64,000 bases of DNA. Source: Nymphaea colorata (lineage: Eukaryota > Streptophyta > Magnoliopsida > Nymphaeales > Nymphaeaceae). A program made the translations under genes and the position numbers. This document shows, in pieces, positions 1-64,000 of the stretch; the stretch's first letter is position 1; every line of letters starts with the position of its first letter. The stretch is taken from contig NC_045140.1 of the NCBI RefSeq assembly GCF_008831285.2, forward strand, positions 27,732,131 through 27,796,130, written 5' to 3'. The notes beneath the pieces were generated by a model that searched no databases, had not been told where the DNA came from, and saw only the letters and a list, made by a program, of their open reading frames with translations.

Positions 1-56
1 TACACTATATATATATTTTTTTCATTTGGTTGGGGTGGGCATAGGCGCGCCCCCTG

Positions 57-138
57 CGTGGAAGGGATAACAAAAATTAATGGCATGGTTGACTATATAT
101 AGTCAACCATGCCTTCACTTTTTGCTGCCCCTTCCATG
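57..138. repeat. Near-perfect 82-bp inverted repeat (hairpin)
   Basis: Positions 82-113 form a perfect 32-bp palindrome centred on a TATATATA core. The symmetry extends without gaps to 57-138, with 21 of 28 further positions per arm matching. Each half carries a TTGAC core, the W-box motif bound by WRKY factors, in opposite orientations. It could be a foldback/MITE remnant, a hairpin RNA source or a chance palindromic regulatory site. The palindrome is seen directly; any function is inference. Confidence 0.85.
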
Positions 139-1770
139 TTTATATATATATAATTGAAGATTTGCATGGTGGTCTATAAATTTGGCAACCTCTCCACATT
201 ATTGTATCACAAGCTCCACATAAGGAAGTAGTGGCTTCCTAGAGCCGTTCTTTTGTGACCTCTGCATCATCTCTTTTCTTTTGCTTTTTTCTTGTGATCA
301 GCCAAAATGGCTGGCGCCCTTGTTTGGCTCTGCTTACTGCTGGGCCTTGGAATATGACAACTCACAATGGCCAGCGGCCCCGGAGAGAAGAAGTCGGTGG
401 TGGCTGCTTAAACCGAATTCTATAATTTTATTTCATTTTATTTTATCTTTAACCATTACGTTTGAACACGACTTTCAAAAAGGAGGCTCACGGTCACAGA
501 TTTTTGAGCTTTCAAGATTTTCTCCAAGAATCGGCGGCGATGACTCTCTGCCGTCTGTCTTAAGCCGGCCGGTTTGGCATTGGGGTTTTAATTTGCTCAC
601 GACCTGATGAAAAGGACGCGAGCCTCGGCTTTTCTCATCAGCTTTTGCGTTTGCATAAATTCAAACCACTGATCAGGAGATACACTGGTTACAAAAACTT
701 GTATCTGATACGAGAAGCGTTCTTTGAAAAGGACAAGAATCATGAAACCCAACTTTGTGAAAATCAGTCCCCGAACTGGATCCATATGTGTCCTTGGTAA
801 GCAGATTTTATATGAGTCAGATCTGCAACTAAACCAACTCTATGGTTTTCCCAATTAACTCATACGTGCTTTACATTTGCAGAAAAGCGCCACTATTTTC
901 ATTCCTTCTTCCGCATGATAGGAATCGCTTACTCACGTCACTGTTTGATTTAATTTGGCCTGTAGCTAGAAATATAATTGTAGCATGCATGTACAACTCT
1001 TGGAACCTCCGGAGATTATATATGGGCTCAAATTAAAGATGATGCATGTCCAATGGAATTTGATGGGGATCAAGCTCATTAACTCACCACGCATAGCCGG
1101 CGCATGCAGATCAGACTAACATGAAAGAAAAATCACACAATCTTTTATCATGAAGTAATCACGCAAACGGTACTAGAAAACTACTACGGACATGAAGTTG
1201 GCCTGTAACATGAGCAGGACACAGGGGGCAGGTCAATGTCCACCCTTACGATTTATTCCGTAAAGACAAACCCATACATGCATGCATGGCCCAGATTTTA
1301 ATATAAAGAAGATGAAACTTAACAAGAAACAGATGGCGATGATAAATTGTCATGAGCAATGGAGCTGCACACGAAACAGTGCCGTTATAATTCATGAAAT
1401 CTCTTATATTTTTTTGTACGTGAAACTCAGAGAAGCATGTGGAGGCTTTGGTGATTGAGAATCCAAGTATTTATAATACGAGATCATCATCAAACTCGAC
1501 AAACTTCGGCCTAAAGTTCACAATTTATATCGCCAACTTTCAAACGATTCTGGTTTGATGCCTGAATAGGATTTCATAATATAGGATTAGTGAATTAATC
1601 TTTTTCAAACTTGATGTCTAGAGTCTCATATAATTACTTGCAAATTGCCAAAAAAAAGAAAAGAAAACAGAAGAAGACGCAAGCATCAACTGTTAAGATA
1701 TCAATGTATCTTCAAGGTTAATTAAAATATCGGAAGGAGCAGTTGCGAAATTGATTTGCGAATTGTGATT

Positions 1771-2010
1771 GCAAAGAAGTTGTAAGAAATTAGATAGTAT
1801 TGGATCCCAGATCAAAAAGTAAATGATGAAAACGTTGACGGCAAGTCAACAATGAACCTCATCTTATGAATTTAATTTATTCCTATAATTGCACAGAAGT
1901 TGTAAGAAATTAGATTGTATTGGATCCCGGATGAAAAAGTAAATGATGGAAAACGTTGACCGGAAGTGAACTATGAACTTGATCGCATAGTTTTAATTTA
2001 TTTCAAAAGC
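1771..2010 (+). repeat. Diverged tandem duplication, period about 120 bp
   Basis: The segment beginning GCAAAGAAGTTGTAAGAAAT at 1771 recurs at 1891 with scattered substitutions and small indels, including the shared TATTGGATCCC and AAGTAAATGATG blocks. The divergence implies an old local duplication. No coding content is seen. Confidence 0.8.
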
Positions 2011-2533
2011 CAGTAGTTTATATTTCCATGTTAATGAATAAACCGGCAGTAGTTCTCATTTACATGTAAATGAGAGCATTTCTATAAAGGCCGCCTGCCT
2101 GGGTGCAGGAGGGAAAACTGTAAGATTGAGACATCACTTACTCTAGGGTCGAGCCTTTCTTCCCCAGCGGGGACGAGTTGCAGGGGGAGGAGGCTTACCA
2201 GGGTAGACGAACCGTTTCAGCTTTGTTCGGCTCGTTAAGTTGGCGAAAAGTTTTTTCGTTTGTTGCAACTTGAACAGCTCCTACTACAGTAATGTGTTGT
2301 GCTGCTTCTTCTGTTGCAATATTCTATGACCACAACCATTCTTCTAAGTTAAGCATACATATATGTCATCAAGAACGTACCGCCAAGTTTAGAAGATTGG
2401 GAGTGACTCAATGAAGGAAAAGAAAACCAGGTCTCAATTAGTTACATTAATTCAATACAAATCAATTGACTCTTTAACCAACTTATATATTTTGACGCAG
2501 TCAGTCACTAAGAAGGCAAAAGTGGAAGGCGTG

Positions 2534-2535
<2 letters not shown>

Positions 2536-2610
<75 letters not shown>
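2536..2610. repeat. Compound microsatellite (CT)n(AT)n(AC)n
   Basis: An uninterrupted CT tract runs directly into an AT tract and then an AC tract. The short open frames crossing it on both strands encode only dipeptide repeats and are artefacts. Confidence 0.95.
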
Positions 2611-5600
2611 GGTACCAACCATTGGATGTACCAATGGCAGCCTGTGATATCTTTCTTTTTACCCTCTTGCATGTAGCCAGGCTGCCACTTGCAGAAACGC
2701 TCAATAACATGTCGCTGACAAGGACGAAATTTAAGACCCTTTTACGAACGAGTATGAACTGCCATTTATAAAATCGGAAGCAGAAATTATTGCGGCCTTT
2801 TCTAGAAGTGTTTCTTTGTGCGTGTCGTTAAGTGCGTCCACGGTTTAGAGTGTTGAAGTAGAAATGTAAGGCTTTTTAATGAAAAGGATTGCAAGGTAGT
2901 GGTTTAGGAAGAAAACTAAAGGAATGATATGCATGCATCTTCCTGCTGACAGGTTCAAGAAATCAAAGGGCATTGCCATTTGAGAAAGGGAAATTGAAAG
3001 AAATAAAAATCATCTGGTTCACAGTCTACTGGCCAACATTTTCCATCAATAAGTTTTTCAGCAAGGACTCGATTGATACAATCTAATATCCCACAATTTC
3101 TGTGCAATTGCGTTTCAGATTGTCAATTTCTTAATTCTGTTTTCAAATTGTAATAAGCTTGCAGATGTATTAAGTTTTAACAACTTAATCATTTGCACTT
3201 GCATCCTTCTTTATATAACTTGCATGTACAATAACAGCCATTAGATATCAAATTTATTTCTGCTGTCCTAGAAAGCCTCTTATCATATTATGCTGTCTGT
3301 CCAATCCACCAAAAGAAAAAAAAAATGAAATGATTGATCCAGGTCTTTTTTACATGCTATAATCATATCCCTGCAGGTATCATGCCCATTTAAAGAAAAA
3401 TTTGCTCCAATGAAAGCAATTCGTTTTTCTGTAACCAAAGACCACCATTTTTCAGATTATAATAAGTATTGGGGACAATAATGTTTAAGAAAATGAGGAT
3501 GAAAGTTCACACTTTACAAACTTCGAGCCGGGGCCCCTCTTTGGTAGCTGTTAGCAGAAGCGATAGCTCAAATCAGGCACTTTTCATATGGGAACCTTGC
3601 CTGTAAAAAAATACTATCAAATATTACCAAAATCATGGTAAAATATTACATATCAAATGAGGGAGCGAATAAGAAAGTCTTTTTCTATGATAGATCGCGG
3701 GGAGCTAGGCTCCTCACCATTAGTTTTGGGACAGTGACTCGACCGGGTCTGGTGGTGCTGATCCGGATAAGTGAAGCAAGGATTACCCAGATCCAACCAC
3801 TGGTAAGAAGGTCTCCTCCCTTGAAGGCCAACCAGCCATCGTTTTATTTAGATGGAGGACGCCAATTAGATGGAGGCCTTGTCTCCATCAAACGCGGCGC
3901 CCTGTCCCCCCCGTCAACCTTCAAGGTCGTTCGGTAACAGACGGCCGTGACAGAAATCGTCGATGACGTTCTTTTGTTCCTCGGCACCAAGCGACCCGGT
4001 CGGGACAATGCACACTCGTTACCTTCATTCACGTCCCCTTTTTTATTCTGATGAGTCGGTTTTCATTAGTCAGTCAAGCAGAACAATCCATGTGTAGCAA
4101 ACAGCATTCTGAAAATCATTTTCGGACCAAAATCATAGCGGGTGTCTGGACAACTTCATTTGATGATTTTTAATGAATTTTGAAAACTTGGTTTACTTTT
4201 GTGTTTGGGTTATACACCCAAAACTTGGGCTTTTATAAATAACCTGAGGAGAACAAGTTTTTTCAAAACCTAGTTTTCCTCAAACTATGTTTTGATGGTA
4301 TCAAAACACTCAAGCAGCTTGGTTTAGAATTTATATCGTTAGTTTAAGGGAAAACTAAAAAAAAAAAAAAGCTGAGAAATAAGAGCTACAGAAATGAAAA
4401 GAATATATACAAAATAAATAAAATTTAACGTATGCCCACGTAGTCACGGAAAGACTACAAGAAGATGAAGATACCATAAGTTCAATATCGGAGGGCCGGC
4501 TATGAATTTCTTGAGTCTGCCTATTCTTCCTAACAACTACCCGAGCGAGGGTTTCCTTCCCCAGCTACATGTTCTTCATTTTCCCATAGTCAAAGCCATG
4601 TCCGCATCTTATCAATGACAAAGGTCATGTCATGCCTTCTACGCAATATTCGAGTCTTCTAAAACATACATATCTTCAACAACGTGCTACCTAAGTTCAG
4701 AAAAAAATATTATGAGTGACGCAAAGAGGGACGAAAACCCCAGGTCTGTCTAGCCACTATCCTACATATTCACCACAAGGCACAAGCTCCCAAATTAATC
4801 ACTTTATTGGAGCGTAAGGTCTTGCAAAACAACGCACTTGACCGAGCAATGATCGATAATCTTCGTTTGAAAGTTGAAACCGAACATGGGATCAACTTTT
4901 TTATAACTATCCATCAAGAAATGGTAGGTCCACAAAAGCAGATCCAATCGTTTACCGTTATATTAAAGTTGATAGCACTAAGTTAGGTATTTTCAACATA
5001 TATATTAAGGGTTTTCCAAGAACTGACGCCCGAACGGTGCTCATCGAACGATGAAAATTTCGACGTAATGGAAACCCTGAAAGCCGCGGCCTCCACGCAG
5101 AAATCTAAGGCTTAATTAGGGTTCAATATTATAGACATCATTTAAGTAAGAAACATATGATAGCACTTTAGTTTCCTACTCCTTTCAACCTTTTTGGAGA
5201 GGGTGTGACTGACTTGAAGCCCGCCGTGCCGGCCAAACTGGGCAGTCATCGTTCCGTTCGCGCAGACCAAGAGCTACAGTTAATCGCTGTTTGCGGGAAT
5301 CTTTAGGATGGATGGAAACGGTGACGGTCCCGGACAGTTGCCGGAGACTTTGGCGCCGAGTAGTCGGCGGTTTCTTCCTGGCAAAGTGGTGGCAACGTTG
5401 GAAACAAATTACGCGAATGAAATATGATAGACCAAAACATCATTCTTTTTTTTGCTGGGTTCAGAATCGACCCATTCGGTAGGCAATTCTCAAGGGTGCT
5501 GGATTCCAGCTTTCTTAAACTGTTTTTAGTATAAACGATTTTGTATTTTTAATTGTTTTTATTTATTTTCTTATATTAATTGTTTCAAAATAACTACTAT

Positions 5601-5788
5601 TTTTTGTTGATTGACAACCAGAAAATCGACTGCGTATGAAATCCCGAACGCTCTTTTATTTTTTTGAGTGAGCCAGAGGCTAATCTCATCACTGTGAAGG
5701 CCAAAACCTCCTTCCTTTTCCTTCAATCTCCTAAGGGTTCAAACTGTGCAATATTAACGTATTAATGTCTTCTATTTTGAAGCTGATG

Positions 5789-5790
<2 letters not shown>

Positions 5791-5826
<36 letters not shown>
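5791..5826. repeat. (AT)n microsatellite
   Basis: About 18 perfect AT dinucleotides in non-coding DNA. Confidence 0.95.
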
Positions 5827-5828
<2 letters not shown>

Positions 5829-6614
5829 CCCGAAATTACAAATTAATAGGGACAAAGTTACAAACTGATTGGAAAGCGGCCGTTCACAAACTACAAATTC
5901 ATATTGCCCGGAATGATACATTTGAAGAAACTTTTTAATCTCTCAATATTAATAGGTTGATTGTTTTGCTCATGTATCTTTGAAAAGAGAAAAAGATATC
6001 ATTACTTGAGTCATTCCAGTAACAAAAAAATGTATCATGTTTGAATCTAATTGGACTTTACGGTGGTAAGAAAAAAAAAGGGATTTTAATTGTAAGATAT
6101 CTAAGGAGAATGGGGGGCGAAGGTGCCTTTTATGATGGAGTAGCGGTTTATGCCAAACCGTCCATTGTTTAAATCTCTGATCATCTTCAATTCATTGGTT
6201 GCACAGCTACCAGGTTGAAGATTGGAGACCCATGAAGGGAAAAACAATGTAGAGAGCCAGTAACAACGTTTAGTCGCTTATGATCCTGTGGTTAAATTAG
6301 CAATAGAAGGTTTGGCATGAACCTCTGAATTGAAGAAAATGTTGTTCTCATTTACGAATAACCTCACGTCTCTGCGTGTTCATAAAAGGATACATTTTTG
6401 TTAGTGCATGGCAAAAGTACTAGGATACCTGACTTCTAACGTGATAATATTTTCATCGCATCCATGAATTTAAGATCAAATCCTCCTTTCCCTTGTACGC
6501 TTAGGCAAGACATTTTAGCAATGTAAATTAGGAATGCGTCTCTCCTGTATCTCTCTCTGTCTAACCTGAGATCTTCATATTTTGATGAGCATCTTTCTAC
6601 CTCAGCCTGCCAAT

Positions 6615-6812
6615 CAGGGGTGGAGGGAAGGGGGGGCCCCGCCTAGGCCATTGCCCCATCCTGACAAATGAAAAAAAAATATTTTACATTAAAAAAAATA
6701 TAATTTTTTAAGTGCGCAATATATTTTTTAGAGTTGAATTCAATTTGGCCCTACCCAAATCCAAAGGTTGGACTGTCGGCCCGCCCCTAAGGAAAATCCT
6801 GGCTCCGCCCCT
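6615..6812. mobile_element. MITE-like element, copy 1
   Basis: The left end begins AGGGGTGGAG and the right end finishes CTCCGCCCCT, so the termini form an inverted repeat of about 10 bp with one mismatch. Between them lie a GCCTAGGCCA block, an A/T-rich centre and a GGCCCTACCCAAATCCA block. The same order of blocks recurs at about 43866-44042. There is no open frame, as expected for a small non-autonomous DNA transposon. No clear target-site duplication was found, so the class is uncertain. Confidence 0.6.
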
Positions 6813-7727
6813 ATGACGAGATATAAAGAGCCCATTTCCAAGTTCAGATTGGGTTCCCTATCTAGCACGAGTAAAGAGAGAGAGTGTGTCCCATTCTAAT
6901 TTCAGATTGAGTTTGAATACCAGTAGAAGGACATTTTAGAAGAAGAATGACAATGGTCAAGTCTGAACATGGATCTACCTTGGTTGGTTGAACTCCTTTA
7001 CCAGCCAAACAATCTCTTTTAACTCCTCATCGTTTTATAACTCCGAGGAGGACTTGCCAATTCATGATGTAAGTAGAAGTTTGAGCTTTACAGAAGCTAC
7101 CAAAGAAATAATCAAATGTGTATAGTTGCTTTTGAATGCAAAGAGCTTGTATAACATGACAACTTCACATAACTTCCAATTAAGTAGAGCAATGTATGTT
7201 ATCAAGCTCCAACGATATCAAACTTAGAAGTTTGTCCCACCACAGATCGGCAAAAATATCATTGGGTATAAATTAAACTATGGACAAAAAAAAAGAAAAG
7301 CATGCAAGAAATATATATTATTAAAAGATGTTCTCATCATTGGCCTAACTTTGAACGGCGCCAATGAAAAGGAAGCGATGCAAAAAAATTGGCCGATTTT
7401 TTAATATCGTCAAATTGGCCTCGTGTTTCGAACCGAAAATAGACCATTCAAATTGAATCAACTAGTTCGTTATTGTCCCTCTTTTATTTTGAGATTTTAC
7501 AGCTATAAAGCTGATTTTCTCTGAATCGCCAGCCAGAAAATTGATCAATGTGAATTGGATTTTTTGTAGATTTTTTTTTTCATTTTTTAAAAATATTCTT
7601 CTGTTTTTGAAATTTTAATTTAAAATAATACCTTAAAAAGACCAATCAAATTCATGTTTCCCATTTTTGGCTTTGATTTTTTTCCATTTCATTCCCAAAA
7701 GTCCTTTTATGGATCGACATCGTCATC

Positions 7728-7736
7728 TCTATATAG
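7728..7736 (+). promoter_or_regulatory. Putative TATA box of the DEFL gene
   Basis: TCTATATAG lies about 90 bp upstream of the DEFL start codon. The duplicated copy has CTATAAAAT at the corresponding place (11590-11598), which supports it as the core promoter. Confidence 0.5.
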
Positions 7737-7820
7737 ACACCTTCTATCAGCAGCCCTTTTCACCAAAGAAATTAACTAGCGGCCAAGTCCAATTGGAGGG
7801 AACCATCAACGAAAGAAGCC

Positions 7821-8190
7821 ATGAAATCCCAGACGTTTCTGTTGGTCCTCATAGCCATCCTCATCTTCTCTTTCGGTAAGCCTATTTAACTCGCTGCTTT
7901 TGCCATCATCATCCTCCTTCTCGTCTTCAACATGAAACCTACCATCATCATCATCACGACTTTTAGCTGCTGGATTGTTTTTAAATATTGCTTGGTTGGG
8001 CGCAGGTACGCAGGAAGCATTTTCCAGAGTGGTGGCCGAGGGTAAGCTGCCATGCAGCAAGGTGCTGGACGATAAAAACTGCGTGCCGCTGCAATGCAAA
8101 CTAGAGTGTGCAACTCAATACGAGGGGAATGGTGTATGTACAGTGCGCATCGATCGGCCTCCTATGTGTGTCTGTTCTTACCCTTGTTGA
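7821..8190 (+). CDS. Defensin-like (DEFL/LCR) secreted cysteine-rich peptide
   Basis: Two exons, 7821-7875 and 8006-8190, encode 79 residues. Exon 1 gives a hydrophobic signal peptide (MKSQTFLLVLIAILIFSFG). A phase-1 intron with GTAAGC and GCAG borders then lies near the end of the signal peptide, the usual DEFL gene structure. The mature part has eight cysteines at residues 35, 44, 49, 53, 63, 73, 75 and 79. The CxxxC at 49-53 and CxC at 73-75 are the hallmark of the cysteine-stabilised alpha-beta fold, and the peptide ends on the last cysteine. Such peptides are secreted and act in antimicrobial defence or in cell-cell signalling, for example in reproduction; the sequence does not say which. 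The start is the only ATG before the signal sequence. Confidence 0.85.
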
Positions 8191-9409
8191 AATGACACCT
8201 TTATAGAAGGCGAAGGATCAAATGGCGCTCCTCATGAATGAAAAAAATCCTTCCCCTTTCTGTTGTCAACCAAACAAGAACTTTAACTTCTTATTGCCAT
8301 CTTAGGTTCTTCTAGTTGAGTTCAATGTAAGAAGTTTAACTACAAGCTTATGTAACAGTACATCAGATGTATCCAATGTCTCATGCTGCTCTGTATTTGA
8401 AGTTAAAGATGCTATCTAGATGGTTAATTTTATGATGGATCAGTCCTTGGGTTGATATAGTCCGGCGTGCATATAACTACAGTCATTTTGAATCATTATA
8501 AGTAAAAGCCTATCAAAACCTCCATGTAAACTAATTAATGTGGTTGTGGACATATATTCTTGGTTTATAGAAATTGTTCATCTGGTTTTGGAATTTTGAG
8601 AAGGAAATCGAAATAGGATTTCTAAAGTTTATGTCACGGTTCTTTTTAAATGCATTTGAGTTCCACAAGACCAATCTCGAGCTCCAAAGTAGGGAGGTCA
8701 GCAGATCTGATTCAAATAAGGTATACCCTTAACCATATTTGTTTGTTCAGATTTTCACATATTAGAATTTGACCAAAGAAAAGTCGTATCTGAATCTGAA
8801 TCAAAAATCTGATTTTAAGATCTGTATTTGATCCAAATCTGATTTTTACATTTATATCTGAATCCAAATCCGAATTTTGAACCGAATTTGGCCGATTTTC
8901 AAGATGGAAGGGCATTAGATATATGATTTTGTTTAGAAGTAAATCTGATTCAAATCCACATTCAAATCCATCAGCTATTTATATATATCTAAATCCAAAT
9001 CTGATTGGATGTCATTTCTTAAATCTGAATATGATCCAATTTCTTAAACGGATATTATTATTTTTTACTTATCCGAACTTTTTTTGGGTTCGGTTCAATC
9101 AAGATGTTCGATCCAAATCAAACATATTGGCATACCACGTCCAAAGTACACATTCTTACACCAACCAAGTCAGAGGTCAATTGCAACACATTAATAAGCC
9201 GTGTAACTTGTATCGAGTTTGAGATGAAAGAAGTTACAACCTTATGATATTGAGATAGAAAAGAGAGACACCTGGTCGTCTCATTATGATAAACTCGTTC
9301 GCGGATTGAAATGATCAAATTAGCACCATATAGACATGTCATGATATGGGCGCTTGTCGCTTACCAAGGCACACGCATGTGAATCGACTTTTCATTAAAA
9401 ATATAGATT

Positions 9410-11035
9410 ACATACTTAGTCTTTAGATTTGGTACTCTACTACTGCTAAGGCTAAACTTCCGTAAGCAGGCTTGCAAATAATATTTGTGACAAGCAACAA
9501 GGCTTCTCCAGTTCGAGCAACTGCATCTGCACTCAAGCCAATACTTTACACAATTAAAGTGACAATTCGGAAAATTTGGAACACTAATTCGGAAAAAATT
9601 TGACAGGAAGCACACAATCGACTCAACTCTATCAGCATGCAGTCGGCAAGTCCTAGAAACTAAAATCACAAAACTGCATGCGCAAAACCAATTGATTCGA
9701 TATTTCAATTTGAATAGACAATCCTTGATATTTTAACAACTCTTCATCCTTTATTTCGTTTTCCATCCAGTTGTGTTTGATAACCTCGGCTCTCAAATCT
9801 GAGACTGCATAAAAAGGAACGAAATTGAGGATCTCAGTAGCATGGACCATCTCCAAAATGACCCTGCCATGACTGCTAAGTAGCAGTTTCCTTCCTAATA
9901 TCAAACCATCTTTCCAAAGGATGTCTGCACAGAATTTTCCTTACTCATTTTCCATGAAGACCACTTCAATGATCCAGGTTGATAAGTCTTTACTAAGCCA
10001 GTAAGGTTTAAAAATTCCAGTTCGCAGCCACAACTTTATTACTCTTTCAGCATGATAAGACCAATTTTGCTTTCAAATCACTTCCACACAAGCAAGCCAT
10101 ACCTCCCTTTCCACGTCTCCAGCTTTTCTGCATGAACTTTTGATGTTTGGCCTGATCTCTAAGACACCATACTTCCAAATTACAATGCTGAAAACCAGGC
10201 TCCAGCATTTTTTCATCTCTTTGCTAGGTAGTTTTCTATTAAACCACCAAACCAACTCTGCACATATGTCTCTGACGGGACTCCGATCAATACCAAACCA
10301 CCCTGTCCAGATGTTTGCAGCAAAAGAACAAGTAAAAAGAACATGGTCATGTATTTCCACTTGTTTTCTACACAGGAAACAGATCGAGGCTAAGTTCAGA
10401 TCAAATCCTTGCGCCCTCACTTCTGTAGGTAGCCTCCCAAAGCTTCCAATATAGACTACCCAACAACCCCTTGGAAACGAACCAGACAACCATATTTTCC
10501 TCCTCCAATTGATAACAGTACTCTTAGATCGAATCCTTTCCCATATTTGAGTCCTTGTCATGATTGGACTGTTGCTATTTTTTTTCATAATGTCCTTTCA
10601 TGAAGGGAACCATTTGCTTTTCAATTTTACATGTCCAAGTTCTTTTAAGATTGAGAGACTTTTTTCTACAGGTTCTTGCCCAAACATTATCCTCTTGTCA
10701 GGAACTTGCACCCCAAAAAAGCCAGATTGGCCACATTCTGTTCCTGTAATTTGCAGAATCCAACATCTCCCTCTAAATGTGGTCTAGCCAACATCTTCCA
10801 AGCAACTAGTGTGCTTTCCGATCAGCCTCTTTATCGTCTCCATCTTTTTAATCATAGTTGCTGGGCACTTTAGGACCACCGTCCAGTAGATTGGTAGAGC
10901 CTGAAGAACAATCTTGATCAAACAGATTTTTCCTCCAAAAGGACAGTAATCTGCTTTTCCATAAACACACTTGCTCTGCACTTTGAGAAGGTGGGGTCGG
11001 CATAGGTTAATCAAACACATCATTTTGATTCCAGA
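9410..11035 (-). mobile_element. Decayed non-LTR (LINE) retrotransposon, 3' half
   Basis: On the minus strand, 11023-10784 encodes a reverse transcriptase C-terminal piece (GGKICLIKIVLQALPIYW, then KCPATMIKKMETIKR). Next, 10588-10073 encodes a zf-RVT domain (IWLSGSFPRGC, then ICFLCRKQVEIHDHVLFTCSFAANIW). A frame near 9540-9425 contains LSADAVARTGEALL, resembling the end of a LINE RNase H domain. The order RT, zf-RVT, RNase H is that of plant L1-type elements. Frameshifts and stops separate the pieces and the 5' half is missing. The element lies between the two copies of the DEFL segment. Confidence 0.85.
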
Positions 11036-11667
11036 AATCTGGAATCAAAATTCCGTCGACCGTAGTTTCGAAATCGGTTGTTAATATCATAAGGTAGTTT
11101 GGCTTTTTAAAAGGCCGAACTCAAATTCATTTTTGAATGGAAAACAAGTCTGACTAGTATTGGATCCACATTTTGATCATAAAAGATTTAACAATTCAGA
11201 TTTATGGAATTAGATGCTCGCTCACATTCACATATATATGAAAATACCTCATTGGTTGGGGAAAAAATGTTATAAACCAAAAATAAGAAGCCAATTTCAT
11301 CCGAATCTAGTTATACACAGGCGGACCATTCTAAGAATGCTGGTGAAATTTCCTGCACAGCGTCCGGTAGCCGGTTCTAATAGACTACTCTTTCAAAAAG
11401 GAACATGAAGATCAAATGACTTCAAAATTATCCCAAAAAAGCAAGGGAAAAATAAATATTTTCTTTCCTGTGACACTCTGTGGCAATCTATCTATATATG
11501 TATATCCTAGATTTCAATGATTTACTCACTCATCAATGCAAGATTTTTTTTCCAGATACCATTTATGGCTCTCTCTCTCTCTCTCTCTCTATAAAATCAT
11601 CTTCAATCAGCAGGCCTTTCCCATCAAAAAGTCCAAGTAGAGGGAACATTCATTAGCTAAAGAAGCC

Positions 11668-11840
11668 ATGAAATCCCATATGTATACGCTTCTATTGATC
11701 CTTATAGCCATCTTCTTCTTGTCATCCTGTAAGCTCACCGCTTTTGCCATCACAATCTTCATCCTAGCCTTCGTCGTCGTTGTCATCAACAAGAAACCTA
11801 TCATCGTGATCAGTATGACTGCACCTTCTGGATTATCGGT
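11668..11840 (+). pseudogene. DEFL pseudogene: exon 1 and partial intron only
   Basis: The ATG at 11668 opens a signal-peptide-like exon (MKSHMYTLLLILIAIFFLSS) closely matching exon 1 of the DEFL gene at 7821, followed by the same GTAAGC donor. The intron continues collinearly with the functional copy (GCTTTTGCCATCA and AAACCTATCATC blocks) to about 11838. No acceptor followed by a cysteine-rich exon is found, and an unrelated inverted repeat occupies that place. The apparent 63-codon frame running through the old intron has no cysteine motif. It is a broken duplicate; whether it is still transcribed is unknown. Confidence 0.8.
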
Positions 11841-12015
11841 CATGCACACCCAAATTTGAAAAACGACCTTTATGTTATAATTTCTTATCAGCAGGCCAGA
11901 TGTTTTTTAATGATAAATTTTCAAAAGCAGTAGTGGAAGGTCCCCGCTGACAGAAGTCCTCCCAATTTATGGTGTCAGGAGGACTGTTCTCCAATTTTTT
12001 TTCCCTTCCTGCAAC

Positions 12016-12514
12016 ACTCGTCTTCTATTCTCCTGTCTCCCTCTGCTGCTTTTCTTGAAAATCTATTTCATTTGATGCAATTCAATTGTTCTGAGACCAA
12101 ATGTAACTCCTTTATCTGTTTCCTTAGTTGCTTTGGTTTTTGTTGCTATTGCAGACGTGTCTGTTCAATGTTAAACATTCATTGGACGGATGTAAGCAGA
12201 AGGTAAAGAAGCTGCTGCAAGAAATAAATGGTGGGTGATATTCTTCAAGTTCTTCATGACAATGAATGTTAACTTTGAACAGACCTATTTCTTGCATCAG
12301 CTTCTTTACCTTCTGCTGATATCCATGCTGATATCCATGACAGTGAAGATTAACTTTGAACAGACACATCTGCAAGAGCAACAAAGAAAGCAACTCAAAA
12401 ATCAGATAAAGGATCTAGATTTAGGCTCGGAACAACTAAATGGAATCAAATGAAATAGATTTTCAAGAAAAGCAACAGAGAGAGACAGGATAATAGAGGA
12501 TGAATATTATGGAC
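12016..12514. repeat. Inverted duplication of an HMA/HIPP gene fragment
   Basis: The left arm (about 12016-12232) and right arm (about 12255-12514) are reverse complements over more than 200 bp with moderate divergence. Read outward-in, each arm contains an intron-like pyrimidine-rich end (GTTGCTATTGCAG on plus, GTTGCTCTTGCAG on minus). This is followed by a frame resembling the start of a heavy-metal-associated domain: TCLFNVKHSLDGCKQKVKKL on plus from 12155, and MCLFKVNLHCH then QQKVKKLMQEI on minus from 12369. In HIPP proteins an intron lies just before the HMA domain, which matches. Each arm has lost one cysteine of the CxxC metal site, and the right arm has an internal tandem duplication. 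It is not a functional gene as it stands. Confidence 0.8.
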
Positions 12515-13600
12515 GCAGAAGAAAGAAGAAACAGGAGAAGGGGCTCCCCGGAGTAGCCCCTGACATGTTTGATAGCACGGGGAAACACTGTAGACTGGTT
12601 GAATCACGATTTCTTATTTTCCGAGCATTAAGCATTTTTTGTAATTTTTTCAAATCCATTATTTTTCATTAAATATTAAAAAAAGGGACGTGCATATTTT
12701 TTTTTCGAAATAATATGTTCTCCTCTAACTCTCTTCCATCTGGGTTCCGAAGCTGCCTGCAGAAAAAAAAACAAGCAGATACTTGTTCTGAAAACAAGAG
12801 CATCTTGGCAAACTTAATTTGAAACGACAGTGTAGGATAGAAATCCTTCACTTCACTTTTCCGTTTGAGTCTTCAAATTTTAAAATCCAATCCAAGAATG
12901 TAGCATGGGTCCTTTCTCAGAGACTCATTGGACGTATCATACGCGTCAAAGGGGACATTTTCGCACTCTGGTCTATATTTGATGTTGACGATGCAATCTA
13001 GATGGTTCATTTTATGAGGGATCACTCCTTGAGTTGATATAGTCCGGCGCCCAAGTAATTAAAGTCATTAAATGTATATCTGAATCCGAATCTCAATCTG
13101 AATTAGAATTTTGAACTGAATTTGGTTGTTTCTCAAAATGTAAGGGCATTAGATAAAGGATATTGTTTAAAAATAAATCTAATTTGAATCTGATCGGATA
13201 CTTTTAGAACAGTTCAACCACATATCTGATCCAAATCAGATGTTTTGACATCCTTACCAAAAGTGTCACATTCTTACACCAAGTGGAGGGCCAACTGCTA
13301 CAAAATAATAAGCCGTGCAACTTGTACCAAGTTTGAGATTAAGCAGATATATAGACACACACATATACCTACAGAGCAATTCAACCACATTTCAACAATG
13401 CTGAAAAAAAGCAACCTCAAAATCGGATGTTTAGATTTTCAACCAAAAAGTAGAATGATTTTGTTCGTGTTTTAAGTTTCAAGGCACGGGAGAATCAACG
13501 TCTTAAGTCAGGGACAGGGATGGTGCAGATAGTTTTGAAAAACATCTCCGCAGTCCAATTTAAGATCCATCAGATTTACTTACAGAAAAGCCAAACAACA

Positions 13601-15321
13601 TCAGCTGATAGGAAGGGGAATCCGATCATCGCTGGCCACATTAATTATCTGAGCGCCTAGAAATATACGACCTTTATGGGCATGGGTATGAAGGTCACAA
13701 TCATTGGGGACAAAATATACCACCTTTATCATATCATTAGTGGCTACTTGAGGTTGGATTAAGCCAAAAAGTTCCGACAGGATGAACTCGGGAACTGAAG
13801 GTAGCGGTGCTTTTTGCAAATCATTGACCAAGCAAACGAAAAAGACTAATTTAATCACAATTATGAATGAAGGCCCCGTTTAGATGTTCTATCAATGCTG
13901 TCATAAGATCTGGACATACGTTCATGTTGTATCTTTGTGGGTTTCTGCTTTTTTTCGCAGACCCTCCACCATTGATACTGGATAGCTTTATTTTGCTGCA
14001 AATTTCTTGCTCTACAGATTTTGTTTCTACCATTTCTACCTGATGCCCGGCACTTAAGAAATGTCGGCTAAAGTCATATATAGTCAATATGTAACTTTTA
14101 ATTACATCAGATAGCAAGGCAGTGGTTACAGCAAAATATCTGCTGCCCATTGGGAGGTGATGAGGACTAGAGGTGGCAATCATGCGTTCTACACCAATAC
14201 ATAGTGACTTATCGACCATGGGAAGCTTTGAATTATTGTGATCATTCAAGTGATCTGATTTCACTGCTTCAGCTCCAAAAGAAACCAAAATCTCCTTCCT
14301 CACCACCTTGCATTCAATGTGGACAACCTCACCATTTATGTAACTTTGTTTGGTTGGCATGCTTTTCACAAACAGGGAAACAGGTTCTGATGAGAGGAAA
14401 TAATCGTAGCCATTTTCAATGATTGCTTCGTGGTGCCCTCTTGAATAACACACAAAAGTAGCAATCCCATTCACCGCCAACCTCCATGCAGCCAAAAGAA
14501 ATCTTATCCTTGTCTATCTGTTAAAATAAAGTTCAACAAGATTTGAGTGCTAAACATTGAAACTAACCAAATTTATCATCTGAACATGGCAAAAGCTGAA
14601 TACTGTTCCTCAAGCTTGAGTATTGCACACAACCTTTTAACCAATTCGTTTGTCCATTTCAAATCCTTTTAGAAGCGTCACTATGCAGCTTCAGCTTTTG
14701 AACACTGATCTTAGAGATGAGAATGGTGCTGAATGCCAAGACAGGTAAACCCCTTTGTCAGCAAGAATTTGCAAAGACTGCACTAATATCACCTTCACTG
14801 TTGTTTGCACATCCAGAAGAGAATCGGGGGAAATAAACAATTAGGTGATTTCAAAGGTTACATGATAACACCATTCCAAAACTTTGAGGGATGCAAGATG
14901 GATTCGGTTTCTCAAGCGGAAGTCTTAATTAGGAAAACAGTACGTTGCATCAATTCCCATGCAGTATGAAGAAACAACATGAAACAGCGAGATCTGGTTT
15001 AGGACGTAACATGCAGTATAAAGGCAAGCGGGAGTCTTGCCTTTGCATGTTGTAATTGTTTACTTTTTTTCATTTTTGCAGCGAGATCTGGTTTCACGTT
15101 ATTTAACATCCGATGTTTATGATATTCTTCCAATCATACACAACAATGAAGTAAACTTTGTTCGAACTTGAAAAACATACTTGATACGGATACCGCCGAG
15201 AAGATGTAGTCCGAATTGTGTGAACTTGATCAACTTCCATTGGTCTAATAGGTTCAGATTTCTTGTATCCTTGTTCTACAGTCTGCTTATCAAAACACCG
15301 CAGTGATTTTTTGTTTAACAA
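13601..15321 (-). other. Unrecognised minus-strand open region, possible gene fragment
   Basis: A 214-codon minus-strand frame runs from about 14504 to 13851. It begins just after a plausible acceptor (TTTTAACAGATAG) rather than at an ATG, and includes VVHIECKVVRKEILVSFGAE and PMGSRYFAVTTALLSDVIK. A second frame at 13858-13601 follows (VPEFILSELFGLIQPQV, then MIKVVYFVPND). Another at about 15300-15180 ends at a GTATGT donor. Composition and lack of low-complexity repeats look protein-like, but I do not recognise the family, cannot join the pieces into a full gene and see no start codon. It may be a gene remnant, or a real gene whose exons I cannot delimit. Confidence 0.3.
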
Positions 15322-15396
15322 AGCTAATGATGATAATTAATCAGATAACCTTAATTAAAGTTTGGTATCAATGGGAAATATTACAAAGTCCATTCA

Positions 15397-15398
<2 letters not shown>

Positions 15399-15440
<42 letters not shown>
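15399..15440. repeat. (CT)n(AT)n microsatellite
   Basis: A CT tract joined directly to an AT tract, the same compound form as at 2536-2610. Confidence 0.95.
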
Positions 15441-16610
15441 AAGATAGAAAAATTAGAACTAGCCCATTGGTATATAAAGCTGGATGACAAAATTTAAAAA
15501 AAATTGTTATTAAAAACATCTTGCAATAGAAGCACTACTAATGGTTTATTATGGCAAGCGACAGTGTACGATGTTTTTAGTAGCGGCTTATGTCACATTT
15601 AGCCGTGCTTTTACATATTTAGCCGTCGGAAAACATTCTATGGCCGGTACATTTCCATGTTTCTGTATAAGATCAGATGGTGGAAATCAAATTAGAAGAG
15701 TAGAAACATAATTGTATTTTTAAGAAACTGAAATACCCTTTAAAGAAAACAGGTGGTATGGATTAAGGAAACTCATTTTTTTCTTCCTTCGGAAGGCATT
15801 TTACTCTCTTAAAAGTACAATTAAGTTTCTAAAACTCAATATTCATGATCTTATTTAAATTAATGGTCTAAATAATTCTCATAAAGTATAACATATATAA
15901 ATGCTTTGCTACACAAAGCACCCAACCGAGCAGTCGCTCAATTCATGCATCGACATTTTATCGGCAACAGCCTTCCCATTCTCTCTGATTAGTCGCCTAC
16001 CCAGTTGACAAGGGGCATTTTTTATTTTTATATTAAAATTTGTGATTTTTTTATTAAAAATTATGGCTTCTCCTCCCTCTTTTTCTCACTCTTTTTGTAT
16101 ATATTAGGACCGCTAAAAAATTGTAAATTGACCATATAATTATATTTTATAACTCCAGTTGCAATCAAATTTCAATAAATTTTACTCTTAACAAATTTAT
16201 ATCTTTTTCATTTATTTATATAGTTAAACTTATAAAAAAATTAACTTTGGGCACTAGAAAAATACATTAACTAGAGTTAGCTGAACTATTTGTTAGTTTG
16301 AGGTCGATCGCGTCTCGCATCATTGTCATATCGTGTCAATGTGATTTGGAGAGGGACTTCTACTCCCAAGCAAAGCAAAGTCTATTGATTCCGTGGAGGG
16401 ACAGTTCCTTCGATTGGCAATAAGAAACCAAAAACCTCGAGGGGCTTCAGTTGGCCCGAAGATATTACCGGAAGGTGTATTGGTGTCCGACAAGGGGGTG
16501 AGAAAGAGATGAAGGGTGAGATGGAGCGTTGCTAATCGTTCTCAGATATTCATTTGAAACCGTTCTACCTCCTTCTCCTGCTCATCGATTAGTCTTTCTG
16601 CAACTCAGAC
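15441..16610. other. AT-rich spacer and ERH 5' leader
   Basis: No gene is visible from 15441 to about 16300. The last 200-300 bp before 16611 is less AT-rich, has pyrimidine-rich patches and lacks a clear TATA box, and probably holds the promoter and 5' leader of the ERH gene. Confidence 0.5.
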
Positions 16611-19600
16611 ATGGTAAGCTTTCATTTTACACGATTTTATACGTTTTTCGCTGGAGTTTTTTCATCATCTGGTTCTCTTGATTTCTTTTCTTGTGTTTTT
16701 TTCTTTCTGGTCCGCATTGTTTTTTTTTTTTCGTTATTTAAGCAATTGGGGTTTCTTTTCTTTTTCTTTTTTTCTGGTGGGTTGGTTATGGGCGAGCGAT
16801 TGGTCATCGGGAAAGTGTTCATTTGAGTGCGTAGCGGAGCGGTCTGAAGTGTTAGGACTCTAATCCTGAGGAAGAAGTTGTAACTCTAGTTATTACTGTG
16901 ATGCTGGTTTGTCTGCGATATCTATGCTCATTTTTCCTCTATTATTTGCCCTAAATCCCACCTGTTAGTCGTGATTCCCCTGACTCGGGGTGCGACGTTC
17001 TGCTGCATAGCTTTCTTTTAATCTCCTAAAATCAGGAGCCTGTTTTGCTGCTGCCCTTCAGGATAACTCCTGCTATACTCCTTGCCTGTAGGACGTAAGG
17101 TGTGCTTTTTCCCTTTTTTTCTGGATGTAAGAAGTGGTATGAATTTCCTGAGTGGTGGATGTCAAGTTTCGATCATCTCGAGAATGCTCCACTGAAAAGT
17201 GATGCTCAGATTCCATTTAAGTGTTATTGATGCCCTTTCTGCAGCTGCATGGGATCAAAAGAACTGAGGAGTACCAATTTGGTTTTTATCCAGTTTCTTC
17301 GGAAGCTGAAAGCTATTTTAGGGCTCATTAATATAAGCATATGGCCATGTACATCTAGCTGACTTGAAAATAGGTCAGTAGCCGATGGAGCACTGGGAAA
17401 ACAGCCAGGACTAGGTTCTGTATGGTGCTCCTGAAAACGACATTATCTCTCCTTATCAAGGATGAGTCATACTTTTATAGTGATAACTAACTGCAAAAGA
17501 TTGCCTACATTGTGGCTTAAGCTTTGATTATTGCACTCAAGGAAACTCTGATGACATGGAAAGTAACTGGTATGAAGTTTGAACAATTGTCTTACATGTG
17601 CTGCCCTGATTCATGATTCTGCCGATGAGTGACTTAACTATTTGAGATGCTTATGGACTGATTATTCTGTCACGCCCGTGTTTTTTAAGATCTACTGGTT
17701 TATGCACGAGGCAGATACTTGAGCATGAGATTAAGATAACATGCTTCAGGGGATTAGAAAGATGGTAATCATGAAAAATAGGCATGCTTGGAGTATGCAA
17801 TCTTTATTCCATATATAGCATCCAAACTCCAATTATACGTTTCGGCTGACTGTTCTCAAGAGCAACACAGACCACCTGGTCCTTTGAACTACTTCAGTGC
17901 TGAATGTGCTATTGGTTTATCTTTATTATGTATTTTTTTTTGTTTTTGGTAAACCAGCCAACAATTTGAGCTGCCACCTTCAGACTGTGAAGTAGTTAAA
18001 TGATTGGATCTTGAGAGTTTCATAGATGCACAGATTTTATGAGAGGAAAACATTGCTCTTGAGAAGTGCATTAATGATCATTCTGTTGAATCAACACAGT
18101 AGGGAGATTTAATATGACCACCGAAGCTCTGAGGCATGACATGGAAAAATCTCATTGTACTCAAGTTGAACTTTGATTGTGTTAGACCAACTGTAATAGA
18201 TGGTTGACCATTGTTCATTTCACGTGATTGATTAGCATTGGAAACAGATGGTCTAACATCGAAGATAATTGATGAAAAAAGTTCCTAATTTGGGTTTGTT
18301 GAAGCTTTTGCTTATAATCAGGTTGACCGGAAATTTATTTACTTCCCCCCTCTCTCTCTTGCTCTTTCTCTCCCTATATATATGTGTGTGTGTGTATATA
18401 TATATAATCAGATTAATTGAACTAAGTAACCTTTCACATGGAATTATGCAAATACTTATTTTTTTCCTCATCTCATTGAATTGGAACAGTTATATGGTTG
18501 GTTGATAGCTTGTATTTGTAAATGTTGGATTGGAAATATGAGCTAGAGAATATAATAGCTATACGCCTATACCTTTGTCTTATTTTTGTGAAAGCCAATA
18601 TTTTATTGTTGTAAAGCCATTTGATTTCTTTCATTTAATGACAGGGCAAATAATTTTTTGCATTTGCAAGTCCCAGCCCATAGGTGCTTACATCATATTT
18701 GCTATTTTAAGGCTTTTGCTGGGGAAGATCAATGTTAATTATGGTGATCCTAAAACTTGTCTTTCTTGCTTGCTCTTGGATCTCATTGCAGGCCAATCGG
18801 CACACCATAATACTTATGCAGACATCTCAGAGCAGAGCGACCCGAACGTTCATGGATTATGCTTCCATAAATCAAGCTATGGATGGTACTTTACATATTT
18901 CTAATCCATACTTGTTGCTTTTAAGTAACGGCTTATAATTCGTACCTTTTTTTTTTTTGTTGAAAACATGAGAGAGAACATAAGAATCCATTTGCTAAGC
19001 ACTATACTCAAAGCTTGTAAGTTTGCTGGTGTGTATTACTGGTTGTTCATGTTTGTGTATTTCATCTTATTACAGTAATCATGTGCTATGAGAAACAGCA
19101 ATAGTTCTCATAAATGATACTTTGCCAGTGTTGTGCCTGTAGATGTTCTTTGGGAGTATATCTGTTTCTGAAAGTATCACTTGTGTTTGTTATGTGGCCT
19201 ATTAGTAGACAGAAGGATCTGCTCTGGTGTATCCTGATACTTGATGTTCACGAACATGTCTCCTTTACATGTATCCCCTATCTACACATGATAATAACTA
19301 GTTTCCTATGGGAACTGTTGTCTTCATCTATTTTTTCCATTGATCCTGTGCCAGTGTGATGGTGGTATGACTAGGTGATTCCATATCAAGCTCCAAAAAA
19401 GTATCAAGCTCCATTTTTTTGTTGCTCGGGATATACTGATGTTCTTTTCTGAGTGACTTGCCTCCTGCTATCACATTCTGCTTGTATGCATACATGCATA
19501 TGTGTCAGGTTAGTTTTGGATCCAAGCTTTTTCCCTCTCACAGTTGTAAGATATTCAGGACCCTTTTGATGGGATAACAGAGTATCACAACTAGGGACTA

Positions 19601-20742
19601 GAGAGTTACCAGAGGCATCTGTTCAGCATTTCATATGATACACCTGTTTAAGGATATAGTATAAAGCTTTTTCCTTAGAAGTATGGTTTAGATGTTCACA
19701 AGGCTCCATTTTTGAGAAGCAGTGAAACAGTGTTGTCATTCTCGTATTGGCCATATTGGCATATTTGCCCATCCTTGAAAGGATGTTGAACTGATTAGTT
19801 TTGAAAAGAAAGTTTGTTTTCTGTTCTTAAATGAATTTAAATTACTTATAGAAGTACTTTTTATATGAAAAAATTAGGAAATAGGCTGATATAGCCAATG
19901 CATATCGGCCAATGTGCCATACTGACTTATATGATGTTATTGGCAACACTGCTCGAACACATTTTGGTTTCTCCTAATTTCCTAAATTATTTATCTGGAG
20001 TACTTAATTGCCATTCTAACCTCGGCTGAGTCTCTTGGTAACACTAAATTTCCCTTTCTTCTTAAGTGCCAGCAAAGAGCCATGTCAAGATTCTCCAATT
20101 TGACACCAACAGCAGGTCTAACTATTTAGAAGTCACTGAAATTTCACAAGGATTGTTGAATTCCATATGCACAGCCACATCCGTGTGGCATAGTCAAAGA
20201 TACTTGAGTTAAATGTTCAAGGACATCTCGTTATGGTAGCAGATCCACCGAGCCACCATGCTACTGAAAGTCATTAGCTTCTCTATCATTAGCCAGCATG
20301 AGATCAGCATAGTCACAATAACTATTCTACCCGTTTGCACACACTTCCACTCTTGTCCATTTTTCCATCGCAGCATATTTTTTTTCTTTGGCTTTTGGTA
20401 CTGTAACGATCTTTAAAATCGTTGTTTGATGAACCTTCAGGTATTTGTGAACTTTATGAAAGGAAGCTGAAGGAGTTAAACCCTACCATCCATAACCTTA
20501 CATATGATATTGCAGATTTGTACAATTTCATTGATGGCCTTGCAGACCTAAGCGCTTTGGTGTATGTATCTCCATTCTCTCTCACGAACGTTCTTGTTGT
20601 CTGAATTTCTCAGTCGATTGCTTTCTCATGAGCATGGCTTGATTTCAGGTATGACCATAATATTCAAGCTTACCTACCAAATGACCGACAGTGGATAAAG
20701 CAGCGTGTGCTTCAGCATCTGAGGAGAATGGCTACTCGTTGA
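16611..20742 (+). CDS. ERH: Enhancer of rudimentary homolog (ERH)
   Basis: Four coding exons: 16611-16613 (only the ATG), 18792-18885, 20441-20561 and 20649-20742. Together they encode 103 residues, the usual ERH length. The protein starts MANRHTIILMQTSQ and contains RATRTFMDY, ICELYERKLKELNP, LTYDIADLYNFIDGLADLSA and DRQWIKQRV. These match the single ERH fold, a four-stranded sheet with three helices that homodimerises. ERH is a small nuclear protein that in animals and yeast works in RNA processing and transcription complexes; a similar role in plants is inference. All junctions are GT-AG and frame-consistent. The first intron is 2.2 kb and starts directly after the ATG (ATG|GTAAGC); the last intron is only 87 bp. 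Nothing indicates inactivation. Confidence 0.93.
18347..18406. repeat. CT-rich and (TG)n(TA)n microsatellite in ERH intron 1
   Basis: Pyrimidine dinucleotide runs followed by TATATATG, TGTGTGTG and TATATATA tracts. It lies inside the first ERH intron. Confidence 0.85.
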
Positions 20743-22395
20743 TTCAGAGTACCTCTGCGATAAACTATAGTTGTTGCATAAGGAGTTTTGTTAGTGTTTG
20801 GTTTTTATTGGTGAAATATAAAATATGAGATTGTTGTCAAAATATTCATATATTTATCTGAAGAGAATGTACCCTTAGTGGCTTAGAGTTTGTCATTAGC
20901 ATCAGTGCAGTGGAGAGTTTTTTCTTTTTTTTCTTGATTATTTCTGCATTGACAGATGCTTGTGCACTTAGCACTGGAACATGGATGTGAGGAAAGAAGT
21001 TATGCTAATATGTGAAAGAATGCTCCAATATTTATGCATGTATCCTGCACATCTAGACATCTGAATCTTGCAGTCCAGGTCTGGTATGCGATATGGTTGA
21101 GATATTAACCTCTGGGTAACCAGGTCTGTTTCTTCATTAGCGCAAACTTCTAAAGGTACGATCATTATTCTATCGTATTAGATAAACTCGTGTGTGTGTG
21201 TGTGTTGAGAGATGAATTAAACGATGTTTCGTGTTGCTTGACCAAACATCATTGCTTATTAAAGACCAACGTAATGCTTAAACTTCTTTAGTGTTAGCTC
21301 AATAAACACGTTAGGCCAAAACCATAATTGGTGGTGGCGTCTGAATCTAGAAATGCAAGTTTATTGGCAATAGGATACAGAATTGGATCGCGTAAGGTTG
21401 AAATCGCAAGATGGAGACATGAGACTTAAGTTTGTGGTTATGCATCACGTAGTGATCAACAATCAGCGAAGTACAGAGGCATTTCATGTACTAAGCGTTG
21501 GTGACTAACTAGCTAGTTGGACTAGGAGACGTTTAAGTTGAAAGATATCAAAGGTTCAGCGGTCATGTGCATCTTTGAACATGCTTTTTTTCTTTAAGGC
21601 GAAAGATGCCAATTCCCTTGTTCAAAAAGAAGAAGAAAAAGAACCATGAATCCTGAAAAAAAGCATGGTCTTCGTTCAAATCCTGGTGCTTTGAGAGTTT
21701 GTAGGGAGTGAGTGCAGTCCGAAAGCTACTTTGCGGGATCACGCAAGAAAACAAAATGAAAAATAGGAATTTATGGACGGCGTCGGCTATGTTTGTACAA
21801 ATTCTCATGAAGGATGTCATTTTCTTAGAAATTGCTAAAATGTTGGTTAAGTTGACATTTATTATCCATAAAATTTTGTTTATGGGTTTGGGTCCTAACA
21901 CAAAGCTGCGTGTTATTATCTCCAAAAGTTGTTTAAGTGTTGGGCCACAAACACACAGCGACGTGCTAGGTCTCAAGCATGCACCATCCTCTCCTCTTCT
22001 CACTTTATTATTACGAAGTCTGTTATTTTTATTTGCTTTAATTTTCTGCAGATATATTTAACGCGAATCAAGCGATGCGAGGGGCCATACATTTCATTTT
22101 ATGCGGTTCCTATAAATCCTAAAAAGAAGAGAAAAGATAAAGACGAACTCAGAGACGTGAAGCGATTTTTCCAAATTAAAGGCGAACGATTGGTATTTGA
22201 AAGCTTGTAAAAGAAAAATAGCCGGAAAAGAAGCAGCGTGCAAGATGGCTTGTCCTCATGCCTGAAACTGGAAAGAAATCCTCTTCCCCCTTTTCTTTCT
22301 CTCGTGTCTCTTCGTTCTTCCAGTCTATACCTGTTGCAGAGTGGGAGAGGGAGAGGGGGAGAGAGTGGTTGAGCGAAGGACGTTTGTAGTTATTC
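20743..22395. other. Spacer between ERH and RHY1A
   Basis: It contains the ERH 3' untranslated region and the RHY1A promoter and leader. Open frames at 21563-22061 on both strands overlap one another, match no family I know and lack splice context. A purine-rich GGGAGAGGGAGAGGGGGAG stretch lies about 50 bp before the RHY1A start. Confidence 0.5.
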
Positions 22396-25300
22396 ATGAC
22401 GAGCGCCTCGGAGCTCTTCTACCACCGGAGATCTCGCTCTTATTGGCGGAATTCGGCCGACCAGGGGTTTGCCGCGGCTACTGCCTCTACCGCCGCCCCT
22501 CCTCTTCCTTCTTCTCCTGCCCACCACCACCGACACCACCATCATCGCCATCGCCACTCCCACCATCGCGATCTCGACGACTGCGATCCTTACCGTCATC
22601 CCCACCACGCCAGGCAGCTGTGCAACCGCCTTTCGCAGATAGTAAGGCCTTCCCCCTCTTCAGCGACCTGGCTTCTCCACTATTGGAGTTATCTTTCCTC
22701 TCCCCTATTTTTTCCACTTTTAGGTTTAGTTTAGTCCTTGGGACCTGTGGGTGGGTTTCCATCGGCTTCTCGAGTGATTTCGCTGTTTTTCATCCGAAAG
22801 AACTTTAGCTGGTTCCAGTTGGACCTCTCTCTTCTCAATGGCGATTGGACAAGTGTTTTATCGGTAGATTCTTTGTGGTTCTTTCTTTGTTCTGTGTGCC
22901 GTCTGAGATTGGTTCTCTTTGACCATATCGTAGTCAATTTTCCCTGTTTCACTTGGTTACTGTCGCGTCATTTGTGTGGTGCATTTTTTGTCTTTGGTCA
23001 TCTTATGCTACAGAATACGCGTGTACTTTAAGTCGATTAGGCTGAGCCAGATCAAGGACTACCTTCAATTCCTTTCAATTGGAACAGAGAGTTGCTTTCT
23101 TCAAGCTGTTGGTTTGTTTTGCGTTGAGCCCCTGTTTTTGAACCATTAGCTAGTGATGCTGTTGCATTTGTGACCTTGGCCTTCAATGTCTTGTCTCTAG
23201 TTATGGCTTCAAAGAAATGTGTACTATGTCACAACTGAATCAATGGTTGAAAGAACGATGTAATGAAAGTGTCACAACTAGTGTATCAAAATAAACATAC
23301 GACATTGTTGAGTTGAAAAGTTGAAACATAGTGGGGACGGTTGTTCCCTAAGACATATTTTTTCATATGCTTCTCTGTGTGACACTGAGGGAGGATATTT
23401 ACCAGGGTGATGGCCTTTTGTATATTGCTAGTCTTCTTCATGTTGAAGCGTCAAAACATATGCGTTTATACACTTTATGATGCAATTACAATTGCAGTGC
23501 CTCGCTAGGACGACACAAGTTTGTATCTTGCAAAATTTGTGGACTTTTAACTCAAATGTGCAGGCATCGGTTGGTGCAAGGCTTGAGAATCCTCTTAATA
23601 TTCTCGGATTATAACTCAATTCTTTAGGATGGCTTAACAGATTGTAGTTGCACATTTGAAGGCCCTTTTGAACTCCATTCATATGTTCTTGGTTCCTCAC
23701 GTTCTCTGGCCTTCATCTTAATAAACCTCAGGCTAAGGTACAATAAGTCATATGCATCAGGGTCCACCCTTTGGTTTTTTTTTTTTTTGGTTTTTTTTTT
23801 TCTTCCAAATGTTAAATATATATATTTAGTGATACTTGTATAACATGCCATAAATATAAATATGCTTTATAGTTTATATTTAATGTTTTAAATGGTGGTT
23901 GGCAAGCTGGCCCATGTGTATTGGAAAATGCTTGCTGATTGTTGATAATGGTAACTCCTGTTGGGGCTGTTATTTTATTAGGTTGAGGTTTTGCCACTAT
24001 GTCCAAGCTTTTCATGTCTTGTTTTGGAGCTTGATTGCTAAGTCCAAATGAGTTTTTATAGCGGCAAGATTGAGGCGGTAGAGCTGTGTTTGATGTTTTT
24101 CACGTTAACTTCCATTTAAATTTAACATTTTGGAATAGGAAAAAATTTATATCCTCATCCTAGTGAACGTACTGCAAATAACCAGCTTGAAAGTTTCAGC
24201 AAGCTTTCAACCAAACCAAATTGAAGTAGGAGCTAAATAGTTTCAATTGAGGATGTCATCTTTGCAGCATCTTCACTTTATGCATGTGGAACAAGCATTT
24301 TTCGAGTTGGAATGCAACAAAAGCGCTTGTCTCTTCTTGACACTGAAAGAATATGGGCTTCACAATATGTGATTGTCTTTACATTTTCTATGTTGCAAGC
24401 TGTTTTTTAACCCTTCAAATGGTGTGAATACTGTAACTATCTGATCTGAGATCCATGCTGGGAGAGATCCATTGTTAAAACTTTAAACTTAAACAGTCAA
24501 TGGATAATGGACCCATGGTTTTCATATCCAATTTACATTGAAGAACTGTAGATCTAAGAGGCGAGGGGGGTGTTTCTGAATCCAAGTGGATCTCAGATTA
24601 GATCCGATGTGATCAAACATGGACTATATGTTTCTAACTGACATTTGCAGAGCTTGCAGTTTTTCTTCTTGATCCTGCAGAATTTTTCTTCTTTTCCTGG
24701 GACCTGGAGTGAGAATCATGTATGATCAGGAGCTCTATCTGAGTTGATCTACACAGCCTCATGTCCTCAGTTATCAGTTACTTTTGGGATCTTAAATACC
24801 AGAGTCTCAGATCCATGGATTTCACAGGGATCTCAGATTGTCAGATCCCTTGTTGAGGCAATGCATGAATTACAACGGGAGTCTGTGATCATGCATCTTT
24901 AATCCATAGAACTGAAGTCAGAACTCCCCCTTGCCTCCCTCTTCCTTTTCTCTAAATAGATGTCCATGGATTTGGTGGGTAAAAGGGACCACAAATTTAC
25001 TGTTCTAAGGTCTGCAGCTTGATAGAATGATGGAGCCGAGGTGGGCTGCACATTAGATTTTGACGCTTTAAATTTTTTATTAGATCCAGATAATCAAGCG
25101 CCCCTCTGTGTCTAAATTTCTGCTGGAACTTCAGCCTTAAGCAATTTTTCATAAAGCAGTGCATGTTGCAATCTCAATATGTTCTAATTCTTTGTTTACA
25201 AAAGGAGGTTAATGAAACAGCAACTTGACTTATTAGATGACACTGTCTTGAAAAAGAAACTTATCTATAAAAGAAAATATTTAATTATTGTCTCAGTAAC

Positions 25301-25778
25301 TTCTCAGAAGGAAACCAGTTATCATCTATCAAGTGAACTTATAAACCAGTTTTCATGTATCGAGTGAACACACCTCTACAGCCCTTTGCTACTTTAAGAG
25401 GGACAAACACTGGATCTGCCACTGCCATTCTCAATGGTTTCCTAACCTCTTTTAACTCTTCCCTGCCTTTCTTTGATGATGTGATAGAGAAAAGTCTTGG
25501 TTATCAACAGGCACTTACTGCCAGATGATGGGAATAATGAAATAAATCATCTATTTATTGTTTCCTTATATCACTGCGTTAATATTTCCAGGAACGCGAT
25601 TCTTCTCGGTATGACGAACCAACTGTTCTGTCTCACACAAGCACCAGCAGTGGTAATGGAACCTCTGGCAATGCAGGTAACTGGTTGGGGATAGACAGGA
25701 GCGAGCGACTTCCTGGGGCTGTACTACAAGCACGGGCAAGGCTTTTTGAGAGGTTGAGAGGGTCATCTCTTACAGCAA

Positions 25779-25810
<32 letters not shown>

Positions 25811-26760
25811 TTGAGTGCATGCATGCATGTATTTGTGTGGACTCCAGCAGCCTTAAACGGGATGTTTGTTTTAATGATGCCCTTTGTATAAAAGGTTGCT
25901 CTCTTCTGCTTGGTTGAAAGAAGCTTCAGGCAGGAAAGAGTGGATGGAGCCTTTACATTTCATAGAAGGCATTGAGTTTTATGTGCTTACGTCCACTTGC
26001 TCCTAGAAGAGCATCTCCCATTAGCGGGGGAGCGCCTTGACAGATTTTGTGCATGCCCGCTTTTGCCACCTCAAGGACAGAAGCGGCAGGCCAAGAATTG
26101 ATGTGCCGACTGGCTGCCAAGCCTGCCAGAGGGATAATGCTTCAACCCTCAACTAAGCTTGGTTGAATTTCAACTGTCCAAGAGGGCCAATTCACCCAAT
26201 GAATAAGCATGCAGTTGTGTTTGTATATGTGGTGCTGAATCACTGTCTGGAGTCTAGGTTCTTCTTATCAAATATATGCATGTGGATGAATATGAATTAA
26301 GTATTTTTTCATGTGTTCATGGCCATTATTGTGAATCAGGCAAAGTAATCATGCTCAAAACATGTCCGGGGGTGGTTTCTACCCAATGACCATTGATGAT
26401 TTGAGGTTTGTTGATGCGGGAGACTGGGAAATTGAATCACCAAGGGAGTGGCTGGCGCCAACCAACATATATTCATCAAGTAGGAGCCAAACTGAGGCGT
26501 TGCCATTTTCTAGTGAGTGCAAAGCAAAGCCTCCCGGCCTCAGTCGACAGGCTATCAATAGTCTGCACAGAGAGCTTTTTGCAGGGACTGAAGGTGTCTC
26601 CATTGAATGTTCGATATGCTTGGAGAGATTTATGGTGGGAGAGGGATTGATCCGCTTGCCATGTTGGCACAAGTTTCATCCCGTGTGCCTAGATCCTTGG
26701 ATAACTACTTGTGGAGACTGCCCATATTGCCGTACATGCATAGATGTGGGTTCTGGATGA
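22396..26760 (+). CDS. RHY1A: RING-H2 E3 ubiquitin ligase, RHY1A-like
   Basis: Three exons, 22396-22641, 25592-25782 and 26340-26760, encode 285 residues. The start MTSASELFYHRRSRS matches what I recall of Arabidopsis RHY1A, followed by a histidine-rich tract (residues 43-57) and a DLDDCDPYRHP segment. Exon 2 contributes ERLPGAVLQARARLFERLRG. The C-terminal RING-H2 finger has ligands C236, C239, C254, H256, H259, C262, C273 and C276 (CSICLERF, LPCWHKFHPVCLDPW, CGDCPYC). Proteins with this finger recruit E2 enzymes and transfer ubiquitin; the substrate is unknown. Intron 1 is 2.95 kb. The exon 2 donor (AG|GTCTCT) is the first unit of a long CT microsatellite, a weak context, but it is the only junction that keeps the frame into exon 3. 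Confidence 0.88.
25783..25811. repeat. (CT)n microsatellite on a splice donor
   Basis: The CT tract starts at the GT of the RHY1A exon 2 donor and fills the first ~28 bp of intron 2. Confidence 0.9.
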
Positions 26761-27196
26761 GGAGCTTCGTTCTACAGTAGGAAATTTGCTTTTCTGAGTG
26801 ACTGCATTTAACATTATAGTTTTTTTTTGGCCCGCCGTTGTGCCAAAATCTGTATGTTAGTAAGCTTAGAACTGTAACAAACAATTTTGTCAGCATTACA
26901 GAGGCTTTACATTGATGGAATGTAAGCCTTCAGTTATGACTAGCACCATTTCCAGAAAAAGGAAATTGGTTGCTGTGTAGTGGAAATTTCAAGAGACTGG
27001 ATATGTAACAATTTCACTCTGTTAACTTTCCAATTCAGCATAATTATTTACATACGTACACTGAAAAAATTAAAACTGATAAAACTGAAAAGTGCTGTGA
27101 CGACCACAAGCTGTCTATGCTATAGACGGTTGCTAAATACGATTGTGACGATTTTTTTTTTTATCGATAGTCTTCAATATCTGGCAGTTGGCAGCC

Positions 27197-27197
<1 letters not shown>

Positions 27198-27271
<74 letters not shown>
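27198..27271. repeat. Compound microsatellite (TA)n(GA)n
   Basis: About 25 TA units followed directly by about 11 GA units. Confidence 0.95.
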
Positions 27272-27937
27272 CCTTTTACGTGTTGAATAAAAGGAAAGGA
27301 GGCATCCTACTCAAATATTTTTGGAATTTCAAAGCCAAAATAACAAGTTTGAAGGGTTTAGGGGAAAGGTCGTATTAATTTTCTTTTAAGCTTCTCACTG
27401 GAGGCAACCGCACTTGAGCGGACGTACATTCTTGCTCCAGAATTGACGCTTATGGGGCGTTGTGGATTTTTTTTTTCTCCGAATATATGGATTCTAGTTG
27501 CTCAAGTCGAAGCAGAAAAAATAAAAAGAGGTCAGGGTGTATGTTTTCTTTGCATTGTCTCCCACTATTTCTGCTTGGTTCGTGGATTGGACTCTACAAC
27601 CCTTTAATTTTTTATCAGGAAAAAGCTTATCAAATATTTGGGACCTGAGGGAAAAAGAGACTTAAACTGTCTCAGGAGTCGTGTCATGGGAAAAATCGGA
27701 AAAGCTGTTAAAGACACATGAAACAGAGCGGATCTGGTCCTGTGAACGGCAGAATTTACAGCTATGGTGGCATAATAGTTGGCAAGGTTACATACACTAA
27801 GATCATGTTCAATGGAACGAGAGAGAGAGAGAGAGGTGCACCAGGCTAGATGGCTGGACTTATGGCTTTGGAGTTAAATGAAAATAAAAAATTCAATACG
27901 CTGGGTGCGCTTGTTGATTTAAACTGGTAGAGGGCCT

Positions 27938-28085
27938 CAATGGCTCAATCATCTTCTTCCACTTCTTCTGTCATCTAATTTCAGCTTTCAATTGCATATT
28001 TATACAAGTATTATACAAGTACAATGGCTCAATCATCTTCTTCCACTTCTTCTGTCATCTAATTTCAGCTTTCAATTGCATATTT
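27938..28085 (+). repeat. Perfect direct duplication, period 84 bp
   Basis: A 64-bp block starting CAATGGCTCAATCATCTTCT occurs at 27938 and again at 28022 without visible differences. The copies are separated by 20 bp that contain ATACAAGTATTATACAAGTA. The identity suggests a recent duplication. Confidence 0.9.
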
Positions 28086-28139
28086 CCATTATGATTTTTA
28101 TCCAAATTGAAATAAACTTAATTAGCAGTTCAAGTATGC

Positions 28140-28325
28140 TTAGAGGTCGTTTGGTAGTAGGAACACCATGTGAATGTTCTATGAATTTGTCCCAAAAAGA
28201 TTGAGATATGTTCATAAATCACTAAAATATGTGATGTATGAATCTTCCTCAATCTTTAAGTTATATTCATGAAACACTCATTGAGCAAGTTCATAGAACA
28301 TGAATATTCCCCGATCTTTAGTTTA
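28140..28325. repeat. Possible foldback/MITE remnant
   Basis: The block GAATGTTCTATGAATTTGTC near 28171 has an inverted counterpart (GTTCATAGAACATGAATATT) near 28289, and AAGATTGAG/CTCAATCTTT words pair between them. The left side starts AGGTCGTTTGGTAG, a form common at MITE ends. The right terminus is not clear. Confidence 0.4.
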
Positions 28326-29180
28326 GTCTTATTTTGCCGAGCTTTACGCTTACCTCTTATATTTTCACGTTGATAAATACTGTATATTTTATACTCAAAT
28401 ACCACTGAATCAGACCTCATTTTCACTGTTTCATGGCTTACTTAGCATGTTCGGGTAAAAGTTCCAAGGGTTAAGAAACTTCCACCTCAGTATTTTATGC
28501 TGTTTGCCGGAGGATTATAAGTATCGTAAATGAAATTAGTTTTTCTGGGCATTTCATGATTTCCCAGGGATATATAATTTTATATAATAATGACAGTTTG
28601 AGTGACATTTTAGAACTATACTTCCACAAAACTCACTTGTCACGACTTGGTTTCTAACTTCTAAGTGAGTTTTTTAGAATAGTCAAAATCAAGTTTTAGT
28701 TACTTGAACGACAACTGTTAACTTAATTTTTATGCAACTTGTTTTTTGTTAAGTTTTATGAGAATTTAATAAGCTTGATAAACAATATTACCCCTTTAAA
28801 ACTCGCGTTGGTTTAGAACTGAAGTTCTTTTCATTTTGATTTAGAGCTCGTTTCTTTCCAAATTAAGTTTCTGAAAAGTTTAGTTTTGGCATGTCTCAAC
28901 AAACCTCAAACCAAGTTGTTTGTTTAAACCGAGTTTTACACCACTGAAACAAACCAATTGCTTCAGAAAGATTATCTGTGGTTTTAACTGTTTGTTGATT
29001 TCCCGTGCGGCCACTTATTTTCTGTATTATGTGTAATCCGAAGATCAACACTCGGACTCGATCGATTGCTATGTTGCTCTTAGTCAGTTAATTGGCTCTG
29101 CAGCCTCCAAGGAAAAGATCGGCCAACGCGGCCCCACGGGGCGGGGCTCAATCTTCACCTTCTCTTCCCCAAAACCCTTC

Positions 29181-29231
29181 CATATAAGAACAGAACAGCT
29201 CCGAGGTCAGAGGGGTTTAACGTTTATATAG
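29181..29231 (+). promoter_or_regulatory. Putative core promoter of the RpoTp gene
   Basis: Two TATA-like elements, CATATAAGAA at 29181 and TTTATATAGT at 29223, lie about 200 and 160 bp before the CUG start. From either one to the CUG at 29381 there is no ATG in any frame, which is what initiation at CUG by scanning would need. Which TATA is used cannot be read from sequence. Confidence 0.5.
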
Positions 29232-29380
29232 TCCGAACTCAAGCACAGCAACAACCAGAAAGTACTCAAACTTCTCATCCAAAACTTGCTACCAGACCCA
29301 TCTTCAGTTTTTTCCCTTCCCCGCCATTACGGATTCTTCATCTTCTTCCTGTTTCAGCTTTTAGACCCGCTACCATCACC

Positions 29381-32300
29381 CTGGCTTCCACGGCTGCATC
29401 TTTTCTCCCTTGCCCACCTGCCCACTACCACCACTGCCATTCCTCCCCCGCCACTTCATGCAGCAGGGTAAGAGGAAAAGGCCTGTCGCCTTCTCTTAAT
29501 GGCTCTCCTTATGCCGCCCACAGTAGGAAGCCGACCTTAATCTGCAGGTGCGTGCAGACCAACACCTTCGTCTCTTCCTCATCAGAATTCGAGGATTCGC
29601 CTGGGTTCAAGCGGCAACTTCTTATCGAACAGTTCTCTTCTCCTCTCCATTGCCCTCCCTCCCTCACCCCCGTTGACGATGATCTCGTTCTTGGTCCCGC
29701 CACCGATGGGTATCTATGGACGGCTCGTGGGGTTACCGACGTTCTGCCTGGAGAAGCCCCTCCGAGGGTTTTCCTCCTCGACCCACCTTGGCTTCCGGGG
29801 GAACTCGTGCAGGAGAGCAGAAGGCGGTTGCGGGAGAGGGAAAGAGAGAGCAGGATGTATAATTTGCTGAGGAGGAGACAGGTGAAGATGGAGACGGAAG
29901 CATGGGAGGACGCAGCCAGGGAGTATAGGGAGCTCATCAAGGAGATGTGCGAGAAGAAGCTGGCTCCCCATCTTCCATACGTGAAATCTCTCTTTCTCGG
30001 CTGGTTCGAACCGTTCCGGGATGCCATAAGGAAGGATCAGGAGTTCCAGGCCAAGCGAAAAAACCTAGCTGCCGCTTACGCACCGTACATTGGCCATCTG
30101 CCGGCAGATATGATGGCGGTTATTGTGATGCATAAGATGATGGTGCTGCTGATGAACGGGCAGGATGATGGGTGCGTCCGGCTGGTTCACGCCGCCTGCC
30201 ACATTGGGGAAGCTATCGAGCAGGAGGTGCGATGAATTCGTTGAACAAACCTCCTTTCTGCAGTACACATAGTTGCTCATTTTTAAATTCTTGCACTATT
30301 TGGATATAACTCAGCAAGTGGAATGTTAGCCAATTGTTGAGTTTGATCGATCTCAGGGTAGTGGCATTTTAAAGCAATTGGCGAGGTGTTTCCCAATAGT
30401 CTCTTATAATGACTTTCTCGTAGCTTCATTATTTGTGCCATAAGTTCACGGGATTGTGGAATATGGCTGTTGTTTGTTATGAATATACGACAGCTGTTGC
30501 AATAAATAATGTCGAACCCTCCAATCCACTACTCGGGTCAGGAAATATGAAATATGCTACACGTCGACGTAATTCAGTCTCTACTTTTAGAATAAGAAGT
30601 TGCTGCCTGTCATCTTGGTCTTTCTCTTTCAAATATCTGAATAAACAGATTGTAGGAGTTCAAGGTTACTCTTTATTTTTAGTTTGTATTTCTACAGGAA
30701 CAGCATTTTGTCCTCAGGTTCTATTCTGAAACTTGGATTGCCTCGGTAAATACTTCATTGCTTATTTCCTGACCCACTTTTGGTGACTATACTTTGCAGA
30801 TCAGGATTTATAACTTTTTCCAGAGAACTAAGAAATCTGCAAAGGAAAACCATGAAGAAGAAGTAAAGAATCAAAAGGCTCTAAGGAAACGTGTGATGAA
30901 TTTGCTGAAACAGAGAAAATTTCGTGATGTGCAATTACTGGTCGAAGATGAAGATCTGGAACCTTGGGGTAGAGATGCTCATGCTAAGGTTACTCATCTT
31001 TAATTCATTCTAGGGCAACCAATTATTTATCTTTAATACGTGCATCGTGCTACATGTTTCTTCTGGAGGACCAAGTCCGCCCTTGTCTGTCTGAACGTTT
31101 TCTGTTTCATGTGCTAGATCTTGAAATATTTGTATTTGTGTGTACATTTTCAGTTGGGAAGCCGCCTGATAGATTTATTGGTTCAAACAGCTTATGTGCA
31201 ACCTCCACTTGATCAACTAGCAGAAGGTCCTCCTGAAATTCGTCCTGCCTTCATTCATACATTTAAAACTGTCAAGAAGGAAGCAGAGTAAGATTTTTTC
31301 CTCCTTTTAGACATCAATCTATACCTATCTACAGCCTGCCTTTTATCCAACCTCAATATAGGCATCCCAACCCTGGTACGTGTGGTCATTTTAAGCAAGT
31401 CCCATTCTCTTTTGATTCAACTTTGCCACGTAGCACAAAATACCATTTTGTTTATTTCTTTTAGATCAATAAGGCGTCTGAGATTTCCAAACCTGTAAGG
31501 ATTTCAACACTAATTTTAGTTATGATACTCCCACCCATTGCCTATCTAGTAAGATGGAAGGAGTGAAATGTTGGTACTGTGGCTTCTTCTGATCTAGATG
31601 TATCTCTATATCACACTTCAATGAAGTCCATGTTCACAATTTATACATATCTTTACAAATGACTAAATTTGTTATTGAATTCTTACATGTAGCAAGTCCG
31701 TCAAGAGGTATGGAGTTATTGAATGCGACCCACTTGTACGTAAAGGGCTTGATGCAACAGTAAGCTGCCTACTTCTTTTTTAATCCAGACCTCACTTTTT
31801 TCTTTTTATGAGCCGACTATAATAGATGTATACTTTTATCAATCTTCATTCTAAAGATTTGTTAGATGTCAAGTTCTAACAGGATATGGAGTGAATTTTG
31901 TGAAGAGTCATATATGAAGAATCGATGTGTGACTTTTTCTTGTTAATTTCAAATTTTATGAAAAAGCACAATAATGTGTAATGTCTTATATCATATGTAA
32001 ATACGTGGCCTGTTCGTTCTTGAAACTGTGAAGTTCTTGTAGGATATACAGTTTTTAGCATCCTTATAAGGCAACATATGGTTAGATTTTAAGTTATTCT
32101 TTTGTTCTTGTTCTAACTGCTTTGGTTTTGTATCTAACAGGCAAGGCATTTGGTTATACCTTACATGCCAATGTTAATTCGTCCAAAAAAATGGACAGGG
32201 TACGTTGTGAAAATTCCATCTGTGCGTGTTTGTGTATGTATGCATGTAATAGAAATTATGGGGAGTGCCAATTATGAAACACCTTAGTTGATTCATTATC

Positions 32301-35300
32301 TGCAAATTTTCTAACTTTTGGTCAATTTGCATCTTTATGGTTATCTAAGATAACTGTCACATCTGTGTCTATTCCATGAATTCATGGTCCCGAGTATAAA
32401 CAATTTTTGTGATTTGCAGGTATGACAGTGGTGGGCACCTGTTCTTGCCTTCTTATATCATGCGCACTCATGGAGCAAAGCAACAGCGTGTTGCACTTAA
32501 AAGTGTTCCAAAGGACCAACTGAAGAAAGTATCTGAGGTCAGGGTCTCCCACTACTGACAGAAAACAATTTCTATTGATCACCTCACTTGAGGACCTATT
32601 TCAGTAGCTAACATGTATATTCGTAACTATCTTTTTCTTTACTGCAATTCAGCTCAATAAACATTATTATGAAGAGAAAAAGGTTTATGATTTATGAAGC
32701 ATCCCATTGAAAGAAAACTAAAAAGTTTGTTGGTCTTCATAAAGCTTAAAATTTGCTAAATTATGGGGTTATGGTTAAAATGTTGTACTCCACGTGGTCC
32801 TTCTTTCTAGATGTTAGGACAGGTTCCTGGCAGGCTAAAAACCTCTTGAGCAAGTGCTATCATCTATTTTGGATCACGGTTTGTGGAGAGCATGATTGTA
32901 GCTCATGACAAACAATGGTTGCAATTGCTTGAACAGTAGGTCTGTTCCTTAAAATGATTAAATATTTATGATTTTCTCTTGGATTCTTTTTAGTTTCTGT
33001 TTAGTGAATAGGAATGAGCTGAGGCACATATAGCATTTCCTTCTTTTAACTTTTGTTGAAAGTAGTTCCTTTTGCCATTTCATGTGCTGCAGTATGGCTA
33101 TGGAATATGATGCTATGTAGATCCACAATAAGCCATTCATATTTTATAATCCTTAGGGGTAAATTATTAGAAAACTTAAGAGGTTGAACCTGTTGTGATT
33201 GTTAAAGGAGTCACTGTTTCTCTCCTAGATCGGTACATACATTTGGTGCCAAATCTAGTAACATCTAGGCCCAGCTCAATTAACACTCATCCAGCTCAAT
33301 TAACACTCATCCTTTTCATTGGAATTAACACTCGTAGTTCAGTTGTTAGTCGTGACCAGCTCAAAACCATAAATGGACAAATTACACTCTGAACTAAAAA
33401 GATCTAAATTCAACTTTAGACCATTTAATTTATTGGGCCAGTATTTCCACTTGAGGATTTATGAGTATGATACTGATGGGCTGGATACATAAAGCATCCA
33501 GTTCATTGGCAATTTGATGTGTCTAATAAGTTTTTTTCTAGTGAATGAAGTTCATAGCTTCATCATTTCTAGGATGGAAGAGAATGAAGGAAATCTAGGA
33601 AAATGATGGAGAATATTGTGCTTATTATACTATTTCGGGTGAAGTGCAGTCCTTGCCAATTTCCTTCTCCCCACAAGCCAAGTGAAAATTTGAAAAGTAA
33701 AACTTAATGGTAGGTAAACTGGTCTCTCTCTCTATTCTCTTGAACGAACATTCTCAATATCGTATAGGTTTTGAGTAGCTTGTGATCAGACATTTAGATC
33801 ACTCTGGGAATTATGCACGATAAAGACAATGTATTAACCCCACAACTTTTTATCACCTAGGGATTCTGTCACCATATGCACACCAACAATATCGTTGGAG
33901 ATGATTATATATATCCATGAACTCTGCATGTATATACTCATGCATGCATGAATTTCTGCATATTGACATGTTGCACATGACATCTCAGTTGAGTCATGTC
34001 AGTTGTTTTATTCTTGTCTTCATTGTGATGGCAGAGCACATTTCATATACTGCTTTATTGTAGTTTGTAGATTTTCCTTTTTATGTTTGGGTTCAGTTTC
34101 ATCTTAGAGTTGTGCTATGTGGGAGTACTTGTTGATGGTGGTGAAATTATCCAGGCCCTTGATATTCTTGGAAGCACAAAATGGAGGGTGAACAGAAGAG
34201 TGCTTGATGTAGTTGATAGCTTGTGGGCATGTGGACAACCTCTTGCTGGCTTGGTAGATCGCAATGACGTGAGGCTTCTCGACTTCATCATGCCTTTCTG
34301 TTATTTTTTGCCAATTTTTTTTTTCATTTTTAGTCTTGTAAAATTCTTTTTTAGGTTCCTTTGCCTGAGAAGCCATGCACTGAAGATGAAGCACAAATGA
34401 GGCAATGGAGGTGGAATGTCAAAAAAGTAAAAAAGGAAAATAGTGAGAGGCATGCTCAGAGATGTGATATTGAACTTAAACTTTCGGTAAAATCCATATA
34501 AGTGCCTTAGGCTTTCTTTCATATCTCTTGCTTATTTGTACATCCTATAGTGCAAATTTAATTTTTATTGATGAAGCATAGTCTTGCATTTGTAGGTGGC
34601 AAGGAAAATGAGAAAGGAAGATGGCTTTTATTATCCACATAATCTAGATTTCCGAGGACGTGCCTATCCCATGCATCCACACTTAAATCATCTTGGTTCT
34701 GATCTTTGCCGTGGAATTTTGGAGTTCGCTGAAGGAAAGCCACTAGGAAAAAGTGGATTGCATTGGTTAAAGGTACACTTGGCAAACTTGTACGGTGGCG
34801 GTGTAGACAAGCTTTCATATGATGGGCGGTTGATGTTCATTGAGAACCACTTGGCGGATATATTTGATTCGGCAGAAAGGCCCATTGAAGGAAGGCGTTG
34901 GTGGTTAAATGCTGAAGATCCATTTCAGTGCTTGGCTGCTTGTATTGATCTGTCCAATGCATTAAAAAGCCCTTCTCCAGAAAATGCTGTTTCACACATT
35001 CCAGTTCATCTGGTAAGTTCATTAGTAATACGAGAAGCGGCACATATATTTGAGGTCACATAATAATCTTGCAGTATCCTCAGCTATAGTGATTCTATAG
35101 GGCCTGAGACCTAATGAAGCATTACTCCCAATGGCTCAAGCCAGTGAAGTTTGTGATTGGTATCGCAATGAATTGATTATTGACGTACTATGAAAACATG
35201 GAGATGTCTAGGTTTATTTGTTTCTTGTAATATTTGATCGTGTGTGCAATCCAAAAAGCTGCATAGGCAGACAGAAATGGTATCCTTCATGCAAGAATGA

Positions 35301-38300
35301 AGATAATAACACTTGGAACTTGGAAGGATTGATACATGATACACCAAATTTTCAAACTTGTTATGTGGAAAGGGGAACCTTGATCTTATGGAGAAACATA
35401 TTTTTGAATCTAAGATGAGTCATCCAATGTGAACAAAAAAATTAATAGTCATATATACTGCATGTAGACGTCTTCCTTGACTCCACATGAAGCATGTCAG
35501 TTGCCTGTCTTTCTGTGTTCTTCTTCTATTATCAAGTAGCTTGGAAGCATATTCTCCGGATTGGTTGCACCATCTTTTTTTATTATTTTTTGTTGTCTTT
35601 TCTTGGCTTCAGAAGGGTCTCATATTTGTCTTTTATTGTACAATACTCAACATGGGCTTATGCTGTTCATTCATAGGATGGCTCGTGCAATGGTTTGCAG
35701 CATTATGCAGCTTTGGGACGAGATAGGGTAAGATCTTTTAATTCTTGCATTTTTGTTTGTTCTGATCCTTGTCTTAGTTGTCTGTTGGGTAGTTTATATG
35801 CATCTTTAAATGTGGATTTCTACTTGTGGTCAACCTATGATTTTTGTCTGGGTTAAAAATGCTTGTATGCAGTTAGGGGCTGCTGCAGTAAATCTAGTTT
35901 CTGGGGAGAAACCAGCGGATGTTTATTCGGGTATAGCTGCAAGGTATTTTACTTCATTATATTTAATTATGACATTGTGGGGCTTAGCTCTGGATTCTAG
36001 AGATGTTATTGTTAATTTCAGTTTATAATGGCAAAGTGCTGGTTTTGGTAGTTTTTTGAGTCACTGTTAATATGACATTAGTGTACTCTTGAAAGTTGAA
36101 ACTATTATTGTGAACCCAGTTTGTGGCTTTCATGGTATTCAGAAATCATAAGAGCCTTACCTTTACTCATATTAAAAAAAGAAATTCATATATATTTAAA
36201 ACAACATCCTTAAATTTTACTCATATTCAAAGCAACATGTATATTACAAAATAATGGGAAACAACTTTGAAATCAATGTTATATCCCATACCCTCTTACT
36301 GACATTTTTAAAAGTATGCCATGCTCGCATGCACCACCATACCCATGCCAACACTTGACTGGCAGCCATGTGACATATCACATCACAGGTCTCTTTTCTG
36401 AAATAATGACAAAAAAATAGGTTTAAAACAAAAAGGAATTTATAGAAACCCTAATCCTTAACATGAGCTGTGTAGCATCTTCTCCTACTTTGAGGTATGG
36501 CTTCTCTTTCTCCTCCTCCGTGCTGCTCTTTTTTTTCTTTTTGGCTGCACCCAAGCATCATCCACAGGGTGTGAAGCAGGTGCAGCACCCAAGGTGCTGC
36601 TTCCATGAGTCACAGACGTATTTAAGGAGAAAACAACACATGTTCCCATTGTCACAAAGTTGAATTGATTTGCACCAATTATTTACTGGTAGTTTGACCT
36701 CCTGTGGAGTATTTAATCTTTTTTAGTTTTTATAAGGCCAGTTCAGTTGTGTTTCACAAGAAAGTATGCAGGGGATTTATTTAGTGTATCTATCGTGTTA
36801 TAAAGGCCCTAATTAGACCATCTTGTACACTAGTATCATTGGTGTTGGTCACTGGAAAAAGATCGATGAAAATTGCAACAGTTGGTGTTAGTTGTTTTCT
36901 TAGTTTCTCAAGCTGTAACTCATTTAGGTTTCCTCTGGCTTCATTAGTTCATTCATCAAGAACGTGAATTGAAAAATCCAGATAAAATTCCAAGCTCCCA
37001 CTTTTGGAGTTCTATGGAAATGAGCTCTTTTATGCTTTTATGTTTACTAACCATTTATTTGTTTAATGCTGCAAGAGTTTTGGAGATCGTTGTCAGAGAT
37101 TCTAAGAAAGATCCCATTGCGCATCCAACTGCTTTACTTGCTCGTGCTTTAGTTGGTCAGGTTGGTGATTTCATGTTGCTAGGGTTTGAGCATTCTGGTT
37201 GAGATTGATGTTCATTTGGAGCCTTTGAACTATTTTAATAATCTTAGTTGCTTTCTTATGTGATTGATTGTTGATTCTAAGAAAGATCCCATTGCGCATC
37301 CAACTGCTTTACTTGCTCGTGCTTTAGTTGGTCAGGTTGGTGATTTCATGTTGCTAGGGTTTGAGCATTCTGGTTGAGATTGATGTTCATTTGGAGCCTT
37401 TGAACTATTTTAATAATCTTAGTTGCTTTCTTATGTGATTGATTGTTGCAAATAATGCCTATATCAGTTTTCGAAGTGAATTTACAAAGAATACAAAGAA
37501 TTGGGCTATGTAGCAGTGTAATGAGCCACTGTGACTCAGTCAATTTTATTTTTTGAATTTTGAAAAAGAAAAATAATTTTAAAATAATTAAGAAGGCTGG
37601 CACAAATCCAAGACTTATATTGGCCTGTTTCCTTTCCACAAGTGGCCAGCAGAATGCATATATCAGCTGACTCATGCTTATAAAAGTGAATTGTCAATAA
37701 TACTGGTTTCAAAAATAACTATGGGATGATTTTGCGTGAGGCAGCACTCTTTCCATAATCTAGGATTTTCTGTAGCTTGAATATTGAAGCTGTACCCTTC
37801 TTGAAAACTGTAAAATAGTCTTGAATCTCTTGACACTGCCTGATGTACAATGTTGATGACTTGTATGAGTTTTCCTGTTTGTCAAATAGGTGGACCGCAA
37901 ATTGGTTAAGCAGACTGTGATGACTTCAGTTTATGGGGTTACTTATATTGGTGCACGTGACCAGATCAAAAGAAGATTAAAAGAACGTGGTCTCATTACT
38001 GATGACAAGCTGCTATTTAGTGCAGCTTGCTATGCAGCAAAAGTAATAAACATTATACTAACATCAGTTGGACCTTCCATTTTCCTGAGCCTTGATTTAA
38101 GGCAAGATTTTCCTTTTCTACCTTCAGGTTACACTGTCTGCATTGGAAGAAATGTTTCAAGCTGCACGGAGTATTATGTCTTGGCTTGGTGACTGTGCCA
38201 AGGTAAAGAGTTTTCATTCATATGTTTTTCTCTGTTTCCTTCATTTGCTATCCATATAGAACTCGTGATAATGGTCTACCATATGTGGGTTGGGCTCCAC

Positions 38301-41300
38301 AGGTGATTGCTTCAGAGAATGAACCAGTAAGATGGACCACTCCTCTTGGGCTTCCAGTTGTGCAACCGTACTGGAAACAGTCCAGGCACCTTGTAAATTC
38401 TTAGCCCTTTTCTATTGGTTCAGACGTCTCTCTTCATATTATAATTGCTGCAATTCTGAGTTTTGATAGATTCTAACGATAGAGCTTGTTGAAATAAATT
38501 GACACAGATTCAGAAGGTTTTTTATTAGGCAATCTGGCCATGTAAACCAAAAGAATAGATTACTAATTCTGTCATGGTTTTTGTATAAATTATTTGTTAT
38601 GATGAACAAGGTCCCATGGCCATTAATGTGGAATTTCTAAGTCACATGGCCTTGCCAAAATGACTGCTGCACCCATGCTGACTGCTTTTGGGTGTGGGTG
38701 CACCTCAATTGTGTGAAAGGACAAATTCAAATGAGTTGGTTACCATCAGCCATATTCAACTATTTTCCGCAATTATGGTGTGTGCGTCCAGAACTTGGAG
38801 TTGGTCAAATTTGACCTAATTTATTGTTGTCCAATTTTTAAGTGATAAAATTTTTAAAAAAGGTATAAAGATGGATTAGAGTGAACTCTCCTCTCTTTAT
38901 CGCTCTCTATGTGGTTTTTTTAGGGCTGCAGATCTATTTTCTGTGTGGCTTTAAAGTTGAATCTGTTTTATGTATTTATTTTGATTAATACTAGTTCTGT
39001 TTTATGTGGTTTTCATTTGAGTTCTAGTATTAAGTTTGGATTTAGATTTTATTATATTTTTGGCTGTGATATCTTGTTGGCAATTTTTTTATGATTATAT
39101 ACGTGTGCGTGTGTGTTTATGTGACCCTTGCTGCACCTGCGTCCAAGTTTTCTTGCGAAGTGCTGAACCTGCATGCTGCACCTGTATGACATAGGGTAAT
39201 TTTAAGAAGCATTAAACATAACAAATGTGTTGGTAAATACGTGAATCTTCTCATGTTGGCAAACAGTGAGGAACAAATGGATCTAACAAGATTTCACAAG
39301 TCAGATCCTCTGTCATGGCAAATTTGTAAAGATGTTTAATTCATTACTGCATAGCTTTGGGTAGTGTAAGAAATGCTGCTTGGTACATTGAATGGTCTCA
39401 TTGAACATATTGATTTTTTGAAGGCTAGTTGTTCCTTTTCTTTTGGAAGAATGTTAGTGTGTTTGGTATGGATAAGGTAGATAAGGTTGAAAAGTTGAAT
39501 TACTTGCTAGTCAGCTTAAGTGCAATATGATCAAGATAGTAGGTAACTCTTGGTGTCATCTTGTCTTGGAAGTGTTGCACTTATAGTTCCTTTGTATTGA
39601 CGCAGTTGTTCCATTATATGGCTTCATTCATTTCTTGGTACTTGCAGGTTAGGACTTCACTTCAGGTTCTGGCATTACAAAGAGAGAGTAACAAGGTAGC
39701 TCAGGAAGCCGTGCAAATGGTTTTTTTGTTAGAAATTTATGAGCCGTTTAAAAGCTGCTAGAAATGTTTGGTTCTTGGTGTGTAGTTTATGTATATACAT
39801 TTCCTTAATGTCTTCTTCTTTTTCTAATTCGTTTTTTGTTGAGCTTGAAAACCTTTGCTGATACTGTTTCACTATGTAGTGGACAAGCTTGTTTGCCTCG
39901 TTGTTTCTTGTCTTAAATGTTAATTTATCTTGTTGATGTTTGTTTTCTGACTCTTCTCAGGTTTTGGTAAAGCGGCAGAGAACTGCTTTTCCACCAAATT
40001 TTGTTCATTCGCTTGATGGTTCACATATGATGATGACTGCTGTTGCTTGCAATGATGCAGGTTTAAACTTTGCAGGTTAGTAACTGCGTGTTACATTTTT
40101 TGTTGAACAGATTTTTTTTGTTACAGTTTTGTCCTTATCCTCATTTTCATCTCATTGAGGTTATCCTTGTGATGATAATTCGGAATGCATGGTATTTTCG
40201 GGACATTATCCTTGTCAGAATTTTGGGGATATCCATGGATATAGCTCACTAGAATAAGTAACTGTCTTAAAAATAATGTTCAACTATAGGATAAAAAATC
40301 CACACGTGGATTGAATCCCTCAACCCAACATATTCGTTCTGTCACATTCAAATAGCTTTCCTGAAGCTGTAGATGGTCAGCACCATCCAAAACTTGGACT
40401 TTGAAAAGAAATGTATATTTTTTCATCCCTGCAAACTATCTGATATTTCATGTTGAATCCAAAAAATTAAGCATCAAAATAAGATTTTTCAATAAGTGCA
40501 ACTTGTATCCAATCGAACAAATTTATCTTCAGGTGGGATCATTTTTAGTAATTGCTGATTGAGTTTTATATGACTAGTTCTTCCTGCTGAGTGTTAATGA
40601 AATTGGTTGCATTTTGATCACCAGTGTGTCTTTTCTTTCTAAACCCATCAAGGTAATTCAGTGTGGGTACATCAATTAGGTCCGTTTACCCGTGTTGCCG
40701 TATCCATATCCGAAGTGGTACTTGGACACACTTGGGTGCTTTTTAAATCGAAATTTATCCAGGCTGCTTAGTTTATTTGATTTAATTTTTTTCAACTTAG
40801 TTTTCATTCTGTTTCTAGAGTTATTGTTCATTAACATGTAATGTTTTTATTCATATCACTTGTTTATTTAAATGTTTTCATTTTAATTTTTTAATGTTAT
40901 TTTGCATATATATACATCATAGTCACAAATAACGACTCGGAGTTTTGAATAGCGAAGTTTTTCTCAGGTATAACATGGTGGACTTGAAAAATACAGGAAA
41001 AAAATCGGGAAAAAAAAGTATTTTAAAAAAAAATAAAAAAACTAAAAGTGAGGAAAAATAAAATGTGAGAAAGTAATAATGCAAACATCAAAAGGTAAGT
41101 AGATTTACAACAAATAAAAAAAATAGAAAATGAAAAAATATTGTTTGGCATTAAAAAAATATAAAAAATGAAAAAAAGGCATAAAAATGAGTTTTTTTTT
41201 TTCATTTTTCACGTTTTAAAAAAAAAACGCATTTCTTTAAAGTTTTAAACGGCCTTACATTTTCTCGCGTTTTTTTTAAAATAACACGTTTTTTGTGACT

Positions 41301-41303
41301 ATG

Positions 41304-41357
<54 letters not shown>

Positions 41358-42274
41358 CTATCCTTGTACCCTTATTTCTACATTTTCTAAAGTTGCTGGT
41401 CCATATCTGCATCTCTGTACCCATGCTGAACAGTACCCGTACCCATGTGACTTAGCCATCAAGAGTATTGTTAGCAAATTAATTCACCAAAGCGATGATA
41501 GGGAATGAAGACATGCTAATGCTTAGAGTCATTTGACATCAAATGCAGGGATCACATGGTGGGCATTTATTCATAAAATGGTTGTGCTTTAGTATAAAAC
41601 GATTTGCTAAACGGAGAAACTAACAGTAGTTATGCATAAAACATATGCAAATGGAATTTGGGTCACGGCATGTATTCATAAAATGGTCATACTTTAATAT
41701 ATGACGATTTGGTAAAAGGAGAAGGTAACTAAAAGTAGTTTTGTGTATAAAACATAAACAAATGGAATTGGATCGCATGATGCCCAAACAGATGTATTAT
41801 GTGTCCTTATGAGTTTTCAGGACTAATATGGAAGATGATTGTGCTTGAATTGAAAGAAATTTGTTTTTTCAGAGAATCAAAAGTATTGACTTTGTATGTT
41901 TCTGCAACTCCTTAAATCCTAGTCTTCATCCCCATATTTACTTATTGAAGGGGTGCATGATTCATATTGGACGCATGCGTGTGATGTTGATGACATGAGC
42001 CGTATCCTCAGATCAACGTTCGTTGAACTTTATAGCATGCCCATTCTTGAGAATGTAAGTTTCTCTCTCTCAGCACGCACAGACCAAACCTTTGTTATGC
42101 TGACGGTTGGTCATTCTGATTTTCTAAATGAGAGTATCATGTATTTGCTTTTCTGCCATGCAGTTGTTGGAGAGCTTTCAAGCATCTTTTCCATCTCTTG
42201 TTTTCCCTCCACTGCCAGATAGAGGTGATTTTGACTTGCAAGAGGTGCTTGAATCTCCCTACTTTTTCAACTGA
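29381..42274 (+). CDS. RPOTp: Phage-type (T7-like) RNA polymerase, plastid RpoTp, CUG start
   Basis: Nineteen exons: 29381-30226, 30800-30988, 31154-31287, 31693-31759, 32141-32199, 32420-32537, 34155-34268, 34355-34486, 34596-35012, 35677-35727, 35873-35943, 37076-37160, 37890-38042, 38128-38202, 38303-38392, 39648-39695, 39961-40075, 41951-42054, 42164-42274. All junctions keep frame and encode 992 residues, close to the ~990 of plant RpoTp. Catalytic motifs are intact: motif A D693 in [16 protein letters not shown], motif B K768 and Y776 in [13 protein letters not shown], motif C D925 in [15 protein letters not shown]; the end is SPYFFN. The enzyme transcribes organellar genes as a single subunit. 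The frame has no ATG before residue 159, but CTG at 29381 in ACCCTGGCT context gives a chloroplast-type leader (ASTAASFLP). RpoTp rather than mitochondrial RpoTm is therefore likely but inferred. Boundaries were read by eye; the exon 7 start is least certain. Confidence 0.93.
37098..37447 (+). repeat. Perfect 175-bp tandem duplication across RpoTp exon 12 donor
   Basis: Copies at 37098-37272 and 37273-37447 look identical. The first holds the last 63 bp of exon 12, its donor (GGTCAG|GTTGGTG at 37160) and 112 bp of intron 12. The second repeats all of this inside intron 12, creating a second, equally good donor at 37335. Confidence 0.95.
40640..41460. other. Probable transposon-derived insert in RpoTp intron 17
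   Basis: This part of the 1.9-kb intron 17 contains phrases such as GTACATCAATTAGGTCCG and CCCGTGTTGCCGTATCC near 40670 and CAGTACCCGTACCCATGTG near 41430, reminiscent of non-autonomous plant repeats. They flank an A/T-rich core of poly-A runs and a (TA)n tract (41310-41351). No coding frame or clear termini were found, so the class is open. Confidence 0.3.
41310..41351. repeat. (TA)n microsatellite in RpoTp intron 17
   Basis: About 21 uninterrupted TA units. Confidence 0.95.
41568..41780 (+). repeat. Diverged tandem duplication, period about 105 bp
   Basis: TATTCATAAAATGGTTGTGC at 41568 recurs as TATTCATAAAATGGTCATAC at 41673, with downstream blocks ACGATTTG, GGAGAA, AGTAGTT, ATAAAACATA and CAAATGGAATT in the same order. 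It lies in RpoTp intron 17, about 170 bp before exon 18. Confidence 0.8.
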
Positions 42275-42572
42275 TTCTCTGTTTCACGAGATCTTCAGTC
42301 TTGTGCATAGTGTTACTTCCCCAGTGGCCTGCATTTCATGTCATGGGCGGTTTCAGCGTGGAATGTCTTTGAACGCCAACGATGTAGCGTAATGGTTTGG
42401 TTATGGCAAACCTTTTGCAAACGTAACGGTAAAGCTCCGATTGAGCTCACTTTGTGAAGCGGCAGGCGTACACACCATACTGCAGTTCGTGCTGGAGAAT
42501 TCATCATGGAGGATGAAGATATGTTCATTCAACATAAGTCCACTCACATTCATTCTTATGGAAAAGTAATGT

Positions 42573-42578
42573 AATAAA
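42573..42578 (+). other. Putative polyadenylation signal of RpoTp
   Basis: AATAAA about 300 bp after the RpoTp stop codon, the first canonical match downstream. Plant signals are loose, so this is only a candidate. Confidence 0.35.
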
Positions 42579-43275
42579 AAATATTATTGCTGCATGGTCT
42601 GCAACCACGCAATCTGTATAAATTCATACGCCGCTAGCATCTGTCACCAAAGGTGTTGCCTCGGTAAGTTGAAGGACACAATTTGAGATGTGTAACAGCA
42701 GCATCCTCTTCCATCTGTATCTAGGCAGTCGCAGTTTTGGCTTGTATATTCACGAAGAATCCATCAGCTTTAGGGCATCCATTAAATCTAGTGATTTATG
42801 TTGCTCACAGTGGGTGTTGATAAAAAACACTCGTAAAAAAAATGATTTAATAAAATATGTTTTCCCCATTTATCTGGGGAAATTTACTTCTTGTTGTCAG
42901 TTTCTGTTTGGTGCTTATTTGTGGGCATGTCCATATATTAAGAATAATATAATTGACAATTCCTTGCCAAAGCTGGAATTAAGAGTACGTAAAATGAGAA
43001 AGTGTCGCTGATGACGAGAAGGGTTTTCTTTCTCACAATGTGAACAAGTTTCACTTCAAATATATACAAGCAGAAAAAAATATGAAAATCAGGTGCATCA
43101 CAATGCATGTTAAATGAATTTGTTGAGCACAATTGTCGACTGTAGAAATGCCCCTTTCCCAAATCCGTTAGTTAATATGTCTACATGTTTTTTATTATGA
43201 TATATTTTCTGATAATAAAACACATTTTAAAATTTTTCACAAAGTAACAGTCAAGCTCAAACAAGCTTTGTATGT

Positions 43276-43860
43276 TTATGAAATACTGGACTTCGTTGAA
43301 ATGCGCAGTGCAGCCTGTTTATTGCAATATATTTTTATTGGATGAAATTGATCATACCCCAAATCTTCAAGCAAATATCTCAGCCATATTACCTCACTTA
43401 TTCTACTAGCCATGCTCCTATACTTGATTCCTGCGAAAATCGAGATATGACTTTTTTTCTTCGTTTTCCATAAAATGATATTACCTCTAAGAAACATATG
43501 ATAGCCGGTGGTCGATCTTTTAGTCATTGGACAACTCGATCAATTTCATTGTCTGCTTCGAACAATATACTTTATCCATTGGTTCCTTTCAAGTACTTTA
43601 ACAGTTTGATAGCACCCTTTAAATGTCAAGTCAGTTTTGCTCCCAAAATTCCTGCAGCTTTAAGCAAATCCATTGTGTATTTTCTCTAATTGAGAAATAG
43701 TCCTTTTTTGAGTGAGCTGTACTTCAATTCCTAGGAAATACTTAAAAAGTTTTCCTACTTTCTTAATATAAAACCTTTGCATCGAAGAACTTCTTCAAAG
43801 ATTCAATAGCATAACCGTTAATCCCAATGACAATACCATGAGTCACATAGACAGGTAACT
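43276..43860 (-). mobile_element. Ty1/Copia retrotransposon remnant (RT end and RNase H)
   Basis: Read on the minus strand, 43860-43700 has VYVTDGIVIG-like and SLKKFFDAKV words resembling the Copia reverse transcriptase end. Next come AIKLLKYLKGT near 43600 and the RNase H stretch RSTTGYHMFLRGNIILWKTK, IKYRSMASRISEVIWLRYLL and KIYCNKQAALRI at 43527-43276. The order is that of a Copia polyprotein C-terminus. Several stops and frameshifts interrupt it and no LTR was found, so it is an inactive fragment. Confidence 0.85.
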
Positions 43861-43865
43861 GTTGG

Positions 43866-44042
43866 CAGGGGAGGAGGGAGGGGTGGGCCTGCCTAGGCCA
43901 TGGCCCCACCCTAACTAACTTAAAAAAAAACAAAATTATATTAGAAAATAAAAAATTATTAGTTGTGCAATGTATTTTTTTTATTTAAGTTTAGTTTGGT
44001 CCTACCCAAATTCGAGGTTGAACTATTTGGCTCGTCCCGAAA
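43866..44042. mobile_element. MITE-like element, copy 2 (degenerate)
   Basis: It repeats the block order of 6615-6812: AGGGGAGGAGGGAGGGG, GCCTGCCTAGGCCATGGCCCC, an A/T-rich centre with GTGCAATGTATTTTTT, then TTTGGTCCTACCCAAATTCG and a CTCGTCCC end. The right terminal repeat is missing. It abuts the Copia fragment. Confidence 0.6.
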
Positions 44043-45194
44043 CAAAAAGTAACTTTAACTTAAAACAACAACGAATAATCAGCTTTAGATTGACCAAAAC
44101 CTCCTTTGGTCAAGGTTGACGAGACTTGGTATACCAATGGTGCGAAGCTTGTTTGAGACCACGAGTGTCGCCCTAACCAAGTGGCAATTTCATGTAGGTT
44201 TCTTCATCTAAGTCGCCGTGTAAGTGGAAATTTCATGTAGATTTCTAGTTCAGCTATAATTTAAATCAAGGTTCTGTGTTTCAGAACTCTCTCTGTCCAA
44301 TCTTAGGAAGCCTTCATATAAAAGTGAAATGATTTTTTTTATCTAATAAAAAAAGAAAAATGGAAATCTGCGAACCTTGTTTGTAGAAATTATACTGCCA
44401 CCTCTGCAGTATCTAAACACGCCCTTAAATTTTGAATTACCTAATTTCTTGCCGTGTCTTGTCCGTTGAAGTTGGCGAATAAATGCCAATTTCTTCGTAG
44501 TGTTTACGACGGGATAAAGCCCCACACGGGTTGTTCGTCAAAAATGGAGGCTGTCGGTTAGTAAACTATGGGATCACTCCCCTGCAGATTCCTCAAACAT
44601 GACAACACTCAAAGCGGACCAAAAAGAACTTCAGAAGGTAAAATCATTTCAGAGGGCCCATAGTTTTGAAAAAAAAAAAAACTTCGGCAAGAGCCGTGGA
44701 AGAAAATGGTCGTTGACTTACACTGAAGTAAACGCAGAGACTAATCGTTCCATTGTCTTTATTAAAGCCAAACACTAGAGAAAGAGAGAGAGAGAGAGTT
44801 GTTTCATTTACGGCGTAATCCAAGGTCACCTTTTATCTATTGGAGGGAACTCCCAACTTGTGAGCAGTGGAGAGACCCTCTCATGTCAGCAAGTGGGAAC
44901 CTTAAGCGTAAATGGCCGCTTCTTGCCAAATTTTAGACACCTTTTGTGTCTGCATGTTGTTTATCAGCTGCCAACCTTACAGCAAGACTGCCTTATTTCC
45001 GTGACACCATTTAGAAAATGCTTCAAGCCTTCAAGTAATTAACCCAACCCAGAATGAAGCAAATTTTGAAACTCAGTAACCAAAGGCATCTGAGAAGATG
45101 CATTAGCAGTCGGGTTCTCGAGAAACCATCCTCGTATGCAACTTAGAAACCTTTGGACATGTGCTCATCATCCATCATCCTGTGGAAAACGTAG

Positions 45195-48184
45195 ATGGAA
45201 GTCTCTGAAAGACTAAAAGCCAAAATGGGTTCCCATGAAATCCAGTCACTAGAGGAAAAACAGTGCTTGGTAGTCAATCCTGAACCCCGGGTTCTGCAGA
45301 ACAATGGCCGCAGAACCTTCTTTCGCCTCCTTAGGGAGCCATTTGATTGGTTGTCAATGCTCTGCAGGGAGCTCGAAACCAGCTTCATTTTGGCCATCAT
45401 TGTGGTGTATGGCTTTAGCCAGGGATTCTCGGGTTCTTTCTTCAAGGTGGTAACCGACTACTACTGGAAGGATGTGCAGCAAGTGCAGCCGTCGGCGGTT
45501 CAGTTGTACCAAGGCCTGTATGTCATGCCATGGATCATGAAACCCATCTGGGGCCTCCTCACCGATGTATTCTCCATAGCTGGCTATAAACGCAGACCAT
45601 ATTTTATGCTTGCAGGTGTGTTCATCCTTAACTTCACTTTCCTCAATTTTCCTTTTTTTTTTTTCCTGTTATATGAAATGCTAATATTCTATTCATGTGT
45701 GCTTTGTATCAAATTTGAACTTAAAGGTCGGGTATAATTTATTGTGAGAACACTTTTCAAATGATAACATGCATGAGAATTGAGAAAGGCATTTATAATA
45801 CCAAAAGTATTTTGTTTCACGTATTATATTTAGTTTATATAATCTTCCATTCAAAGTTCTGCTGGGAGACAAACTTCCCTTCCCATTATTACTAAGAAAT
45901 GATATTTACAGAGAAAAAAATGGGGATGCATCATAGACCGAGACCCTGGCAGTTGAACAATACTGCCCAAGAGGAAAATAAGCAGTCAGACTGCAGCAAC
46001 AAAACACAGATCTGAAACCACAAAAGTAGTAAACAGACCATCCAATATCCGAGTGTCCATCTATATTTCCATATCTACATAGAAATTTCCCTATTTCTAA
46101 CGTTGGCAGGTCACAACAATGGATAAGCGAGACCTTATCCGACTGAGAAATTCCCACTTTCTGGAAATGCCTCTTCTTCCCGCCAGCAAACCATTTAGCC
46201 TTCTTTTTCCATCCCCTGGTATTGGTGATAAGCACATCTGCGTTCCATGAAGAACCGGATTAAGCTTCCCCTTACATGTCCCTCCAACCTGGAGCTATCA
46301 CTTTCTCTGATTTCTTCCACATGGAGACAAGGTACACCATCCTTCTATAAAAGCTAGTTTCTCGGTTTCGCACTTTCAAAGTGAGTTTCGAGAGGAGCAA
46401 ACTTTCCTGTTCTCAGAAGATTCAAGCAGCCATATTGCATACTGTAGACAATACATGTTTGTCTCAGAATTGCCATTTAAGGAGATGGTAATTGGTTGTG
46501 TTGCATGGACTCAGGCACCCTTGGCAGCTTGTGCGCGTTGCTACTATTGCAGAAGAAGCCTCCTGTCCTGTTCGCCCTCATCTTTCTCACAGGCATAAGC
46601 ACTGCAATGTCAATAGCAGATGTCACCATCGACGCTTGTATTGCTCGCAGCAGCATTCAGAAACCTGCCTTAGCATCAGACATGCAGAGCCTCTGTGGGT
46701 TTGTCTCTTCTACCGGAGCAATTCTGGGGTACTCCACCAGTGGGATGCTAGTTCACACCCTTGGAGCGCAGGTAAAAGTCTCATCTAAAGCGACCGCTGA
46801 AGTTCCCCCCAAAAAAAGAGCAGCGATCTATAGCTTCCCATTTTCCTCGTTAATCATGATTAATCATTGATGATGAAGGTGATAATGAAGAATCTGCTCT
46901 TTTCTTCCCTCTGATGCAGGGAACACTGGGTTTGCTAACTTTACCCCTCATCATGATCATCACTCTTGGATTTACAATGAATGAGGCCAAAGGCATGATT
47001 CGAACTGATAAAAAGGTACTAACGAAGATATGAGGTTTCACTTCACTTTGCCTGATCTTGGTCTAAAATAGCATGGTATGTCTGCATAGAGAATCACAGA
47101 TCAAAAAATGCACAGCTATTGCAGTGGAGCATACTTGATCCGTGTTCTCTTAGCAAGGCACCATTTTTTCTTGAGCGTTGCAGCAAAGCTGCTCTGCATT
47201 ACACGTTGATTCTCTCAAACATATTAGCCATGCTTGAACCACAAGGAATTTATTCCAGTTGGGGTGACCAACTTGAAACCGCTCTTATGAATGTATAGTA
47301 TTTATTGGGCTCATGAATGAGTGTCTCCAACTTTATTTGAAGATGTTTGCAAAGGTGAACGGAGCAGTGCTAGACATGATCAAAACTATGAAGTATCCTG
47401 GAGTATGGAAGCCCTCACTGTACATGTACCTCTCCATAACACTTAGCATCAGCACGCATGAAGGACAATTTTACTGGTACACTGACCCTAAAGCAGGCCC
47501 TGCCTTCTCAAAGGTATAGTCTTAGCCGCACAAAAACACATAAGCATAAGCACAAACACAACCTTAGAAAAAAGCAACTTCTTTAATTCAATTCACAATT
47601 TCCCACAGGAGTTTGTTGGAGTAATATATGCCATAGGGGCTGTTGGATCGATTGTGGGGGTAATTCTATACCACAAGTTCTTCAAGGAGTTTCCATTTAG
47701 AACAGTGATCTTCTTTGCTCAGCTCCTGTATGGTGTCTCAGGAATGCTAGACCTCATGTTCGTTCTCAGGCTCAATCTGAAACTTGGGGTCCCGGACTAC
47801 GTCTTTGTAATAATGGAAGAAATGTGTGCGCGGATCATTAGCCGGATAAGATGGATGCCGATGATAATTCTAATCACAAGACTGTGCCCTCTGGGGATAG
47901 AGGGAACATTCTTTGCGCTGCTCATGTGCATAGACAGCACCGGTTCCTTGTCCAGCAAATGGGGTGGAAGCCTTGTTCTTCAACTGCTGAAGGTCACGAG
48001 AACAGATTTCAGGAACTTGTGGTTGGCTCTTCTGATAAGGAATCTGCTGAGGATCTCAACCTTGGCTCTGATTTTCCTAGTGCCCAAAGCAGGGCCAGCC
48101 GATGCGATGCTCCCTGATGAAATGCTGGACGCCTCCAGGAATGACCATGACAAAGAAGAAGGCCTACAATTGGTCTGTCCATGA
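45195..48184 (+). CDS. Folate-biopterin transporter (BT1/FBT) family protein
   Basis: Five exons, 45195-45615, 46515-46771, 46920-47015, 47343-47513 and 47609-48184, encode 506 residues, the usual size for plant FBT proteins. After a hydrophilic N-terminus come multiple membrane spans. Seen motifs are KPIWGLLTDVFSIAGYKRRP (residues 116-135), resembling the MFS loop 2-3 signature, ADVTIDACIA (175-184) with DMQSLCG (196-202), and STHEGQFYWYTDPKAGPAFS in exon 4. The family moves folates and pterins across membranes. In Arabidopsis one member is plastidial and others are uncharacterised; membrane and substrate are not readable here. An alternative start is the ATG ten codons later. The exon 4 acceptor has an in-frame alternative 12 bp downstream. 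No defect was seen. Confidence 0.88.
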
Positions 48185-51100
48185 GTGACGAGAAACACGC
48201 TCATGGGTAGCTGTGTGATCCTTGTATAGTAGTGCATTCTTTCATGTAGTTAATCTCTTGCGAGAAAGAGAACAATCTGGGCATGTGCGCCATGATAACT
48301 CCAGCGGTTGATCTTGTTACTTATCCTAAGCAACCTGAAACATGAATCGGAAGGATTAAGAGAACCCGTGAAGTACAAGAAAGAGGAGGCAACCAGTGTT
48401 CGAATGTGCACCTTAAATCTTTTTGTTTATCGAGACGAAGTGAAACGCCGATACGCCCTGAACTAAGAAAATTCAAATCCCACTAGTAACTAGATTCAAA
48501 GGGCACACACGAGGCATCTGATACATTTTGTGAGAGTTGAACATGTTATTGAAGGAAAGTGTAAGGGAGCCTACTCCCTGCAGTCTTGCACCTCACGCCG
48601 CGGAGGCGGAGCCAAATATAGGGGCACATGTCCACCCTAACTTTCCAAAATTTTATATACAAGTGCATATATTTACATATGAGTGTGCCGATTCAACTAC
48701 TACTTTGTGTTTGTGCTCATCCTCACTTAAATTTTTAGCTGCGTAACTGGTATTATAGACTCAAATTGGTTGCTTTGGGTGGTCGCCCTTTTGGCACTCT
48801 TTTTGGAATGAACATGTACCCACCATTTTTATGATAATCAACAGAGCTAGCGTGTTCCCATCCTGCATAATGCGCCACCTCAAGACAACTCGAAGAGAAG
48901 AACGTGGTATGGATATTGTTCTTTGTGCTTAGAGCAATGACGCAACAAGTGAGGCAAAACCGAAGCACGTCAACTGCTGGTTGAAAATTAGCAGTTGAGA
49001 TGTTCTCCTCAAACAAATAACCTGCTCTGGTAAATGAGCAGGTCATTTCAGATCCATATCCAATTTTCATATACTCGTGCAAGATCAGACTCAGGTCTCA
49101 CTGCACTGCACCCACCTTTGGTATTGTAAATCCTTCATGGGAGACGAGGGTTTTGATCCTTCTGCTCCAGAGGGATAGTTTTGTTAAGTTATGGTTTGGG
49201 TCAAGTCAGACCCGTCAGACCCGACCCATAGCACATGGGCTGTGGCAAACTTGTAATATTTATTGTTCTTTTGTGTATTTTATTTGTAACAGTCAAGTGT
49301 AATTAGTTTAAGTGACTTATCAAAATCTTACAAGTTTCCAGAATGCACCTTGGAAATATTAATGAAGTATCTAAAGCCTAGATCCACAATTTTACTTCTG
49401 CTTTCCCTCTTTATTTTACCTGAATCCCAGTTCTAGTGGGGATTACTTCACCTTCATTCTTTTTAGTTCCCTACTCAGCAAAAACTGACAGGAAGGAGGG
49501 GGGCTAGTTAATAAACAGAGATTTTATTGCCATTGGCATCCAACATCTTCTACCACATTGACAATACCACCCCATAACTATAATAAAAAGGAGGATGTTA
49601 TTATTAAGGCCCCAACAACGAACCCAAACATTAAATGTACTTTCTCCCTCAGCCACCAACTCCAGAATCTCACAAATGCAAGGTTCCTTACAAAACCCAG
49701 ACAAAATCATTCGACATTTTCAAAGAAGTAGACTAATGGCGTCAACAATTAAACATGATAGAAGCATGCAATGACTGAATGTGAATAACAGCTGTCTGTG
49801 CAATAACTCAATTGATGCAAAACATTACCACCAACATGAACGGGACAAAAATTTTATCTTGCCAAACACAAACATGTATTTTCTTGCTGCACCAGAAGAA
49901 ACAGCTGTTGGAAAAGGGAGAGATCAAAACATGAGATGCATCCTTTTAACTATTTCAAGGAAAAGCATAGAAAGATGACCTATTTGGATCAACAGCATGT
50001 CTTGTTTTTTTTCAATTAGTTTGGACAGAGGTCCAATTATTCCCATCAATGAGGTTACATAAGAGGGGTACAAATTGGTCAGGTCCAGGAGAGCTTAATG
50101 TAGTGGAGGTCAGGTTGAAAATACAGCCGAAAACAACAAAGATCATACACCAAATATGACCTATTTGGATCCCTATTACATAAGGACAACTCATTCCACA
50201 ATCTATGCCACCAAAGCAACATAATATTTTTTCAAAATATTCCCGCACCCGAGTTGACACAACTCAGGTGTGGCCTGGGTGCTGGTGTAGGTCCGGTTTG
50301 GATGTTGCTTGGGTGCAGCAACAAAAAACTTATGTTTTTTTCATTGAACAAATGATAGAATTATAGATTTTAAATTGTTAATTTTGTTGTTTGTGGACAA
50401 TTATATATATATATATATGCATCTTTTGTTTTTTCCTTTTGGTTAAATGTCATACCTATACCAGGCACCAGTGACATATGCCACACACATCTATGTGAAT
50501 TTTGTGATTAACTTCAAAAAGCATGAGTACAAGAATGCATGAAGAAGCCCCTATATGCACAGACACAATAGGCAACATTCAAATATGAGAGCGAGAGAGA
50601 ACCAACAAACTGTTCTTGTCTTTCAAATAGAGAGAACATGAAGACTCTAGAAACTAATAAAATTCAAATATTTGAAGTGTACAATTACCTTCTTTGATAC
50701 CGTCAAGTTTCTAATAAAATATTTGAACATTTTCAAAGTAGAAATTTAAGTGCATCTGCCGTTGGTATGGATGCAATCAAGGTTACGCTTGAAAAGCCAA
50801 TGACACTAGAAAAAACAACAAAAATGTCATGCACCATGTAACATGCAATTACACCCCACGTAACATGAGACAGTTCAAAATTTCAACTACGAGGCATGAA
50901 AAGCAATATGATGAAAATGCCAACTTTATCAGATCCAATAGAGTAAAATGATGCAACGAAAGGAGCATTCTGAAAAGTAGACTAAGGATCTTAGCAACCA
51001 AGGAAAGGAAAAACAGATTGAAATCAAGGTATCAACTGCACTAAACAAACTTAGGTGGGAGTAGGATCCTTCCATATGCTCCACATTTAAGCATATGCTC

Positions 51101-51428
51101 CACATTTAAGCACAAGTTCACTTCAACACATCACAACTAACTGAATATCCAAAATAGGATAATCCAGATCCTATTGTGCAAAGTGGCCTGAGTAGCAAGG
51201 CAAAACATCATAAGGCTCAAACAAAGTAATAACTAGTTTCTTTTATTCTATATTTAAATTTTCATGTGGAACGTCTTATCATCCAGCAGAAATAATTTAA
51301 TAGATTTCATTAACTATTTTCATGATAATCCTGCAAAATATTTATGAAATGCTTTGACATATATAGTTGGAGCTAACAAAGGGTCTGAACTCTGGCTCCA
51401 CTAATACAGATCCAGATAGCCAATATTG
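48185..51428. other. Intergenic region between convergent genes
   Basis: It separates the 3' ends of the transporter (plus) and the reductase (minus). No gene is seen. Near 48597-48745 the phrase GGAGGCGGAGCCAAATATAG resembles the terminal words of the MITE-like elements but is poorly preserved. A short inverted repeat GCACCCGAGTTG/CAACTCAGGTG lies near 50247-50271, an (AT)n tract at 50401-50420, and a 19-bp perfect tandem repeat at 51073-51110. Confidence 0.5.
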
Positions 51429-54298
51429 TTACAGTTTGCTAGTGGGCAATCCTGTTGGTGATGTTCTGGATCTCAATTCAACAGCACGAGACAGTTCCTT
51501 CACAGTCTCCTTTGCAATGTGGCGTGGACGACTGAGCCAAATTCCTCCATCAACGATCAGTGTTGTCCCATTAACATATTTGCCTACACAGAAGACATGT
51601 GACGTCAACATTTGACATGGATAGCAGAGTACAACCAATTGGTTAATATTCGACAGCCATGTCTCACATCTATAGTTCATCGACAAACAATGCATCCAAA
51701 TATGATATCCAGAGAAACTTAACATCACAATGCTTTTGAATATAATATCTACAGAAACATAATAGAACAATAATTTTATGAAAGAAAGATCACAGAAATC
51801 TTCCTAGAACTATAGAAAGCAAAATGTTAATGGGCTGTACTTTTTTTCAGTTATGCAAGCCATCAAGGAATAAGTAAATTGTAGTGCTTGGAAAACTTTC
51901 TGCAAGAAGTCCAATGGAAAAAAAGGACATAAGTAATGGCCACATGGAGATTGTCTCAGCTAATGTCAATCTGACCGTATCTCCATTGTGCTACACATGC
52001 ACCTTGAAATGTCGAAGGGGAATGACAATCAGACCATAATAGGCACAAAGCGTTGAAGGATCAACATAAGGATTATGCTCTGGAATGCATATGTGATGTT
52101 AGGCCACTTGAATGGGATAGCAGATAAATAGCAAACTTGTGAGTAATTCACTTCTGCTCCTATTATCCCTAAAGCCAGGATAGGCCACTTAGACAGATAT
52201 GTTTTCAGAATTTTGCATCAGAACTCTATTCCAACTACTTGTATAGATATTTATGCAGAGATATAAAGCATAAATGCAAATAGTTAACCAAATCAAGATT
52301 TTATAAAAGTTTTTCATTCATATATGAACCCAATTGGTGAAAAAACTACCAGCATCTGATGCAAGATAGAGAGCAGCCATAGCAATATCCCATTTCTCGC
52401 CAAGCTTATACAGAGGGATGGACTCTTTAAACTGGCCCTTCATCTCCTCAGGTGCAAGCTTACTCATGCCTGGAGTGCCTCCAATTGGACCAGGTGCAAT
52501 TCCATTAACTCTAATGTCATAATCCGTTCCCCATTCAAGAGCCAAGGACCTGGTAATACTATCAACAGCTGCCTGCAACAGAACTCAAGAGTTACAAGAG
52601 TAAAATACAGGTACTTTCTCAAACAATAGCTCCCTGTTAAACAATAGCTTCCTGTTATACACCTTTGCGGCAGCAACATGAATTTGATACCACGATGCAG
52701 TATAATGAAGAGTTGCACTAATATTCAAAATTGTGCCACCTCTTGCAGGACCCTTCCCTTGTTCACCCTTCTTTAAGTACTTTAGTGCTTCATGGCACAT
52801 AGTGAATGTGCCAACAGAGTCTATGTCGATCACTGCAAAAGAGATGTGCCAATAAAATAACGCAGATGGTGGCGATTGATGAATGAAACACATATTGCTA
52901 AACATTGTACACAAGGCACAGTGGAAATCATGCCTACACATAGAAGTAAAGAAAGCAGCATTCTCAGTAATTCTTCAGCATCACTATTGGAACCAGATAT
53001 TCAAGCTGTCTGAGCAAAGGTATGCTCTAACCTGTACGAAACCCATTAGGAGACAAATCCTCTGCTGCTACTAGAAAATTCCCAGCCGCAGCATTAACAA
53101 GAATATCCAGCCTCCCGTAATGCTTGATAGTTGATTCTAAGACCCTCGCTGCATCTTCCCTCTTGCGTACATCACCCACAAGTCCAATGGCCTACAGTGA
53201 CAACAAAAATAAGCGGCCAAGTCTGCATAGTTTCATATCGTAATACTTGAATTATCTACTGAAAAAAATGTAATCCAGTAGCTTGAAGATACTCCTATGT
53301 TTTGAGATTCCTACAGAAGAAAGCATTTCCAATATCGTGACGCTAGCATCTATCTGTCGAGAGATGAATCATTACATCCACTCAGAGATGAATTGTGAAT
53401 TTAAAAAACAAAAAGCATCTGAAAAGGAAATAGGATGCGAATGCTGCAGCGAAACGAGATCAATCTAGTGAGAATTAATGATTGCAGCCATGTCTATGTG
53501 AGATGAACTCCTTTCTAATGAACTAGTTCACTTGTTTGACGCCCACAAAGTTCTAGATACTCAAAGCAAGTGCCCTTCAAATTGAGCCACAAAATTAAGC
53601 ACCGAAGTGATGAGTACAAACAGTTTCCTTCTTCCGGTGAGGAAACAGCTATAGCAGACCAAAAAAGGGAGTTCAAGCCAGCCATGAAATGTGCACATAC
53701 CCATAGGCGTGGCGATATTTATCTCACCTGACGGACTAAGTGGAAATTGAAGGTCTAAAAAGTTGCAGCCCCTCCCACCTCAACAAAGAAAAAAAGGTGG
53801 CAGAGCCCCCCCGGATTCTCCTTCACCGACATATTACGTGGCAAGTTATATCCAGGTATTCGAAATTCCAGATAAATGGGAAACAAAGAGTAATCGCGGT
53901 TATTTGACATCCAACGATGTGGGAAGATGCTCTAGGTCCTTCATCACTAATAGTCGTTCACAAGACGTAAATGAATATAAAGAGGAAAGCACATATCACA
54001 TAACACATATAAAGAGGAAAGCACATATCACATAACACAGCCCAGCTCAGCAGAAAGCTGAATCAGATTCCAACTTCCACACAGCAGAACTAGAAGGACT
54101 TGGTTTCAGTACCGGTATCCCTTGGGAGCGCAAGGAGTCGACTGCTGCGTCGAGGATATTCTGGCGACGGCCCATGATGGCGATGGAGGCGCCGTGCCTT
54201 CCAAATTGGGTGCTGATCTCAAAGCCGATGCCGGAACCGCCTCCTGTCAGTAGTGCCACCTTTCCCTTAAGTATCGTCTCCTTAAACGGCGACTCCAT
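51429..54298 (-). CDS. Peroxisomal 2,4-dienoyl-CoA reductase (SDR family)
   Basis: Five exons on the minus strand, 54298-54113, 53191-53032, 52832-52663, 52572-52350 and 51583-51429, encode 297 residues, about the length of the Arabidopsis peroxisomal enzyme (SDRB, At3g12800 as I recall). The Rossmann signature TGGGSGIG is at residues 18-25, NAAAG at 95-99, active-site lysine K172 and PGPI at 199-202. The position four before K172 is valine rather than the classical SDR tyrosine, as expected for dienoyl-CoA reductases. The protein ends SKL, a canonical PTS1 peroxisomal signal. It uses NADPH to reduce 2,4-dienoyl-CoAs during beta-oxidation of unsaturated fatty acids. MESPFK is chosen as the start by family; an in-frame ATG lies eight codons upstream at 54322. 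Confidence 0.92.
53976..54039 (+). repeat. Perfect 32-bp tandem duplication in reductase intron 1
   Basis: A block containing TATAAAGAGGAAAGCACATA at 53976 is repeated at 54008. It lies in intron 1 of the reductase, about 75 bp from the exon 1 donor. Confidence 0.9.
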
Positions 54299-57200
54299 TG
54301 CTACCGCCACCACCACCAACAACTAACGCCAGAAAAACTCCAAAAATCTCCTCCCTCCCCTTTCGATCGAGGGGCAAGAGTTACAGTAGAGAGAAAGAAG
54401 GAAGAAAGGAAATGAGGAAAAATGGGACGCCGAACGTAGGGGACAACCACATGAAGGATTTTTCACAAGAATCAGAAGACCCCCACACTTGTCACCCGAT
54501 TTCAATTCTCAACATCAAATTTCCTCAAATTGACAATTAGGAGAAAGAGAAACTGAAGAAAGAAAATGAGATGTGAACGGTTCCCTTGCCGAAAACGCGA
54601 TCTAATTTCTCATACACTATTGATATAAGATCGCACCCATTTTTTTTCCCACTTATTCACAAGAAATAGCCACTATAATTGACTCCAATTATGTCAAACA
54701 ATATACTACGTGACTGACTGAAATAGGGGAAGTCTGCCGTGCCGCCTGGGATGAGAAGAACTTCAAATCGATGTATTGTTAAGTGAAGAAGATAATTTTA
54801 CAATCTTAACTGAGGCTTTCAAGATTAGGAGTATACGGGTATGCTTTTTTAAATCCAAAAAATAGAGATCTATTTCAGAATTGGATTGCCTGAACTGCAA
54901 ACTTTCAAGTTTGTGAAAGGTTTTATCTTTGTTTTATTAAGAATTCGCATGCCTCTTCCTCGGTAAGTTCCTCACGTAAATCAACAAGTAGGTATTGCTA
55001 CTCTCTTATTACTTTACATTTGGCTATTAATATATTTAAATGTTCTAGTCACATCTTGTTTGACTATCACATGAACAAAAATGCTTGCAATAAAAGGTTC
55101 AAGAAATTAAAACACCAACCAGATATGATTTGAGATTTTTGGGATCTAAGATCTTATAATTTCAAATCCGTGATTTTCAAAATATATTATAGTTTCAAAT
55201 CTTCTTCGAAAGGTGCATCAACTATGACGAGAATAATTTGCCACTCATGCACTTGGATTTGAAGTCAAGCTCCTTCCTACTCAATTGAGGATAACAGAAC
55301 GATTAAATTTATAGTTTCAAATCTGTAGTTTGACAAGACCGGGTTTAAGATAAGACCCAACGACAAATCAGATTCCGAATATGTGGTCATAAAAAAACGC
55401 CCCTTAAACTTTGGAACTTCCAACTGAAATTGTTCTTCTGCCCTCGGCCTTTTGTGCCATAGCTATGAAAGGTACTCGAATTTTCTGCAAAGGCAATGAG
55501 GGCCTCATGTTTTTACTAAACTACTAAACGAAGAAGTTAATTCACAAGATCCTTACAAAATTTAAATCTTGAATTTGATGGCCTTCACATGCCAAGTGTT
55601 TGTGCCATTGTAATTAATGGATGGCCTTTACTCCTTTTTTCATAAACCACAGGCAATTTAAACTTATAAGATTACCAAAATTTTGGATCAGTCTGCCCTG
55701 TTTGACATGGAATTAATTCAACATGAAGAACCCCCATTCTTGATCAAATCTAAGCCTTACTTTTCGCTTCTTGCATTAGAAAATCATGTTCCAGAATCAA
55801 AGGTTCCAAAACTCGTTTAAACAAGTTATTTTGTAAAAAAAACCTACAAAAGAAAAGATCTGTTCATTAGTTTCTTGCCGTCACTACTCTCTCTTTCTCT
55901 CTCTAAACCATAAACGGAAGAGATATCTGGTGCCCCTTTCGAATAAATTACCAGTTTGACAAATTTAGAATGCACTTTCGCATCAAGTTCGTGTTTATTT
56001 GTTCTTTGAATAAGAAAACGTATCCAACTTTTATTTGTTTGTCTTAGCTTATGACGTAGCGAAGTTGGAACCTTTTTGTCCAACTTTTCTCCTACCAGCC
56101 TCCTTCAAGACAAAGAAACCCTTTTCTTTCTTTCTTTCTTTTTCTCCTTGAAGCTTTTTCTTTCACCTCACACCCACATTCCAACTGCTGCAACAAACTC
56201 AAATTTACCTGTTCTTCAGCAAATTCCAACTGGAAAAGAAACAAAAAAGAAGTTCCTGTTTTGGGCACCGAGTAATGCTCACAAATCATAAAATTGAAGG
56301 GAAAAAAAAAGAAAAGAGAATAAAAATATGTGGGGAGACAATTGAGCAAATTTGACAATAAGATCAAGAGAAAAAAAAAAGCGGATTTGGATCTAGCTCA
56401 GAATCATTTTGTCCTTTCATACTAACGCCTTTGTCCACTTTCCACTAGCAAGTTAGTTAACACAGGGTGGTCAGCGAACATAACGACCAACTCCCACCTA
56501 TAGAATGGGCCCATGCTACTCTTTTCCTTGAATAATTTTCATTCTCTATCTTTTCCTTTGCTTCCCAGCGTATACCATCAAACATGCTGGTGGAATGTTT
56601 TTGAAACATTTCCTTCTTACTTTCACTTATATGTTGCACCCTTCGCTCGCCGGAAAATTATGAGAAAGGGCATCGTGGTCCCGTGGATGTGCAATTTGTT
56701 GAAGATATGTAGCTTTAAGTTGTGATTAAGCAGACAACTCTGATTAGTAACTTATGCCAAAAGAGACACTTCAAGTATCAAAATTTAACTACCTTTACGG
56801 GGCTTTTGGATTCCTAAGGGGGTTGGCGCAACGGACGGGGTGGGAGTTGATAGGCGGCCAATCTTCATTTTGAAATCTCAAGGCATCAACTTTCTATGCT
56901 GCAAAAAAAAATATTGATGTGCAAGTTGAACTATAATACAAGCGTCACCCTCGAGCTCCAAAGGTAAGTCTATATCATGAAAGATAGAAAGAATGGAGGG
57001 GACGACGGGGCTTGTGAGAGCAGTGCAACAACCTGATTCCCAGGGATGCTTTCACTACCTTTCCTTGCTGTCTGCCGCCCCCTTTAGGATTGGCCGCCGT
57101 TTGCTGCCTGCCGCCAATTAGCCTCCCTATATCCCTCTCTTGCTTTTGTTCCTCCTTTTTTTTTTCTGTCGAATTTTGTAAAATTGGTGACCCAATTTTT

Positions 57201-57714
57201 TAGTTTAATATAATTAATTATACAGCTTCCCATTTGATCGGCAAAATTTGACTGCCTCTATTTTAAAAGTAGAGTCGGAACCCAGTGAATGGAGCTTTTG
57301 TTGGCTCTTAATCACCTCACCTTTAATTGTTGTGAAAAATTATGCTTGCTCGACATGAACCCATTACAGAATGCATGTTCTTTTGCAATGCTTAAAACAT
57401 GAGGGGAAAAAAATTGTGCTTTCCACTTGCCAAAAACAAATGAAAGAAGATTCTCTCATGTACACACTATTCTACATTCATTACTCTGCAAAATATACAC
57501 ATCTTATTTTACCCAGCGTTCACCGGCTGTTCATTCACAAACATGAACATACACCATCGTCATACGCAATCATATACAACTTATTGCAAATCGCTACAGC
57601 CAAACAATGGAAATTACACGCGCAAGAAGATGAATGTGAATCATGGATATATAAGCAGTTCTAACTTACCAAAGAGGGGAGAAGCACTGAGGTAGCTTAA
57701 CCGTATGTCCTGCT
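54299..57714. other. Spacer upstream of the reductase gene
   Basis: The first few hundred bases upstream of 54298 should hold the reductase promoter and leader. Beyond that I see AT-rich sequence with no recognisable gene. The open frames at 55844-56367 and 57371-57664 are low-complexity or lack family resemblance. A CTTTCTTT-type pyrimidine tract lies near 56123-56145. Confidence 0.5.
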
Positions 57715-58883
57715 TCATTGGGGATGTCCATCATCTTCTACTTCTTCCCCTTCCTCCATTGCACCATGTTCCTGCAACATATTCATGAGCATCGAAATCT
57801 GGTCCTGAAGCATCGAGTTCTCCCTCTCAACTTCCGACCTCTTACTCCGTTCCTCTCTTAGTTGAAGCTGCAAATGTTCTAGGCACCTGGCGTCCTCCTC
57901 CAACTGCTCGTTCAGACCGTTGATCTCTCTGTCCTGGTCACAGCCATCGAATTCACTTATGATCTTAATTTCACGGTAGGTATCGTTTAAATCAGCTCAT
58001 TAGTACAGTGAAAAATCAGATCACGGCTTATGCAATGGTCTGGAATTTATAGATCTAATGAACGAAACCATCACCGGCACTACAGCAGGAATCAGAAATA
58101 CTTACAGCTTGCGGAAAGAAGCAAATGAAGTCCAAAGATGGGTGAAGTTCAGGAGTACCTTCCTATTCATCTCCTGGACGGCAATCCTCCGCATGCTCTC
58201 TACGACGTCGACGTTGACGAGCTTGCGCTTCTTGCCAATCAACCATCCCCGTGGGTACACGGCGGAGTCGAAATCCGGCGGTGGCAGTAGCGATTCAGCC
58301 GGCAGAGGTCGCCGACCGTTGGCGTTCAGTGGCTCCAGTGGCTCGAAGAGCGCTTTCCTCTTCTCCGACAGGAAAGCACCACTCTGCTCCAATTCCGGTT
58401 TATCCTTCTCCAACGGGGAAGCCTGCAATTCCTCGATTTTAGCAGCGTCCATCTCCATCTTCTCTCTCTCACTGTCGTCTTCCTTCTCCTTCATCCCTAA
58501 TCAACAGGTTAATTGAAAACACTGTTTCGAGCAATTCCCGAGAAAAAAACAGAGGAACTAAGATGCGTGTGCTCAGTTCCACAAGTAATTGAAAAGATTG
58601 GTTCGAGCAAAAGAGAAACTGAGAAGATGGGGACGAGCAATTCCACAAGAAACATGGAAATGAAGAAGATGGCAGCAAACTATTCCACAAGAAACAGAAA
58701 GCTAGAGATTATCCACACGATTTCTGCAAAGCAAAGAGCAAAGCTTTCGGGAAGGGATTATGTGGAATTACCCCTTCTTTTCCGCGAGTTCCAGAAAATC
58801 CGAGTAGGAGAGAGCGGGGAGAAGCCATCAAGAGGCGATTGGCTCCCAGGCCTCGGGTCTGATCCTGCGGGATCCCTACCCAT
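57715..58883 (-). CDS. HEADING DATE REPRESSOR 1-like coiled-coil protein
   Basis: Three exons on the minus strand, 58883-58772, 58496-58159 and 57933-57715, encode 222 residues. The first exon, too short to stand out as a frame, gives [20 protein letters not shown] and [13 protein letters not shown]. Later motifs are [40 protein letters not shown] with the basic GKKRKL (possible nuclear signal), [19 protein letters not shown], and a C-terminal heptad-rich coiled coil of about 55 residues ([19 protein letters not shown]) ending in an acidic tail. From memory this pattern is that of rice HDR1, a plant-specific nuclear repressor of flowering. The family match is recollection, not a search; function here is inference. 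Frame phases agree across both introns (275 and 225 bp). Confidence 0.7.
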
Positions 58884-61406
58884 CTGATGAACACGATTGA
58901 AAAGATCACAGAGCAGAATCCCTGAGGAAGACCTGCTAAAGAAACTAAGAAGGTCTGGTCAGGTGGGAAGGTGGAGGAAGATGAGAGGGCCTTTTCTTGC
59001 CATCAATGTTTTCCTTTTATTTTTTGCTAAAATAATTCTTTGTTTTCTCTTTCTTGCGCCAATTTTTTCTATTTTTATTTATCTACCTTGCAGACTTACT
59101 CCAACTAGAAATATATAACATACATATTTTAAGTTTTCCATTCGAGAGGGCATCAACGAAGATTCTCTTGCAGTTGGTTGGGGAAATTATTATTATGTCA
59201 GTCGCAACGCTTTCCACATTCTTGGACGGCCTTGCTCCCTGTTTGTCTTCGTCTCAACACGTACCGGATCACCTGGGTCCCATTCATGATCCATTCACTT
59301 ATTGGACTTTGGATATGGGTCTCTCATATCCAAACCCCTTGATGCTATCATGTGAATAGTTAACCATGTTTAGAGTAACAAAAGATAGATTTCTTAAAAT
59401 GCAGATGCCATTAAGTAGGCGTGAACTTATAAGTTGCCAACATTTTTTAAACTGTAACGTGGTTTGAGCAAAAAGGGTTTAGCATGGAGGTTTTGTTACA
59501 GCAAGTAATTGTAGCTTAGTAATCAATATGGTAATTCACGAGAAACCTGTTCTTGATTGTTGACCTGTTTTTCCTATTAAGCACCGTTATAATCGCCACG
59601 TTGTGTGCCCTATCAATGTATAACGTCACCAAGACCACATGCTGGTCGGTGTACCATCATTAGTAGCTTTCCATAAAGCTTGTTTTATGTAATGCATCTC
59701 AATCTTTTCTTTCACCAATGTCCTTTGATCTAAAAATTGTACAAACTTTAGTTCGATTTCATAAGTGAATCTTCGCACCCACTTTTCTTTCAACTTGGGA
59801 GGAAGAACCTCCGGCAGGGTCGTGTCGGCACTTTTCTTTCAACTTGATGATTTTAATCTGAGCAGGTGGATGGAGCTTCATGTTGGCTTCCCACCCACCA
59901 TTCCTGTTCTTTAGATGGACGATTTCACATAATTGCCTCCCATCATTGTACAAGAGATGGTTCATGTCGCTTTACGAACAAAAAAAAAAAAGGAAAAAGA
60001 AAGGCTGTTTCATGTCCAAAAGGAATTCAGAAACAGATATTATCAACATTCTTCATTTAGAAGATGTTTGTTTCCCTCATTTACCAAGGAGATGGCCCAT
60101 GAAATGAAAACGATTGACGCTCCCAACTGCCCAGGTGAAATAGGTATTGTATTGACGCGCTCCAGTTAAAACCTACATTCTCATATGAAACTGTGGTTTG
60201 CATATGACAGGTGCAGCTCCACGCTCTTGATTGCGCAATAAAATTGCCGAAAACCAATTGGTTGCAGTGATGTATTATTTTACGAAAGGGATCGTGGAAG
60301 ATGAAAGAGAAAGTACATGACTTTGAGCCCACGCGGAGCTACACAAGATATAACTGCTGATGATGAGATTGAAGTTCCGTCTTCATACGCTCAGCTGAGT
60401 ACAGATCAGGTCATCTGGCTTTGCAGTCTTCTAATGCCACTAGAACCATTCGTTTTACCGTCGAAGGCAGAGGCCTGACCATAGGCGCAAGTTGTGCAGA
60501 CTGCCAGGACCTGACCAAACTTGTCTCACACAACTTGCGTGTATGAATCGTTTTACGAAATGGTATAGAGAACGTGCATTTCATGAATAGGCATGCATCA
60601 GCATTTTAAAACTACCTTTTACTACGGAAAATAAATGGTTTTATTAAACAAAGGACGAAAGGTTAATCTCTACCTGCATATTAAACAGAGTATAAAACTG
60701 AAATTTGACCTGCCAACTCTTTCCATGAAGAACCAGTACACGTTAATTACTACAGCGATAGAACACTTAACATCAAGTTGAATAAAATGTCAACGATATC
60801 TTTTTGACACACATTTCACTCGGACCTACAATAAGAAAACATACAAAATGATGAGCCCTTGTTTGACAATTCATAGCAAAGCTCTACAGCGCATACTGGG
60901 AAATTCAAAGGCATGATGCTTGAATTTTATATTATGTTCTAAAGACAGGATCCTGAAAGGAAGTTTCCCAAAAAATAAAAGAAAAAAAGTCTTACACGAG
61001 CACCTTAGTATGCTTTGAGAACGACAGTCTGTATCTGTCTGGTCTACAACAGAGACTCCAGTTGCTTGATAATTGAAAACAAACAACAAAGAACAAACTA
61101 AAACAGCCGTATATCATGCATGCCACATGCATAAACACATACAGGAAGAGGGTACAGTACATAGCTGCAAAATGATCAATTTACATCGATATGCAGAAAC
61201 AAGCATGAATATTGTAGAACATTTCCTATATCAGGATTCGTCATGTGCAATTATCTGAATCCCAAGATCTAAGAGCTTCTCATCACGGATTTCAACATCT
61301 AAATCCAGTTGGAACAGAAACAATAGGACAGAGGACAAGATACTACAGAATTGCTGTTCAAATATTACAATTTATACAATGAGCTCTCAACTGAATTGAA
61401 ACTACA
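58884..61406. other. Spacer between the HDR1-like gene and the next gene
   Basis: No gene is recognised. The ORFs at 58897-59359 and 59759-60332 are short, overlap one another and match nothing I know. The part nearest 61406 probably carries the 3' untranslated region of the minus-strand gene ending at 61407. Confidence 0.5.
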
Positions 61407-63282
61407 TCACCTTGCACGGCCACCATCGTCTGATGGATTGAATAAGAACTTTGGAAGAGATGCAATTCGAGGAAGGCCAAGCAGCAAATCACCAAGAGAG
61501 TCCTTTCTAGACATTGCTGAATTCTGCTTGTTATTAACATTATCAAGTTTGGATTTAGATGATGTTGCATACTCAGACATTTTCCTTTTGCCTCCCAGTG
61601 GGGACACAGTATCACGCTCATCATCATCATCGTCATCAGATTCCTCGTCTGTACTGGTTTCTGCATCAACCTTTTTTTTACTGTTCATATGTAGTGCATG
61701 ATCTGTATTTGCATCCTTCTGTAGAAGACAATAAAGAGAATTCACTCTTGACATGAGACACTGCTCATCAGAAGCCAAGGGATTTTGTGAATCACTGAGT
61801 AGATGCTGAGTTATCTCGTCCAAAACGTCTTTGTTCCACTGGTCTTCACCAGACATAGCAGGATTTCCAGAAGTCATCTGTTCTGTGATGCAATGTTCAA
61901 GGTGATTTACTAAATCAGTCACCGACATAGAACCCCGGAGAGAAGGAACCTTCAATTGTTCCCAAAAGTTTGATCCCTTTGACACTACATTTTCATTGCA
62001 CGTACGGTCTTCAATAGCCCTTGAGTCCATCACTGCATGCAAATTTAAATAATGTAATTGTGTCCAACGGGATAAAGGCAGACAGTTAGAAACAGCAATA
62101 TCCCTTGAGAAGCATTTTGTCCAGAAGAAAGAAAGTCCTTTCTTGTTAGAACAGCAGAAAAATATAAAGAAGAAGACAGGAACAGCATTTGCCCTTGGAG
62201 AAAAAAAAAAGGAAAGGTTTCTTGCTAAATCACTGGTCTGAAGCAAACGTCCAAGTTCTAACTTACTTTCTACTGTCGAAAGACTCGAAACATGCATGAG
62301 TTTTATGGAGGCAGAGTCCAGCAACGAGAACTCAAGCACATGAGAGAAAAAACACAATAAATTGGAGCAACGGCACACATAAGCCTGGACTATAGTGTTT
62401 TATGAGGAGTGAAAAAGAAAGAATGTCCTAGATTAGCCTTTGTTACAAGAAATGCCTTGACAACACCGTGCACCTGAGTATGAAACATGCTACTGATACA
62501 TGGTCATGAATATTCAGTCTTTTCTGCACCCACCAACGTGTATCATGCTGTCCTTGGGCAAGCACCAAACTAGACAACCAGAAATGCCAGGAACAAGTGG
62601 TTTTTTTCAAAAGAATAGACAACTGAAATTTAGGAGAACACAGTGCACCTATAACTTTTCAATCACTTCACTAGAGGCCACAGCTGGAAATAAAAACTTG
62701 ATAAAGAATTAAATTATTGAATAATTCATTATTCTCTCTTGGTTGTTGGTCAAAAGTGGTCCCTCGTGGTCCAGCTAGGGATGCTGATGAGCAGTCAAGC
62801 ACATTGGTAGCAATAGTGATGGCATACCAAGCAAAGGACCAAAGTAACTTGACTGACTGTTAAAACAAGCCACGTGACGTTCAAATAACCATCAGCTTCA
62901 CATTTTGCAAAATTATACAAGAGCTAAAACAGGCTGAAAGAGCATACCTGAGCTAGGTGAAGGAGTTTCATGAGAGACAGATTCATGTACTCTACCAACA
63001 GGATCCACAGGCTCAGTCTTCAAGCTCAATGACTGAGCAGTACATGTTGATCCAGAGTCTGGACAGCCAGAGAACATTGAAACATGATTATCCTTCGAAT
63101 GGTCAAACCCATGAAACTTTGAGTCACTTTGATCCTCAAATGCAGGAGCCCTGGAATCAAAGTATGGGGAGTCCAAGGATATATCTCCTCTCTGACTTAG
63201 CAAGTTCAACCGCGGGTCACATTGAATGAGCTTCTCAAAATGTTTATTAAGCAACCCATGAGGCACCTTTAAGAAATGTCTC
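61407..63282 (-). CDS. Unrecognised acidic, probably nuclear protein (3' exons, partial)
   Basis: Two minus-strand exons are supported: 63282-62948 (acceptor TCACGCAG, donor TCAG|GTATGC) and 62032-61407 (acceptor GCATGCAG, stop TGA). They join in frame. The first reads FLKVPHGLLNKHFEKLIQCD then serine- and acid-rich sequence. The second has SMSVTDLVNHLEHCITEQMT, an acidic run DEESDDDDDDERD, a basic GGKRKMSEY patch and the end DLLLGLPRIASLPKFLFNPS. The acidic/basic low-complexity mix suggests a nuclear protein. I do not recognise the family. The exon starting at 63282 opens in mid-codon, so at least one 5' exon lies upstream, either beyond position 64000 or unrecognised in 63283-64000. Confidence 0.6.
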
Positions 63283-64000
63283 CTGCGTGAACAGTTTGGA
63301 CATATCATGATCATGATATACATAGAACTACATAAGTCAAAGCAGCCACAGAATATCACAATGAAGAATTTGACTGGGAGAGAAAAGTATGTTCTTGGAA
63401 CGACTATTATCTAGATAGGAGGAGAAGAAAGAAGAAGGAAGAAAGACTACTTGGGGTTTGAGTCGTTTGACTAAAGTATAAGCTAAGATTATTTTACTTT
63501 ACGAAATATGTGTTCTAAGTTCTAACAAAAAAAAAGAGGTTAATTTGATGAAAAAGCTTTAATCCAGAGAAAGAGCAGAGCATAAACTACAAAACCACAA
63601 TTACGAGAAAACCCCTTTCCCGTCTTAAGAGTTTGCTTCCCAACTCCAGTTCCCTTCCCACTTTATACCGCTTCCTCAAATCCTGCTTCACGAATGCCTT
63701 CACATATCCTTTTCATTTACAAGTAATCATGTTCAAAACTCTCCATACTCTTCAATCCACAGACAAGGAGTGGCCTACTTTGTTAGTAATGAAACATCTA
63801 CCCACTGAATTTTACCATTTAGGCAAAAACAAAGATGCTTAAGCTTTGAAATTTTTTCATTCAACTGCATATTAGTCGTAGTTAGTTGTAGTGTGTTTTA
63901 TATTTCACGTGGTAAATGAAAATTTTAGAAACTTGAACATATTTCTCTTATTCCATTAAAAAACAAGCACCCCATTTCAAATTTGTAATCCTGAGCTGTA
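63283..64000. other. Window edge; probably intron of the preceding minus-strand gene
   Basis: No exon could be identified. The sequence directly 5' of the exon at 63282 has a normal acceptor, so this stretch is most simply an intron of that gene. A short open frame at 63633-63842 (plus) has no family resemblance. Confidence 0.4.

Follow-up and report, generated by a model that had tools for sequence, protein, structure and literature searches.

HIPP-derived inverted repeats within a broken peptide gene of Nymphaea colorata: a probably decaying pseudogene family that could feed siRNAs

Why does a water lily carry two pieces of a HIPP gene folded back on one another inside a cluster of cysteine-rich peptide genes? 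Allen et al. are said to have described, in 2004, an origin of plant MIRNA genes by inverted duplication, and a first-pass annotation of a 64,000-nucleotide stretch of Nymphaea colorata C3 (C3:27732131-27796130, hereafter the window) had proposed such a duplication at 12016..12514 as a newborn small-RNA locus. We therefore asked what the repeat, which lies at window positions 12013-12508, is made of, how old it is, and whether it could give rise to small RNAs against a HIPP gene.

A repeat search of the window bore out the inverted duplication, resolving it into three arm pairs that are co-linear between 12013 and 12508:

12013-12142 and 12379-12508: outer arm pair, 130 nt, 82% complementary.
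12139-12198 and 12326-12385: middle arm pair, 60 nt, 77% complementary.
12188-12226 and 12286-12324: inner arm pair, 39 nt, 92% complementary.

A scan of the full window by ungapped extension, set to inverted repeats no shorter than 60 nt whose arms lie within 3 kb of each other, returned two pairs, both part of this structure, and no others. When folded as RNA, 12010-12512 reached a minimum free energy of -249.3 kcal/mol (z -22.8), whereas shuffled sequences averaged -113.4, and none of 100 equaled it. A transcript had been expected to form a hairpin of more than 200 bp, and the predicted foldback agrees with this:

12018..12503, + strand: predicted foldback, 486 nt, from the RNA fold of 12010-12512.
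12139..12385, + strand: predicted inner foldback containing exon 2, 247 nt (minimum free energy -115.9 kcal/mol, z -12.45).

None of 200 shuffles folded as well as the inner part. Where the foldback is made of exon 2, an unbroken helix of 20 bp is followed by one mismatch and then 8 more pairs.

We searched the genome (407.8 Mb, 783 contigs) for the parental HIPP gene. The repeat gave 28 DNA matches, 26 on C3, itself included, and two on C9, one for each arm and both at a single place. This place holds an intact HIPP gene with three exons, as read from the sequence, and a predicted product of 491 aa that has the two marks of a HIPP, an HMA domain (PF00403, 56.6 bits against a cut-off of 24.8) and a C-terminal CaaX isoprenylation motif (the protein ends in NSCSIM). 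Since an intact HIPP relative is present in the same genome, and the arms do align to it, the possibility that they match no HIPP gene falls away. The left arm is 82% identical to the C9 gene over 236 columns (window 12018-12252) and the right arm 76% over 227 columns, in opposite orientation, as the first-pass annotation had read them. It had also described an intron followed by about 25 HMA codons; the arms indeed cover most of intron 1 and the 76-nt exon 2, which encodes 25 codons of the HMA domain. The HIPP-derived features of the window copy are as follows:

12013..12252, + strand: left arm, HIPP-derived, sense; part of intron 1, exon 2 and the first bases of intron 2 (by alignment, 82% to the C9 HIPP gene).
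12155..12230, + strand: left-arm piece derived from exon 2, aligned with the 76-nt exon 2 of the C9 gene.
12255..12284, - strand: partial second copy of the 5' sequence of right-arm exon 2, 30 nt, lying in the loop as a direct repeat.
12285..12508, - strand: right arm, HIPP-derived and antisense with respect to the + strand, made up of exon 2 and intron 1 (76% to the C9 HIPP gene).

The acceptor AG before the left-arm exon 2 ends at 12154, and the 30-nt piece at 12255..12284 matches, by BLAST, the right arms of other copies and HIPP. Exon 3 of the C9 gene (L009 5188-5454) contains a CAG/glutamine repeat, probably low complexity, that gave several Rfam matches below threshold on the minus strand.

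The repeat sequence occurs at eight places on C3, in two clusters at 27.275-27.316 and 27.674-27.744 Mb. Both arms are found at six of them (the window copy, W744, and c275, c725, c311, c674 and c700) and the right arm only at the other two (c316 at 27.316 Mb and c696 at 27.696 Mb). Five of the two-arm copies are long, with arms of about 420-580 nt that start in HIPP intron 1, span exon 2 and intron 2 and reach the start of exon 3; because introns are retained in the arms, the duplication took place at the DNA level. The window copy is shortened, and its loop is short, as the first-pass annotation had noted, because the inner part that is present in these five copies is missing from it. We built a tree of 15 rows, comprising six left arms, eight right arms and the C9 HIPP gene as the sole outside row. 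The left arms formed one clade (100/99) and the right arms another (100/100), and the groupings (275,725) and (311,(674,700)) were found in both, the inner (674,700) forks being weaker (94/94 and 86/87). Separate arm clades with matching inner groupings indicate that the repeat predates the copying of the locus. HIPP, the left arms and the right arms meet in a three-way fork, so an origin from two gene copies stays compatible with the tree; the arms may derive from two related gene copies, or one arm from the other.

Parts of the two C3 clusters are inverted duplicates of each other, at 98.4% over 3.6 kb and 98.6% over 7.9 kb, and these parts appear to be recent; other parts are about 92% alike. 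Overall, the clusters (27.275-27.33 and 27.67-27.74 Mb) are largely mirror images. This arrangement may reflect segmental duplication with conversion, or may partly be an assembly effect.

The surroundings of the window copy are those of a peptide gene. Upstream lies a complete gene of the SLR1-BP type, and the repeat is flanked on either side by remnants of a second one:

7821..8190, + strand: complete gene for a cysteine-rich peptide of the SLR1-BP type (PF07333), the intact template paralogue (46.1 bits against a cut-off of 22.7).
11586..11834, + strand: 5' part of a duplicated SLR1-BP-type gene (67% to 7726-7976).
12956..13342, + strand: 3' flank of the broken SLR1-BP-type gene (matches to 8374-8487, 8856-8956 and 9039-9228).

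Exon 2 of the complete gene has the eight cysteines of the SLR1-BP type, as counted in the sequence, and 97% copies of this exon are found at five further places (two in L049, two in L050 and one in L051), so that the gene has close relatives in its neighborhood on C3. The segment at 7726-7976 comprises the TATA box, exon 1 and part of the intron of the complete gene; its counterpart at 11586..11834 has a TATA box at 11590, an ATG at 11668 and a splice donor GT at 11729, and is presumed to be the promoter of a + strand hairpin transcript. In the loci searched, no hairpin has peptide-gene exon 2 next to it. Together with the flank matches, this means that the insert carrying the repeat occupies the place of exon 2 and the 3' part of the peptide gene, a position that hints at a way in which repeats of this kind may acquire a promoter. 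The upstream part is complete next to four of the eight places (W744, c311, c674 and c700). TATA box, ATG and splice donor are kept in W744, c311 and c700, and c674 has the TATA box without the ATGAAAT motif. At c275 and c725 the upstream part is absent next to the hairpin, a 149-base remnant lying about 2.8 kb upstream of c275, and c316 and c696 have its outer portion only. As a speculative point, the peptide-gene donor at 11729 could join the HIPP-derived acceptor at 12154, and such splicing would cut out the half of the left arm that is intron, so that a shorter exon-2 hairpin is left. Elsewhere in the window, an ORF at 34596-35063 resembles, by eye, part of a phage-type (organellar) RNA polymerase.

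How long have the arms been apart? Between the arms of the long copies, intron positions differ at 85 of 321 sites in c275, 81 of 321 in c725, 80 of 317 in c311, 79 of 318 in c674 and 80 of 318 in c700, or about 25%; for the window copy, in intron 1 only, the count is 24 of 137 (18%). Differences at a quarter of sites correspond to a Jukes-Cantor distance of about 0.30. Neutral sites in plants change at 6-7e-9 per site and year, and the divergence of the arms would thus be of the order of 20 million years old, as an order of magnitude only. A repeat with introns this far apart is not newborn, and the first-pass annotation's "newborn" finds no support either in the presence of the repeat at several loci, whose left and right arms group in the same way. 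Its interpretation therefore survives in part: the HIPP arms, the foldback and the match to HIPP stand, but the recent birth does not.

Both arms have the same exon-3 deletions relative to the C9 gene, and both read TAG where HIPP has a CAG codon (one that the right arm reaches in only two of the five long copies). The piece had thus probably become a pseudogene before it was duplicated; a shorter HIPP paralogue, since lost, would also explain the deletions. We considered a coding gene and rejected it, as the left-arm exon 2 is one base short in five of six copies and in the remaining one, W744, has two offsetting one-base indels between which the frame is shifted. Splicing of peptide-gene exon 1 to the HIPP-like exon, as presumed, would give a reading frame of 26 residues that ends in a stop. 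Right-arm exon 2 has kept its 76-base length in all five long copies, so this arm may earlier have been under coding constraint.

If transcribed, the right arm (12285..12508) would supply guides complementary to HIPP mRNA. In line with the similarity to HIPP proposed earlier, 10 of 237 right-arm 21-mers of W744 (12255-12511) lie within one mismatch of the C9 HIPP mRNA. The corresponding counts are 11 of 521 in c275, 10 of 521 in c725, 21 of 456 in c311, 8 of 461 in c674 and 12 of 461 in c700, and, for the copies with a right arm only, 0 of 193 in c316 and 0 of 195 in c696; a perfect right-arm 21-mer occurs in none of the eight copies. The best 21-mer of the window has a single mismatch, at guide position 1, and a score of 1 under a TargetFinder-like rule. 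We also searched the genome for a 24-nt core of exon 2, accepting C or T at one position and up to 3 mismatches. Of the 15 matches, 12 lie in the hairpin copies, one in the C9 HIPP gene and two at other places, against one match for a reversed-pattern control, and the core is present within 2 mismatches in both arms of all six two-arm copies. Among the 95 HMA-like places listed at E up to 1, a lower bound on their number, the core meets the C9 gene only.

Has pairing between the arms been maintained? Changes on the + strand showed no pair-preserving excess, with 50 G:U against 67 pair-breaking A:C columns, and therefore no sign of maintained + strand pairing. An A:C difference becomes G:U when read from the other strand, so the same columns give 67 G:U against 50 A:C on the - strand (one-sided p 0.07), and a minus-strand hairpin may be under weak constraint. 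Where the arm consensuses agree, we counted 24 G:U changes, 39 A:C changes, 61 transversions and one two-sided matching change in 2098 cells. The main result for constraint came from exon 2, in which the arm consensuses of the five long copies are alike at 68 of 75 positions, as against 281 of 366 elsewhere (p 0.0035, a value affected by poorly alignable T-runs in intron 2) or 149 of 186 in intron 1 and exon 3 (p 0.026); this test was chosen post hoc and is a single comparison among related copies. Such likeness would be consistent with an exonic siRNA region under selection. The selection tests were otherwise mostly negative. Within right arms, mean identity was no better in exon 2 (0.922) than in the introns (0.926 and 0.938); within left arms, it was somewhat better (0.967 versus 0.942 and 0.885). 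Near-perfect 21-mers were not clustered in exon 2 above shuffles in any of the six two-arm copies, the lowest fraction being 0.11, for W744. The minimum-energy folds of all six retain unbroken helices of 17-30 bp.

We then compared the repeat with known classes of small-RNA loci. A guideline of at most 300 nt is given for plant MIRNA precursors, an excess being a warning and not a failure (PMC12594335); the full foldback of 486 nt is over this length and the inner 247-nt part within it. The same source asks for a miRNA/miRNA* duplex of 20-24 nt that has up to 5 mismatches, asymmetric bulges no larger than 3 and a 2-nt 3' overhang, and for at least 75% of the hairpin's sRNA-seq reads to come from one duplex. 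A duplex of 20-24 nt could form in the exon-2 part, because of its 20-bp helix and the 8 pairs across the mismatch. In Rfam, no microRNA family scored over its gathering threshold on the window copy, the best match being MIR2646, at 63.1 bits against 245. We rejected homology to MIR2646 (E 1.6e-12), as the match consists mostly of pairing, with little identity of letters, and scores far below gathering. On the other copies, none of 17 matches (E up to 1) reached the gathering score, and relatives of the window copy had sub-threshold matches to other hairpin families.

In structure, the repeat is like the rice inverted pseudogene pairs that are hairpin siRNA loci, with small RNAs mapped to the duplex (PMC2708354). 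As described there, these too are two decayed paralogous gene copies in opposite orientation; a pair on rice chromosome 6 has a 185-nt duplex of 83% identity, and the structural rule given (pseudogene pieces on opposite strands, a stem of more than 100 bp, a loop of less than 2 kb) describes our repeat as well; loci of this class also have small RNAs from one strand mapped to the duplex. Unlike the rice pairs in that account, the repeat has been multiplied and sits inside a broken peptide gene. Plant MIRNA genes of inverted-duplication origin (PMC3237417) likewise have arms with extended similarity to the target gene, here including introns, but the present repeat is longer and apparently decaying, and one precise product is not indicated. 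The S-locus dominance modifiers of Brassicaceae, with heterogeneous processing (PMC13128112), resemble it in that a small-RNA precursor, putative in our case, lies among pollen-side cysteine-rich peptide genes; the targets described there are the peptide genes, whereas the arms here are HIPP-derived, and we do not claim homology. In rice, miR408-5p, from MIR408, lowers HIPP19 by translational repression (PMC13229367). The lowering of a HIPP protein by a small RNA, known there, would be the shared feature; miR408-5p is not, as far as described, of HIPP origin. Among the papers listed on HIPP-derived inverted duplications or water-lily small RNAs, taken by title and start of abstract, none dealt with such a locus, and the word Nymphaea is absent from the main texts of PMC7917102 and PMC9698635.

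We favor, with reasonable though not high confidence, the reading that these loci are a decaying family of inverted-repeat HIPP pseudogenes that could, if transcribed, feed siRNAs against one HIPP gene. A truncated HIPP copy running from intron 1 to exon 3 would have been inverted-duplicated once and then placed at the former exon 2 of an SLR1-BP-type peptide gene, and the combined unit of repeat and peptide-gene parts would have been copied within the tandem gene cluster on C3. What the loci record directly is HIPP ancestry, the common origin and multiplication of the copies, a foldback and a sequence match to one HIPP gene. Transcription, dicing and silencing, which we infer, would proceed from the retained peptide-gene promoter on the + strand through a long imperfect hairpin to dicing by DCL2/3/4 into mixed 21-24-nt siRNAs; these could lower the C9 HIPP mRNA or direct methylation to the repeat itself and to the HIPP introns. 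The reading as a decaying family is supported by the balance of 50 G:U to 67 A:C columns and by the two of eight places that have the right arm only; the likeness of exon 2 between arms, the exon-2 core kept within 2 mismatches in every two-arm copy, the constant length of right-arm exon 2 in the long copies, the G:U balance on the - strand and a full upstream part at just four of eight places go against it.

An inert fossil, never or no longer transcribed, whose foldback is a by-product of inverted duplication in an often-duplicating cluster, is doubtful but has an appreciable chance. The solitary right arms, the intron divergence of about 25% between the arms of five copies, a right-arm exon 2 conserved no better than its introns and the patchy upstream part all favor it, but TATA box, ATG and splice donor are kept in three copies, unbroken helices of 17-30 bp persist in all six two-arm copies, and the left-arm exon 2 is somewhat better conserved than its introns. 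We regard as unlikely a functional young MIRNA or proto-MIRNA, in which the inner 247-nt foldback would yield a dominant 21-22-nt right-arm guide against the conserved CKQKVKKLLQ coding site of the C9 HIPP mRNA. The fold of that inner part (z -12.45), the best window 21-mer with its one mismatch at guide position 1, the conservation of exon 2 between arms, a core that meets no listed HMA-like place besides C9 HIPP and the rice precedent of miR408-5p and HIPP19, as described in PMC13229367, speak for such a gene. Against it are the unclustered near-perfect 21-mers in all six copies, the 486-nt length of the full foldback, a MIR2646 match that arises mainly through pairing and the lack of pairing selection on the + strand. 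A foldback or gene-capturing DNA transposon carrying HIPP pieces would account for inverted repeats, a captured gene piece and several copies, yet a single tandem gene cluster contains the copies and shares long flanks with them. DNA searches with the arms and with the upstream and downstream flanks, in which very common words were skipped and only the best candidates scored, found no dispersed copies; they gave the C3 clusters, C9 HIPP when the arms were the query and, when the upstream flank was, two short matches outside the clusters, one of 41 bases on C11 and one of 31 bases at another C3 position. We therefore rejected a transposon origin as very improbable.

A bolder version of the siRNA reading holds that the HIPP hairpin took over the promoter of the peptide gene, which is of the pollen-coat type, that a transcript restricted to anther or pollen gives siRNAs that silence the single HIPP gene in male reproductive tissue, and that exon 2 has been kept for this. 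We consider it a long shot; if true, an inverted repeat that has captured a promoter would link a cluster of cysteine-rich peptide genes to the regulation of a metal-binding gene, possibly in an early-diverging angiosperm. With the decaying pseudogene family that we favor, hairpin copies of common origin stand beside an intact relative and form a series in which the decay or recruitment of an inverted duplication can be watched. Should it give no small RNAs, the family would be a clean case of an unrecruited hairpin; should it give them, ideas on early MIRNA evolution could be tested on it.
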